Shown here: positions 1 to 64,000 of the stretch, piece by piece
Position numbering within the stretch: position 1 is the stretch's first letter
Layout of the letters: each line of letters opens with the position of its first letter
Assembly (NCBI GenBank): GCA_026398695.1
Contig: JAPLSJ010000089.1
Location: 1 to 64,000 of the forward strand
Direction: 5' to 3'
DNA from: Arenimonas sp.
GTDB taxonomy: Bacteria > Pseudomonadota > Gammaproteobacteria > Xanthomonadales > Xanthomonadaceae
Length of the DNA stretch: 64,000 nt
Translations under genes and position numbers: made by a program
Notes under the pieces: generated by a model
The model's input: the letters and a program-made list of their open reading frames with translations, nothing else
Told to the model about the DNA's origin: nothing
Databases searched by the model: none

Positions 1-1095
<1,095 letters not shown>

Positions 1096-1180
1096 CCGGG
1101 GCCCACCCAACGTCGCCTGCCGCACAGTCGCGCGGCCGGCGCGCGTGCCATGGTGGGTTTTGACCCCAGGAGCCACGGCC

Positions 1181-1711
1181 ATGTCCGACCTTCCGATCAC
1201 CGGTGAAGTGTCCAACAGCAAGCTCGCCGGAGTGTTCAACACCGAGGCGTCCGCGCGCGCCGGGGTGGACGCCGTGGTGTTCGGCGCCGGACTGCAGGCA
1301 TCGCAGGTGAAGCTGGTCACCCCCGCCGAACCGCATCCCAACATCAAGCTGCAGCCCGAAGGCGCGGGCATCTGGCGCACCATCCTGGTCGCCCATCTCT
1401 GGTTCGGCATCGGCGGCATCGCGGCCGGTCTGTTGGCCTGGGGCGTGCTGATGTGGCTTGGCGTGACGCTGATCGTTAGCTCGGCGCTGGTGTCGGGCAT
1501 CGCCTTCGTCTTCATGGGCGGCATCGCCGGCCTGATGCTGGGCGGCCTGGTGGCGCTGCGGCCCGACCAGGACCGCTACGTGCAGGCCACCCAGGACGCC
1601 ATCGCCGAGCGGCGCTTCACGGTGCTGGTGCATGCGCTGTCGAACAACGAAGCCGATCGCGCGGCCACCGTGCTCGGCGGCCTGGGCGCGGAAGTGACTC
1701 GCACGCTGTAG
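1181..1711 (+). CDS. Small membrane protein of unknown function
   Basis: A 176-residue protein that I do not assign to a characterised family. The ATG at 1181 is preceded by AGGAG about 7 bases upstream, so it is preferred over the longer frame that runs back into acs. Residues 1-60 and the last 45 are soluble, with an N-terminal block reading like an alpha/beta domain (VFNTEASARAGVDAVVFGAG) and a C-terminal block (FTVLVHALSNNEADRAATVL) that looks like a matching half. In between, at about 66-125, lie two or three glycine- and alanine-rich membrane segments containing GGIAAG and GGIAGLMLGG. This resembles stress-induced proteins with a soluble sensor-like fold around a glycine-zipper hairpin, but that is inference. 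It is convergent with the AI-2E transporter gene, 10 bp apart. Confidence 0.75.
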   Translation: MSDLPITGEVSNSKLAGVFNTEASARAGVDAVVFGAGLQASQVKLVTPAEPHPNIKLQPEGAGIWRTILVAHLWFGIGGIAAGLLAWGVLMWLGVTLIVSSALVSGIAFVFMGGIAGLMLGGLVALRPDQDRYVQATQDAIAERRFTVLVHALSNNEADRAATVLGGLGAEVTRTL

Positions 1712-1721
1712 CCAGCCCTGT

Positions 1722-2816
1722 TCAGTCCGGGGCAGGGCCAAGCGTACTTGTCGCAGCCTCGGGTGCCGGCCGCCGCCACACCTGGAGCAGCAGCCGGGTC
1801 ACGGTGAACACCACCGGGCCCAGGATCAGGCCGGCCGGCCCGAAGATGATGAGCCCGCCCACGATCGAGACGAAGGCGACGAGCGTGTGGATTTTCAGCC
1901 GGTTGCCGACCAGCATGGGATACAGCAGGTTGTCGATCCCGCCGACGACGATGGCACCCCAGGCGGCAAGAAGCAGCGCGCTGCCAACGTGGCCATCCAG
2001 CGCCAGGAAGAGGGCGGCCGGCACCCAGACGACGAAGGCGCCCAGCACCGGCACCACGGCCAGCAACCCCATCACCACGCCCCACACCAGGGGCTCGGGC
2101 AGCCCAAGCCACCAGAACATCAAGCCGCCGAGCGCGCCCTGGACCGCGGACATGACCAGCGTTCCATAGACCGTGGCGTGCACGGTGTCGGTGACGTTGG
2201 AAAACAGCCGGCTCATGTCCTGCGGCGACAGCGGCGAGAGTGAGCGCAGCGACTGCATGGCGATGGCACGATCACGCAGCATGTAAAAGAGCATGTAGAA
2301 CACCAGCACCACGCTGATGGCCTGGACCATTGAGCCCCTGACCAGGGACGTGCCGGTGCTGGTCAACCAGCCGGCAACGGGGGCGACAACGGCTACCAGG
2401 TCGACCTGGCTGTCGAGCCAACGCCCCAGGGGCGCCAGCAGTGGATGTTTGTCGAAGGTGGCGCGCCAGCTGCCCGATTCCACCACCGCCTGGATGGAGC
2501 CCGCGCCGCAGCCAAGTTCATTGATCAGGTGGCTGGCAACCACCAGCACCGGCACCACCACGATCAGCGCCACCACCAGGACGCTGAGGGTTGTCGCCAG
2601 GTTGCCAGCGCCAAGACGCCGCTCCAGCCGCCGGTGCAGCGGTGCGGACAGCACAGCCAACGCCAATGCCCCGGCCAGGGCGGGCACGAACGGCGCCACG
2701 ATCTCAAAACACAGGTACAGGCCGGCAACCGTTACCGCCATCAACAGCAGCGTATGGACGTGGCTGCGCGAACCCCAGTCCGATCCGCCGCCAGATCCCG
2801 ATTCCACACTGCTCAT
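1722..2816 (-). CDS. AI-2E family transporter (PerM/YdiK type)
   Basis: A 364-residue inner-membrane protein of the AI-2E transporter (UPF0118) family. Members share 7-8 transmembrane helices; some export autoinducer-2, others have been linked to Na+/H+ antiport, so the substrate here is unknown. Hydrophobic segments lie at about 20-65, 150-190 (VSVVLVFYMLFYMLRD after start adjustment) and 205-330, with the family signature PVLGAFVVWVPAALFL followed by the conserved NLLYPMLVGNRLKIHTLV. The ATG at 2816 has GGGGAAG upstream and is preferred over a start 36 bp earlier, which would add a tail without family character. It is transcribed alone. Confidence 0.85.
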   Translation of the reverse strand: MSSVESGSGGGSDWGSRSHVHTLLLMAVTVAGLYLCFEIVAPFVPALAGALALAVLSAPLHRRLERRLGAGNLATTLSVLVVALIVVVPVLVVASHLINELGCGAGSIQAVVESGSWRATFDKHPLLAPLGRWLDSQVDLVAVVAPVAGWLTSTGTSLVRGSMVQAISVVLVFYMLFYMLRDRAIAMQSLRSLSPLSPQDMSRLFSNVTDTVHATVYGTLVMSAVQGALGGLMFWWLGLPEPLVWGVVMGLLAVVPVLGAFVVWVPAALFLALDGHVGSALLLAAWGAIVVGGIDNLLYPMLVGNRLKIHTLVAFVSIVGGLIIFGPAGLILGPVVFTVTRLLLQVWRRPAPEAATSTLGPAPD

Positions 2817-2943
2817 GGCGCTTCCCCAAGTTTTGCTGCAACCGCCTTGCAAGGATGCACCTGCGGCACGGCCGTTGTCTTGCGTCGGGCCTGGTGGTCC
2901 AGTGCACCGGCCCCGGCCCGTTTCAGCGCGCGAAGTCCTGGCG

Positions 2944-3708
2944 TTACTGCTTGGCCAGCGCGGCGCGGTAGCGTTCGTTCAGCTCAAGGACGTTGGCGAC
3001 GTATTGCTGCGTCTCGGCATAGGGCGGCATGCCGCCGTATTTCGCCACGGTGCCGGCGCCGGCGTTGTAGGCCGCGGCCACGCGCGCCAGTTCGCCGTCG
3101 TAGGCCGCGCTCAGCTGCCGCAGCTCGCGCGCGCCGGCCTGGATGGACTGGTTGGCGTTGAACGGATCGGTCACCTGCCAGGCTGCGGCCGTGTCGGGCA
3201 TCAGCTGCATCACGCCTTTCGCGCCCTTGGGCGAGAGCGCGTTGGCGTCGAAGCCGCTCTCGACGTGGGCGATGGCGCGCAGCCACGACTCGTCCACGCC
3301 GGTCAGCCGCGCCGCTGCCTTGAACTCGGCGCGGAAGACATCCAGCCGCGGCGGCCCCAGCTGGCCCAGGCCCGCATGCGCCTTCGAGCCCGGCGGTGCC
3401 GGCACGCGGAAGGCCAGCACGGGCGTCGAGCCGGGCAGCTTGCGCGTGCTGTACACCGTGCGGCCGTCCTGCTGGCGCTGGTAGAGCTGGCCGCGCTGCG
3501 CGCCGGGCAGGCGCCACAGGTCGGGCAGCTTCGCGGCGTTGGCGTCGTAGGTGATGGCCGTGCAGCGCGAACCGGGTTCGGGCGCCGACGCCAGGCTGAC
3601 GCTGCCGTCGCGCAGGCAGCGGTAAACCGTGCGCGTGGCCGCCGGTTCGGCGGCATCCAGCGCGGTGGTCACCAGCAGCAGGGCGGGCAGGAAGATACGC
3701 AGGCGCAT
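2944..3708 (-). CDS. Lytic transglycosylase with DUF4124-like N-terminal domain
   Basis: A 254-residue exported muramidase of the SLT family, which cleaves peptidoglycan glycan strands to 1,6-anhydromuropeptides in the periplasm. A signal peptide covers about residues 1-19 (MRLRIFLPALLLVTTALDA). Residues 22-75 resemble DUF4124 (VYRCLRDGSVSL) with two cysteines. The catalytic domain spans about 120-245 with the catalytic glutamate in AIAHVESGFD, then GAKGVMQLMP and AAYNAGAGTV, the three standard SLT motifs. There is no Shine-Dalgarno; instead a TACACT box lies 5 bp before the ATG, so the mRNA may be leaderless. It stands alone, divergent from the SRPBCC gene. Confidence 0.9.
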   Translation of the reverse strand: MRLRIFLPALLLVTTALDAAEPAATRTVYRCLRDGSVSLASAPEPGSRCTAITYDANAAKLPDLWRLPGAQRGQLYQRQQDGRTVYSTRKLPGSTPVLAFRVPAPPGSKAHAGLGQLGPPRLDVFRAEFKAAARLTGVDESWLRAIAHVESGFDANALSPKGAKGVMQLMPDTAAAWQVTDPFNANQSIQAGARELRQLSAAYDGELARVAAAYNAGAGTVAKYGGMPPYAETQQYVANVLELNERYRAALAKQ

Positions 3709-3713
3709 GGCGC

Positions 3714-3719
3714 AGTGTA
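3714..3719 (-). promoter_or_regulatory. Candidate -10 box directly ahead of the lytic transglycosylase ATG
   Basis: On the minus strand TACACT is followed by GCGCC and then the ATG at 3708. A start of transcription about 6-7 bases after the box would fall on the start codon, giving a leaderless message. No clear -35 is seen. Confidence 0.45.
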
Positions 3720-3778
3720 GGCCGGTCGGACCCCCGGTGCCGTGGACACCCGGCCCGCACTGCGGCGAAAATCAGGCC

Positions 3779-4243
3779 ATGAAAGTTTCCTGCCACGCCG
3801 AACGCAGCCTGCCGTGCCGCCCCGAGGTCGCGTTCGCGATGGCCACGGATGCCGACCGTTTCCCGGGTTTCTTCACTGGCTTCGGCCCCATCCCGGCCAT
3901 CCGCGGCGTGCGCCTGCATGCGCCGCTGGCCGCGGGCAGCCGGCGCAGCGTGCACAACGCCGACGGCACCGTGCTCGAGGAAACCATCACCGCGCACGAT
4001 CCGCCGGTCAACCACGCCTACACGCTCAGCGGCTTCAGCGCGCCGTTCTCTTGGCTGGTGGCCAGCGGCGAGGCCAACTGGACCGTCACCGGCCACGAAT
4101 TCGGCGCGCGCGTGAGCTGGGACTACGAGTTCACCGTCACCCACCGCTGGCGCTGGCCGCTGGCGGCCCTGCTGGTGAAGCTGTTCATGACGCCCGCGAT
4201 GCACCGCTGCCTGAAGAACATGGAACGCGCCCTCGGCCCATGA
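3779..4243 (+). CDS. SRPBCC (START/polyketide cyclase-like) family protein
   Basis: A 154-residue cytoplasmic protein that reads like an SRPBCC helix-grip domain, a fold that binds hydrophobic ligands in a deep pocket. The N-terminus has the typical pattern of a charged helix followed by SLPCRPEVAFAMATDADRF, the middle alternates beta strands, and the C-terminus is the long amphipathic helix WPLAALLVKLFMTPAMHRCL. The ATG at 3779 was chosen because an earlier in-frame start would overlap the divergent promoter. Its stop shares ATGA with the next gene, a membrane di-iron hydroxylase, so the two are translationally coupled. A role in handling a lipid substrate or product of that enzyme is inference. 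Confidence 0.75.
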   Translation: MKVSCHAERSLPCRPEVAFAMATDADRFPGFFTGFGPIPAIRGVRLHAPLAAGSRRSVHNADGTVLEETITAHDPPVNHAYTLSGFSAPFSWLVASGEANWTVTGHEFGARVSWDYEFTVTHRWRWPLAALLVKLFMTPAMHRCLKNMERALGP

Positions 4244-5094
4244 AGGGCGAGTGGGTGTTGATGGCGATGGCGCCGGTGTTCCTGGGTTTCGTGGCCTGGG
4301 AAGCCTGGCACTGGCATCGCCGCGGCCGCGACATCTACACCCTGCGCGACACCCTGGGCAACGCGGCGCTGGCGCTGATGCACCAGGCGGCCGACGCCGC
4401 GGCCTGGCTGCTGGTGATCGGCGTGTACTGGTGGGTTTACCAGTACCGCCTGTTCGACCTGCCCACCACGTGGTGGACGATCGCGCTGCTGTTCGTGGCG
4501 CAGGATTTCTTCTACTACTTCTTCCATCGGGCGCACCACCGCGTGCGCTGGATGTGGGCCTCGCACGTGGTGCACCACTCGTCCGAGCGCCTGAACTTCT
4601 CCACCGCGTTCCGGCAAAGCCTCACCTACCCGGTGTCGGGCATGTGGGTGTTCTGGCTGCCGCTGGCGTGGCTGGGTTTTTCGCCGCCGCACATCGTGGC
4701 GGTGGTGGCGATCAACCTGGGCTTCCAGTTCTTCGTGCACACCCAGGCGGTCGGCAGGCTGGGCTGGCTGGAAAAGGTGTTCAACACGCCGTCGCACCAT
4801 CGCGTGCACCACGCGCGCAACCCGAAGTACATCGACCGCAACTACGCCGGCGTGCTGATCGTGTGGGACAAGCTGTTCGGCAGCTTCGTCGAAGAGGATC
4901 CGGCGGTGCCCTGCGAGTACGGCATCGTCAAGCCGGTGCGCACGCACAACCCGATCACGCTGACCTTCCACGAATGGGGCGACATGCTGCGCGACGCGGC
5001 GCGGCCGCAGTCGTGGCGCTCGCGGCTGGGCCAGCTGTTCGGGCCGCCGGAGCGCGGGCATTCGCAGCAGCCGGAGCAGGGCGTGCCTCCCTGA
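4240..5094 (+). CDS. Sterol desaturase/fatty acid hydroxylase family protein
   Basis: A 284-residue integral membrane non-haem di-iron enzyme of the fatty acid hydroxylase superfamily. The histidine cluster that binds iron is visible: HRAHH after DFFYYFF, HVVHHSSE, then HRVHHARN near the C-terminus, with an extra histidine at FFVHTQ. About four to five membrane segments surround them. Relatives hydroxylate or desaturate sterols, fatty acids, carotenoids or alkylglycerols; the true substrate cannot be told from sequence. The start ATG overlaps the stop of the SRPBCC gene (ATGA), which indicates one transcript and related function. Confidence 0.88.
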   Translation: MKGEWVLMAMAPVFLGFVAWEAWHWHRRGRDIYTLRDTLGNAALALMHQAADAAAWLLVIGVYWWVYQYRLFDLPTTWWTIALLFVAQDFFYYFFHRAHHRVRWMWASHVVHHSSERLNFSTAFRQSLTYPVSGMWVFWLPLAWLGFSPPHIVAVVAINLGFQFFVHTQAVGRLGWLEKVFNTPSHHRVHHARNPKYIDRNYAGVLIVWDKLFGSFVEEDPAVPCEYGIVKPVRTHNPITLTFHEWGDMLRDAARPQSWRSRLGQLFGPPERGHSQQPEQGVPP

Positions 5095-5184
5095 GACGCT
5101 GCGCGGCGGGGCCTTGACCATGGTCAAGGGGTGCCCGGCCCTGCGGGTCTACGATGGGAACCTGCCTTTCGTGGGACCGCCGGC

Positions 5185-6063
5185 ATGAGCACGCGCACCG
5201 CCCGAAACGCCCCTGTGAAGCCCGCGTCGGCCGCCAAGCCGGCCGCCATCCCCGAAGCGCCGGCAAGGCCGCTGGGACTGCGGCTGCAGGCCTTCGCCCT
5301 CGTCGAGCTGCGCGAGGCGCAGGCCCTGCTGGCCAAGCCCGGGGACGATCGCCATGAGGGCGTGCACCAGGCCCGCAAGCGCCTGCGCCGGACCCGCGCC
5401 GCGCTGGCCCTGGGCCGCAAGGCGCTGGGGCGCGAAGGCCGCCGGCTCGACGAGGACCTGGGCCGGCTGTGCCGCGGCCTGTCGCCCCTGCGCGACGCCC
5501 AGGCGCTGATCGAAGGCCTGCAGCGCCTGCCCGCCACCGCGCCCGGCCCGCTGGCGTCGGCGCTGCCGGACATGGTGGCCCTGGCGCGCAAGCGCCGCGA
5601 CGACTGCCTGGCGCGTGCCCTGGCCCGCGACCCCGATTTCCAGCGCCGCCGCGACCGGCTGCAGGCCATGACCGTGCGGCTCGAGGCGCTGGACTGGACC
5701 GGCGTGAAGCCAGGCGCCGTGGCGAAGTCCGTCGCGCGCAGCGAAAAACGCCTGGCCAAGGCCCGACGCCGCGCCACCCGCGACCCCCGCGACGACGCCC
5801 GCTGGCACGCAATGCGCCGGCGCCTGCGCCGCCTGCGCCAGCAGGACCACCTGCTGGCGGCCGTCGAGCCGGACCTGCGCCCGGTGGGCAACGTCACGGC
5901 GGAAGAAGCCGCCGTGCTCGGCGAGGCCCAGGACGACGCCCTGCTGCTGCGCCACTGCAGCTCGCATTCGCCGTTCCCGCCGCCGCTGCGCGGGCTGCTG
6001 CGCGCCGAGACGCGCGCCCGGCTGGGCCGCGTGCGCACGCCGGCCACCGCCGCGACCTCCTGA
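5185..6063 (+). CDS. CHAD domain-containing protein
   Basis: A 292-residue arginine-rich protein that is almost entirely a CHAD domain (conserved histidine alpha-helical domain), a fold that binds inorganic polyphosphate. The hallmark pattern DDRHEGVHQARKRLRRTRA lies at about residues 53-71 and a second histidine/arginine-rich helix reads DARWHAMRRRLRRLRQ at about 200. There is no CYTH domain in front, so it is a stand-alone CHAD protein. The first 25 residues are basic and proline/alanine rich. The ATG at 5185 was chosen over one 54 bp upstream because homology begins later. The next gene, 15 bp downstream, encodes a small membrane protein and is likely cotranscribed. Confidence 0.85.
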   Translation: MSTRTARNAPVKPASAAKPAAIPEAPARPLGLRLQAFALVELREAQALLAKPGDDRHEGVHQARKRLRRTRAALALGRKALGREGRRLDEDLGRLCRGLSPLRDAQALIEGLQRLPATAPGPLASALPDMVALARKRRDDCLARALARDPDFQRRRDRLQAMTVRLEALDWTGVKPGAVAKSVARSEKRLAKARRRATRDPRDDARWHAMRRRLRRLRQQDHLLAAVEPDLRPVGNVTAEEAAVLGEAQDDALLLRHCSSHSPFPPPLRGLLRAETRARLGRVRTPATAATS

Positions 6064-6078
6064 TCCGGGCCGGCGGCC

Positions 6079-6591
6079 ATGGCGGTCATCGAACTGCGGC
6101 TGCAGCACCTCGAACAGCTGTTCGACACGCTCGACCCCGCGCCCTTCCACGACAAGGCCCTGGACCGGCGCGTGGAGTCCTGGCTGCTCGACAGCGCCGG
6201 CGAGCACGGCCATCGCGAGCCGCTGGTGATCGTGCTGCACGGGCCGGGCACGCTGCAGGCGCACGTACCCGACATCGCCGCCGCCATCCACGCCCACTTC
6301 GAACTCGTGCACCAGCAGGCCGAACGCCGCCACGTGCGCCGACGCCGCGTGGGCCGGCTGGCCATGCTGGCGGGCACGGCCACCCTGGCCGCCGTGCTGC
6401 TGCTGCGGCACTGGCTGGCCGCAGTGCCGGCGCCGTTCGGCGACGTGCTGTCGGAAGGCCTGCTGATCCTGGCCTGGGTGGCGCTGTGGCGACCGATCGA
6501 AACCATCGGCTTCGATTCCTGGGAAAGCCGCCAGCAGCGCGGCATCCTGCGCCGGCTGGCGCAGGTGCCGGTGCGGTTCGTGCCCGGCTGA
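6079..6591 (+). CDS. Membrane protein of unknown function
   Basis: A 170-residue protein with no family I recognise. Residues 1-88 are soluble and acidic (VIELRLQHLEQLFDTLDPAP is at the start), residues about 92-108 and 118-137 form two membrane helices separated by a short loop, and the tail is basic. The wording of the soluble part (a helix, then LVIVLHGPG) does not show a catalytic motif. It follows the CHAD gene by 15 bp and ends just before a strong terminator, so the two probably form a small operon. Confidence 0.7.
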   Translation: MAVIELRLQHLEQLFDTLDPAPFHDKALDRRVESWLLDSAGEHGHREPLVIVLHGPGTLQAHVPDIAAAIHAHFELVHQQAERRHVRRRRVGRLAMLAGTATLAAVLLLRHWLAAVPAPFGDVLSEGLLILAWVALWRPIETIGFDSWESRQQRGILRRLAQVPVRFVPG

Positions 6592-6605
6592 GGCACCCGC
6601 GCGGC

Positions 6606-6642
6606 CAACAAAAAACCCGCCACGAGGGCGGGTTTTTCGTTG
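6606..6642. terminator. Bidirectional intrinsic terminator
   Basis: AACCCGCC, a 4-base loop ACGA, then GGGCGGGTTTTT form a perfect hairpin with an A-run on the left and a T-run on the right. It lies between the end of the plus-strand membrane protein gene and the end of minus-strand rpmG, so it can stop transcription from both sides. Confidence 0.88.
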
Positions 6643-6666
6643 GAAGCGATCAGGAAGCCGCGAGGC

Positions 6667-6831
6667 TTACTTGATCTTGCCTTCCTTGTACATCACGTGC
6701 TTGCGGACGACGGGATCGTACTTCTTGATCTCCATCTTGGCCGGGGTGGTCTTCTTGTTCTTGTCGGTCGTGTAGAAATGACCGGTGCCGGCAGAAGACG
6801 TCAGGCGAATCTTGTCGCGCTTGGATGCCAT
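6667..6831 (-). CDS. rpmG: 50S ribosomal protein L33
   Basis: A 54-residue protein matching bacterial L33: [19 protein letters not shown] at the start, then [20 protein letters not shown], and ending in [14 protein letters not shown]. It is a component of the large ribosomal subunit. It lacks the zinc-binding cysteine pairs, so it is the zinc-free type. GGAGG lies just upstream of the ATG. It is 13 bp downstream of rpmB in the usual rpmB-rpmG order. Confidence 0.97.
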
Positions 6832-6844
6832 GGTTCAGTCCTCC

Positions 6845-7081
6845 TCAGATCTTTTCGCCGCGGGCGCGGAGTTCGGCAAGCACGACATCAATGCCGTTCT
6901 TGTCGATGGTGCGCATCGCGTTGGCGGAAACACGCAGTTTGATCCAACGGTTTTCCGAGGCTACCCAGAAGCGGCGCTCGTGCAGGTTGGGAAGGAAACG
7001 GCGGCGGGTCTTGTTGTTGGCGTGGGAGACGTTGTTACCCGTCATCACTTTCTTGCCGGTAACTTGGCAAACTCGGCTCAT
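6845..7081 (-). CDS. rpmB: 50S ribosomal protein L28
   Basis: A 78-residue protein matching L28, beginning [20 protein letters not shown] and ending with a lysine/arginine-rich helix. Length is the standard for the family. GGAG precedes the ATG by 6 bases. It heads the rpmB-rpmG operon, driven by a good sigma70-type promoter about 170 bases upstream. Confidence 0.97.
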
Positions 7082-7250
7082 GGTCAACTCCTGGGTCAGG
7101 ACTGGCCACCCATAGCCCGGGTGGCGACGGCCCCTCGCGGCGGGCCTTTCGGGCCTGCAGGCGCATGCGATACGGGATGGATCAGACGCTCCGCCAAGGG
7201 CCGGAATCGCACTTCCGGGGCCGGGGCCGTGGGGCAAGGTGCGGAGCGAG
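7082..7250 (-). promoter_or_regulatory. Structured 5' leader of rpmB
   Basis: About 169 bases separate the predicted transcription start from the rpmB ATG. The 5' end can fold into a long hairpin: GCGGAGCG at 7241-7248 pairs with CGCTCCGC at 7187-7194, and inside it GGCCGGAA (7199-7206) pairs with TTCCGG (7213-7218). Ribosomal protein operons are often controlled through such leaders; a control role here is inference. Confidence 0.4.
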
Positions 7251-7256
7251 CCGCGC

Positions 7257-7285
7257 ATTATGCCCACCTTCCCCTTTCCCTGCAA
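7257..7285 (-). promoter_or_regulatory. Sigma70-type promoter for rpmB-rpmG
   Basis: On the minus strand TTGCAG (7285-7280), a 17-base spacer, then CATAAT (7262-7257). This is the best matched promoter in the window for spacing and both hexamers. Confidence 0.6.
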
Positions 7286-7305
7286 GGACTTACCCCGGGG
7301 CAGGC

Positions 7306-7376
7306 CCTTGTGGGAGGGACTTCAGTCCCGATCGCCCCCTCGCCAAGAGCATCGGGACTGAAGTCCCTCCCACAGG
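7306..7376. repeat. Palindromic intergenic element, family A, copy 1
   Basis: Perfect 23-base inverted arms (7310-7332 and 7351-7373) of the form GTGGGAGGGACTTCAGTCCC plus GAT, separated by 18 bases. The same sequence recurs at 24863-24930 and 38583-38645. This copy lies 8 bp beyond the stop codon of the LAB_N gene. No T-run follows it, so it does not look like a classic terminator. The remaining DNA from 7082 to 7385 holds only the rpmB leader and promoter. Confidence 0.9.
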
Positions 7377-7384
7377 GTCGAGGG

Positions 7385-7711
7385 TCAGTGCTGGGCGCGG
7401 TCGCGGTGCCAGCCGCGGTGCTTGATGTCCAGGTAAAGGCTGTAGGCAGCGGTGAAGCTGGGGAACAGGTTTTGCAGCACGCCCACCGAGTCCTGCTTGG
7501 CCGACAGGGTGAAGTAGGCCAGGGTCATGAAGCTGCCCAGCAGGCTCATGTACCAGAACACCCGCGGGATCACCGGCTTGCCGGCCCGCTTGGAGGCGAT
7601 GAACTGCACCAGCCAGCGGCCGCCGAACATCAGGGCGCCGATGTAGCCGATCAGCTTCCACGGCGTGATGTGCAGGCCGGACCAGGCCAGCCAGACGATC
7701 TGGTCATTCAT
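7385..7711 (-). CDS. Lipid A biosynthesis N-terminal (LAB_N) domain membrane protein
   Basis: A 108-residue protein with three to four membrane helices that matches the LAB_N domain: GALMFGGRWLVQFIASK at about 26-42, then PRVFWYMSLLGS and AYFTLSAKQDSVGVLQNL. Such small proteins sit beside dolichol-phosphate mannosyltransferase-like enzymes and are thought to act in flipping or transfer of lipid-linked sugars in the inner membrane. It begins 4 bp after the glycosyltransferase gene, so they act together. Confidence 0.88.
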   Translation of the reverse strand: MNDQIVWLAWSGLHITPWKLIGYIGALMFGGRWLVQFIASKRAGKPVIPRVFWYMSLLGSFMTLAYFTLSAKQDSVGVLQNLFPSFTAAYSLYLDIKHRGWHRDRAQH

Positions 7712-7715
7712 GGGG

Positions 7716-8441
7716 TTACTCCAGTTCGCGGGTGGCGGTGAGCTTGCTGCGCTTGATCAGCCAGGCCACGCCCATCAGGTCGCGGACACCGACCAGGGCA
7801 CGGCCCAGGTTGGTGTACTTCGAGGCACCGGCGCCGCGCGGGCGGTGGTTCACCGGCACCGACACGGTCTGCCAGCCGGCGCGCTGCATCAGGGCCGGCA
7901 GGTAGCGGTGCATGTGGTCGAAGTAGGGCAGGTCGAGGAAGGCCGCGCGCTCGAACAGCTTGGTGCCGCAGCCGGTGTCGGGCGTGGCGTCGCGCAGCAG
8001 GCGCGAGCGGATGCCGTTGGCCCACTTCGAGGCCCACTTCTTGCTGCCGGTGTCCTGGCGGTTCACGCGCCAGCCGGCGTAAAGCTTCACGCCCGGGGCG
8101 CCCGCGTCGCGCGCGGCCAGCAGCTTGGGCAGGTCGGCGGGGTCGTTCTGGCCGTCGCCGTCCAGGGTGGCCACCCAGGCGCCGCGCGCGGCTTTCACGC
8201 CGGTGCGGATGGCGGTGCTCTGGCCGCTCTGGGTTTCATGCGCGATCACGCGCAGCTCGGGCGTGTGGGCCTTGGCGGCCTGCAGCGCGGCCAGCGTGCC
8301 GTCGCGGCTGTGGTCGTCGACGAAGATCACTTCGAAGTCCACCACGCCGCGCAGTGCGGCCACGCATTCGGCCAGCAGCGCGGTGATGTTGCCTTCTTCG
8401 TTGAAGGCGGGGATGACGACGGAAAGTTGCGGTTGGCTCAC
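7716..8441 (-). CDS. Family 2 glycosyltransferase (dolichyl-phosphate mannosyltransferase-like)
   Basis: A 241-residue GT-A enzyme of the DPM1/ArnC type, predicted to transfer a sugar from a nucleotide donor to a polyprenyl phosphate at the cytoplasmic face. Seen are VVIPAFNEEGNI at the N-terminus, FVDDHSRDGT, then the metal-binding region ATLDGDGQNDPADLP. It lacks the C-terminal membrane helices of ArnC, a role probably served by the LAB_N protein next door. The start is GTG at 8441; it lies 3 bp after parB. Confidence 0.88.
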   Translation of the reverse strand: MSQPQLSVVIPAFNEEGNITALLAECVAALRGVVDFEVIFVDDHSRDGTLAALQAAKAHTPELRVIAHETQSGQSTAIRTGVKAARGAWVATLDGDGQNDPADLPKLLAARDAGAPGVKLYAGWRVNRQDTGSKKWASKWANGIRSRLLRDATPDTGCGTKLFERAAFLDLPYFDHMHRYLPALMQRAGWQTVSVPVNHRPRGAGASKYTNLGRALVGVRDLMGVAWLIKRSKLTATRELE

Positions 8442-8444
8442 GAC

Positions 8445-9353
8445 TCAGTTCCCGCGCAGGCGCTCGAGGATGCCGTCGAGCGTGTCCAGGCCGTGGTAGC
8501 TGATGACCAGCTTGCCGCGGCCGCCGCGGCCGTGCTGCACGGCCACCTTGGCGCTCAGCTTTTCCGACAGCTCGCGCTCAAGCGCGGCGATGTCGGCGTC
8601 CACCTTCTTGCCGTTGGGCTTGGCCGCGGCCTTGCCCGGGATCTGGCCCTTGCCGAGCATCTGCGCGCGGCGCTCCACTTCGCGCACCGACCAGCCCTCG
8701 GCCACGGCTTCGCGCGCCAGCTGCAGCGCGGCCGCGGGGGCCAGCGTGAGCAGGGCGCGGGCATGGCCCATTTCCAGCGCTTTTTCTTCCAGCAGCTTGC
8801 GGATGCCGTCAGGCAGCTCGAGCAGGCGCAGCAGGTTCGACACCGCGGCGCGCGAGCGGCCCACGGCCTCGGCGGCCTGCTGGTGGGTGAGCGAGAACTC
8901 GTCGATCAGGCGGCTGAGCGCCTGCGCTTCTTCAAGCGGGTTGAGGTCTTCGCGCTGGATGTTCTCGATCAGCGCCATGGCGATGACGGCGCGGTCGTCC
9001 ACCTCGCGCAGCACCACCGGCACGTCGGTCAGGCCGGCCTGGGTGGCGGCGCGCCAGAGGCGTTCGCCGGCGATGATTTCGTAGCGCGGCTGGCCGTCCT
9101 TGCCGGTGCCGATCTCGCGCACAACGATCGGCTGGATCAGGCCCTGGGCCTTGATGGATTCGGCCAGCTCGGTGAGCTTGGCCGGGTCCATGCCAGTACG
9201 CGGCTGGTACTTGCCCGGCTGCATGGCCTGGATCGGCAGGAAGCGCAGGCCTTCGGCCGACTCCTGCGATTCCGCGACCGGCGCCGCGCCCTTGTTGCCC
9301 GTGCCCAGCAGGGCCTCCAGGCCGCGGCCCAGGCCGCGTTTCTTGGTGCTCAT
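8445..9353 (-). CDS. parB: Chromosome partitioning protein ParB
   Basis: A 302-residue ParB/Spo0J protein that binds parS sites, loads as a CTP-dependent clamp and organises the origin region. The N-terminus is basic (KKRGLGRGLEALLG), the CTP-binding domain contains PGKYQPRTGMDPAKLTELA and the box usually written GERRWRA, here GERLWRA because the codon is CTC. ENIQREDLNPLEEAQA and the helix-turn-helix LTHQQAAEAVGRSRAAVSNL follow, then a C-terminal dimerisation part. The start shares ATGA with the parA stop. I saw no obvious parS palindrome nearby. Confidence 0.95.
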   Translation of the reverse strand: MSTKKRGLGRGLEALLGTGNKGAAPVAESQESAEGLRFLPIQAMQPGKYQPRTGMDPAKLTELAESIKAQGLIQPIVVREIGTGKDGQPRYEIIAGERLWRAATQAGLTDVPVVLREVDDRAVIAMALIENIQREDLNPLEEAQALSRLIDEFSLTHQQAAEAVGRSRAAVSNLLRLLELPDGIRKLLEEKALEMGHARALLTLAPAAALQLAREAVAEGWSVREVERRAQMLGKGQIPGKAAAKPNGKKVDADIAALERELSEKLSAKVAVQHGRGGRGKLVISYHGLDTLDGILERLRGN

Positions 9354-10129
9354 GCCGATTCCTTCAGTTTCTTCTCGCGCCGCACGATCTCGCCGGCCAG
9401 GCCCAGGTAGGCGATGCCGCCGCGCGACGCCCGGTCATAGCCCACGATGCTCTGGCCGTGGCTGGGCGCCTCGGCCAGGCGCACGTTGCGCGGGATGATC
9501 GAGCGGAACACCTTGTCGCCGAAATGCTTGATCAGTTCACCCGACACGGCGTTGGCGAGGTTGTTGCGCACGTCGAACATGGTGCGCACGATGCCTTCGA
9601 TTTCCAGCGCCGGGTTGAGCTTGCCCTTGAGGGCGTTGATGGTGTCCACCAGCGAGCTCAGGCCCTCGAGCGCGAAGTATTCGCACTGCATGGGCACGAT
9701 GACGCCGTCGGCCACGGCCAGCGCGTTGAGCGTGAGCAGGCTGAGCGAGGGCGGGCAGTCGATGATGATGTAGTCGTAGTTGTCGCGGACGGGCTCGAGC
9801 GCGTTCTTCAGCCGGCGCTCGCGCTCGGTTTCGTCCATCAGGCGGATTTCGGCGGCCGTGAGGTCGATGTTGCCGGGCAGCAGGTCGTAGTTCTCGGCCG
9901 TCTTGACGATGGCGGCGCTGGCGGGGCATTCGGCCAGCAGCACTTCGCAGGTGGAGTTTTCCAGCTCGCGCTTGTCCACGCCCGAGGCCATGGTGGCGTT
10001 GCCCTGCGGATCCATGTCCACCAGCAGCACCTTGCGAGGCACCGCTGCCAGCGCGGCGGCCAGGTTCACGGCGGTCGTGGTCTTGCCGACTCCGCCCTTC
10101 TGGTTGGCGATGGCGATGATGCGACCCAT
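9350..10129 (-). CDS. parA: Chromosome partitioning ATPase ParA (Soj)
   Basis: A 259-residue deviant-Walker ATPase that drives segregation of ParB-parS complexes on the nucleoid. Seen are the Walker A box KGGVGKTTTAVNLAAALA with its signature lysine at position 11, the switch DMDPQGNATMASG, and IIIDCPPSLSLLTLNALA. It is the short chromosomal type with no N-terminal DNA-binding extension. AGGAG lies 6 bases ahead of the ATG. It overlaps parB by 4 bp; rsmG lies upstream in the conserved rsmG-parA-parB order. Confidence 0.96.
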   Translation of the reverse strand: MGRIIAIANQKGGVGKTTTAVNLAAALAAVPRKVLLVDMDPQGNATMASGVDKRELENSTCEVLLAECPASAAIVKTAENYDLLPGNIDLTAAEIRLMDETERERRLKNALEPVRDNYDYIIIDCPPSLSLLTLNALAVADGVIVPMQCEYFALEGLSSLVDTINALKGKLNPALEIEGIVRTMFDVRNNLANAVSGELIKHFGDKVFRSIIPRNVRLAEAPSHGQSIVGYDRASRGGIAYLGLAGEIVRREKKLKESA

Positions 10130-10210
10130 GCAGTCTCCTGGCGCCGTGCCCTGCGGCCCGGTGGTTGATGGAAAAACGGGAGTCGGCGATGCGTCGGCCC
10201 GGGCCGGGGA

Positions 10211-10858
10211 TTATGACGCCTGCGAAGGCTCGCGGGTGACCGTGACCAGATGCCGGTCGCCTTCCAGGCCCGGGACGGCCAGCGGCCGCAGCGCCTCGAC
10301 CCGCCAGCCCGGGGGCAGGGCGGCGATCTCGGCGTCGGGGCGCTGGCCCTTCATCGCCAGCAGGCGGCCGCCGGGCGCCAGCAGGTGGCCGCCCACGGCC
10401 AGGATGCCGGCCAGGGTGTCCATGGCGCGCGCGGTGATCTGGCCGTAGGCGCCGGGTTCGGCCACGGCCTCGGCGCGTGATTCGAGCACGCGGGCGTTGG
10501 CCAGGCCCAGGCTGCGCACGGCCTCGCGCAGGAAGCGGGCCTTCTTGCCGTTGCTTTCCACCAGCGTGACCTGCAGGCCCGGGCAGGCCATGGCCAGCGG
10601 GATGCCGGGCAGGCCCGGGCCGGTGCCCAGGTCGGCCAGCGGGCCGTCGCCCACGTGCGGCCACATCGACAGCGAATCGAGCAGGTGCCGGGTCAGCATC
10701 TCGCGCGGGTCGCGCACGGCGGTGAGGTTGTAGGTCTTGTTCCAGCGATCGAGCAGCGCCAGGTAATCGAGCAGCCGCCCGGCCAGCGGCTGCGCCGGCA
10801 GGCCCAGGGCCACGAGGCCCGACTCAAGCTCGGGCAGCAGATGCGATAGCGGATTCAT
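10211..10858 (-). CDS. rsmG: 16S rRNA (guanine527-N7) methyltransferase RsmG
   Basis: A 215-residue SAM-dependent enzyme that methylates G527 of 16S rRNA. The N-terminus carries [19 protein letters not shown] and RHLLDSL, then the SAM site [30 protein letters not shown] and the catalytic-region TARAMDTL. Length is standard. It heads the rsmG-parA-parB run. A GACAAT box 6 bp before the ATG and no Shine-Dalgarno suggest a leaderless or near-leaderless start. Confidence 0.95.
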
Positions 10859-10864
10859 GCCGCC

Positions 10865-10870
10865 ATTGTC
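10865..10870 (-). promoter_or_regulatory. Candidate -10 box ahead of rsmG
   Basis: On the minus strand GACAAT, then GGCGGC, then the ATG of rsmG. The matching -35 region would fall inside the family B palindromic element just upstream. Weak but consistent with the same arrangement at several other genes here. Confidence 0.35.
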
Positions 10871-10873
10871 GCC

Positions 10874-10961
10874 GGAAACCGGGGTCAGAGCCCGATTTTG
10901 ACCCGTGCATCAGCCAGCCCGCAGGGACCTGGCCCAAAATCGGGCTCTGACCCAGGTTTCC
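10874..10961. repeat. Palindromic intergenic element, family B, copy 1
   Basis: Arms of 26 bases at 10874-10899 and 10936-10961 with one mismatch, each carrying GGGTCAGAGCCCGATTTT, around a 36-base spacer. It fills the gap between the stop of the mini-SPFH gene (10965) and the start of rsmG (10858). The same arm recurs at 30959-31056. Confidence 0.9.
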
Positions 10962-10964
10962 CAC

Positions 10965-11402
10965 TCAGGCGGCGTGGAGGCTGCAGCGGATCACGCGCAG
11001 GCCCATGCGGCTGACGCGGTGGTTGAGTTCGGCCTTCAGGGCGTCGGCCAGCGGGCGGGCGCCCAGGGTGGCCAGGGCGGCGCGGGCCTGGTCGGTGACC
11101 AGGGCGTCCACGCGGTCCAGGGCCTCGCCGGCCTGGGCCGGGTCGAGGATCTGGTAGTACAGCTCGGCGTGCGCGCCGGTGGCGTCGGGAATATCCAGAT
11201 GGTGGCCGATCAGGCAGACCGGCTGGCCCAGCTGGTCCAGGCCCGGCACGGTCCAGCGCCAGCCGGCGCCCAGGGCCCGTACGAAGCGGCCGAAGCGGTG
11301 CACCGTCACCACGCAGTTGTCCGGCACCCGGCGGAACCCGGTGAGCCAGGCCAGGGAGGCCAGGGGCAGGGGGAGGGGCAGGAACGTGTTCAGGTTTGCC
11401 AT
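10965..11402 (-). CDS. Short SPFH/band 7-like protein
   Basis: A 145-residue protein. After a hydrophobic N-terminus (residues about 4-25) the sequence VPDNCVVTVHRFGRFVRALG, followed by AGWRWTVPGLDQLG, matches the opening of stomatin/prohibitin SPFH domains. It stops far short of their usual 250 or more residues and lacks the coiled coil used for ring assembly, so it may be a mini-paralogue or a decayed one. The ATG at 11402 is preferred; GTG and TTG codons lie 6 and 9 bp upstream. The reading frame is intact. No operon partner is evident. Confidence 0.65.
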   Translation of the reverse strand: MANLNTFLPLPLPLASLAWLTGFRRVPDNCVVTVHRFGRFVRALGAGWRWTVPGLDQLGQPVCLIGHHLDIPDATGAHAELYYQILDPAQAGEALDRVDALVTDQARAALATLGARPLADALKAELNHRVSRMGLRVIRCSLHAA

Positions 11403-11491
11403 ACACACCAACAGGTTAACCGCTTGACCTCAAGCATAGTCTAGTAACGGCAACATTTGCTTAACGCGGCCACGGTCCTGCCCGACCGGGC

Positions 11492-13039
11492 TCAGCGCAA
11501 CAGGCGGTAGTCCCCCAGCCGGAACCAGGTGCGCGAAAGGATGAACCCGCTCGCCGGTTCCGGCGAAAGGCTGGTGACCTCTTCGGTCATGTTCCGGCGG
11601 TAGAAGGCGGTGCAGTCGGCCGTTTGCCACACGGTCTTGCGCATCTTGCGGCGCATGTTCGCCACGTAGGCTTCCTGCAGCTCGGGCTTGGCATCGATGG
11701 CCTTGATGCTGGCGTCGCGCCTGACCGCCACGATCGCCTTGACGATGTAGGCCGTGGCCGCCTCCATGTAGGACAGCTGCGAACTGTGGCCGGTGCCGGT
11801 GTTGGGGCCGTTCACCTTGAAATAGTTCGGGTAGCCCGAGACGGTGATGCCCTTGTACGACGCGACCTTTTCTTCCCATTCGCGGTTGAGGCTGCGGCCG
11901 CCGAGCCCCTGCACCTGGAAGGTGATCGCCTTCTTCATGTTCGAGTAGGCGTAGTAGCCGGTGGAATAGACGATGACGTCCAGCGGGATGTCCTTGCCGT
12001 CCTTCGTGCGGATGCCCCCGGGCGTGATGGTCTCGATGCCGCTGATGTCCACGTCCACGTTGTCGCGCGCCAGCGCGGGCAGGTAGGTGTTGGTGGGGAT
12101 CAGTCGGCGGCAGCCCATTTCGTAGTCCGGCATCATGTGCCGCCGCAGTTTTTCGTCGGCGATATTGCTGTCGAGGTTCTTCTGCAGGCCCTTGCGGTAG
12201 TGGGCCTTCACCACGCGGCTGATGCCGGCCAGGCCGGGATAGCGGCGGAAGGCCACGAAGCGCACGTCGTAGAACGAAAACACCAGGAAACGGATGGCGT
12301 GCCGGATGCCGGGAAGCGTCCGCACCCAGCGCTCGAAGGGGCCGTGCAGCCGGTCCGAGCGCGGGATGATCCACTGCGCCTTGCCCATGAACAGCGTCAC
12401 GCGGCCCACCTTGCCGGCGATGGCCGGCACGATCTGCGCGGCCGAACAGCCCGACCCGATCACGCCGACGCGCTTGCCCTCGATGGAAACCGAGTGGTCC
12501 CAGTGCCCGGAGTGGAACATCGCGCCCGTGAACGTCCCGGCGCCGGCGATCTTCGGCGTGTGCGGGTTGGCGAGCACGCCGCTGGCGTCGATCACGAAAC
12601 GCGCGGTGTAGCGCTCGCCCGCTTCGGTCTGCACGCGCCAGAGGAACGCGCCTTCGTCGTAGACCACGCGGGTCACCGACTGGTTCGTGCGCGCGTACCG
12701 GCGCAGGTCGAACTTTTCGATGATGTGGTTGGTGTAGGCCAGCAGCTCGCTTTGCGGCGCGAACGACTTCTTGAACGGATACGGCACGAACGAGATGCAG
12801 TACAGGCTGGTGGGCACGTCCACTTCCGCGCCGGGATAGCTGTTCACCTGCCAGGTGCCGCCCAGTTCGGCGTTGCGCTCCAGCAGCAGGAAATCGCATC
12901 CCGCCTTGCGCAGCCGGATCGCGGACAGCAGCCCGGAGAAGCCGGTGCCGATGACCAGGGTTTCAACGTGGTGGGGCGGTGACGCGCCTGTGGCCTGGGC
13001 CGCAGCCGGGCTCGTTGCAGTTTGCTCGGAAGCATTCAT
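11492..13039 (-). CDS. Flavin-containing (Baeyer-Villiger type) monooxygenase
   Basis: A 515-residue class B flavoprotein monooxygenase using FAD and NADPH. Seen are the FAD Rossmann motif VIGTGFSGLLSAIRLRKAG at about 27-45, the class signature FTGAMFHSGHWDHS (pattern FxGxxxHxxxW), and the second nucleotide site VIGSGCSAAQIVPAIAG. Length and the second motif agree with Baeyer-Villiger enzymes that turn ketones into esters or lactones; the substrate is not predictable. Start ATG at 13039 gives MNASEQ; a longer frame reaches 13180 but its added residues look like noncoding sequence. It is divergent from an SDR gene across a 158 bp gap that must hold both promoters. Confidence 0.9.
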   Translation of the reverse strand: MNASEQTATSPAAAQATGASPPHHVETLVIGTGFSGLLSAIRLRKAGCDFLLLERNAELGGTWQVNSYPGAEVDVPTSLYCISFVPYPFKKSFAPQSELLAYTNHIIEKFDLRRYARTNQSVTRVVYDEGAFLWRVQTEAGERYTARFVIDASGVLANPHTPKIAGAGTFTGAMFHSGHWDHSVSIEGKRVGVIGSGCSAAQIVPAIAGKVGRVTLFMGKAQWIIPRSDRLHGPFERWVRTLPGIRHAIRFLVFSFYDVRFVAFRRYPGLAGISRVVKAHYRKGLQKNLDSNIADEKLRRHMMPDYEMGCRRLIPTNTYLPALARDNVDVDISGIETITPGGIRTKDGKDIPLDVIVYSTGYYAYSNMKKAITFQVQGLGGRSLNREWEEKVASYKGITVSGYPNYFKVNGPNTGTGHSSQLSYMEAATAYIVKAIVAVRRDASIKAIDAKPELQEAYVANMRRKMRKTVWQTADCTAFYRRNMTEEVTSLSPEPASGFILSRTWFRLGDYRLLR

Positions 13040-13197
13040 CGGTGGGCTCTTCACATCCGTCGTTCGACGGTAGACATCGAGGGTATGCCATCGCGCCTGG
13101 CCGCGCCGGAACCGGAATCGTTCCCGGCCCGCAGCCGGCAAATTGCGTACGATTGGCGCGCACGCCACTGGCCGCATCAACCAAAGGATCCTCGTTC

Positions 13198-14193
13198 ATG
13201 CCCACCGTCCTCGTCACCGGCGCCACCGGCTTCCTGGGCCAGCACCTCGTGCGTGAACTCATCGCTGACGGCGTCACGGTGCGCGGCCTGTCGCGCTCGG
13301 AAAAAGGCGACGCGGCGGTCGCGGCGCTGGGCGCCCAGCCGGTGCGCGGCCACCTGGGCGATGCCGATGCCTTGCGCGCCGCCGTCGCCGGCTGCGAGGC
13401 CGTCTTCCACACCGCCGCCGACACCAACAACTGGGGCCCGGGCGATGCGGCACAGACCGAAACCAACGTGGGCGGCACCGCGCGCCTGCTGGCGGCGGCG
13501 AAAGCGGCCGGGGTGTCGTGCTTCGTGCACACGTCCAGCGTGTCGGCGTACTCACACCTGGTGAAAGGCACCCTGCGCGAGGACGTGCCGCAGCGCGGCG
13601 CCGAATCGTGGATCAACTACGAGCGCACCAAGTATGCGTCCGAGCGGCTGGTGCGCGAATCGGGCCTGCCCTTCCTGGTGTTCCAGCCCTCGCACATCCT
13701 GGGCCCGGGCGACTACAACAACTGGTCGAACCTGATCCGCCTGATCGACGCCGGCAAGCTGCCGGGCTCGCCGCCGGGCTCGGGCGCGTTCGCCGACGTG
13801 CGCGAGATCGCGCGCGCTCAGGTGCGCGCCTGGCGCCAGCCCGCGCGCGATCAAACCTGGCTGGTGGGCGGCGAACACGCCACCTTCCTGGCGCTGATCC
13901 AGGAGGTCGGCCGCCAGCTGGGCAAGCCCACGCCGGCCAAGGCCATGCCCGCGGCGGCGCTTCGGGTCTATGCGCGCGTGCTGGACCTGGTGTCGCGCAT
14001 CACGCGCAAGCCACCGGAGCTGACGCCGGTGGCCGCCACGTTCACCTGCAAGCACCTGTCGGTGGATTCATCCAAGGCCGAGCGTGAGCTGGGCTACCGC
14101 AGCACGCCGCTGCCGCAGCTGCTGGCCGACACCATCGCCTGGCTGCGGGCCGAAGGCCTGATGCTGCCTCAGTCGAGCGATTCGACGCCGTAG
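13198..14193 (+). CDS. NAD-dependent epimerase/dehydratase family protein (extended SDR)
   Basis: A 331-residue extended short-chain dehydrogenase. The nucleotide motif VTGATGFLGQHLVRELIADG is at residue 5, SSVSAY holds the catalytic serine and NYERTKYASE the Tyr-x3-Lys pair. It resembles dihydroflavonol reductase-like and hopanoid-associated epimerase-like enzymes; the exact substrate is open. AAAGGA lies upstream of the ATG. Its final 25 bases overlap the convergent GGDEF-EAL gene. Divergent pairing with the monooxygenase suggests a shared pathway acting on a ketone or lipid, which is inference. Confidence 0.87.
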   Translation: MPTVLVTGATGFLGQHLVRELIADGVTVRGLSRSEKGDAAVAALGAQPVRGHLGDADALRAAVAGCEAVFHTAADTNNWGPGDAAQTETNVGGTARLLAAAKAAGVSCFVHTSSVSAYSHLVKGTLREDVPQRGAESWINYERTKYASERLVRESGLPFLVFQPSHILGPGDYNNWSNLIRLIDAGKLPGSPPGSGAFADVREIARAQVRAWRQPARDQTWLVGGEHATFLALIQEVGRQLGKPTPAKAMPAAALRVYARVLDLVSRITRKPPELTPVAATFTCKHLSVDSSKAERELGYRSTPLPQLLADTIAWLRAEGLMLPQSSDSTP

Positions 14194-16790
14194 CGCCGCA
14201 TCATCGTGCCGATCGAAGCCGGCCGCGAGAACAGATAGCCCTGGCCCAGGCTCAGGCCCAGCAGGCGCAGCTGGTAGCGCTGGTCTTCGGTTTCGATGCC
14301 TTCGGCGATCACTTCCAGGCCCAGCGAATCGGCCAGCAGGCGGATGGCGCGCACGATGGCCGTGCTGCCGCCGCTTTCGCCGCTGCGCAGTTCGGCCACG
14401 AAGCTGCGGTCGATCTTCAGGCCGTGCAGCGGGAAGCGGTGCAGGTAGGACAGCGACGAATAGCCGGTGCCGAAATCGTCCAGCAGCGTCGCCACGCCGG
14501 CATCGCGCAGGCGGCCCAGGCAGGCCTGCACCACCTCGGGCTGTTCCAGCAGCGCGCCTTCGGTGACCTCCAGGCGCAGCTGCCCACGCTTGACGCCATT
14601 GCGCGAAATCAGCTCGAGCAGGCGCTCGTCGAAGCCGGGCGAACGCAGGTGCCGCGGCGACACGTTCAGGCTGGTGTAGGCATTGCCCGCGGCCAGGCGC
14701 TTGATGTCGCGGCAGACCAGTTCGTACACCTGCCAGTCCATCTGCTCCAGGCTGCCGGTTTCCTCGGCGATCGCGATGAAGTCGCCCGGCGCGCACAGCC
14801 CGCGTACCGGGTGGTGCCAGCGCATCAGCGCCTCGTAGCCCATCAGGCTGCCGTCGGAAAGATTGATGATGGGCTGGTAGTAAGGCTCGAACTCGTGGCG
14901 CTGCAGCGCGCGGCGCAGGTCGCCCTCGAGTTCCAGCAGCTTGAGCGCGGCGTCGTGCAGCTGTTCGTCGAAGATGGCGTAGCGCTGGCGGCCGGTGGCC
15001 TTGGCGCGGTACATGGCCACGTCGGCGTCGCGCAGCAATTCCTCGGGGCTGCGGTAGCGCGCGTCCACCAGCGCGATGCCGATGCTGGCCGAGGTGTAGA
15101 GCTCCTTGCCGGCGATGCGCATCGGCTCGGCCAGCGAGGCGATGACGCGGTCGGCCACGGCCACGGCGTCTTCGCTGGTGTGGATGAAGTCGAGCACGAT
15201 CGCGAATTCGTCGCCGCCCAGGCGCGCCACCATGTCGGGGTCGCGCACGCAGCGGCCGATGCGGCGCGCGGCTTCCTTGAGCAGCTCGTCGCCCACCAGG
15301 TGGCCGACCGAATCGTTCACCACCTTGAAGCGGTCGAGGTCGAGGAACAGCACCGCGAACAGCTGCTTGGGGTCGTGCCGGAAGCGCGACAGCGCCATGC
15401 CCAGCCGGCCCAGCAGGTGGCTGCGGTTGGGCAGGCCGGTGAGCGTGTCGTGCAGCGCTTCGTGCTTGAGCTTGTGCTCCATGCGCTCGCGCACCGAAAT
15501 CTGGTCGAGCAGTTCGCGGTTGGCGTCGGCCAGTTCGCTGGTGCGCGAGGCCACGCGCTGCTCGAGCTCGGCGTAGGCCTGGCGCAGCGATTCGTTGGCC
15601 TGCCGGCGCTCGAGCGCCTGGGCGATGTGGAACGACACGAAGCTCAGCAGCTCCTGGTCGCGCCGGGTGTAGAGGTAGTCGGGCGTGTAGCTTTGCACCG
15701 CGATGATGCCGGCGGCCTTGCCGTTCAGGTGCAGCGGCACGCCCAGCCAGCACACCGACGGCGTGCCGAACGACTGCACCTTGCCTTCCGACACCAGGTC
15801 GTGGATGGCGTTGCGGTCGGCCAGCAGCGGCTGGCCCGAGGCCAGCACGTATTCGGTGAGGCCCTTGGCCAGGCGGCGGCGCGGGCGCTTCTGGTCGCGC
15901 TCGTCCACCGAGTAGGGGAAGTCGAGCTCGTTGCCGTCGCTGGTGAGCAGGGCGATGAAGAAGTTGCGGGCGTCGAGCAGGGCGCTGACGATGCCGTGCA
16001 CCTCGGTGTAGAACACCTCGATGCTCTCGCTGCGGCCCGCCTGTTCGGCAATGCGGAACAGCGCCGCCTGCAGGCGTTCGCTGCGCTCGCGTTCGGTCAC
16101 CTGTTCGCGCAGCTCGCGGGTGCGTTCGTCCACGCGCCGCTCCAGTTCCTCCTGGGCGTCGCGGCGGGCCAGTGCGGTGAGGATGTGCTGGGCCACGTAG
16201 GCCAGCAGCACGCAGTCGTCGTCGCTGTAGCGGGCGGTGGGGTCGTAGCTCTGCACCACCACGGCGCCGCGCACCACGCCTTCGTCCACCATCGGCACGC
16301 CCAGCCAGTCTTCGCTGTCGGGGCCCAGGGTGTCGTCGCGCAACACGCCCAGCTCGCGCCGCACCTGGCTGGACGGGCCCAGCACCGGCCGGCCGTGGCG
16401 AAGCAGGGCCAGGGTGAGGCTGTTGCCCATGGCCGAGGCGGGGATGACCTCCAGCGGGTCCGGGCAGATCGGGTCCATGCTGTCGGCGAAATAGATGAAG
16501 CGCATGGATTCGTCGTCGGGCGAGAAGCGCACGATGTAGAAGTTCTCGGCGTACATCAGCCGGCCGACGATTTCATGCAGGCCGCGCAGCACCACCGGGG
16601 TGTCTTCGTCCGAGCTGGCCAGGTCGCTGATGGCGAACAGGGCGCGCTGCAGGCGCTCGGCCCGGCCCAGGCGCTCGACGTCCACGCGCAGCCGGCGGAT
16701 CTCCGCGGCGAGCGCTGCCGGGTCCTCGCCGCGCGCGGTGGCGGGCGGGTTGGGCAAGGCCAGGTTGGGCGACATCGGACGCTGCGGCAT
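14169..16790 (-). CDS. GAF-GAF-GGDEF-EAL cyclic di-GMP signalling protein
   Basis: An 873-residue cytoplasmic sensor. Two GAF domains lie at about 50-205 and 245-395, joined by helical linkers (ERRVDERTRELREQVTERER and a second of the same kind). The diguanylate cyclase domain follows with LTGLPNR and intact RLGGDEFAIVLD, preceded at the right spacing by the inhibitory site RDPD. The EAL domain is intact: GYEALMRW, NVSPRHL, LEVTEGALLE, LDDFGTGYSS, KIDRSFV and IAEGIE. Both halves therefore look catalytically competent for making and degrading c-di-GMP. There is no membrane helix. Start ATG at 16790 avoids an extension into the next gene's end. Confidence 0.92.
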   Translation of the reverse strand: MPQRPMSPNLALPNPPATARGEDPAALAAEIRRLRVDVERLGRAERLQRALFAISDLASSDEDTPVVLRGLHEIVGRLMYAENFYIVRFSPDDESMRFIYFADSMDPICPDPLEVIPASAMGNSLTLALLRHGRPVLGPSSQVRRELGVLRDDTLGPDSEDWLGVPMVDEGVVRGAVVVQSYDPTARYSDDDCVLLAYVAQHILTALARRDAQEELERRVDERTRELREQVTERERSERLQAALFRIAEQAGRSESIEVFYTEVHGIVSALLDARNFFIALLTSDGNELDFPYSVDERDQKRPRRRLAKGLTEYVLASGQPLLADRNAIHDLVSEGKVQSFGTPSVCWLGVPLHLNGKAAGIIAVQSYTPDYLYTRRDQELLSFVSFHIAQALERRQANESLRQAYAELEQRVASRTSELADANRELLDQISVRERMEHKLKHEALHDTLTGLPNRSHLLGRLGMALSRFRHDPKQLFAVLFLDLDRFKVVNDSVGHLVGDELLKEAARRIGRCVRDPDMVARLGGDEFAIVLDFIHTSEDAVAVADRVIASLAEPMRIAGKELYTSASIGIALVDARYRSPEELLRDADVAMYRAKATGRQRYAIFDEQLHDAALKLLELEGDLRRALQRHEFEPYYQPIINLSDGSLMGYEALMRWHHPVRGLCAPGDFIAIAEETGSLEQMDWQVYELVCRDIKRLAAGNAYTSLNVSPRHLRSPGFDERLLELISRNGVKRGQLRLEVTEGALLEQPEVVQACLGRLRDAGVATLLDDFGTGYSSLSYLHRFPLHGLKIDRSFVAELRSGESGGSTAIVRAIRLLADSLGLEVIAEGIETEDQRYQLRLLGLSLGQGYLFSRPASIGTMMRRYGVESLD

Positions 16791-16833
16791 GGAATCCCGT
16801 TCCCCCCGTTCCCCGGGGGCCAATTCGAGTGTA

Positions 16834-20231
<3,398 letters not shown>

Positions 20232-20232
20232 C

Positions 20233-21075
20233 ATGACCGCGAAATTCGCCGTGTTCGGGCACCCGGTGGCGCACTCGCTGTCGCCGCGCATCCACGCCGC
20301 GTTCGCGCGCCAGGAAGGCGTGGACATGGCGTACGTGGCCCGCGACACCGCGCCCGAAGACTTCGCCGCCGCCATCCACACCTTCGGCGCCATCGGCGGG
20401 TTGGGCGCCAACATCACGCTGCCGCACAAGGAGCGCGTGATGGCGCTGTGCAGCCAGATGAGCGACCGCGCGAAGCGCGCGGGTGCGGTGAACACCCTCA
20501 CCCGCGCCGGCGCGTCGTGGCACGGCGACAACACCGACGGCGTGGGCCTGGTGCACGACCTCACCGAGCGCCATCGCCTGGACCTGCGCGGCCGCCGCGT
20601 GCTGCTGCTGGGCGCGGGCGGCGCCGCGCGCGGCGTGGCGCCTTCGCTGCTCGATGCCGGCGTGGACTCGCTGTGGATCGTCAACCGCAGCCCGGAAAAA
20701 GCCGATGCGCTGTCGGACGCGCTGGGCGAGCCCGGCCGCGTGCACACGCGCTACGTGGCCGACCTGGGCTCGCTGGGCGACTTCGAGCTGATCATCAACG
20801 CCACCTCGGCCGGCCGCGGCGGCGAACCGCTGTCGCTGCCGTTCTCGCTGGCGTCGCCGCGCTGCCTGGCGGTGGACCTGAGCTACGGCGAGGCCGCGAT
20901 CCCGTTCATGGCCTGGGCCAACGCCGCCGGCTGCACGCACCGCATCGACGGCCTGGGCATGCTGGTGGAACAGGCCGCGGAAAGCTTCGCCCTCTGGCAC
21001 GGCCGCCGCCCCGACACCGACGCGGTGTACGCCGAGCTGTCGGCCAAGGCCGACGCCCTGCACACCGCCGACTGA
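20233..21075 (+). CDS. aroE: Shikimate dehydrogenase (NADP+)
   Basis: A 280-residue enzyme reducing 3-dehydroshikimate to shikimate in aromatic amino acid synthesis. Seen are the substrate motif [11 protein letters not shown], the catalytic lysine in [10 protein letters not shown], the aspartate in [11 protein letters not shown], and the NADP site [17 protein letters not shown] with NRS beyond it. It starts 1 bp after hemB and its stop overlaps the next start codon, so it is translationally coupled on both sides. Confidence 0.95.
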
Positions 21076-21335
21076 TGGACTGCCGCGCCGGCTGCGGCGC
21101 GTGCTGCATCGCGCCTTCGATCAGCTCGCCCATTCCCGGCATGCCTTTTGGCAAGCCGGCCGGCATGCCCTGCGTGCAGCTGGATGACGACTACGCCTGC
21201 CGGATCTTCGGCCAGCCCGAGCGGCCGGCGGTGTGTTCGTCGCTGCGGCCCAGCGACACCATGTGCGGCCTGCGTCGCGAGGATGCGTTGTCCTACCTGT
21301 CCCGGCTGGAACAAGATACGTCTTCGCCGGGCTGA
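21075..21335 (+). CDS. YkgJ-type cysteine cluster protein
   Basis: An 86-residue protein of the zinc/iron-chelating YkgJ family. The N-terminal CRAGCGACCIAP and later cysteines at CVQLDDDYACRIF, VCSSL and MCGL form the metal-binding set; the protein is short but carries all expected cysteines. The start ATG overlaps the aroE stop (TGATG). The biochemical role of the family is unclear. Confidence 0.85.
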   Translation: MDCRAGCGACCIAPSISSPIPGMPFGKPAGMPCVQLDDDYACRIFGQPERPAVCSSLRPSDTMCGLRREDALSYLSRLEQDTSSPG

Positions 21336-21356
21336 GCCCGGTCCACGGAGCCCCGC

Positions 21357-21587
21357 ATGACCACTGACTTCCTGATCGCCACCTTCTTCAACCTCGGCGT
21401 CAACATCGTGCAGACGCTGGTCGCGCTGGTGGTGGCGGTGCTGGGGCTGCAGTTCATCGACCGCAAGCTGCTCAAGCACATCGACATCGAACAGGAGCTG
21501 CAGAAGGGCAACCTGGCGGTGGCCATCTTCGCCTCCACCATCCTGCTGTTCGTGGCGCTGGTGACCGTGTTCGGGCTGCGCGGGTGA
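21357..21587 (+). CDS. DUF350 family small membrane protein
   Basis: A 76-residue protein with two membrane helices (about 8-31 and 53-73) around the loop DRKLLKHIDIEQELQKGNLA, the conserved centre of DUF350, which keeps the ELxKGNxAVA pattern. Function is unknown. Its stop overlaps the GTG start of the transglutaminase gene by sharing GTGA, so the two are coupled. Confidence 0.8.
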   Translation: MTTDFLIATFFNLGVNIVQTLVALVVAVLGLQFIDRKLLKHIDIEQELQKGNLAVAIFASTILLFVALVTVFGLRG

Positions 21588-22405
21588 ACAAGCGCGGCGG
21601 CAACGCGCCGCTGGCGTGGATGATGCTGATGGCGTTCGCTTTCCTCTCGCTGCGCGGGCTGGAGCGGCCCGCCGCGTTGGTGGACCGCGCCGGCGAGCCG
21701 CTGCCGCTGGAGCAGGTGGCGCCCGGCTCCCCGGGGGCGGACTTCGCGGCACCCCCGGAGTCTCGCCGCATCGAATTCGCCAACGGCCGGCAGATGCACG
21801 AAGGCCACGTGGCTGACGCCCTGGCCCTGGGCAATCGCAAGGGCACCCAGTGGTCGTCGTTCGCGTGGCTGTTCGAGCGCGAGGTGGTGACCACCGTGGC
21901 GCCCGGCTTCGACCTAAGGCACCACTTCGCCAACGCCTTCCTGGTTGGCTACGTGCCCTACCGCGACGTCGCGCCCTGGGTGCCGCTGGCGGCACTGGCG
22001 CGCTCGAAGGCCTATGCCTTCGACCACGACCAGTTCCCGGGCCGCATGGAAATCTGGCAGACCTCGCGCGAGGCCTTCTACTACCCCACCGGCGACTGCG
22101 AAGACCACGCCATCGCCCTGGCCGACTGGCTGATCGGCCTGGGCCACGACGCCCGCGTGGTGATCGGCCGCATGAAGGGCGAAGGCCACGCCTGGGTGGT
22201 GCTGAACGACGGCGGCCGCACCTACCTGCTCGAAGCCACCAGCAAGCACCCCGGCCAGGCCTTGCCCCTGGCCTCGCGTCTTCCCGAATACCAGCCCGAG
22301 GCCATGTTCAACCGCGACACGTACTGGGTGAACGCCGGCTCCGTGCTCACCACCGACTACAGCGGCCCCCACTGGCAGCCGCGCTCAGCCTTCACCCGCA
22401 GCTAG
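21584..22405 (+). CDS. Transglutaminase-like cysteine peptidase family protein
   Basis: A 273-residue protein with an N-terminal hydrophobic segment (about 9-25) that may anchor it or act as a signal. The transglutaminase-like core holds the cysteine in PTGDCEDHAIALADWL, the histidine in GEGHAWVVL and an acid partner in LLEATSK, so the triad is complete. Such proteins hydrolyse or cross-link peptide bonds; the substrate is unknown. It begins with GTG inside the DUF350 stop. The stop codon touches a palindromic repeat arm. Confidence 0.85.
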   Translation: MNKRGGNAPLAWMMLMAFAFLSLRGLERPAALVDRAGEPLPLEQVAPGSPGADFAAPPESRRIEFANGRQMHEGHVADALALGNRKGTQWSSFAWLFEREVVTTVAPGFDLRHHFANAFLVGYVPYRDVAPWVPLAALARSKAYAFDHDQFPGRMEIWQTSREAFYYPTGDCEDHAIALADWLIGLGHDARVVIGRMKGEGHAWVVLNDGGRTYLLEATSKHPGQALPLASRLPEYQPEAMFNRDTYWVNAGSVLTTDYSGPHWQPRSAFTRS

Positions 22406-22421
22406 GAACGGGGTCGGGTCA
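22405..22421 (+). repeat. Family C repeat arm, left
   Basis: GGAACGGGGTCGGGT begins on the last base of the transglutaminase stop codon and runs into the stop codon of the minus-strand secreted protein gene. Its reverse complement lies at 22826-22843, so the two arms face each other across that gene. Confidence 0.8.
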
Positions 22422-22802
22422 TTCGCGGTCGAAGTTGATGCGGACGGATTCGACGGTGTTGCGCACCAGGGCGATCTCGAAGTTGGGCCGGCCCATGCGG
22501 CGCTTCACCAGCACGTCCTCGCCGTCGTCGCGCGAGACGCTGTAGTCGGCCTTGATGGCGGCCTTGAGCGCGTCGCGCACGCGCGCGGCGATGCGGTTCT
22601 CGCCGTCGGACTTCTTGACCGTCGTGGTCACTTCGATGGGCGTGCCGCCGACGGGCGTGATCACCAGCACGATCTCGCCGTCGGATTCGGCCGCGCCGCT
22701 GAACTCCAGGCGCCACTTGTTGGACGGGCTGGCGAGGGCGGTGCCCGCCGCGAGCAGGAGCACCAGTGCGAGCGCCATGCGGCCAAAGCGATGCGTCTTC
22801 AT
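22419..22802 (-). CDS. Small exported protein of unknown function
   Basis: A 127-residue protein with a clear signal peptide (MKTHRFGRMALALVLLLAAG, cut after ALA near residue 24). The mature part is about 100 residues, beta-rich, mixing acidic and basic stretches, with no cysteine and no motif I know. The gene occupies the whole space between two inverted arms of family C and its stop lies in the left arm. I cannot tell whether it is native or arrived with the repeats. GGAG overlaps the start area (revcomp of atctccagc), supporting the ATG at 22802. Confidence 0.7.
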   Translation of the reverse strand: MKTHRFGRMALALVLLLAAGTALASPSNKWRLEFSGAAESDGEIVLVITPVGGTPIEVTTTVKKSDGENRIAARVRDALKAAIKADYSVSRDDGEDVLVKRRMGRPNFEIALVRNTVESVRINFDRE

Positions 22803-22825
22803 GTCCGATCTCCAGCTTTGTTGAG

Positions 22826-22843
22826 TGAACCCGACCCCGTTCC
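22826..22843 (-). repeat. Family C repeat arm, right
   Basis: Reverse complement of the left arm (15 matching bases, GGAACGGGGTCGGGT read on the minus strand). It lies just upstream of the secreted-protein gene and 4 bp from the stop of the gamma-carbonic anhydrase gene. Confidence 0.8.
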
Positions 22844-22847
22844 TGAT

Positions 22848-23381
22848 TCAGCCCTTGAGGTACTCGTCCTTCAGGCGGACGTAGTGCTTGGCGCTGTAGT
22901 ACAGCTGCTCGATTTCCTTGTCCGACAGCCGCCGCACGGGCTTGGCGGGGTTGCCCAGCCACAGCTCCCCGGTCATCACCGTCTTGCCCGGCGGCACCAC
23001 GGCGCCGGCGCCCACGAACCCGTTTTGCTGGATCACCGCGCCGTCCAGCACGGTGGCGCCCATGCCGATCAGGCAGGCGTCGCCGATGGTGCAGGCGTGG
23101 ATGATGGCGCCGTGGCCGATGGTCACGTCGTCGCCGATCAGGGTGGGCCAGCCGTCGGGCTGGGTGTAGGGGCCGTCGTGGGTGACGTGCACGATGCTGC
23201 CGTCCTGGATGTTGGTGCGGGCGCCGATGCGGATGTGGTTCACGTCGCCGCGCACCACGCAGCCGGGCCAGATGGAGCTGTCCTCGCCCAGGTGCACGTC
23301 GCCGATGACGCAGGCGGCGGGGTCGACGTAGGCGCGGGCGCCGAGGGTGGGGACGATGCCCCTGAACGGTCGGATATTCAT
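22848..23381 (-). CDS. Gamma-class carbonic anhydrase family protein
   Basis: A 177-residue left-handed beta-helix protein of the YrdA/PaaY family. Hexapeptide repeats run from about residue 25, and metal-binding histidines are at VHVTHDG and IGHGAIIHACTIG; the C-terminal NPAKPVRRLSDKEIEQL is typical. Members bind zinc or iron and some hydrate CO2. The start at 23381 (MNIRPF) is preferred since homologues begin there and a TAAAAT box sits 7 bp upstream; ATG codons at 23390 and 23399 are possible. It is divergent from the aldehyde dehydrogenase. Confidence 0.9.
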   Translation of the reverse strand: MNIRPFRGIVPTLGARAYVDPAACVIGDVHLGEDSSIWPGCVVRGDVNHIRIGARTNIQDGSIVHVTHDGPYTQPDGWPTLIGDDVTIGHGAIIHACTIGDACLIGMGATVLDGAVIQQNGFVGAGAVVPPGKTVMTGELWLGNPAKPVRRLSDKEIEQLYYSAKHYVRLKDEYLKG

Positions 23382-23388
23382 GGAATCC

Positions 23389-23394
23389 ATTTTA
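23389..23394 (-). promoter_or_regulatory. Candidate -10 box ahead of the carbonic anhydrase gene
   Basis: On the minus strand TAAAAT, then GGATTCC, then ATG at 23381. The spacing would place transcription start on or beside the start codon. Confidence 0.4.
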
Positions 23395-23428
23395 ACCATG
23401 CCTTCGCGCCCCCCGGGCGGGCTGGGTT

Positions 23429-23434
23429 TACACT
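23429..23434 (+). promoter_or_regulatory. Candidate -10 box ahead of the aldehyde dehydrogenase gene
   Basis: TACACT, 6 bases, then ATG at 23441. GGGGAAATG leaves little room for a functional Shine-Dalgarno, so a leaderless mRNA is plausible. Confidence 0.45.
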
Positions 23435-23440
23435 GGGGAA

Positions 23441-24859
23441 ATGGACACTCCCACGCACGACGACATCGACCTCCGCCCCCTCCTGGACCAGGTCAGGGCC
23501 GCCCACCGCCGCCAGCCGCCGACCTATGCCCAGCGCATGTCCGACCTGGACCGCCTGGCCGACGCGGTGCGCAAGCACCGGGACGAGCTGGCCAAGACCG
23601 TCTCGGCCGACTTCGGCCGCCGGTCCCGCCACGAAACCCTGGCCGCCGACGTGATGACCACGCTCGACGAGATCACCTACCTGCGCCGCAAGCTCAAGGG
23701 CTGGATGCGGCCCCAGCGGCGCGGCATCAACCTGGCCTTCCTGCCGGCCCGCGGCGAGATCCGCCCGATGCCGCTGGGCGTGATCGGCATCGTGGCGCCC
23801 TGGAACTACCCCATCCAGCTGGCCCTGATCCCGCTGGCCGACGCCATCGCCGCCGGCAACCACGTGCTGATCAAGCCGTCCGAGCACACCCCGCGCACCT
23901 CGCAGCTGCTGGCCCGGATCATCAGTGAAGTGTTCCCGCCCGAGCGCGTTTCGGTGGTGCAGGGCGACGCCGCGGTAGGCGCCGCGTTCACCGCGCTGCC
24001 GTTCGACCACCTGGTGTTCACCGGCTCCACCGTGGTGGGCCGTGCGGTGATGGCCGCCGCCGCCGCCAACCTCACGCCGCTGACGCTGGAGCTGGGCGGC
24101 AAGTCGCCGGCGCTCATTGCCCCGGGTTATCCGATCGAACAGGCCGCCGACCGCATCGCCGCCGGCAAGTGCTTCAACGCCGGCCAGACCTGCGTGGCGC
24201 CCGACTACGTGCTGGTGCCGCGCGCCCAGCGCGACGAATTCGTGCGCGCCTACCTGGCCAGCGTGCGCAAGCGCTACCCGTCGCTGGCCGCCAACCCCGA
24301 CTACACCGCGGTGGTGAACCACCGCCAGGCCAACCGCCTGCGGGAATGGATCGACGACGCCCGCGACCGCGGCGTCACCGTGATGCAGTACCGCCCCGAC
24401 AGCGAAACCCCGCCCCCGGGCGTGGAAGTGATCCCGCCCACGGTGCTGCTGGACCCGCCCGACGAGGCGCTGGTGATGCAGGGCGAAATCTTCGGCCCGC
24501 TGCTGCCGGTGAAAAGCTACGACAGCCATGACGAAGCCATGGCCTACATCAACGGCCGCGACCGCCCGCTGGCGTTCTACCCCTTCGACCGCGACCGCCG
24601 CCGCCTGCAGCGCACGCTCGACACCGTGGTGGCCGGCGGCGTGTGCGTGAACGACTGCCTGATCCAGTTCGGCCAGCACGAGCTGCCCGTGGGCGGCGTG
24701 GGCCCCAGCGGCATGGGCCAGTACCACGGCCGCGACGGCTTCCTGGCCTTCAGCAAGATGATGCCGGTGCTGTACCAGTCGCGCCTCAACGGCATGTTCG
24801 TGCTGGACCCGCCGTTCGGGAAGCTCGCCGACTTCGTCGTGAAATTCTTCACCCGCTGA
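23441..24859 (+). CDS. calB: Coniferyl aldehyde dehydrogenase
   Basis: A 472-residue NAD(P)-dependent aldehyde dehydrogenase of the CalB type, which oxidises coniferyl and other aromatic or long-chain aldehydes to acids. Seen are GIVAPWNYPIQL, the glycine-rich FTGSTVVGRAVM, catalytic glutamate in LELGGKSPALI and the catalytic cysteine in NAGQTCVAPDY, then GEIFGPLLPV. The C-terminal portion ending DPPFGKLADFVVKFFTR is membrane-associated in relatives. A family A palindrome follows the stop directly. Confidence 0.88.
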   Translation: MDTPTHDDIDLRPLLDQVRAAHRRQPPTYAQRMSDLDRLADAVRKHRDELAKTVSADFGRRSRHETLAADVMTTLDEITYLRRKLKGWMRPQRRGINLAFLPARGEIRPMPLGVIGIVAPWNYPIQLALIPLADAIAAGNHVLIKPSEHTPRTSQLLARIISEVFPPERVSVVQGDAAVGAAFTALPFDHLVFTGSTVVGRAVMAAAAANLTPLTLELGGKSPALIAPGYPIEQAADRIAAGKCFNAGQTCVAPDYVLVPRAQRDEFVRAYLASVRKRYPSLAANPDYTAVVNHRQANRLREWIDDARDRGVTVMQYRPDSETPPPGVEVIPPTVLLDPPDEALVMQGEIFGPLLPVKSYDSHDEAMAYINGRDRPLAFYPFDRDRRRLQRTLDTVVAGGVCVNDCLIQFGQHELPVGGVGPSGMGQYHGRDGFLAFSKMMPVLYQSRLNGMFVLDPPFGKLADFVVKFFTR

Positions 24860-24860
24860 A

Positions 24861-24932
24861 CCCCTGTGGGAGGGGCTTCAGTCCCGATGCTTTGCGCAAG
24901 AGGCATCGGGACTGAAGTGCCTCCCACAGGGT
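24861..24932. repeat. Palindromic intergenic element, family A, copy 2
   Basis: Arms at 24863-24890 and 24903-24930, 28 bases with two mismatches, of the GTGGGAGGNNCTTCAGTCCC type. It starts 2 bp after the aldehyde dehydrogenase stop and lies 34 bp before the oligopeptidase start. Confidence 0.9.
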
Positions 24933-24966
24933 CTGTCTTGAGTTGCCGCCCCCCGGATGGAACACC

Positions 24967-27009
24967 ATGAACACTGAAAACCCCCTGCTGGCCTCGGGCG
25001 AACTGCCGGCCTTCTCGGCCATCACGCCCGCCCACGTGAACCCCGCCATCGACGACGTGCTGGCGGGTTTCCGCAAGGAAGTCGACCGCCTCACCGCCGA
25101 CCCGTCCGCGCGCGACTTCGCCACCCTGCTGGCGCCGCTGGAGCGCTGGGAAGAGCGCCTGGGCCGCACCTTCGCGCCCGTCTCGCACCTGCACGGCGTG
25201 AAGGATTCACCCGAGCTGCGCGAGGCCTATTCCGAAGCGCTGGAAAAGCTCACCGAGCACGGCACGGAACTTGGCCAGAACCGCGCGCTGTACGAAGCGG
25301 TGAAGGCCGTGCGCGAAGCCCCGGGCTTCGACGCCATGGACCTGGCCCGCCGCACCGTGGTGGAAGACAGCCTGCGCGGCTTCCGCCTGTCGGGCGTGGC
25401 GCTGGAAGAGCCGGCGCGCTCGCGCTTCAAGGACATCCAGAACCAGCTCAGCAAGGTCGAAACCGAATTCGAAGAGGCCGTGCTGGACGCCACCGACGCC
25501 TGGACCCGCCCCGTGGCCGACGACGAACTGGCCGGCATCCCCGAGTCGGCGCGCGCGATGCTGCGCACCATGGCCCAGGAAAAGAAGCTCGAAGGCCACC
25601 TCGCCACGCTCAAGGGCCCGGTGGTGCAGGCCATCCTGACCTTCGCCGACAACCGCGCGCTGCGCGAGCAGCTCTACACCGCCTACAACACCCGCGCCTC
25701 CGACCAGGGCCCGCAGGCCGGCACGCACGACAACAGCGCGCGCATCGAAACCATCCTGGCGCTGCGCCACGAGGCCGCCAACCTGCTGGGCTTCGATTCC
25801 AACGCGCACCTGTCGCTGGCCGACAAGATGGCCGGCACGCCCGAGCGCGTACTGCGCTTCCTGCGCGAGCTGGCGGCGAAGGCCAGACCCGTCGCGCGCC
25901 GTGAGCTCGACGAGCTGAAAGTGTTCGCCGCCGCCGAACTGGGCATCGCCGACCTGCAGCCCTGGGACGTGGCCTACGCCTCGGAGAAGCTGCGCGAGCA
26001 GCGCTTCGCCTTCAGCGAGGAAGACCTCAAGCCCTACTTCCCGCTGCCCAGCGTGATGCAGGGCCTGTTCACCGTGGCCGAGCGCGTGTTCGGCGTGAAG
26101 CTGGTGGAGCGCCACGGCGTGGACGCCTGGCACCCCGACGTGCACTTCTTCGACGTGGTGGACCACGACGGCACCGTGCGCGCCGGCGTGTACCTGGACC
26201 ACTACGCGCGATCGGGCAAGCGCGGCGGCGCGTGGATGGACGTGTGCCGGTCGCGGATGAACGACGGTGATTCGCTGTTCAAGCCGGTGGCCTACCTCAC
26301 CTGCAACTTTGCACCGCCGTCCGACGGCAAGCCCGCGCTGCTCACCCACGACGACGTGATCACGCTCTTCCACGAATTCGGCCACGGCATGCACCACCTG
26401 CTCACCGAAGTGGACTGGCCCAGCATCGGCGGCATCAGTGGCGTGGAGTGGGACGCGGTGGAGCTGCCGAGCCAGTTCATGGAGAACTTCGCCTGGCAGC
26501 GCGAGGCGCTGGACCTGTTCGCGCGCCACCACGAAACCGGCGAACGCCTGCCCGACGCGCTGTACGCGAAGATGCTGCAGGCCCGGCACTTCCACGCCGG
26601 CCTGTTCCTGGTGCGGCAGCTGGAGTTCGCGCTGTTTGACTTCCGCCTGCACCTGGAATACGACCCGGCCGAAGGCGCGCGCGTGCTCGACGTCATCAAG
26701 GAAGTGCGCCGCGACGTGGCCGTGCTCACGCCGCCGTCCTGGCACCGCGGCCCGCATGCCTTCACCCACATCTTCTCGGGCGGCTACGCGGCCGGCTACT
26801 ACAGCTACCTGTGGGCGGAAGTCCTGAGCGCCGACGCATTCGCGGCCTTCGAAGAGGCCGGCGTGTTCGACGCGGCCACCGGCGCGCGCTACCGCAAGGA
26901 AATCCTCGCCGTGGGCGGCTCGCGCCCGGCGCTGGAAAGCTTCATCGCCTTCCGCGGCCGCGAACCCGAGCCCGACGCTCTCCTGCGCAGCTACGGCCTC
27001 GCGGCCTGA
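24967..27009 (+). CDS. prlC: Oligopeptidase A (M3 family zinc peptidase)
   Basis: A 680-residue cytoplasmic metallopeptidase that degrades short peptides, including cleaved signal peptides. The zinc motif HEFGHGMHH is at about 467-475 with the third ligand glutamate in GVEWDAVELPSQFMENF. N-terminal LLASGELPAFSAITPAHV and the C-terminal FRGREPEPDALLR agree with PrlC; length matches. Start ATG at 24967 gives MNTENPLL. MFS transporter follows 34 bp downstream. Confidence 0.93.
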   Translation: MNTENPLLASGELPAFSAITPAHVNPAIDDVLAGFRKEVDRLTADPSARDFATLLAPLERWEERLGRTFAPVSHLHGVKDSPELREAYSEALEKLTEHGTELGQNRALYEAVKAVREAPGFDAMDLARRTVVEDSLRGFRLSGVALEEPARSRFKDIQNQLSKVETEFEEAVLDATDAWTRPVADDELAGIPESARAMLRTMAQEKKLEGHLATLKGPVVQAILTFADNRALREQLYTAYNTRASDQGPQAGTHDNSARIETILALRHEAANLLGFDSNAHLSLADKMAGTPERVLRFLRELAAKARPVARRELDELKVFAAAELGIADLQPWDVAYASEKLREQRFAFSEEDLKPYFPLPSVMQGLFTVAERVFGVKLVERHGVDAWHPDVHFFDVVDHDGTVRAGVYLDHYARSGKRGGAWMDVCRSRMNDGDSLFKPVAYLTCNFAPPSDGKPALLTHDDVITLFHEFGHGMHHLLTEVDWPSIGGISGVEWDAVELPSQFMENFAWQREALDLFARHHETGERLPDALYAKMLQARHFHAGLFLVRQLEFALFDFRLHLEYDPAEGARVLDVIKEVRRDVAVLTPPSWHRGPHAFTHIFSGGYAAGYYSYLWAEVLSADAFAAFEEAGVFDAATGARYRKEILAVGGSRPALESFIAFRGREPEPDALLRSYGLAA

Positions 27010-27043
27010 CCCATTTGTATTGTTTGGCCGCGGAGATGAGCGG

Positions 27044-28474
27044 ATGAATCCCGGCCGCCGTCTGTCGCTGATCGTCGCGTGCGCGCTGTTCATCGAGAAC
27101 ATGGACTCCACCGCGATCGCCACCTCGCTGCCGGCGATCGCGGCGGACCTGGGCACCGAGCCGATCGCGCTCAAGCTGGCGCTCACGGCCTACCTGCTGT
27201 CGCTGGCGGTGTTCATCCCGGTCAGCGGCTGGGTGGCGGATCGTTTTGGCGCGCGCTCGACCTTCATGGCGGCGATCGGCGTGTTCCTGCTGGGCTCGCT
27301 GGCGTGTGCGGCCAGCAGTTCGCTCGAGCAGATGGTGGCGGCGCGCTTCCTGCAGGGCATGGGCGGCGCGCTGATGGTGCCGGTGGGCCGGCTGGTGCTG
27401 CTGCGCACGGTGCCCAAGAGCGAGCTGGTGCAGGCGCTGAGCTGGCTCACCATTCCCGCGCTGGTGGCGCCGATGATCGGCCCGCCGCTGGGCGGCGCGA
27501 TCTCGACCTATGGCGACTGGCGCTGGATCTTCCTGATCAATATCCCGATGGGCCTGCTGGGCATCGTGCTGGCGCGCAAATACATCCCCGACCTGCGCGA
27601 GGCGGTGCCGCCGCTGGACTGGCGCGGGTTCGCGCTGTCGGGCCTGGGGCTGGCGCTGGCGCTGTTTGGTTTTTCAACGCTGGGCCGGCACCTGGTGTCC
27701 ACGTCGCTGGCGGCCTCGTGCCTGGTGCTGGGCCTGGCGGCGATGGCGGCCTACGTCTGGCATGCACGCGTTCATCCGCACCCGCTGATCGATCTCAACC
27801 TGTTCCGCCACCACACCTTCCGCGCCGGCGTGCTGGGCGGCGCGCTGTTCCGCATCGGCATCGGCGCCACGCCCTTCCTGCTGCCGCTGATGCTGCAGCT
27901 GGGCTTCGGCCTGACCGCGCTGCAGTCGGGCCTGATCACGTTCGCGTCGGCCATGGGCGCCATCTTCATGAAGACGATGGCCTCGCGCGTGCTCAGGCGC
28001 TTCGGCTTCCGGCGCGTGCTGTGGGTGAACGCGCTGCTGGCCTCAGCGATGCTCGCCGGCTTCGGGCTGTTCAACGCGCAGACGCCGCATCTGCTGATCA
28101 TGGCGGTGCTGGTGGTGTCGGGCTGCTTCCGCTCGCTGCAGTTCACCAGCCTCAACGCCATCAGCTACGCCGAAGTGGAGTCGCCCAAGATGGGCCAGGC
28201 CAGCAGCCTGTCGGGCATGGCGCAACAGTTCTCGCTGGCGCTGGGCGTGGCCATCGGCGGCTACGGCCTGCAGATCGCCGGCGAGCTCACGGGAACGGCC
28301 TACACCGATGCCGGCAACTTCGGCTGGGCCTTCCTGCTGGTGGGCCTGGTGTCGGCGGCCTCGGCCTGGGTGATGTTCCGCCTGCCGGCCGATGCCGGCC
28401 AGGAGATGTCGGGCCGCGCGATGCCCGGCCAGGAAGTGGCCGAGCCCAAGGCCGCGCAGCGCCCCGGCACCTGA
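27044..28474 (+). CDS. MFS transporter, DHA2 (EmrB/QacA) family
   Basis: A 476-residue drug:H+ antiporter-type membrane protein with about 14 helices. The first helix carries the family motif ALFIENMDSTAIATSLPAIA, and motif A between helices 2 and 3 reads VADRFGARSTF; motif C-like PMIGPPLGGAIS follows. Likely exports a toxic compound or metabolite; no regulator is adjacent. GGAG lies 11 bases before the ATG, and a TTG 24 bp upstream is less likely. Confidence 0.9.
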   Translation: MNPGRRLSLIVACALFIENMDSTAIATSLPAIAADLGTEPIALKLALTAYLLSLAVFIPVSGWVADRFGARSTFMAAIGVFLLGSLACAASSSLEQMVAARFLQGMGGALMVPVGRLVLLRTVPKSELVQALSWLTIPALVAPMIGPPLGGAISTYGDWRWIFLINIPMGLLGIVLARKYIPDLREAVPPLDWRGFALSGLGLALALFGFSTLGRHLVSTSLAASCLVLGLAAMAAYVWHARVHPHPLIDLNLFRHHTFRAGVLGGALFRIGIGATPFLLPLMLQLGFGLTALQSGLITFASAMGAIFMKTMASRVLRRFGFRRVLWVNALLASAMLAGFGLFNAQTPHLLIMAVLVVSGCFRSLQFTSLNAISYAEVESPKMGQASSLSGMAQQFSLALGVAIGGYGLQIAGELTGTAYTDAGNFGWAFLLVGLVSAASAWVMFRLPADAGQEMSGRAMPGQEVAEPKAAQRPGT

Positions 28475-28490
28475 TGTGCCTCCCGCAGAT

Positions 28491-29513
<1,023 letters not shown>

Positions 29514-29521
29514 GCGCAGGC

Positions 29522-30055
29522 TCAGCCCATGCGCCGCAGGGTGTCGTCCTTGCGCACGAAGTGGTGGTAGATCGCCGCCACGATGTGGAAGCCGATGATC
29601 CAGTAGAAGGCTTCGCCGATGGTGCCGTGCAGGTCTTCGAGCGTATGCGCCAGCTCGGCGTTGGGCGCCATCAGCGTCGGCAGCACCAGGCCGCCGAAGG
29701 GCAGCATCACCTGCTTGCCGTCGGTCCAGACGGTCATCATGCCCAGCACCGGCTGCACCAGCAGGAAGGCGTACAGCAGCCAGTGCATCAGGCCGCCGAT
29801 GGCCGCCTGCCAGGCGGGCAGGGCCGGGGCGATCGGCGGCACGCCGCGCTTGATGCGCAGCCACAGCCGCGGCGCCAGCAGCAGCAGCACGGTGATGCCC
29901 ATCCAGAAGTGCGTCTGCACCATCAGCGTGCGCGCCAGCGTGCCGCGCTCGAACTCGCCGCGCAGCTCCATGGTGGCGTAGGCCACCGCCACCAGGATGA
30001 ACACCAGCCAGTGCAGGCGGCGTTGGCCGGCGGAGAAACGGGTCGTCGTGTCCAT
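29522..30055 (-). CDS. Cytochrome b561 family protein
   Basis: A 177-residue four-helix membrane protein. Histidines for two haems b are seen in RRLHWLVFI, QTHFWMGI, GLMHWLLYA and FHIVAAIYHHF near the C-terminus. Such proteins pass electrons from quinols, often to superoxide or periplasmic partners. GGAG stands 6 bases before the ATG at 30055. It is the promoter-proximal gene of a pair with ltaE. Confidence 0.88.
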   Translation of the reverse strand: MDTTTRFSAGQRRLHWLVFILVAVAYATMELRGEFERGTLARTLMVQTHFWMGITVLLLLAPRLWLRIKRGVPPIAPALPAWQAAIGGLMHWLLYAFLLVQPVLGMMTVWTDGKQVMLPFGGLVLPTLMAPNAELAHTLEDLHGTIGEAFYWIIGFHIVAAIYHHFVRKDDTLRRMG

Positions 30056-30180
30056 GGAAACGCTCCGGGAAGGGGGTCGGCGGCGCGCTGGTGCACGCCG
30101 CCGGGGTGGAGGGAGTGTAGCGGCGGCGGCGCCGGATGGCTTGACCCGCATCAAGGGATGGCAGCGCGCGCCGGAACCGT

Positions 30181-30186
30181 TAGCAT
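30181..30186 (+). promoter_or_regulatory. Candidate -10 box ahead of xthA
   Basis: TAGCAT, 6 bases, then ATG at 30193. No Shine-Dalgarno is visible in CGTTAGCATTCGCGA, in keeping with a leaderless message. Confidence 0.4.
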
Positions 30187-30192
30187 TCGCGA

Positions 30193-31008
30193 ATGGAAAC
30201 CAAGACCATCGCCAGCTGGAACGTCAACTCGCTCAACGTGCGCCTGCCGCACCTCGAGGAGTGGCTCAGGCTGCGCCAGCCCGACGTGGTGTGCCTGCAG
30301 GAAACCAAGCTCGAGGACGCCCGCTTCCCCGACTCGGCCCTGGCCGAACTGGGTTACCGCAGCGTGTTCGCCGGCCAGAAGACCTACAACGGCGTGGCCA
30401 TCGTTTCCCGCGAGCCGGCCACCGACGTGCAGGTGGGCATCCCGGGCTTCGCCGACGAGCAGCAGCGGGTCATCGCGGCCACCGTGGGCGACGTGCGCAT
30501 CGTCAACCTGTACGTGGTGAACGGCCAGGACGTGGGCACCGACAAATACGACTACAAGCTGCGCTGGCTCGACGCCGTGCACGGCTGGCTGGCCCGGGAA
30601 ATCAAGGCGCATCCGCGGCTGGTGGTGGTGGGCGACTTCAACATCGCGCCCGACGACCGCGACGTGCACGACCCGGCGGTGTGGAACGACGCCAGCATCC
30701 TCACCTCCACCGCCGAGCGCGCGGCGCTGGCGCGGCTGATGGCCCTGGGCTTGCACGACAGCTATCGCCTGCACCACGACGAGGGCGGCGTGTTCAGCTG
30801 GTGGGACTACCGTGCCGCCGGCTTCCGCCGCAACCTGGGCCTGCGCATCGACCTGTGCCTGGTGAGCGACGCGCTGAAGGCCGCCTGCGTGGGCGCCAGC
30901 ATCGACCGCGAGCCGCGCACCTGGGAGCGCCCGAGCGACCACGCCCCCGCCCTTGTCCAGCTGGAAAACCGGGGTCAGAGCCCGATTTCCACCGGCGCTG
31001 CCGCGTAA
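30193..31008 (+). CDS. xthA: Exodeoxyribonuclease III, C-terminus altered by a repeat
   Basis: A 271-residue AP endonuclease/3'-5' exonuclease of base excision repair. Seen are WNVNSLNVRLPHL, catalytic glutamate in CLQETKLED, VGDFNIAPDDRDVHDP with aspartate and asparagine, and the final active-site SDHAPALVQLE. In normal family members the protein ends just past this SDHAP strand. Here the last dozen residues, NRGQSPISTGAAA, are translated from the left arm and spacer of a family B palindrome, so the native stop seems to have been replaced. The catalytic core is intact. Confidence 0.93.
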   Translation: METKTIASWNVNSLNVRLPHLEEWLRLRQPDVVCLQETKLEDARFPDSALAELGYRSVFAGQKTYNGVAIVSREPATDVQVGIPGFADEQQRVIAATVGDVRIVNLYVVNGQDVGTDKYDYKLRWLDAVHGWLAREIKAHPRLVVVGDFNIAPDDRDVHDPAVWNDASILTSTAERAALARLMALGLHDSYRLHHDEGGVFSWWDYRAAGFRRNLGLRIDLCLVSDALKAACVGASIDREPRTWERPSDHAPALVQLENRGQSPISTGAAA

Positions 31009-31054
31009 CTGCAGAGGGCTCGCTGGAAATCGGGCTCTGACCCCGGTTTTCCAG

Positions 31055-31056
<2 letters not shown>
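30959..31056. repeat. Palindromic intergenic element, family B, copy 2
   Basis: Perfect 33-base arms at 30959-30991 and 31024-31056 around a 32-base spacer, each with GGGGTCAGAGCCCGATTTCC. The left arm lies inside the 3' end of xthA and the right arm covers two bases of the stop codon of the convergent peptidase gene. Confidence 0.93.
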
Positions 31057-34185
<3,129 letters not shown>

Positions 34186-34211
34186 GCGTGGCTCCGTGCG
34201 TGGAGGGTGCT

Positions 34212-34898
34212 TCAGGGATTGGCGCCGAACAGGTGGCGGCGCATTTCTTCGGTCATTTCGGCCGGGCGCTTGAACGAACGTTCCACCGCGTAGGCGCGCG
34301 CGAACGCCGGCCGCGCGGCCAGTGCGTCGTACCAGCGGCGCACGTTCGGGTAGTCGGCCAGGTCGATGTGGTGCCAGGCATGGGCCGCGGCCCACGGGTG
34401 GCAGGCCATGTCGGCGATCGACAGGCCGGCGTCGGCGATGAACTCGCGCTGCGCCAGGTGTTTGTCGAGGACGCCGTACAGCCGCGCCGCCTCGCGCTGG
34501 TAGCGGTCGATGGCGTAGGGGATCTTCTCGGGCGCGTAGCGGGTGAAGTGGTGGTTCTGGCCCAGCATCGGACCGAAGCCGCCCACCTGCCAGAACAGCC
34601 ATTCGAGCACCTGCTTGCGCCAGCGCGGCGCGGTGGGCAGGAACTGGCCGGTCTTTTCGGCGAGGTAAACCAGGATCGCACCCGACTCGAACACGCTCAC
34701 CGGATCGCCGCCGTCCGCCGGTGCGTGGTCGACGATGGCCGGCATGCGGTTGTTCGGGGAAATGGCCAGGAAGCCGGCGGTGAACTGCGCGCCAGCGCCG
34801 ATGTCCACCGGCACGATGCGGTAGGGCAGGCCGGCCTCTTCGCAGAGGATCGTGATCTTGTGGCCGTTGGGCGTGGGCCAGTAGTGCAGGTCGATCAT
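34212..34898 (-). CDS. Glutathione S-transferase family protein (nu-class, YfcG/YghU-like)
   Basis: A 228-residue protein with an N-terminal thioredoxin-fold domain (PTPNGHKITILCEEAGLPY) and the glutathione-contact motif NRMPAIVDHAP followed by VFESGAILVYLAEKTG. The all-helical C-terminal domain ends FKRPAEMTEEMRRHLFG. YfcG-type enzymes reduce disulfide bonds with two glutathiones. It lies 26 bp from the MBL gene and 15 bp from an SDR gene, consistent with one minus-strand operon. Confidence 0.9.
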   Translation of the reverse strand: MIDLHYWPTPNGHKITILCEEAGLPYRIVPVDIGAGAQFTAGFLAISPNNRMPAIVDHAPADGGDPVSVFESGAILVYLAEKTGQFLPTAPRWRKQVLEWLFWQVGGFGPMLGQNHHFTRYAPEKIPYAIDRYQREAARLYGVLDKHLAQREFIADAGLSIADMACHPWAAAHAWHHIDLADYPNVRRWYDALAARPAFARAYAVERSFKRPAEMTEEMRRHLFGANP

Positions 34899-34913
34899 GC
34901 GGGCGTGCTCCGG

Positions 34914-35675
34914 TCAGGCCAGGTAGCCGCCGTCCACCGGCAGCGCCGCGCCCGTGAGGTAGGACGAGGCAGGCGTGCACAGGAACAGCACCGCCGGCGC
35001 GATTTCGTCCGGCTGCGCCACGCGGCCCAGCGGGATCAAGCGCAGCATCATTTCCAGGATCTTCGGGTTGCCGGTGAGCGCCGAGGCAAACTTGGTGTCG
35101 GTCAGGCCCGGCAGCACCGCGTTCACGCGCACGCCCATGGGCGCGAGCTCCTTGGCGAAGCCTTCGGTCATGTTGACGATGCCGGCCTTGGTCATCGAGT
35201 ACACCAGCTGGCCCGGCGCCGCGCGCTTGGCGTTCACCGAGGCGATGTTGACGATGGCGCCGCCGCGGCCCTGCATGCGCTTCGCCGCCTGCACGGTGGT
35301 CCAGAAGTAGCCGCGCAGGTTCACTTCGACGGTCTTTTCGTAGGCGTCGAGGGTCATGTCGATGGCCGGGCCGAAGTAGGGGTTGGCGGCGGCGTTGTTC
35401 ACCAGCACGTCCACGGTGCGGCCGGCGGCGTCGAGCTTGGCGAACAGGGCCTCGATGGCCGCCGGGTCGCCCACGTGCACCGCGTGCGCCTCGGCCGAGC
35501 CGCCGTCGCCGCGGATGGTGGCCGCCACCGCCTCGCAGCCCTCGATCTTGCGGCTGGTGCAGATGACGTGGGCGCCGAAGCCGGCCAGCAGGCGGGCGAT
35601 GGCCTCGCCGATGCCGCGGGAGGCGCCGCTGACCAGGGCGGTCTTGCCGGTGAGGTCGAACAGGGAATCAGGCAC
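34914..35675 (-). CDS. SDR family oxidoreductase
   Basis: A 253-residue classical short-chain dehydrogenase. Seen are the cofactor motif [31 protein letters not shown], the catalytic serine in NIASVNAKR, Tyr and Lys in [11 protein letters not shown], and the C-terminal [11 protein letters not shown](P)-dependent; substrate unknown. The start is GTG at 35675 with GGAG seven bases upstream. First gene of the apparent SDR-GST-MBL-peptidase operon running leftwards. Confidence 0.9.
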
Positions 35676-35770
35676 TTTCTGGCTCCGTGAAAGGGGAATC
35701 GGCCGCTGAATTGGTATGCTTCCGAGCCTAGCACAGGCCTCCTCGGGGCCTGGCCAAACGGGGACATCAA

Positions 35771-36568
35771 ATGACGCAGCGGCGGGTACTGATCACGGGT
35801 GCGGGAAGCGGGCTGGGCCAGGCCCTGGCGCTGCGTTATGCCAAGGCCGGCGATCGCGTCGCCTGCGTGGACCTCGACGCCGCGCGCGCCGAACTCACGC
35901 GCGCTTCACTGCCCGGCAGCGGCCACCTGGCCATGGTGGCCAACGTCGCCAGCGACGAGGCCATGGAGCAGGTGCACGAAACCGTCGCCCGCGAATGGGG
36001 CGGCCTGGACGTGCTGGTGAACAACGCCGGCATCGCCACCGGCGGCGCCATGGTGGAAACCACCATGGCCGAGTGGCACAACGTGCTCGACATCAACCTG
36101 CTGGGCGTGGTGCGCGGCTGCCGGCTGTTCCTGCCCGGCATGATCGCCGCCGGCCGCGGCCAGGTGATCAACACCGCCAGCTTCGCAGGCCTGGCCGGCG
36201 CGCCCAGCATCATGAGCTACGGCGTGGCCAAGGCCTCGGTGGTGGCGCTGTCGGAGGCCCTGCGCGCCGAGATGCACGGCAAGGGCGTCACGGTGAGCGT
36301 GCTGTGCCCGGCCTTCTTCCGCACCAACCTGCTCGAGAGCTGGCAGGGCAACCCCAAGCTCAAGAGCTTCGCCGACAAGATGATGGAAACCTCGCCCGAC
36401 ACGCTCGACAGCGTGGCCGACGCGGTGTTCGCGGCGGTGCAGCGCGGCGACTTCCTGGTCATTCCCACCAAGCGCGAGCCGATGCGCTGGCGCCTCAAGC
36501 GCTGGTTCCCGAACGTGTACTTCAACCAGCTGGTGAAGTTCGCGCGCGGCCGCGGCCCGGGGAACTGA
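35771..36568 (+). CDS. SDR family oxidoreductase
   Basis: A 265-residue classical SDR. Seen are [39 protein letters not shown] with the serine, and the Tyr-x3-Lys pair in [14 protein letters not shown]; the basic tail [20 protein letters not shown] may lie on a membrane, as in acyl/lipid-related SDRs. It starts divergently from the other SDR across about 95 bp, and ends 1 bp before a reductase gene, so those two are cotranscribed. Confidence 0.9.
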
Positions 36569-36569
36569 C

Positions 36570-37613
36570 ATGGAGTGGATGATCTACGGCGCCAACGGCT
36601 ACACCGGCGCGATGGTGGTGGAAGAAGCGGTGCGCCGCGGCCTGCGCCCGGTGCTGGCGGGCCGCAGCGCGGCGTCGCTGGAGGCCATCGCCGGCAAGCA
36701 CGGCCTGCCGGTGCGCGCGTTCGCGCTCGACAACCCGCAGGCGCTGCGCAGCGGGCTCAACGGCATCGGCCTGGTGCTGCACTGCGCCGGCCCGTTCTCG
36801 GCCACCTGCGCGCCGATGCTCGAAGCCTGCCTGGACGTGGGCGCGCACTACCTGGACATCACCGGCGAGATCGACGTCTTCGCCCACTGCCACGCCCAGG
36901 ACGCGCGCGCGAAGGAAAAGGGCATCGTGGTGCTGCCCGGCTCGGGCTTCGACGTGGTGCCCACCGACTGCCTGGCCGCCCAGCTCAAGCACGAACTGCC
37001 CGGCGCCGATTCGCTGGTGCTGGCGTTCGAGGCCGGCGGCGGCCCCAGCCCCGGCACGGCCAAGACCAGCGTGGAGGGCCTGGGCAGCGGCGGCCGCGCC
37101 CGCATCAACGGCGCGATGACCCGCGTGCCGCTGGCGTGGAAGACGCGCACCTTCGAGCGCGACGGTGAGCAGCGTTTCGCCATGACCATTCCCTGGGGCG
37201 ACGTGTACACCGCGTTCGTGTCCACCGGCATCCCCAACATCGAGGTGTACATGGGCGTGCCGCCGGCCACGGCCAAGCGCCTGCGTCGCCTGCGCCTGCT
37301 CGGGCCGCTGCTGGGCCTGTCGCCGGTGCAGTCCTTCCTCAAGGCGCAGGTCGCCAAGCGCGTGCGCGGTCCGTCCGAAGCCACCCGCGGCAAGACCGGC
37401 TGCGTGGTGTGGGGCGAGGCGCGCGATCCGCAGGGCCGCGAGGTCAAGCGCCGCCTGCGCACGCCCAACGGCTACGAAATCACCGTCACGGCGGCGCTGG
37501 GCATCGTCGGGCGCCTGCTGGGCGGCGAGCGGCCTGCGGGCGGTTACTACACGCCGTCCAAGCTGATGGGCGCCAACTACGTGCTGGGCCTGCCCGGCGT
37601 GACCCTCGACTGA
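36570..37613 (+). CDS. Saccharopine dehydrogenase-like (trans-acting enoyl reductase type) protein
   Basis: A 347-residue NAD(P)-dependent protein of the saccharopine dehydrogenase/trans-acting enoyl reductase superfamily. The N-terminus has MEWMIYGANGYTGAMVVEEA and, further in, HCAGPFSATCAPMLEACLD and YLDITGEIDVFA, characteristic of the lipid-related branch. There is no lysine biosynthesis context. Together with the SDR upstream it likely modifies an acyl or lipid intermediate, which is inference. Confidence 0.85.
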   Translation: MEWMIYGANGYTGAMVVEEAVRRGLRPVLAGRSAASLEAIAGKHGLPVRAFALDNPQALRSGLNGIGLVLHCAGPFSATCAPMLEACLDVGAHYLDITGEIDVFAHCHAQDARAKEKGIVVLPGSGFDVVPTDCLAAQLKHELPGADSLVLAFEAGGGPSPGTAKTSVEGLGSGGRARINGAMTRVPLAWKTRTFERDGEQRFAMTIPWGDVYTAFVSTGIPNIEVYMGVPPATAKRLRRLRLLGPLLGLSPVQSFLKAQVAKRVRGPSEATRGKTGCVVWGEARDPQGREVKRRLRTPNGYEITVTAALGIVGRLLGGERPAGGYYTPSKLMGANYVLGLPGVTLD

Positions 37614-37698
37614 ACCGCGACCGGGCCGCGCTTGGCAGCGGCCCGGGATGCCTCTACCCTTCGCTGGCCCCAACCGGGGCGACCACTGGAGTAGAACC

Positions 37699-37917
37699 AT
37701 GCGCATGCCCGCCATCATCATCGGCGCCATATTGCTCATCATCGGCGGCCTCATCACTGCCGGCGTGTTCAAGTTCCAGAGCACAGAAAAGGTCGCCGAC
37801 ATCGGGCCCATCGAAATCAGCAAGACCGACACCAAGTCCCCGCCCATCAACCTCGGCTGGGTGCTGATCGGCCTGGGTGCCGCAGCCGTCGTGGTCGGCG
37901 TGGCCAGCAAGAAATAA
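37699..37917 (+). CDS. Small membrane protein (DUF3185-like)
   Basis: A 72-residue protein of two membrane helices (about 4-22 and 49-68) with a short polar loop containing EKVADIGPIEISKTD. The pattern of two helices around a small loop with a final KK resembles DUF3185 proteins, with moderate confidence. GGAG sits 7 bases ahead of the ATG at 37699. It precedes the YqhA-family gene by 13 bp. Confidence 0.65.
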   Translation: MRMPAIIIGAILLIIGGLITAGVFKFQSTEKVADIGPIEISKTDTKSPPINLGWVLIGLGAAAVVVGVASKK

Positions 37918-37930
37918 ACCAGGAACCGAC

Positions 37931-38572
37931 ATGACGACACCTGCCGCCAACGCGCCGACCAAGATCGGCCCGCTTTCCAGTCTTATCTTTGCGTCGCGCT
38001 GGCTGCAGCTTCCGCTGTACCTGGGCCTGATCGTGGCCCAATGCGTCTACGTATTCCTGTTCCTGAAGGAGCTGACGCACCTGGTGGTGGACGCCAACAC
38101 GCTCAGCGAACAGCTGATCATGATGGTGGTGCTGGGACTGATCGACGTCGTGATGATCTCCAACCTGCTGGTGATGGTGATCGTCGGCGGCTACGAGACC
38201 TTCGTATCGCGCCTGAACCTGCAGGGTCACCCGGACCAGCCGGAGTGGCTCAGCCACGTCAACGCTTCGGTGCTGAAGGTGAAGCTGGCGATGGCCATCA
38301 TCGGCATCTCGTCCATCCACCTGCTCAAGACCTTCATCGAGGCCGGCAGTCTCGGCGGGCTGCCGCTGTGCAACACCCCGCAGGCCTATGAGCTGGCCAA
38401 GCAGATGGCCGACATCAATTCCCTGGCGAAAAGCTGCACCAGCGTGACGGCCGTCGGCGTGATGTGGCAGACCATCATCCACACCATCTTCATCCTGTCG
38501 GCCATTGGCATCGCCTGGACCGACCGCCTGATGTCGCACGCCGCCAAGCCGGCCGGAAAAGCCGCGCACTGA
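37931..38572 (+). CDS. yqhA: YqhA family (TIGR00645, UPF0114) membrane protein
   Basis: A 213-residue inner-membrane protein with about four helices. The signature region VDVVMISNLLVMVIVGGYETFVSRL and NASVLKVKLAMAIIGISSIHLLKTF is typical of the YqhA family, whose function is unknown. AGGA precedes the ATG at 37931. A family A palindrome begins 10 bp after the stop. Confidence 0.88.
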   Translation: MTTPAANAPTKIGPLSSLIFASRWLQLPLYLGLIVAQCVYVFLFLKELTHLVVDANTLSEQLIMMVVLGLIDVVMISNLLVMVIVGGYETFVSRLNLQGHPDQPEWLSHVNASVLKVKLAMAIIGISSIHLLKTFIEAGSLGGLPLCNTPQAYELAKQMADINSLAKSCTSVTAVGVMWQTIIHTIFILSAIGIAWTDRLMSHAAKPAGKAAH

Positions 38573-38579
38573 AGCACCC

Positions 38580-38648
38580 CTTGTGGGAGGGACTTCAGTC
38601 CCGACGCTCTTGGGCGAAAAGCATCGGGACTGAAGTCCCTCCCACAGG
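38580..38648. repeat. Palindromic intergenic element, family A, copy 3
   Basis: Arms of 25 bases at 38583-38607 and 38621-38645 with one mismatch, of the GTGGGAGGGACTTCAGTCCC type, separated by 13 bases. Lies between yqhA and uvrD. Confidence 0.9.
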
Positions 38649-38665
38649 CCAGGGGGTGGCGCCGG

Positions 38666-38671
38666 TACAAT
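38666..38671 (+). promoter_or_regulatory. Candidate -10 box ahead of uvrD
   Basis: TACAAT, then GGCGCC, then the ATG at 38678. This places transcription start at the start codon and would yield a leaderless uvrD message. Confidence 0.45.
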
Positions 38672-38677
38672 GGCGCC

Positions 38678-40855
38678 ATGGATGTCTCCCACCTTTTGGA
38701 CGAACTCAACCCGGCCCAGCGCGAAGTGGTTTCCGCGCCGCCGGGCCATGCCCTGGTGCTGGCCGGCGCCGGCTCGGGCAAGACCCGCGTGCTCACCCAC
38801 CGCATCGGCTGGCTGCATGAAGTGGTGGGCGTGCCGGCGCACGGCATCCTGGCCGTCACCTTCACCAACAAGGCCGCCGCCGAGATGCGCGGCCGGGTCG
38901 AGGCGCTGCTGCGCAACGGCGCGCGCGGCATGTGGATCGGCACCTTCCACGGCCTGGCGCACCGCCTGCTGCGCCTGCACTGGCAGGAGGCCGGCCTGCC
39001 CGAGTCCTTCCAGGTGCTCGACCAGGACGACCAGGTGCGCCTGCTCAAGCGCATCAGCGCCGACCTCGAACTCGACGAAGGCCGCTTCCCGCCGCGCCAG
39101 ATGGCCTGGTGGATCAACGCGCAGAAGGACGAGGGCCGGCGCCCGAAGCACATCCAGCCGTCCCCGGGCGACCTGTTCGGCTCCACCATGCTCAAGGTCT
39201 ACGAGGCCTACCAGGCGCGCTGCCAGCGCGCCGGCCTGGTGGACTTCGCCGAGCTGCTGTTGCGCGCACACGAGCTGTGGCTCGAGCACCCCGTGCTGCT
39301 GCACCACTACCAGCAGCGCTTCCGCCACCTGCTGGTGGACGAGTTCCAGGACACCAACGCCATCCAGTACGCCTTCGTGCGCGTGCTGGCCGGCGACACC
39401 GGCGAAGTGTTCGTGGTGGGCGACGACGACCAGGCCATCTACGGCTGGCGCGGCGCCAAAGTCGAAAACGTGCAGCGTTTCCTGAAGGACTACCCCGGCG
39501 CGCGCACGCTCAAGCTCGAGCAGAACTAACGCTCCACCGGCAACATCCTGGCCGCCGCCAACGCGGTGATCACCCACAATCCCGACCGCCTGGGCAAGCA
39601 GCTGTGGACCGCCGACGGCGAGGGCGAACCCATCGACCTGTTCGCCGCCTACAACGAAGTGGACGAAGCCCGCTTCGTGGTGGACCGCGTGCAGGCCTGG
39701 ATCCGCGACGGCGGCAGCGCCGGCGACAACGCCGTGCTGTACCGGTCCAACGCCCAGTCGCGCGCCATCGAAGAGCAGCTGGTGCAGGCCGGCCTGCCGT
39801 ACCGCGTGTACGGCGGCCAGCGCTTCTTCGAGCGCATGGAAATCAAGGACGCGCTGGCCTACCTGCGCCTGCTCACCAACCGCGCCGACGACGCCGCCTT
39901 CGAGCGCGCGGTGAACACGCCGCCGCGCGGCATCGGCGGCAAGACGCTCGACGAGGTGCGCCGCCACGCCCGCGACCGCGCCGTGCCGCTGTGGGACGCC
40001 GCCGTGGCGCTGTCCCAGGGCAGCGAGCTGCCGGGCCGCGCCCGCAACGCCCTGCGCGCCTTCGCCGACCTGGTGGACGCGCTGCAGGCCGGCACCGCCG
40101 AGTCGCCGCTGCACGAACAGTTCGACCACGTCATCGCCAACTCCGGCCTGCGCGCGCACTACGCCGCCGAGTCCAAGGGCCAGCTTGATTCACGCACCGA
40201 GAACCTGGACGAACTGGTGTCGGTGGCCAGCCGCTTCGAGCGCCGCGACGACGAGGCCAGCGCCGAGATGACCGAGCTGGTGGCCTTCCTCAGCTACGCC
40301 TCGCTGGAGGCCGGCGAAGGCCAGGCCGAGGCCGGCGAGGACGGCGTGCAGCTGATGACCCTGCACAGCGCCAAGGGCCTGGAGTTCCCGCAGGTGTTCC
40401 TGGTGGGGCTGGAGGAAGGTCTGTTCCCCAGCGCCAAGTCGGTGGACGAATCGGGCCGTCTCGAGGAAGAGCGCCGCCTGGCCTACGTCGGCCTGACCCG
40501 CGCGCGCCAGAAGCTGGTGCTCACCTACGCCGAGACGCGCCGCCTGCACGGCATGGAGATGTACGGCACGCCGTCGCGCTTCCTGCGCGAAATCCCGCCG
40601 GCCCTGGTGCGCGACGTGCGGCCCAAGGTCAGCGCCAGCCGCCCGTCCTACGGCCCGCCGCGCTCGGCGGCCCTGGTGAACACCGGCGGCGGCCCCTCGC
40701 TGCGCCTGGGCCAGCGCGTCATGCACCCCAGCTTCGGCGAGGGCGTGGTGATGGACGCCGAGGGCAGCGGCGCCCACGCCCGCATCCAGGTCAACTTCGA
40801 GAAGGGCGGCGCCAAGTGGCTGGTCCTGGGCTACGCCAACCTCCAGCCCCTCTGA
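38678..40855 (+). pseudogene. uvrD: DNA helicase II (UvrD) with an in-frame stop codon in motif IV
   Basis: The frame aligns end to end with UvrD (MDVSHLLDELNPAQREVV, LAGAGSGKTRVLTHRI, WIGTFHGLAHRLLR, LVDEFQDTN, VGDDDQAIYGWRGA) for 283 codons, then reads LEQN followed by TAA at 39527-39529 where UvrD has the tyrosine of QNYRS. Right after it the same frame continues RSTGNILAAANAVITHNP and runs without another fault to 40855, including TLHSAKGLEFPQVFLVG, RRLAYVGLTRARQKL and the Tudor-like C-terminus. A single base change (TAC/TAT to TAA) explains it. If real, full-length helicase II for mismatch and excision repair is not made unless read through or restarted at the ATG at 39566. A sequencing error is possible. 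Confidence 0.9.
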
Positions 40856-40905
40856 GCCCCTGCCACGACGCATAATTGGCGCCTTGTCCGGAACGGGTGT
40901 GAACC

Positions 40906-42003
40906 ATGAAACGACGTGAACTCCTCCGCGGCGCCGGCCTGGCCGCCGTCGCCACCGGCCTGGCGGCCTGCGGTGCGCGCCCCGAGGGCGCCGCCGGTGC
41001 GGCCGCGTCCAACCAGGCCTTCACCTGGAAGATGGTCACCTCGTGGCCGACCAATTTCCCGGGACTGGGCACCGGCGCCGCGCAGCTGGCCGAGATGATC
41101 ACCAAGGCCAGCGCGGGCCGCCTCACCATCAAGGTCTATGGCGCGGGCGAACTGGTGCCCGCGTTCGAAGTGTTCGACGCCGTCAGCCGCGGCACCGCCG
41201 AGATGGGCCACTCGGCCAGCTATTACTGGAAGGGCAAGGCCGCGGCCGCGCCGTTCTTCTGCGCCGTGCCCTTCGGCCTCAACGCCCAGGAAATGAACGG
41301 CTGGCTCTACAACGGCGGTGGCCTGGAGCTGTGGCGCGAACTGTATGCGCCCTTCGGCCTGGTGCCGTTCCCCGCCGGCAACACCGGCGTGCAGATGGCC
41401 GGCTGGTTCCGCAAGCCGATCGAATCGCTGGCTTCGCTCAAGGGGCTGAAGATGCGCATCCCCGGCCTGGGCGGCGAAGTGATGGCGCGCGTGGGCGCCA
41501 CGCCGGTGAACCTGCCGGGCGCGGAAATCTTCAGCGCGCTGCAGGCCGGCGCCATCGACGCCGCCGAGTGGGTGGGGCCGTACAACGACCTGGCCTTCGG
41601 CCTGCATCGCGCCGCGAAGTTCTGCTACTACCCGGGCTGGCAGGAGCCGGGCCCCACGCTGGAATGCATGGTCAACAAGGCCGCGCTCGACACCTTGCCC
41701 CAGGACCTGCAGGAGATCGTGGCGCTGTGCTGCCGCGCGGTGAACGATTCGATGCTGGCCGAGTACACCGCGCGCAACCAGCAGGCGCTCGATTCCCTGG
41801 TGCGCGAGCACGGCGTCGAGCTGCGCCAGCTGCCGGCCGACGTGCTGCTGGCGCTGCGCAAGGCCTCCGAGAAGGTGCTCGAGGAAGCGGCGGCCGCCGA
41901 CCCGCTCGCGCGCCGCGCGCTCGACTCCATGCGCGCCTTCCGCTCGCAGGCCAAGGCCTGGCACGCGGTGTCGGAAGAGTCGTACTACGCCAACCGCGGT
42001 TGA
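40906..42003 (+). CDS. TRAP transporter solute-binding protein (DctP/TakP type)
   Basis: A 365-residue periplasmic binding protein for a carboxylate, close to TakP-type binders of 2-keto acids. The N-terminus carries twin arginines (KRRELLRG) and a lipobox LAAC, so it is likely a Tat-exported lipoprotein. Family signatures are FEVFDAVSRGTAEMGHSASY, LKGLKMRIPGLGGEVM, AGAIDAAEWVGPYNDLAFGL and YYPGWQEPGPTLE. The membrane subunits are on the opposite strand 1.4 kb downstream, past two unrelated genes. Confidence 0.9.
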   Translation: MKRRELLRGAGLAAVATGLAACGARPEGAAGAAASNQAFTWKMVTSWPTNFPGLGTGAAQLAEMITKASAGRLTIKVYGAGELVPAFEVFDAVSRGTAEMGHSASYYWKGKAAAAPFFCAVPFGLNAQEMNGWLYNGGGLELWRELYAPFGLVPFPAGNTGVQMAGWFRKPIESLASLKGLKMRIPGLGGEVMARVGATPVNLPGAEIFSALQAGAIDAAEWVGPYNDLAFGLHRAAKFCYYPGWQEPGPTLECMVNKAALDTLPQDLQEIVALCCRAVNDSMLAEYTARNQQALDSLVREHGVELRQLPADVLLALRKASEKVLEEAAAADPLARRALDSMRAFRSQAKAWHAVSEESYYANRG

Positions 42004-42116
42004 CCGTGCCGCAAGTCACGATCGGTCCGCGCAGGGAAAACAGCCGCTGAACGCGCGCCGGCCGGCGCGCCCGCCAAACTTCGTCTTACTGGCCAACTCC
42101 CGGCTGGAAACGTGTC

Positions 42117-43016
42117 ATGGGCAAAGGATTCAAGCGGGTCGCGATGGCGGCCGGTGTTTCAATGGTGGCGGTGATGGCGCTGTATGCCGTCGCCTGGCAG
42201 CAGTCGGAAAGCGCGCTGGCGCAGACCTTCGCAGTCAACGATCCGCCGCTGGTGTTCGCCGGCGATGATGCCGAAGCCGCGCGCGGCGCCCACCTCTACG
42301 GCGTGCTGGGCTGCGTGGAATGCCACGGCGCGACGGCCGAGGGAAAGCCGGTGTTCGATGCCGGCCCGGTCGGCCGCGTGGTGGGTTCCAACCTCACGCC
42401 CGCGGCCGTGGGTGGCCGCTACGACGCCGCCGCGATGGCCGCGGCCATCCGCCACGGCGTCGGCCCCGAAGGCCTGCCGCTGCGCTTCATGCCCGCCGAC
42501 GATTTCAAGAACCTGTCCGACGCCGACACCGCCGCCATCGTCCGCCACCTGCAGTCGCTGCCGCCGTCGGACAACCAGCCGGGCGCCACCGAGCTGGGGC
42601 CGGTGGGCCGCGTGCTGTACCTGTTCGGAAAACTGAACTGGGTGCCGGCCGAAAACATCGACCACACCCCGCGCGTGCGCACCGCGCCGGCCTCGGCGCC
42701 CACGGTCGAATACGGCGCCTACCTGGCCCAGGTCTGCACCGGCTGCCACGGCCAGGACCTGGCCGGCCAGCGCGTGCCGGGCACGCCGCCGGAAATTCCG
42801 GTGGCGCGCAACCTCACGATGCACGCCAACGGCCTGCTGGGCTGGACCGAGGCTGATTTCATCCGCGTGATCCGCGAAGGCAAGCGCCCCGACGGCAGCG
42901 AGCTGCACGGCTTCATGCCCTGGCGCGTTTATGCCGCGATGACCGACGACGAGCTGCGCGCGCTCTGGATGCACCTGTCCGCGCTGCCGCCGCTGCCGGG
43001 GCAGCCCAAGGCCTGA
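42117..43016 (+). CDS. Diheme cytochrome c
   Basis: A 299-residue c-type cytochrome with an N-terminal signal or anchor helix (about 5-27). Two CxxCH haem sites are present, GCVECHG at about 64 and VCTGCHGQ at about 207, with axial methionines in PLRFMPADDF and ELHGFMPWRVY. Each half is one cytochrome c domain, as in electron carriers of alcohol or sugar dehydrogenases. It abuts the stop of the convergent GNAT gene with no gap. Confidence 0.88.
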   Translation: MGKGFKRVAMAAGVSMVAVMALYAVAWQQSESALAQTFAVNDPPLVFAGDDAEAARGAHLYGVLGCVECHGATAEGKPVFDAGPVGRVVGSNLTPAAVGGRYDAAAMAAAIRHGVGPEGLPLRFMPADDFKNLSDADTAAIVRHLQSLPPSDNQPGATELGPVGRVLYLFGKLNWVPAENIDHTPRVRTAPASAPTVEYGAYLAQVCTGCHGQDLAGQRVPGTPPEIPVARNLTMHANGLLGWTEADFIRVIREGKRPDGSELHGFMPWRVYAAMTDDELRALWMHLSALPPLPGQPKA

Positions 43017-43442
43017 TCAGCCCAGGTGCGCGTCGGGCCGGTAGCGCTCCGTGAAGCGCTCCGGCCGGGTGATCGGCTGGAAGTCGTACTTCGCATACAG
43101 GCCGTGCGCGTCGCTGGTGGCCAGCAGGAAGCGGCGAAGGCCCTGCAGTTCGGGGTGCCCGAGGATGGCCGCCATGATCGCCTGCGAAATGCCCTGCCCC
43201 CGATACGCCGGCAGCACGAACACGTCGGCCAGGTAGCCGAAGGTGGCGTGGTCGGTGACCACGCGCGCGAAGCCCACCTGCGCGCCGTCGAGCAGCGCGC
43301 TGAAGCACAGCGAATGGCGCGCCGCGCGCTCCACGCGCTCGCGGCCGATGCCGCGGCACCAGTAAGCCTCGTGGCACAGGAAGCCGTGCACCACGTCCAG
43401 ATCCACGTCGGCGAAATCCGTGCTGATGCGCAGCTCAGCCAT
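43017..43442 (-). CDS. GNAT family N-acetyltransferase
   Basis: A 141-residue single GNAT domain. The acetyl-CoA loop reads VLPAYRGQGISQAIMAAIL, and the N-terminal EAYWCRGIGRERVERAARHS and C-terminal ATSDAHGLYAKYDF are typical of small stand-alone acetyltransferases. Substrate is unknown. The ATG at 43442 overlaps the original end of dctM (TATGGCTGA), so it is coupled to that transporter operon. Confidence 0.9.
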   Translation of the reverse strand: MAELRISTDFADVDLDVVHGFLCHEAYWCRGIGRERVERAARHSLCFSALLDGAQVGFARVVTDHATFGYLADVFVLPAYRGQGISQAIMAAILGHPELQGLRRFLLATSDAHGLYAKYDFQPITRPERFTERYRPDAHLG

Positions 43443-44749
43443 ACAGCCATTCCGGCAGGCCGGTGGCCAGCACCGGGAACGCGGCCACCAGCGCCAGCAT
43501 CACCAGCTGCAGGGCGATGACGGGCACCACCGAAGGGCGGCGTCAGGAACGAGGTCTGCAGGTTGATCGCCATCATCACGCCCAGCCACACCGGGTCCAC
43601 GCCCAGCGCCAGCAGCACGGGCCCGACGATCGGCACCACGACGAAGATGATCTCGATGAAGTCGATCACGAAGCCCAGCAGGAACATCAGCAGCATCACC
43701 GCCACCACCGCGCCCCACTTGCCGCCCGGCAACGACGTCAGCACCTCGTGCACCAGTTCGTCGCCGCCGTAGCCGCGGAACACCAGTGAGAACATCGCCG
43801 CGCCCAGCAGGATGGCGAACACCATCGCCGTCACCTTCACCGTCTCCGCGCCGACTTCCAGCAGGCGCTTGAGCCCCAGCCGCCCGTGGAGCGCGGCGAA
43901 TGCGGTGGCGCCCACCGCGCCCACCGCCGCGGCTTCGCTGGCGGTGGCGATGCCGGCCAGGATCGAACCCAGCACCAGCCCGATCAGCGCCAGCGCCGGC
44001 GCGATGGCCTTGGCGAGGTCGGCGGCCGAGCGGGGCTTGAGGTCGCGCAGTGCCGGCGCGCGCTCCGGCTGGCGCCAGGCCACCCACAGCACATAGGCCA
44101 GGTACAGCCCCACCAGCCCGAGGCCCGGCAGCAGCGCGCCGGCGAACAGGTCGCTCACCGACACCGACTCGGGCGCGAAGATGCCCTGCTTGAGCTGCGA
44201 CTGCTGGTAGGCATTGCCCAGCTGGTCGCCCAGCAGCACCAGCACGAGGGAAGGCGGGATCACCTGGCCCAGCGTGCCCGAAGCGCAGATGGCGCCCGAG
44301 GCCAGGCGCGGGCAGTAGCCGTTGCGCAGCATGGTGGGCAGCGAAATCAGGCCCATCGCCACCACCGTGGCGCCGACGATGCCGGTGGACGCGGCCAGCA
44401 ATGCGCCCACCAGCAGCACCGCCACCACCAGGCCGCCGCGTTTGCGCCCGAACAGCGACGCCACGGCTTCAAGCAGCGATTCGGCGATGCGCGAGCGCTC
44501 CAGCATGATGCCCATGAACACGAACAGCGGCACCGCCACCAGCGTCTCGTTGGTCATCACGCCGAACATGCGGTTCGGGAACGCCTCCAGGAAGCTGGCG
44601 TCGAAGTTGCCCAGCGCCATGCCCAGGCCCGCCACCAGCAGCGACACGCCGCCCAGCACGAAGGCCACCGGGAAGCCGCTGGCCAGGCCCGCCAGCAGGC
44701 CCAGCAGCAGCAACACGAGCATGAGAATGTGCTGGTCGTGCAGGCTCAT
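43435..44749 (-). pseudogene. TRAP transporter large permease DctM with a frameshifting deletion near the 3' end
   Basis: The frame from ATG at 44749 gives a normal DctM large permease for about 406 residues (GFPVAFVLGG, ETLVAVPLFVFMGIMLERS, STGIVGATVVAMGLISLP, PPSLVLVLLGDQ, then NLQTSFLTPPFG). At about 43530 the usual continuation FALFYLRGVAP to IYRG is absent and the sequence jumps, one base out of frame, to VVPVIALQLVMLALVAAFPV and a proper end at 43435. About 20-25 codons (length of the form 3n+2) are missing. The shifted frame would continue into the next genes. If real, the transporter is inactive; an assembly collapse is the alternative. Confidence 0.82.
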
Positions 44750-45267
44750 GCCGCCTCGTCCGCGAGGGCGCGGCGCAGCGCGCGCAGCGTTTCGGCCACG
44801 GCCTGCAGCATCAGCAGCACCGCCGACAGCGGCAGCAGCGACTTGAGCAGGTACCAGCCGGGCAGGCCGCCCGGGTCACGCGAGCCTTCGCGCGCGGACC
44901 AGCTGGCGGCCACGTAGTCCCAGCTCATGGCGACGATGAACACGCAGAACGGCAGCAGCAACAGCACCATCCCGGCGAACTCCACCCGGGCGCGCGTGCG
45001 CGGCGTCCAGCGCTGCGAGAACACGTCCACCCGCACGTGGGCGCCGTGCCTGAGCGCGAACGCCAGGCCCAGCAGGAACAGCGCCGAATGCAGCCACAGC
45101 ACGCCTTCCTGCGCCGCCACCGAGCCCACGCCCAGGGCGTAGCGCGCCACCACCAGGGAGAACGACAGCGCCACCAGGGCGATGGCCAGCACGCCGGCCA
45201 GGCGGCCGGCGGCATCGGTGAGGGCATCGGCCGCGCGCAGGACCGGCGCGAAGCGGCTCAATCCCAT
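44746..45267 (-). CDS. TRAP transporter small permease DctQ
   Basis: A 173-residue membrane protein with four helices and the family pattern AAQEGVLWLHSALFLLGLAF, then ALRHGAHVRVDVF and GMVLLLLPFCVFIV. It shares 4 bp with dctM at its end. Start ATG at 45267 overlaps the end of the upstream DUF2782 gene by 10 bp, so DUF2782-dctQ-dctM-GNAT form one run. Confidence 0.88.
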   Translation of the reverse strand: MGLSRFAPVLRAADALTDAAGRLAGVLAIALVALSFSLVVARYALGVGSVAAQEGVLWLHSALFLLGLAFALRHGAHVRVDVFSQRWTPRTRARVEFAGMVLLLLPFCVFIVAMSWDYVAASWSAREGSRDPGGLPGWYLLKSLLPLSAVLLMLQAVAETLRALRRALADEAA

Positions 45268-45581
45268 TCGTAGATCGTCCAGTGCACCGGCGACACGCGC
45301 GGGTCGCGGTCGTCGCGGTTGAGCTTGCCGTTGCCGTCGGTGTCCATCAGGTAATAGGCCGGGCCGCGGCTGGGCGTGACCTTGACCATGTAGATGCGGC
45401 CGTTCTGGCGGTATTCCTCGACGCGGTCGCCATTGCCTTCGGTGCGGATGCTGACGGTGGGCGGGTCGTCCTTGGCCGCTTCGGCCACGGCCTTGGGCGG
45501 AATGGGCGCCTGCGCCGCCGGTTCGGCGGGCACGGTGTCCTGGGCGGCGAGGGCGAGCAGGAGTGTCAGCAACACGGTCAT
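45258..45581 (-). CDS. DUF2782 domain-containing exported protein
   Basis: A 107-residue protein with a short N-terminal hydrophobic stretch (MTVLLTLLLALAAQD) likely acting as a signal. The conserved core reads VEEYRQNGRIYMVKVTPSRG then AYYLMDTDGNGKLNR, the DUF2782 pattern, which sits next to polA in many gammaproteobacteria. Function unknown. It is divergent from polA across about 100 bp. Confidence 0.88.
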   Translation of the reverse strand: MTVLLTLLLALAAQDTVPAEPAAQAPIPPKAVAEAAKDDPPTVSIRTEGNGDRVEEYRQNGRIYMVKVTPSRGPAYYLMDTDGNGKLNRDDRDPRVSPVHWTIYEWD

Positions 45582-45649
45582 GGCGGCGAGCCTCGGGCGG
45601 GCCTTCGAGGATGGCGCAAGCGCCGCGGGCGCTCAAGGGCCGCGGGGCT

Positions 45650-45655
45650 TAAAAT
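45650..45655 (+). promoter_or_regulatory. Candidate -10 box for polA
   Basis: TAAAAT, followed by about 27 bases to the ATG at 45683. No matching -35 is clear. It lies in the divergent gap to the DUF2782 gene. Confidence 0.35.
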
Positions 45656-45682
45656 CACCCCCTCGTCCCGCCAGGCCCTGCC

Positions 45683-48415
45683 ATGTCCCGCCTCGTCCTG
45701 ATCGACGGCTCTTCCTACCTCTACCGCGCCTTCCACGCGCTGCCGCCGCTGACCGCGCCCGACGGCACGCCCACCGGTGCGCTGCTGGGCGTGGTCAACA
45801 TGCTGCGCGCCACGCTGAAGGAAAACCCCGACTTCACCGCCTTCGTGGTGGACGCGTCGGGCCCGACCTTCCGCGACGAGATGTACCCGCAGTACAAGGC
45901 GCAGCGGCCGCCGATGCCCGACGACCTGCGCGCCCAGGTGGAACCGATGATGAAGATCGTCGAGGCGCTGGGCTTCCCGATCCTGCGCGTGTCCGGCGTG
46001 GAGGCCGACGACGTGATCGGCACGCTGGCGCTGCAGGCGCATGCGGCCGGCATCCCGGTCACCATCTCCACCGGCGACAAGGATTTCGCCCAGCTGGTGC
46101 GGCCGGGCATCACGCTCACCAACACCATGACCGGCAGCGTGCTCGACGACGCCGGGGTGATGGAGAAGTTCGGCGTGCGCCCCGACCAGGTGGTCGACCT
46201 GCTGTCGCTGATGGGCGACAGCGTGGACAACATCCCCGGCGTGGACAAATGCGGGCCCAAGACGGCGGCCAAGTGGCTGGGCGAATACGGCACGATGGAT
46301 GCGGTGATTGCCAACGCCGGCAGCATCGGCGGCAAGATCGGCGAGAACCTGCGCGCCGCGCTCGGCCGCCTGCCTTTGAACCAGCGCCTGGTGACCATCA
46401 AGACCGACGTGGCGCTGGACCTGGCGCCCACCGACCTCACGCTGCGCACGCGGGACGTCGAGGCGCTGCGCGAACTCTATTCGCGCTACGGCTTCGGCTC
46501 CGCGCTGCGCGAGCTCGACGGCAAGGCGGCGCCCGCCGGCGCCGGCCCGCGCGCCGCCGCGCCTGCCGCCGTGGACGAGGCGCCGCTGGATCCGGCGCTG
46601 GCGGCGCCCGGCGAGTACGAGTGCGTGCTCGACATGGCGCGCCTGCAGGCGTGGATTGCCCGGCTGCAGGCCGCGCCCCTGGTGTCGTTCGACACCGAAA
46701 CCGATTCACTCGACCCGATGCGCGCCAACCTGGTGGGCCTGAGCTTCGCGGTGGAGCCGGGCCAGGCCTGCTACATCCCGGTGGCGCACGACTATCCCGG
46801 CGCGCCCGCGCAGCTCGACCGCGGCGCGGTGCTGGAAGCGCTGCGGCCGGTGTTCGAGGACGCCGGCAAGCCCAAGCTCGGCCAGCACGGCAAGTACGAC
46901 CTGCACATCCTTCGCCGCCACGGCGTGGCCGTGCAGGGCTACGCCGAAGACACGATGCTGGAGAGTTTCGTGTTCAACGCCGGCGGCCAGCGCCACGACA
47001 TGGACACGCTGGCGCAGAAGTACCTGGGCTACACCACCATCAAGTACGAACAGGTGGCCGGCAAGGGCGCCAAGCAGATCCTGTTCTCGCAGGTGGCGCT
47101 GGACGACGCGACCCGATACGCCGCCGAGGACGCCGACGTCACCCTGCGCCTGCACCGCGTGCTGTCGGCCAAGCTGGCGGCCATACCTTCGCTGGCCTCG
47201 GTGTACCGCGACATCGAAATGCCGCTGGTGCCGGTGCTCGAGCGCATGGAGGCCACGGGCGTGCTGGTGGACTGCGTCGAGCTCAAGCGCCAGAGCGCCG
47301 ACCTGTCGCAGCGCATGATGGCCGCGCAGCAGCGCGCGCACGAGATCGCCGGCCGCGCCTTCAACCTCGATTCGCCCAAGCAGCTGGGCCAGCTGCTGTT
47401 CGACGAGCTGAAGCTGCCGGCCCTGGTGAAGACACCCACCGGCGCGCCGTCCACCAACGAAGAGGCGCTGGAGGCCATCGCCGACCAGCACGAGCTGCCG
47501 CGCCTGATCCTGGACTACCGCGGCCTGGCCAAGCTGCGCAACACCTACACCGACAAGCTGCCCGAGATGGTGAACCCGGAAACGGGCCGCGTGCACACCA
47601 GCTACCACCAGGCCGGCGCCGCCACCGGCCGCCTGAGCTCGAACGACCCGAACCTGCAGAACATCCCGATCCGCAGCGAAGACGGCCGGCGCATCCGCAC
47701 CGCCTTCATCGCCCCGCCGGGCCGGCGCATCGTGGCCTGCGACTATTCGCAGATCGAGCTGCGCATCATGGCCCACCTCTCGGGCGACCCCGGCCTGGTG
47801 GGCGCCTTCGAAGGCGGCCTGGACGTGCACCGCGCCACGGCGGCCGAAGTGTTCGGCGTGCCGGTGGACCAGGTGTCGGGCGACCAGCGCCGCGCCGCCA
47901 AGGCCATCAACTTCGGCCTGATGTACGGCATGAGCGCCTTCGGCCTGGCCAAGCAGCTGGGCATCGGCCGCGGCGAGGCGCAGGACTACATCGCGCTGTA
48001 CTTCAACCGCTACCCGGGCGTGCGCGAGTACATGGAGCGCGCCCGCCAGCAGGCGCGCGACCACGGCTACGTCGAGACGGTATTCGGCCGCCGGCTGCAG
48101 CTCAACGAGATCCACTCGCGCAACCAGGCCCAGCGCGCGGGCGCCGAGCGCGCCGCCATCAATGCGCCGATGCAGGGCACGGCGGCCGACATCATCAAGC
48201 GCGCCATGGTGACCGTGCACCACTGGCTGGCCGGGCATGCCGACAAGGCGGCCCTGCTGATGCAGGTGCACGACGAACTGGTGTTCGAGGTGGACGCCGG
48301 CTTCGTGGACGAGCTGGTGGCCCGGGTGCGGGACCTGATGGAGTCGGCCGCGCAGCTGAAGGTGGCGCTGGTGGTGGACGTGGGAACGGGCCTGAACTGG
48401 GACCAGGCGCACTGA
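45683..48415 (+). CDS. polA: DNA polymerase I
   Basis: A 910-residue enzyme with all three activities apparent. The 5'-3' nuclease (1-290) has VLIDGSSYLYRAFHALPPL and VSGVEADDVIGTLA; the 3'-5' proofreading domain (about 320-510) keeps the metal residues in VSFDTETDSLD and later GQHGKYDLHIL; the polymerase domain has motif A CDYSQIELRIMAHLSGD, motif B RRAAKAINFGLMYG and motif C QVHDELVFEV. Length agrees with other gammaproteobacterial PolI. Confidence 0.96.
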   Translation: MSRLVLIDGSSYLYRAFHALPPLTAPDGTPTGALLGVVNMLRATLKENPDFTAFVVDASGPTFRDEMYPQYKAQRPPMPDDLRAQVEPMMKIVEALGFPILRVSGVEADDVIGTLALQAHAAGIPVTISTGDKDFAQLVRPGITLTNTMTGSVLDDAGVMEKFGVRPDQVVDLLSLMGDSVDNIPGVDKCGPKTAAKWLGEYGTMDAVIANAGSIGGKIGENLRAALGRLPLNQRLVTIKTDVALDLAPTDLTLRTRDVEALRELYSRYGFGSALRELDGKAAPAGAGPRAAAPAAVDEAPLDPALAAPGEYECVLDMARLQAWIARLQAAPLVSFDTETDSLDPMRANLVGLSFAVEPGQACYIPVAHDYPGAPAQLDRGAVLEALRPVFEDAGKPKLGQHGKYDLHILRRHGVAVQGYAEDTMLESFVFNAGGQRHDMDTLAQKYLGYTTIKYEQVAGKGAKQILFSQVALDDATRYAAEDADVTLRLHRVLSAKLAAIPSLASVYRDIEMPLVPVLERMEATGVLVDCVELKRQSADLSQRMMAAQQRAHEIAGRAFNLDSPKQLGQLLFDELKLPALVKTPTGAPSTNEEALEAIADQHELPRLILDYRGLAKLRNTYTDKLPEMVNPETGRVHTSYHQAGAATGRLSSNDPNLQNIPIRSEDGRRIRTAFIAPPGRRIVACDYSQIELRIMAHLSGDPGLVGAFEGGLDVHRATAAEVFGVPVDQVSGDQRRAAKAINFGLMYGMSAFGLAKQLGIGRGEAQDYIALYFNRYPGVREYMERARQQARDHGYVETVFGRRLQLNEIHSRNQAQRAGAERAAINAPMQGTAADIIKRAMVTVHHWLAGHADKAALLMQVHDELVFEVDAGFVDELVARVRDLMESAAQLKVALVVDVGTGLNWDQAH

Positions 48416-48538
48416 TTTCCTGTGACGCAATTCACCTTGTTTATCAGCCGGTTGCCGGCGAATGAATGCGTCCTGAATCCAACAATTAATTAACCACCGC
48501 GTTCACGAACTTCTCATTGTCCGGGGTGTCTACTAGGA

Positions 48539-48663
48539 GCGTCGGATGCAAGGTCCGACGCAGGATCACTCCCTCCCCTGAGTGGATCCAACCCGGAGCC
48601 GGGCTCTCCCCAGCCTTAGGCTCCACCCGACCCCGCGGGCTTCCCCTGGCCCGCGGGGTTTTT
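48539..48663 (+). ncRNA. Candidate small RNA downstream of polA, resembling sX13
   Basis: About 125 bases that fold into four stem-loops in series. Stem 1: GCGTCGGA with TCCGACGC. Stem 2: GGATCACTC with GAGTGGATCC around loop CCTCCCCT. Stem 3: GGAGCC with GGCTCC and an inner GGCT/AGCC around loop CTCCCC. Stem 4 is a terminator with loop TTCCCCTG. Three of four loops are C-rich, the defining feature of Xanthomonas sX13, an sRNA whose C-rich loops pair with G-rich motifs near ribosome binding sites; I recall it lying near polA. The 5' end is uncertain (TCTACT or TACTAG at 48529-48536 may be the -10). This stretch from 48416 to 48760 otherwise holds only a repeat. Confidence 0.7.
48631..48663 (+). 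terminator. Intrinsic terminator of the polA-downstream sRNA
   Basis: CCCCGCGGGC and GCCCGCGGGG form a perfect 10 bp stem at 48631-48640 and 48649-48658 with an 8-base loop and a following T-run (48659-48663). Confidence 0.9.
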
Positions 48664-48672
48664 ATTTCCCCG

Positions 48673-48760
48673 CCAAGGAAAATGTACCAGCTACATTTTC
48701 ACGCAGCGGTCGGTGAAGACCGGACGGTCCACGAAAATGTACCTGGTACATTTTCCTTGG
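48673..48760. repeat. Palindromic intergenic element, family D
   Basis: Arms of 28 bases at 48673-48700 and 48733-48760 with one mismatch. Each arm also contains its own small palindrome, GAAAATGTACC and GGTACATTTTC, so the element is a nested inverted repeat, notable for its low GC in this GC-rich DNA. It ends one base before the hemF stop codon. Confidence 0.9.
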
Positions 48761-50676
<1,916 letters not shown>

Positions 50677-50682
50677 GCGGCG

Positions 50683-53031
50683 TTACTGCAGCGTGCGCTC
50701 GAACAACTGGAGGATGCGGCGGTACTGGTCGTACCAGCTTTCCGGATGCTGGTAGGCATGGCGCTCCAGCGGGTAGCTGGCGAGTTCCCAATGGTCCTTC
50801 TTCAGCTCGATCAGGCGCTGCGCCAGCCGCACCGAGTCCTGGTACAGCACGTTGTCGTCGATCATGCCGTGGCTGATCAGCAGGTGGCCGCGCAGGTTCT
50901 GCGCGTACTCGATCGGCGACGACTTCGCGTAGGCCTCCGGGTCGAGCTCGGGCGTGTTGAGGATGTTGGACGTGTATTCGTGGTTGTAGCTGGTCCAGTC
51001 GGTGACCGGGCGCAGCGCCGCGCCGGCCACGAACGCCTCGGGCGCGCGGAACAGCGCCATGAAGCTCATGAAGCCGCCGTAGCTGCCGCCATAGATGCCC
51101 ACCTTCGCGCGGTCGCCCTGGTGCTCGGCCACCAGGTAGTCGATGCCGTCCAGGTAGTCCTCGAGCTCGGGGTGGCCCATCTGCCGGTAGATCGCCGTGC
51201 GCCAGTCGCGGCCGTAGCCCTCGGAGGCGCGGTAGTCCATGTCCAGCACGATGAAGCCGCGTTCGACCAGCAGCTGGTGGAACATCTGTTCGCGGAAGTA
51301 CGCCGGGTAGCGGTCGCTGACGTTCTGCAGGTAGCCGGCGCCGTGCACGAACATCACCACCGGGTACTTCCTGCCGGCCTCGAGCGTGGCGGGGCGGTAG
51401 AGCTTGGCCCACACGTCGCCCGCGCCGTGCTTCGACGGCACGCGCACCGTCTGCGGCGCCAGCCACGTGCGCGCCTTGAAGTCGGCGCTGCGGGTGTCGG
51501 TGAGCTTCACCGCGTCGCCGCCGGCCACCGCCTGCACCGCCAGCTGCGGCGGCGTGTGGTGGGCCGACCAGCGCAGCAGCAGCTGGCGGCCGTCGGGCGA
51601 GAGGCTGAAGTCCTCGACGCCGTTCAGCGCGGTGAGCTCGCGCACTTCGCCGCCGTTGCCGGGCACGGCGCACACTTCGTAGTCACCCGGGCGCTCGCGG
51701 TTGCAGATGACGTAGGCCGTGGCGCCGTCGGGCGACCACACCGGCGACGAGGCTTCCCAGCGGCCCGAGGTCAGGCGCCTGGCGCGATCGCCCGGCACCA
51801 TCGTGTACAGGTGCGAATAGCCCGACTCCTCGGACAGGAACCACAGCGTGCGGCCGCCCGGCAGCCAGCCGAATTCATTGAAGCTCCAGTTGATCCAGGC
51901 CTCGTCCGTGAGCCGGTGCGCGGAGACCAGCTTGCCTTCGGCGAAGTCCACGGTGGCGATCCAGCGGTCCTTGTTGTCCACCGCACGCGCCATCAGCGCC
52001 ACGGCGCTGCCGTCGTCGTTCCAGGCCAGGGTGTCCACGCGCACGGTGCGCTCGCCGGCGAGCGGTTCGAGCTTGGCGGCCTTGCGCAGCGCGGCCAGCG
52101 GGTCGGCGTCGATGCCCGGCAGCGACGACAGCGCCAGCTGGCGCACGCTGCCGTTGCCCAGGTCCACCAGCTTGAGCTGGTGGCCCAGCGGCGGGTTGCG
52201 GCCCACGCGCACGCGCACGTCCTCGGCTTCCTCGTAGCCCGACTCGGTGACGTACTTGGGCATCTTGCCGACGCGACCGGTGTCGGCGCCCTTGGCGGTG
52301 GTGACGACCAGCAGCCAGCGGCCATCGGGCGCGAGTGCGGGGTCGGCGATGTCGACCTTGTCGCCCAGGTACACCGGCGCGGCGGCGCGCGTGGGGTCGG
52401 TGCGGCGGTTGGCCTCGGCGTCGTCGCGCAGCGCCTCGCGCTGCTGCTTCTCGCGCGCCAGCGCGGCGCTCAGCCGCAGCTGGTGGTCGCGCAGGGCGTC
52501 GGGGTCGGGCGCGGCGGCGGGGTCCTTCTCGGCGCGCGGCAGCGCCACCGGCTGGGCCAGGCGCGTCTCGGGCGACCAGCGGAACCAGTCGTTGCCCACG
52601 CGCCACACCACGCCGCGGCCGTCGGCGGCGAAGCGCGGCGCGCCTTCGGATTCGGCGCTGCGCGTGAGCTGCTGCAGCGGGCCACCGATTTCGCGCAGGA
52701 AGACGTCGCCGTTGCGCACGAACAGCGCGCGCCGCCGGCTGGCGTCGTACACGGCCTGTGCACCGTCCACGTCCGCCTGCGCCGCGCCCTCCACGCGCAC
52801 CGGCGCGCCGCCGGCCGCGGGGATCGTCCAGGTGTCGCGCACCGGCGAGCCTTCGCGCTTGAGGGTGTAGTGCGCGCGCGTGCCGTCCAGCGACCACCAC
52901 GCCGTTTCCACCGGCGAACCGATCCAGTCCGGGTGCGCCATCGCCTGGTCCAGGGTCAGCGGCGTGTCTTGCGCCAGCGCCGGTGCGGCGCAGGCCGCGA
53001 GCAGGGCGAGGGCGGTCAGGCGATGGCGCAT
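50683..53031 (-). CDS. S9 family prolyl oligopeptidase/DPP-IV-like peptidase
   Basis: A 782-residue exported serine peptidase. The signal peptide reads MRHRLTALALLAACAAPALA. A beta-propeller follows, then the hydrolase domain with the nucleophile in GIYGGSYGGFMSFMAL, the aspartate in GMIDDNVLYQDS and histidine in LERHAYQHP. Related to DPP-IV and acylaminoacyl peptidases. GGAG lies 5 bases before the ATG at 53031. It is a second S9 peptidase in this window and only distantly like the one at 31 kb. Confidence 0.9.
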   Translation of the reverse strand: MRHRLTALALLAACAAPALAQDTPLTLDQAMAHPDWIGSPVETAWWSLDGTRAHYTLKREGSPVRDTWTIPAAGGAPVRVEGAAQADVDGAQAVYDASRRRALFVRNGDVFLREIGGPLQQLTRSAESEGAPRFAADGRGVVWRVGNDWFRWSPETRLAQPVALPRAEKDPAAAPDPDALRDHQLRLSAALAREKQQREALRDDAEANRRTDPTRAAAPVYLGDKVDIADPALAPDGRWLLVVTTAKGADTGRVGKMPKYVTESGYEEAEDVRVRVGRNPPLGHQLKLVDLGNGSVRQLALSSLPGIDADPLAALRKAAKLEPLAGERTVRVDTLAWNDDGSAVALMARAVDNKDRWIATVDFAEGKLVSAHRLTDEAWINWSFNEFGWLPGGRTLWFLSEESGYSHLYTMVPGDRARRLTSGRWEASSPVWSPDGATAYVICNRERPGDYEVCAVPGNGGEVRELTALNGVEDFSLSPDGRQLLLRWSAHHTPPQLAVQAVAGGDAVKLTDTRSADFKARTWLAPQTVRVPSKHGAGDVWAKLYRPATLEAGRKYPVVMFVHGAGYLQNVSDRYPAYFREQMFHQLLVERGFIVLDMDYRASEGYGRDWRTAIYRQMGHPELEDYLDGIDYLVAEHQGDRAKVGIYGGSYGGFMSFMALFRAPEAFVAGAALRPVTDWTSYNHEYTSNILNTPELDPEAYAKSSPIEYAQNLRGHLLISHGMIDDNVLYQDSVRLAQRLIELKKDHWELASYPLERHAYQHPESWYDQYRRILQLFERTLQ

Positions 53032-53151
53032 GGTGGCTCCGGGCGGGCAAAAAGGACGGGCAAGCCTAGCAAACGCCGCGTGCAGGCCGCCCGTGCTGCT
53101 TTTCCCATGCTGCGTTTGCGGCGACAATCGCCCGAACCCTCTGGCAAACCC

Positions 53152-53406
53152 ATGCAAACCTACGTCTACAAGTCCCTGCGCAAGGAAAACACCTACGTCT
53201 ACCTGCGCAAGCGGGACGATTTCGCGGTGATGCCCGAGGCGGTGCGGGCGCCCCTGGGCGACCTGGTGTTCGTGCTGGAGTTCGCCCTGACCGAGCAGCG
53301 CAAGCTGGCCCAGGCCGATCCGGCCGTGGTGCGCGCCAACCTGGCCGCGCACGGGTTCCACCTGCAGTTCCCGCCCACCCTGCTGGATCCGATGGTCGAT
53401 GGCTGA
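53152..53406 (+). CDS. YcgL domain-containing protein
   Basis: An 84-residue protein matching the YcgL family: MQTYVYKSLRKENTYVYLRK at the start, then DLVFVLEFALTEQRKLAQAD and GFHLQFPPTLLD. It is cytoplasmic and of unknown biochemical role. Its stop overlaps the start of the ankyrin protein gene (8 bp), so the two are translationally coupled. Confidence 0.9.
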   Translation: MQTYVYKSLRKENTYVYLRKRDDFAVMPEAVRAPLGDLVFVLEFALTEQRKLAQADPAVVRANLAAHGFHLQFPPTLLDPMVDG

Positions 53407-56400
53407 ATCCCCGCGCAAGGCGGCGGCGTGGGCCTGGCTGGCGCTGGGCCTCGGGCTGTCCCTGCTGCCGCTCTGGGCGAATCCGCTGGCGTTGGCCGGC
53501 GCCTGGCTGGCGCAGCCGGCCCTGGCCCTGGGCCTGGGCGGCGTGCGCGGGCTTCGCCCGGCCGCGCTGGACGCCGCCGGCCGGCGCGATGCGCTGGGGC
53601 TGGCCCTGGTCTGGGGCGCGGGCCTGGCCCTGGTGGCCCTGGCCATTGGCTGGCCGCTGGCGGCGCTGCGCGACACCGGCTCGCTGGCCGCCAGCCTGGC
53701 CCTGAGCGGCATGGCGGGCGCGGCGCTGCTGTGCCTGTGGCGCGCCTGGCCCGCCTTCGGCCTGGCGGAGCGCGAATCGGCCCGGCTGCCGGCGCTGGCC
53801 GCGGCCGTTGGCTCGGCCGGCCCGGACGAAGCCGGCCGCGGCTTCGTGGTGGCGCTGTCGGTGTTCGTGGTGGCGGCGGGCGCGCTGCTGCTGGCCTGGC
53901 CAGGCCTGGTTCCCGCCGGCCTGCGGCTGCCGCTGGTGCTCGCGCACCTGGCCGTGGCGATCCTGGCCCACGGGCTGGTGCAGCGCCACGGCGCCGCGCC
54001 CCCGGCGCTGCCGCTAGGGGCGCTGCCGATCTACGGCGACGACGACGACGAAGCGCCGGCCGTGGCCGCGCCGGCCAGCGACGAACACCCCGACGACCAG
54101 CTGTACGCCGCCACCCGCGCCGGGCGCATCGACGCCGCCCTGGCCGCGCTGCAGTCTGGCGCCGACCCGTCGGCCGACCCCTCGGCCGACGAGCGCGACC
54201 AGCGCACCCTGCCCATGCTCGCGGCCCTGCTGGGCGACCTGCGGCTGCTGCGTGAACTGATCGCCCGCGGCGTCGACCTCAACGCCGAACATGCCGGCCT
54301 CACGCCGCTGCTGGCCGCCACCCGCGACAGCTGGCACGGCCGCCCCGAAGCCGTGATGACCCTGCTGGCCAACGGCGCCGATGCGCGCCGCGCCGACGCC
54401 GACGGCAACACGCCGCTGCACCACGCCGCGCGCAGCACCGATCCGGCCGTGGCCGCGCTGCTGCTTGACGCCGGCGCACTGCTCGAGGCGCTCAACCACG
54501 ACGGCTTCAGCCCGCTGGGCGTGGCCTGCGCCGCCGGCAACTGGCGGCTGGCGCGCTTCCTGATCGAGCGCGGCGCCAAGCCCGAACCCAAGGAGGGCCA
54601 GCCGGCACTGCTGGCCGCCGTGGTCGGCGACGACGACATCGCGGGCGTGCAGCTGCTGCTGCGGCACAAGGCGCGCGTGGATGCGCGTGGCACCGGGCAG
54701 CGCACGGCGCTGCTGCTGGCCTGCGCGGCGGGCAACGCCGACATCGCCGGCGACCTGCTCGACGCTGGCGCCGACCGCAACGCGCGCGACGCCGAAGGCC
54801 TGTCGCCGCTGCTGGAAACCGCGCGTGGCGGCCATGCCGGCGTGCTGGCGCGATTGGCCCAGGCCAAGCCCGACGTCACCGCCGTGGACGAACACGGGCG
54901 CAACGCGCTGGTGCTGGCTGCCGAAGCGGGCGTGGCGCCCGAGTTCCTGCGCCACCTGATTGCAATGGGCGTGAACCCCGAGCAGCGCGACCAGGACGGT
55001 CGCCGCGCCGTCGAGCACGCGCTGGGCGCGGGCCGCTGGCCGCTGGTGGCGGTGCTGGATCCGTCCTATCCGCTGCCCGCCAGCGTGGCCGAGGGCCTGT
55101 CCGAAGGCCACTTCGAAAAGACGCCGCGCGAACTGCTGCGTGAAGCGCTGTCGGCCCAGCGCCCCGAATCCGCCGAGGCGATGCTGCGCCTGGGCGCCGG
55201 CCCGGACGCCGAAGGCCTGGCTTCGCTCCTGCTGGAGTTCGCGGGCGAGGGCGACCTGTCGGGCTTCGACTGGCTGTTGCGCCATGGCGCCAGCGCCGAC
55301 GTCCTGGTGGACGGCGATGACAGCGCCCTGTTCCTCCTGCTGGGCCGCGGTGGCCACGCCTCCGGCGCGCTGCAGCGCCTGCTCGAGCGCGGCCAGGCCG
55401 TGGGTGGCCGCGGCGGGCTCGCGCGCTGGCTGCAGGCCTGCTTCGAAGGCGAGCACACCACGCGCGGCCATGAGCTGCTCGCGATCGCATTGCTGGAACG
55501 TGGCGCCGATGCCTTCGGCGGCGCGCCGGCGGACCCGCCGCTGGGCCTGGCGATCCGCCTGGGCTGGCTGCGCCTGGCCGAAGCGCTGCTGGTGGCGGGC
55601 GTGGACCCGAACGCACGCGACGGCCGCGGCCACACCGCGCTGCACTGCGCGGCCACGCTGGGCCGCGAGGGCGCACTGCGCGTGCTGATCCGGCACGGCG
55701 CCTCGCCGGCGCTGTCGGCGCCCGACGGCCAGACGCCGCTGGGCCTGGCGCTGGCCGCGGACCGCCGTGAACTCTCGCATTGGCTTGAATGGCGCCAGTG
55801 GCAGCTGCCGGGCCGCGCGCTGCAGGCGTCCGACCTGCCGTCGGCCGCAATGGCCGGTGACGCCGACGCCGTGCTGCGCCTGCTGGAGCTGGGCCTGCCG
55901 GTGGACGGCGTGGACGCGCAGGGCTGCAGCGCGCTGCTGCGCGCCGCCGGCGGCGGCCACGACGTGGTGGTGGCTCTGCTGCTCGAACGCGGCGCCGACA
56001 CCGCGCTGGCTGCGCGCACCGGCGCCACGCCGCTGTCGGCCGCCATCAGCATGCGGCACGTGGGCGTGGTGGACCAATTGCTGCGCGCCGGCGCCAAGCC
56101 CGACCTGGCCCTGCCCGGCGACGTGACGCCGCTGATGCTGGCCGCCGCGCTGGGCCAGCCCGAGCTGATCTCGCGCCTGCTGGCGCACGGCGCCGACCCC
56201 GAGTCCCGCGACGCCCAGGGCCTGGGCTCGCTGCACTGCGCGGCGCTGCACGCCTTCTCGTCGCGCGACCGCCAGCGCGTGCTGGCGCTGGTGGACACGC
56301 TGCTGCTGGCGGGCATCGCGCCCGACGAAGCCACCGCGCTGGGCCAGACGCCGCTGCTGCTGCTGTTGGGCGCGCGCGCCGAACCCGGCACGGCCTGCGA

Positions 56401-56689
56401 CGAAGACGTATTGCTGGCGGCGCTCGAGCGCCTGCTGGCCGAAGACGTGAACCTGGACGCGCAGGACCAGCGCGGCTTCGGCGCCCTGCACCTGGCCGCC
56501 CTGCACGGCCTGCCGCGCGTGGTGCAGCGCCTGCTGCGCGAAGGCGGCAACCGCCAGGCCCGCGACACGCTGGGCCGCACGCCGCACGACATCGCCGTGC
56601 TGCGCGGCTTCGTGGACGTGGCGTCGGAGTTCGAGCCGTCGCGCGCCGCGCCGTCGCTGGCGCGGTTCCTGCGCGAGCCCAAGGGCTAG
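53399..56689 (+). CDS. Large membrane-anchored ankyrin repeat protein
   Basis: A 1096-residue protein. Residues 1-200 hold about five or six hydrophobic helices (AWLALGLGLSLLPLW, VWGAGLALVALAIGWPLAAL, VFVVAAGALLLAWPGLVP and others). From about 225 to the C-terminus run roughly 20 ankyrin repeats, for example GNTPLHHAARSTDPAVAALL, GHTALHCAATLGREGALRVL and GFGALHLAALHGLPRVVQRL, in two blocks split by a degenerate stretch near 560-680. A scaffold at the inner membrane with a repeat domain in the cytoplasm is the natural reading. There is no catalytic domain. It starts inside the ycgL stop and ends 3 bp from convergent kefB-like gene. Confidence 0.87.
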   Translation: MAESPRKAAAWAWLALGLGLSLLPLWANPLALAGAWLAQPALALGLGGVRGLRPAALDAAGRRDALGLALVWGAGLALVALAIGWPLAALRDTGSLAASLALSGMAGAALLCLWRAWPAFGLAERESARLPALAAAVGSAGPDEAGRGFVVALSVFVVAAGALLLAWPGLVPAGLRLPLVLAHLAVAILAHGLVQRHGAAPPALPLGALPIYGDDDDEAPAVAAPASDEHPDDQLYAATRAGRIDAALAALQSGADPSADPSADERDQRTLPMLAALLGDLRLLRELIARGVDLNAEHAGLTPLLAATRDSWHGRPEAVMTLLANGADARRADADGNTPLHHAARSTDPAVAALLLDAGALLEALNHDGFSPLGVACAAGNWRLARFLIERGAKPEPKEGQPALLAAVVGDDDIAGVQLLLRHKARVDARGTGQRTALLLACAAGNADIAGDLLDAGADRNARDAEGLSPLLETARGGHAGVLARLAQAKPDVTAVDEHGRNALVLAAEAGVAPEFLRHLIAMGVNPEQRDQDGRRAVEHALGAGRWPLVAVLDPSYPLPASVAEGLSEGHFEKTPRELLREALSAQRPESAEAMLRLGAGPDAEGLASLLLEFAGEGDLSGFDWLLRHGASADVLVDGDDSALFLLLGRGGHASGALQRLLERGQAVGGRGGLARWLQACFEGEHTTRGHELLAIALLERGADAFGGAPADPPLGLAIRLGWLRLAEALLVAGVDPNARDGRGHTALHCAATLGREGALRVLIRHGASPALSAPDGQTPLGLALAADRRELSHWLEWRQWQLPGRALQASDLPSAAMAGDADAVLRLLELGLPVDGVDAQGCSALLRAAGGGHDVVVALLLERGADTALAARTGATPLSAAISMRHVGVVDQLLRAGAKPDLALPGDVTPLMLAAALGQPELISRLLAHGADPESRDAQGLGSLHCAALHAFSSRDRQRVLALVDTLLLAGIAPDEATALGQTPLLLLLGARAEPGTACDEDVLLAALERLLAEDVNLDAQDQRGFGALHLAALHGLPRVVQRLLREGGNRQARDTLGRTPHDIAVLRGFVDVASEFEPSRAAPSLARFLREPKG

Positions 56690-56692
56690 GCG

Positions 56693-58504
56693 CTACCGCC
56701 CCGCGTCGCCGTCATCGTCCGCCGCATCGGCGGGCAGGTCGGCTTCGAACAGCGTTTCGAGTTCGCGCTGCGCCTCGCGCGCCGACGCCACCAGCGCGGC
56801 CTCGTCGTCGTAGTACAGGTGCTGTTCGCGCAGCAGCACCTCGTCGTGTTCGCGGAAGCGGTCGGTGTTGCGGGCGGCTTCGTCGGGCGGCACGCCCAGG
56901 GCCTCCATCACGCGCCGCCCCAGCACCAGGCTGGAATGGAAGGTCTCGCGCGTGGGCAGCACGTCCATGTCCATCAGCTTGAAGGCGTGCTGGCGGTTGC
57001 GGGCGCGGGCGTACACCTTCAGGTGCGGGAACAGGCGCTTCACCAGCCGCGCGGTGCGGATGTTGGCGTCCGGGTCGTCGGTGGTGAGCACGAACACCTC
57101 GGCGCGGTCGGCGTGCGCGGCGCGCAGCAGTTCGGGGCGGGACGGGTCGCCGAAGTAGACCTTGTTGCCGAACTTGCGCAGGAAGTCCACCTGCTCCACG
57201 TTCGTTTCCAGCGCGGTGAACGGGATCTTCTGCGCGCGCAGCATGCGCCCGACGATCTGCCCCATGCGGCCGAAGCCGGCGATGATCACCCGCGGGTACT
57301 CTTCGTCGACGCGGTCGGGCGCGCGCGCGGGCTTCGCGTCGCGCGCCTCCGGCAGCCGTGCCAGCGCCATCAGCAGCAGCGGGGTGGCGGCCATGGACAG
57401 GCCGACGATGACGAACAGCTGGTCGCGCAGCTCGGCCTCGATCAGGCCTGCCTTGAGCGCCTCGGCGAACACGACGAAGCCGAACTCGCCGCCCATCGCC
57501 AGCACGCCGCCCAGCATCAGCGCGCTGCGCCAGGGCAGGTCGCCGAACAGCCGGCCCACGGCCACCAGCACCAGCGACTTCACCAGCAGCAGCGCGACCA
57601 CGCCGCCGGCGATCAGCGCCGGCTGGTTGGTCACCACGTCCAGGTCGATGCTCATGCCCACGGCCATGAAGAACAGGCCCAGGAACAAGCCCTTGAACGG
57701 TTCGATGTGCGACTCGAGCTCGTGCCGGAACTCCGAGTCGGCCAACAGCACGCCGGCCAGGAACGCGCCCAGGCCCATCGACAGGCCCACCCACTGCATC
57801 AGCCACGCGGTGCCGGCCACCACCAGCAGTGCGCTGGCGGTGAACACCTCCACCATCTGCGCGCGCGCCACCACCCGGAACAGCTGCGCCAGCAGGAAGC
57901 GGCCGCCCAGCACCACGGCGGCAATCACCACCACGGCGTTGATGATCGACGATGCCGGCGGCGCCGACTGCGCCAGCGCCTTGGCCTCGCCCAGCAGCGG
58001 GATGGCGGCGAGCAGCGGGATGGCGACCAGGTCCTGGAACAGCAGGATCGCGAACGCCACGCGGCCGTGGTCGGCGCCCAGCTCCTTGCGCTCGGCCAGC
58101 AGCTGCAGGCCCACCGCGGTGGACGACAGCGCCAGGCCCAGGCCGATGATCACGGGCGCTTTCCAGCCGGTGCTGAAGAAGGCGATCACGCCGCCGATGG
58201 CCGCCGCCGACAGCAGCACCTGCAGCCCGCCGGTGCCGAACACCTTGCGCCGCAGCACCCACAGCCGCGCGGGCGAAAGCTCCAGGCCGATGATGAAAAG
58301 CATCATCACCACGCCGAACTCGGACGCGGCCAGGACGTCTTCGGGGTCGGGCACCAGCTTCAGCCCGTCCGGGCCGATCGCCACGCCGGCCACCAGATAA
58401 CCCAGGATCGCGCCCAGCCCCAGCCGCCGGAACAGCGGCACGGCGATCACGGCCGCCACCAGGAAGACCAGGATGATGCCGAGGTAGCCGCCATGTCCGT
58501 GCAT
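56693..58504 (-). CDS. KefB/KefC family K+/H+ antiporter
   Basis: A 603-residue CPA2 antiporter with about 12 helices in residues 1-385 and a C-terminal RCK/TrkA-N domain with the nucleotide motif VIIAGFGRMGQIVGRMLRAQ. Transport residues appear in GLALSSTAVGLQLLAERKEL and in FAILLFQDLVAIPLL. KefB/C efflux potassium when glutathione adducts form; no KefF/G partner is next to it. Start ATG at 58504 (MHGHGG); a CATAAT box lies 6 bp upstream, so the message may be leaderless. Confidence 0.9.
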   Translation of the reverse strand: MHGHGGYLGIILVFLVAAVIAVPLFRRLGLGAILGYLVAGVAIGPDGLKLVPDPEDVLAASEFGVVMMLFIIGLELSPARLWVLRRKVFGTGGLQVLLSAAAIGGVIAFFSTGWKAPVIIGLGLALSSTAVGLQLLAERKELGADHGRVAFAILLFQDLVAIPLLAAIPLLGEAKALAQSAPPASSIINAVVVIAAVVLGGRFLLAQLFRVVARAQMVEVFTASALLVVAGTAWLMQWVGLSMGLGAFLAGVLLADSEFRHELESHIEPFKGLFLGLFFMAVGMSIDLDVVTNQPALIAGGVVALLLVKSLVLVAVGRLFGDLPWRSALMLGGVLAMGGEFGFVVFAEALKAGLIEAELRDQLFVIVGLSMAATPLLLMALARLPEARDAKPARAPDRVDEEYPRVIIAGFGRMGQIVGRMLRAQKIPFTALETNVEQVDFLRKFGNKVYFGDPSRPELLRAAHADRAEVFVLTTDDPDANIRTARLVKRLFPHLKVYARARNRQHAFKLMDMDVLPTRETFHSSLVLGRRVMEALGVPPDEAARNTDRFREHDEVLLREQHLYYDDEAALVASAREAQRELETLFEADLPADAADDDGDAGR

Positions 58505-58510
58505 GCGCGG

Positions 58511-58516
58511 ATTATG
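58511..58516 (-). promoter_or_regulatory. Candidate -10 box ahead of the Kef-type antiporter gene
   Basis: On the minus strand CATAAT, then CCGCGC, then ATG at 58504. No Shine-Dalgarno lies in between. Confidence 0.45.
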
Positions 58517-58560
58517 CGCTGCTCCCATGACCGCTTGGAACACACCCCCGCCCCGGGAAT

Positions 58561-58590
58561 GAAAAAGCCCCGCCGGAGCGGGGCTTTTCC
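58561..58590. terminator. Intrinsic terminator after rho
   Basis: AAAAGCCCCGC and GCGGGGCTTTT (58563-58588) form a strong hairpin with A and T tracts on both sides. It lies 20 bp beyond the rho stop, ending the trxA-rho transcripts. Confidence 0.88.
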
Positions 58591-58609
58591 TTTGCGCGAA
58601 GGCCGGGCC

Positions 58610-60454
58610 TCAGCGCTTCATCGAAGAGAAGAACTCGTCGTTGGACTTGGTGTTCTTCATCTTCTCGAGCAGGAACTCCATCGCGGCCAGCTCGTCCATC
58701 GGGTGCAGCAGCTTGCGCAGGATCCAGATCTTCTGGAGCATGTCCGGCTCGATCAGCAGCTCTTCGCGGCGGGTGCCGGAGCGGTTGATGTTGATGGCCG
58801 GGTAGACGCGCTTTTCGGCGATGCGGCGGTCCAGGTGCACTTCGCTGTTGCCGGTGCCCTTGAACTCTTCGTAGATCACCTCGTCCATCTTCGAGCCGGT
58901 TTCAACCAGCGTGGTGGCGATGATGGTCAGCGAGCCGCCTTCCTCGACGTTGCGGGCCGCGCCGAAGAAGCGCTTCGGGCGGTGCAGCGCGTTGGCGTCC
59001 ACGCCGCCGGTCAGCACCTTGCCCGAGCTGGGCACCACGGTGTTGTAGGCACGGGCCAGGCGGGTGATCGAGTCGAGCATGATCACCACGTCGCGCTTGT
59101 GCTCGACCAGGCGCTTGGCGCGCTCGATCACCATCTCGGCGACCTGCACGTGGCGCGCGGCCGGCTCGTCGAAGGTGGACGAGATGACTTCGCCGCGCAC
59201 GGTGCGCTGCATCTCGGTCACTTCCTCGGGCCGCTCGTCGATCAGCAGCACGATCAGGTGCACGTCGGGGTGGTTGTGGATGATGGCCTGGGCGATGTTC
59301 TGCATCAGCACCGTCTTGCCGGCCTTGGGCGGCGAAACGATCAGGGCGCGCTGGCCCTTGCCGATCGGCGACATCAGGTCCATCACGCGGCCGGTGATGT
59401 CTTCCGACGAACCGTTGCCGCGCTCGAGCCGGAAACGCTCGCGCGGGAACAGCGGCGTGAGGTTTTCGAACAGCACCTTGCCCTTCGACGCCTCCGGCGG
59501 TTCGCCGTTGATGGTGTCGACGATGTTGAGCGCCACGTAGCGCTCGCCGTCCTTGGGGCTGCGGATGCGGCCGGAAATCTCGTCGCCGGTGCGCAGGTTG
59601 AAGCGGCGGATCTGGCTGGGCGAGATGTAGACGTCGTCCGGGCCGGCCAGGTAGCTGGCGTCGTCCGAGCGCAGGAAGCCGTAGCCGTCGGGCAGGATCT
59701 CGAGCACGCCGTCGCCGGCGACGCCCTGCGGATGCCGCGTCAGCACCTTGAGCAGCGCGAACGTGACGTCCTGCTTGCGCATCCGGGCAACGCCCTCGTG
59801 CAGGTTCAGCTTGTCGGCGATTTCCAGCAGCTTGTGCGCCGGCATCCGCTTGAGGTCGTTGAGGCTGTAGGTCGGGAAGTCGGGCGGGAGCTGCGGCATC
59901 GGCCGGTCGTTGCGCTCGCCACCACCGCCGCCGCCACCGGCATTGCCGCCGTTGCCGCCGCGGGCGTCGTCGCCGGACTCGCCGTCGCGCGGACGGTCAC
60001 GGAAGCGGTCGCGCTTGTCGCGGAAGCGATCGCGGCGGTTGCGGTTGCGGCCTTCGCGGAAGCCGCCTTCGCCACCTTCGCCGCCCTGGCCGCCCTGGCC
60101 GCCCTGGCCGCCTTCACCGCCGGCGTTGCCGCCGCCGGACTGGCCGCCACCGGCATTGCCGCCTTCGCCGCCGCCGGACTGGCCGCCGCCGTTGCCGCCC
60201 TCGTTGCCGCCGCCGGACTGGCCGCCGCCGGAAGGCTGGCCGCCACCGGCGTTGCCGCCGTGCTGGCCGCCGCCCTGCGACTCACCGCCCGACGCCTGGC
60301 TCGGAGCCGGCGCGCGTTCGGTAGCGGGTGCGGAAACAGGGGCCGGTGCCGGCGCCTGGGGGGCGCTGGATTCGGTGTTTTGGGCGGGGGTGGCACGCGG
60401 CTTGCGCGGGCGCTTCTCGGCGCTGGGGCCGGATTCGTTTTCGATATCAGACAC
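58610..60454 (-). CDS. rho: Transcription termination factor Rho with long glycine-rich insert
   Basis: A 614-residue hexameric RNA helicase, against 419 in E. coli. About residues 1-170 are low complexity: a proline/alanine part, then long glycine/serine/asparagine runs (GGGQSGGGN type), then an arginine-rich stretch ([18 protein letters not shown]). The conserved part begins with [20 protein letters not shown] and has the RNA site [20 protein letters not shown], Walker [19 protein letters not shown] and [13 protein letters not shown]. The GTG at 60454 has AGGTG upstream; the GTG at 60463 has none. Downstream of trxA. Confidence 0.93.
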
Positions 60455-60612
60455 AGGATTCACCTCGCGAACGCGAGCGTGGGGGAGGGAGGGGTTCTTG
60501 CAAGAAGAGGGGGCGCACGAAGCGCCTCAGTGGTGCAACGCTACCACCGGCGGGGCCGCGGCGACAACCCGCGCGGCCACGCAAGCCCCGGCCTGGGCCG
60601 GGGCGAAGGGGT

Positions 60613-60939
60613 TCAGAGAGCCTTGTCCATGAACTGCGCGAGCTGGGCCTTGCCCACCGCGCCGACCTGGGTGGAGTGCACCTTGCCGTCCTTGAACAGC
60701 ATCAGCGTGGGGATGCCGCGCACCGCGTACTGGCGCGGCGTCTGCGGGTTGTGGTCAATGTTGATCTTGACCACCTTGACCTTGCCCGCGTACGTGCCGG
60801 CCAGCTCGTCCACCATCGGGCCGATCATCTTGCACGGGCCGCACCACTCGGCCCAGAAGTCCACGAGCACCGGGGTGTCGGACTTGAGCACCTGGGCCTC
60901 GAAGTCGCTATCGCCCACGTGCAGCACCTGGTCGCTCAT
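60613..60939 (-). CDS. trxA: Thioredoxin 1
   Basis: A 108-residue thioredoxin, reduced by thioredoxin reductase and donating electrons to many cytoplasmic disulfide targets. It carries [18 protein letters not shown] with the WCGPC site and [12 protein letters not shown] with the cis-proline. AGGAG lies about 10 bases ahead of the ATG at 60939. It is divergent from rhlB and precedes rho by about 158 bp, the conserved rhlB-trxA-rho arrangement of gammaproteobacteria. Confidence 0.96.
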
Positions 60940-61111
60940 GCCTTCAAACTCCTGATTCAATTGGGGGATGCGGTCCGGTTGCGGCCGCCATTGGGTTAAA
61001 CTGGGGCGCTGACGACGATAAATCAACCGCCAGCGGCACGCCCCGGATGCGCCGAGTTTGCGACCGCCGGGCACCCCGCGCAAGCGCAGAGACGCGCATC
61101 CAGAGAGTCCA

Positions 61112-62824
61112 ATGTCCGACAAGCCCCTGACTGATATCGCTTTTTCCAGCTTCGACCTGCATCCGGCGCTCCAGGCCGGGCTCGAAGCCGCCGGGTTCAC
61201 CCGCTGCACCCCCATCCAGGCCCTGACCCTGCCGATCGCCCTCGCCGGGCGCGATGTCGCCGGCCAGGCCCAGACCGGCACCGGCAAGACCCTGGCCTTC
61301 CTGGTCGCGCTGATGAACCGGCTGCTCACCCGCCCGGCCCTGGCCGACCGCAAGCCCGAAGACCCGCGCGCCCTGATCCTGGCGCCCACCCGCGAGCTGG
61401 CCATACAGATCCACAAGGACGCCGTGAAGTTCGGCGCCGACGTCGGCCTGCGCTTCGCCCTGGTGTACGGCGGCGTGGACTACGACAAGCAGCGCGAGCT
61501 GCTGCAGCAGGGCGTGGACGTGATCATCGCCACCCCCGGCCGCCTGATCGACTACGTGAAGCAGCACAAGGTGGTTTCCCTGCACGCCTGCGAAGTGTGC
61601 GTGCTGGACGAAGCCGACCGCATGTTCGACCTGGGCTTCATCAAGGACATCCGCTTCCTGCTGCGCCGCATGCCCATCCTGAGCGAGCGCCAGACCCTGC
61701 TGTTCAGCGCCACCCTCAGCCACCGCGTGCTGGAGCTGGCCTATGAACACATGAACGACTCCGAGAAGCTGGTGGTCGAGTCCGAGTTCATCACCAACGC
61801 CAAGGTCCGCCAGCTGGTCTACTTCCCGTCCGACGAGGAAAAGATCCCGCTGCTGATCGGCCTGCTCACGCGCAGCGAAGGCCAGCGCACGATGGTGTTC
61901 GTGAACACCAAGGTCTGGGTCGAGCGCGTGGCGCGCGGCCTGGAGCGCGCCGGCTTCCGCGTCGGCGTGCTGTCGGGCGACGTGCCCCAGAAGAAGCGCG
62001 AGACGCTGCTGGCGCGCTTCCAGAAGGGCCAGCTCGACATCCTGGTGGCCACCGACGTGGCCGCCCGCGGCCTGCACATCGACGGCGTGTCGCACGTCTA
62101 CAACTACGACCTGCCGTTCGACGCCGAGGACTACGTGCACCGCATCGGCCGCACCGCGCGCCTGGGCGCCGAGGGCGACGCCATCAGCTTCGCCTGCGAG
62201 CGCTACGCCATGTCGCTGCCCGACATCGAGGCCTACATCGAGCAGAAGCTGCCGGTGGCCGCGGTGGAGGCCGAGCTGCTGATCGCCAAGCCGCGCGCCC
62301 CGCGCGAGAAGGTCGAGGGCGAGGAAGAGGGCGAGACCGAAAGCGTCAGCGCCATCTTCCGCGAAGTGCGCGAGGCCAAGGCCGCCGAGGACGAGCGCCG
62401 CGGCGTGACCCGCGGTGGCCGCAGCAGCGGTGGCCGCGACGCCGGCCGCCCGGGCGGTGGTTCGCGCGAACGCAGCGGCCCGCGTCCGGGCGCGCAGCGC
62501 GAGCGCAAGCCGGCGCAGGTGCAGGTCCAGGCCGAGCTGCTGCCGCCGGCGGTCGAGGCCCCGGTGGATCCGACGCGCCCGGCGCAGCGGCCCGCGCCCT
62601 CGTCGCCGATGCAGGTCGACCCGAACGCGCCTGCCCGCAAGCGTCGCCGCCGTCGCGGTGGCCGCCCGGTGGGCGACGGCGCGCCGGTGGACGCGGGCGC
62701 GAAGCCGCGCTCGCCCGAAGCCGCGCCCAAGGCGCCGGCCGCCGGCGAAAAGCCGTCGCTGCTGGGCCGCATCAAGGCCGGCCTGAAGTCGCTGGTGAAG
62801 CGCAACCCGCCCACCGGCCACTAA
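61112..62824 (+). CDS. rhlB: ATP-dependent RNA helicase RhlB
   Basis: A 570-residue DEAD-box helicase that partners RNase E in the RNA degradosome. Motifs seen: [75 protein letters not shown] and [10 protein letters not shown]. The core ends at about 400; a 170-residue tail follows, rich in Arg, Gly, Pro and Ala, with KRRRRRGGR near the end and [18 protein letters not shown] last. The tail is likely disordered and RNA-binding. Start ATG at 61112. Confidence 0.93.
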
Positions 62825-62838
62825 GCCCCGCCGCCCGC

Positions 62839-63525
62839 ATGGCCCTGCTCCGCTTCGACAACGTCACCAAGGCCTACGCCGGCAGTGCGCCGGCGCTGAG
62901 CGAGGTCAGCTTCTCGGTGGAGGAGGGCGAGATGCTCTTCGTCACCGGGCATTCGGGCGCAGGCAAGAGCACCCTGCTGCGCCTGGTGCACCTGTCGGAG
63001 CGGCCCAGCCGCGGCACGGTGCTGGTGAACGAGCGCAACCTGGCCAAGGTCCGCGGCGGCAAGGTGCCGCTGCACCGCCGCCAGGTGGGCGTGGTGTTCC
63101 AGGACCACCGCCTGCTCACCGACCGCAGCGTGTACGACAACGTGGCCCTGCCGCTGCTGATCGCCGGCACACCGGGCGCCGAGGTCGGCAAGCGCGTGCG
63201 CGCCATGCTCGACAAGGTGGGCCTGGGCGAGCGCGAGCGCTCGCTGCCGATGCAGCTTTCCACCGGTGAACAGCAGCGCGTGGGCATCGCCCGCGCCACC
63301 ATCGCCCAGCCCCAGCTGCTGGTGGCCGACGAACCCACCGGCAACCTCGACCCGCAGCTGGCCGCGGAAATCATGCAGCTGTTCGCGTCGCTGCCGGCGC
63401 TGGGCACCACGGTGATCGTGGCCAGCCACGACCTGGCGCTGGTCAAGCGCATGCGCCGGCGCGTGCTGGTGCTCGACCACGGCCGGCTGGCCGACGACAT
63501 TTCGCCCGAGGACCTGGCGGCATGA
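62839..63525 (+). CDS. ftsE: Cell division ABC ATPase FtsE
   Basis: A 228-residue ATPase of the FtsEX divisome complex, which activates amidase-mediated septal peptidoglycan splitting. Walker A reads GHSGAGKSTLL, signature LSTGEQQRVGIARA, Walker B LLVADEPTGNLD, with the H-loop in ASHDLAL. It overlaps ftsX by the shared ATGA at 63522-63525. Confidence 0.95.
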   Translation: MALLRFDNVTKAYAGSAPALSEVSFSVEEGEMLFVTGHSGAGKSTLLRLVHLSERPSRGTVLVNERNLAKVRGGKVPLHRRQVGVVFQDHRLLTDRSVYDNVALPLLIAGTPGAEVGKRVRAMLDKVGLGERERSLPMQLSTGEQQRVGIARATIAQPQLLVADEPTGNLDPQLAAEIMQLFASLPALGTTVIVASHDLALVKRMRRRVLVLDHGRLADDISPEDLAA

Positions 63526-64000
63526 GCGCCAAGCCCGAAGCCCGCGCCAAGCCCGCGGCCGCCGAGCGCAGGAAGTCCGGCGGCATCGGCAGCCGCTTCC
63601 GCGCCTGGCGCGAGCAGCACCTGTATTCGCTGGTCTCCAGCCTGGGCCGCCTGGCCGCGCGCCCGTTCGCCACCGGCCTCACCGTGGGCGTGATGGCGAT
63701 CGCGCTGGCGCTGCCGCTGGGCCTGGGCCTGGCGCTGGGCAACATCGAGCGCTTCTCGGGCAGCGTCACCGAATCACGCGAGATCGGCGTGTTCCTCAAG
63801 CACGACGTCACCGTGGCCCAGGCCCGCGACCTCGCCACCGGCATCGGTGCCCGGGCCGACGTGGCCGGCGTCAGCGTGCGCACGCCCGACGAGGGCCTGG
63901 CCGAGTTCCGCGCCATGAGCGACCTGGCCGGCGCGCTGGACGTGCTTGAGGAAAACCCGCTGCCCACCGTGCTGGTGGTGCAGCCCAAGGGCGACGGCGA
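63522..64000 (+). CDS. ftsX: Cell division protein FtsX, 5' part (runs off the window)
   Basis: The first 159 codons of FtsX are present. The cytoplasmic N-terminus is rich in Lys, Arg and Ala, followed by the first membrane helix (ATGLTVGVMAIALALPLGLG) and the start of the extracellular loop IGVFLKHDVTVAQARDLATG. FtsX couples FtsE ATPase activity to cell-wall hydrolase activation. The right edge cuts the gene. Confidence 0.93.
   Translation, partial: MSAKPEARAKPAAAERRKSGGIGSRFRAWREQHLYSLVSSLGRLAARPFATGLTVGVMAIALALPLGLGLALGNIERFSGSVTESREIGVFLKHDVTVAQARDLATGIGARADVAGVSVRTPDEGLAEFRAMSDLAGALDVLEENPLPTVLVVQPKGDG

Follow-up and report, generated by a model that had tools for sequence, protein, structure and literature searches.

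A lone in-frame TAA in uvrD of an Arenimonas draft genome: wrong consensus base or recent nonsense mutation

In this work we analysed a stretch of 64,000 nucleotides from Arenimonas sp. (the window), part of a contig of 66,053 bases (C44), and found that its uvrD gene (DNA helicase II) is interrupted by one in-frame TAA, which is unique to the window among the relatives examined. We consider it slightly better than even, at a probability of about 0.55, that this TAA is a single wrong consensus base of the draft assembly, arising from a read error, a damaged template or a minority read, and that uvrD in the living cells probably specifies an ordinary protein of full length; the cause of the stop would then be technical and not biological. 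In that case a repair-deficient or mutator label given from the draft alone would be wrong, and the assembly deserves a flag for base-level errors.

The uvrD frame and its internal stop codon

The uvrD frame occupies positions 38678-40855 of the + strand (725 codons and the natural TGA) and translates as a single UvrD frame, whose sole internal stop, between LEQN and RSTGN, is the TAA of codon 284 at 39527-39529 (+), flanked by CTCGAGCAGAAC on the 5' side and CGCTCCACC on the 3' side; neither a second internal stop nor a frameshift was found in the translation of 38678-40855. The open part before the stop (38678-39526, +, 283 codons) matches residues 1-282 of E. coli UvrD and the open part after it (39530-40852, +, 441 codons) corresponds to UvrD residues 284 onward, which places the stop at E. 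coli residue 283 (chain 2is1_A). Two NCBIfam models stay in register across the stop with one position missing, PRK11773 over 1-282 and 284-718, and TIGR01075 over 1-277 and 279-714. The gene, frame and codon given in the earlier note are confirmed by this translation and by these models. The same note had counted 442 further codons free of defects: there is indeed no other defect, but the sense codons number 441 and are followed by the natural stop. Both parts score higher on TIGR01075 (472.4 and 639.6 bits) than on TIGR01073 and TIGR01074, which puts UvrD nearer to them than either PcrA or Rep, and from its sequence we assign the gene to uvrD. Neither score reaches the equivalog cut-off of 1144.45 and, because the frame is split by the TAA, the encoded product misses the full-length TIGR01075 criterion unless the TAA is an error. 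The whole frame otherwise matches E. coli UvrD (PDB 2is1, 3lfu), TIGR01075 and PRK11773, the last as far as position 718 of 720, the difference from the E. coli protein being the single stop that falls on residue 283. The N-terminal part presumably holds helicase motifs I-III and would be an inactive fragment, while the tyrosine expected at the stop position is one that we take to belong to motif IV and to pack on the ATP base. In the yeast relative Srs2, PMC10709652 names a tyrosine among the possible contacts to DNA; it shares its number with Tyr283 of E. coli UvrD, and the two may or may not correspond in position. Literature searches on PcrA Tyr286, on oxidation artefacts and on assembly-error stops in metagenome-assembled genomes gave nothing usable.

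Relatives agree on the codon that the TAA replaces. Codon 284 could be aligned in 112 of 114 loci, the other two (L003 and L004) being other regions of the window's own genome; it reads TAC in 84, TAT in 26 and TAA in 2, and both TAA rows (L002 and L005) are the window itself. The 110 tyrosine rows consist of 109 relatives' loci, in which some species are perhaps represented repeatedly, and of the genome's own Rep paralogue (L001), as had been expected of every UvrD or Rep helicase. As TAC and TAT are each one base away from TAA, a single base change does explain the stop. Twenty-four further genomes are given as the same genus, and the comparison at 39527-39529, which had been proposed as a check, shows the TAA in none of the 109 relatives' loci. 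None of the other 110 alignments over codon 284 contains a stop codon (that of L013, from G003, a genome with shifted frames, covers residues 12-377 only), and accordingly no relative has a uvrD frame split by a stop. In 166 near-invariant columns drawn from 110 UvrD sequences, the window deviates in one only, the stop codon. The closest uvrD DNA among the other genomes is that of G002 (93% identical), so that the species is represented there by no second genome. The closest UvrD from a named species is that of Arenimonas metalli CF5-1, with 97% identity over the first 283 residues and 93% overall, which makes the organism an Arenimonas-like member of the Lysobacteraceae.

The draft genome amounts to 2,759,423 bases in 137 contigs and is 89.12% complete. 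It contains four regions of the UvrD-helicase family: the window uvrD, rep on contig C106, which is open and carries the motif LEQNYRC, and two regions on C82. The search for another uvrD copy, also called for earlier, thus found none in this incomplete assembly, and a Rep paralogue with an open frame.

Age of the stop and fate of the product

Selection downstream of the stop bears on its age. The changes private to the window in codons 285-725 are 8 synonymous and 1 nonsynonymous, compared with 3 and 2 in codons 1-283; the private uvrD changes of G002 are 8 and 0 after the stop position, and 6 and 4 before it. Codon differences between the window and G002 are 62 synonymous and 26 nonsynonymous after the stop, and 32 and 15 before. 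Neither the private changes nor the differences from G002 show a sign of relaxed selection downstream of the TAA, which indicates that the stop either is very recent or is absent from the cells. An old pseudogene was rejected on the same 8 to 1 ratio and on the intact remainder of the frame, and the earlier view that the loss would be recent, if real, agrees with that ratio.

A real allele would mean that the sampled strain acquired a nonsense mutation very recently, which ends translation after 283 residues and leaves the strain devoid of helicase II; the truncated product would presumably lack motifs IV-VI and domain 2A. UvrD provides the helicase activity in both nucleotide-excision and mismatch repair, and E. 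coli survives losing uvrD by itself; with a real TAA, repair deficiency and a raised mutation rate would be expected. We hold such an allele possible, at odds below even. It is in keeping with the clean sequence on either side of the TAA in a 66-kb contig, with the open rep gene, and with private changes downstream of the TAA that are nearly all synonymous (8 to 1), the pattern that a very young allele would show. Furthermore, Pseudomonas aeruginosa strains with mutS, mutL or uvrD defects are known (PMC3676378); a real allele would be one more of this kind known in natural mutators and would resemble these strains in having a broken repair gene in a genome otherwise intact. Its main difficulties come from the rest of the assembly, which is considered below, and from the window itself where, besides a 68-bp deletion, no frameshift was found in the genes covered by the comparison with G002 and G004.

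The earlier note also allowed for restart at an ATG at 39566, or for readthrough of the TAA; the proposed restart codon reads GTG, a valine codon of the uvrD frame (39566-39568, +), and readthrough is without support. An open frame of 429 codons does start at this GTG, and could yield a C-terminal fragment acting alone or with the N-terminal one, but the start would be GTG, no purine-rich ribosome-binding site is visible by eye upstream of 39566, and a split uvrD frame occurs in none of the other 110 alignments (with the same restriction for L013). As this fragment would, we presume, be devoid of motifs I and II (the Walker motifs), restart seems to us hardly credible. Decoding of the TAA as an amino acid, whether by readthrough, by a suppressor tRNA or under an altered genetic code, would give a full-length UvrD, and would fit the position of the TAA exactly at a tyrosine codon as well as the mostly synonymous private changes downstream. 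Against it, TAA is the terminator of 5 of the 29 window genes with a readable stop, and hence functions as a stop; the stop in mutS described below lies at a glutamate position; and none of the 30 tRNA genes found in the assembly has a stop-reading anticodon. A tRNA-Tyr gene was not found among these 30 in the 89.12% complete draft, which leaves room for a suppressor form of that tRNA, but on the usage of TAA and on the anticodons we consider a suppressor or a change of the genetic code very improbable. Readthrough and restart are poor candidates even when taken jointly.

Lone stops in the assembly and the mutational spectrum

The case for a consensus error was weighed with a scan for stops that have coding signal on both sides in the same frame, covering 865,949 bases of the window's own genome (window included), 480,000 of G002 and 454,618 of G004; the contigs were picked by number or for another match there, not randomly, and the window was picked for its stop. 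The scan recovered 1739 of 2280 artificial stops, and most of its candidates (31 in the own genome, 10 in G002 and 9 in G004) looked by eye like ordinary gene boundaries. The 31 were judged to be 6 internal stops (a leuB-like one included), 1 phyH remnant and 24 gene boundaries, and the same judgement left 1 internal stop in G002 and 0 in G004. The phyH-like candidate (L241:10792) was discarded as an old remnant, its upstream frame containing more stops and not being coding-like. By our judgement, the internal stops of the own genome lie in uvrD, mutS, gshA, a ChrR-like cupin gene and a BaxI-like gene, the leuB-like case being less sure.

The mutS gene carries one in-frame TAA (L177:12378 and L216, contig C99, + strand), identified by the family search. 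This stop is present once in the own genome and, among the matches listed, within none of the other 24 matching genomes; of these, G005 matches only through a short terminal piece and G003 through three pieces that differ in frame, and 1 further genome has no match. The position is glutamate in the nearest eight relatives. One or two stops also appear in the mutS alignments of L212, L209, L210, L223 and L220, where the query overruns the gene upstream; as the family search finds no stop within the mutS matches of these loci, those in the alignments were not counted. The gshA gene (glutamate-cysteine ligase) carries one in-frame TAG (L242:2055, contig C12, - strand), seen once in the own genome and in 0 of 13 others with a full-length match. 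In the cupin and the BaxI-like genes one Pfam domain spans the stop. The leuB-like stop (L271:136) is doubtful as an internal stop: it falls at one end of a 4,552-base contig, perhaps a foreign one, and an open leuB is present on C121. In G002, the internal stop is in an MFS transporter gene (L195:12794, +), where TAA stands against a tyrosine codon (TAC) in G004, a change of the same kind as in uvrD. The genomes thus have 5 (own, window included), 1 (G002) and 0 (G004) internal stops. The excess in the own genome is suggestive but not significant: 5 versus 1 gives p = 0.09, and 6 versus 1, with the leuB-like stop, p = 0.05, while leaving out the window gives p = 0.14 for 4 versus 1 and p = 0.08 for 5 versus 1. 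The ABC-transporter family, with 45, 46 and 48 matches in the three genomes, has a stop in none among the matches listed, which is too little sequence to add to this comparison.

The lone stops in other conserved genes of this fragmentary draft, mutS included, make a consensus error at least as likely as the loss of helicase II; they weigh against a real allele, and the lack of full-length helicase II, which the earlier note had made conditional on a real TAA, is not established. Separate, fresh and clean natural hits in both uvrD and mutS seem unlikely, which also favours an error. Several observations argue against an error: the excess of stops is weak, the contig is long, G002 itself has one such stop, and private amino-acid changes are not raised in the window (75 in 7,862 columns, compared with 110 in G002, 107 in G023, 113 in G003 and 98 in G004). 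This last point is tempered by the expected numbers since the five stops, if all were random substitutions, would correspond to about 3.5 substitutions per 10,000 bases, or about 22 in the window (a coding share of 88% being assumed), too few to show in the private amino-acid count.

Judged from the relatives' codons, the uvrD and mutS stops belong to the G:C>T:A class; in mutS the codon is GAA, one step from TAA, in 5 of the 8 nearest relatives, and GAG in G002 and two others. From the expected residues, the gshA, cupin and leuB-like stops would also be G:C>T:A, and the BaxI-like one G>A. Codon usage predicts that 47% of random stop-making substitutions are C>A, so the class alone does not tell error from mutation. 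Among nonsynonymous changes, C>A is more frequent in the window (16 of 43, counting the stop) than in three relatives taken together (20 of 150; p = 0.0014). The sister G002 resembles the window (20 of 66), so that this may be the real spectrum of the clade, and it also counts against an error. In the window 8 of 43 changes (again counting the stop) are radical (BLOSUM62 <= -2), and in four relatives together 19 of 216 (p = 0.095).

The spectrum of private single-base synonymous changes likewise argues against a real allele and against the mutator state that the earlier note had attached to uvrD loss: C>T accounts for 92 of 251 in the window, versus 202 of 372 in G002, 88 of 207 in G023, 282 of 497 in G003 and 154 of 358 in G004, and the excess of transitions typical of mismatch-repair deficiency is thus not seen in the window. 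A mismatch-repair defect may possibly be too young to have left a trace. Changes are 97.5% transitions and 1.3% GC>TA in mismatch-repair-deficient P. fluorescens (PMC4316635), and 92% transitions in a P. aeruginosa mutS strain (PMC3676378). The stops of the window's genome are, unlike these, mostly G:C>T:A, and a mismatch-repair defect is therefore unlikely to be their origin. The mutL, mutY and fpg genes are open in the own genome, and a mutY or mutM defect as the source of the G:C>T:A changes was rejected, both genes being open. A broken nth was also rejected: a TAA lies within the match to the MutY model, but the match to nth's own model is stop-free and ends before the MutY-model match does, and the TAA is hence taken as the natural end of nth.

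A real uvrD TAA would, together with the mutS stop, make the strain a natural double mutant in mismatch repair. A strain that has newly lost mismatch repair twice, with gshA and further genes also freshly interrupted, would be a newborn hypermutator of unchanged spectrum, which we regard as improbable. The P. fluorescens ATCC948 defect, a 41-bp insertion in mutS, was checked by Sanger sequencing and by mutation rate, as PMC4316635 reports, whereas the window TAA is known from draft sequence alone.

Other features of the window

Where G002 or G004 has a counterpart of the window, a comparison of reading frames leaves two genes as disrupted, uvrD and dctM. This comparison, which also raised flags against G003, G021, G023 and A. 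metalli, is noisy; the flags followed up include five frames, the region at 6.6-7.1 kb and dctM, and the other apparent stops among them came from frames that are too long or antisense, one of which runs into parB. The TRAP-transporter gene dctM (43438-44749, - strand, Pfam DctM) lacks 68 bp at 43530 compared with the two relatives aligned there, which shifts the frame near the gene end; the alignments of all six relatives break at 43530, and several private changes lie just past the junction. The gap may be either a real deletion or a local misassembly.

At 6.6-7.1 kb there is no Rfam match, and an open L28-like ribosomal frame lies on the minus strand. In ParB (8454-9338, - strand), codon 94 is leucine (IAGERLWRA), while IAGERRWRA, with the second arginine of GERR at this position, is read in four relatives and in the best match among solved ParB structures; this Arg to Leu replacement comes from a G>T substitution within a conserved motif, on the same contig as uvrD, and we counted it for a consensus error. 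Finally, GGGACTTCAGTCCC followed by GGGACTGAAGTCCC occurs at 38589-38639, upstream of uvrD, and again at 7316-7367. Frames through the stretch before rep on C106 resemble this GGGACTTCAGTCCC/GGGACTGAAGTCCC stretch, and the repeat is perhaps a dispersed REP-like element.
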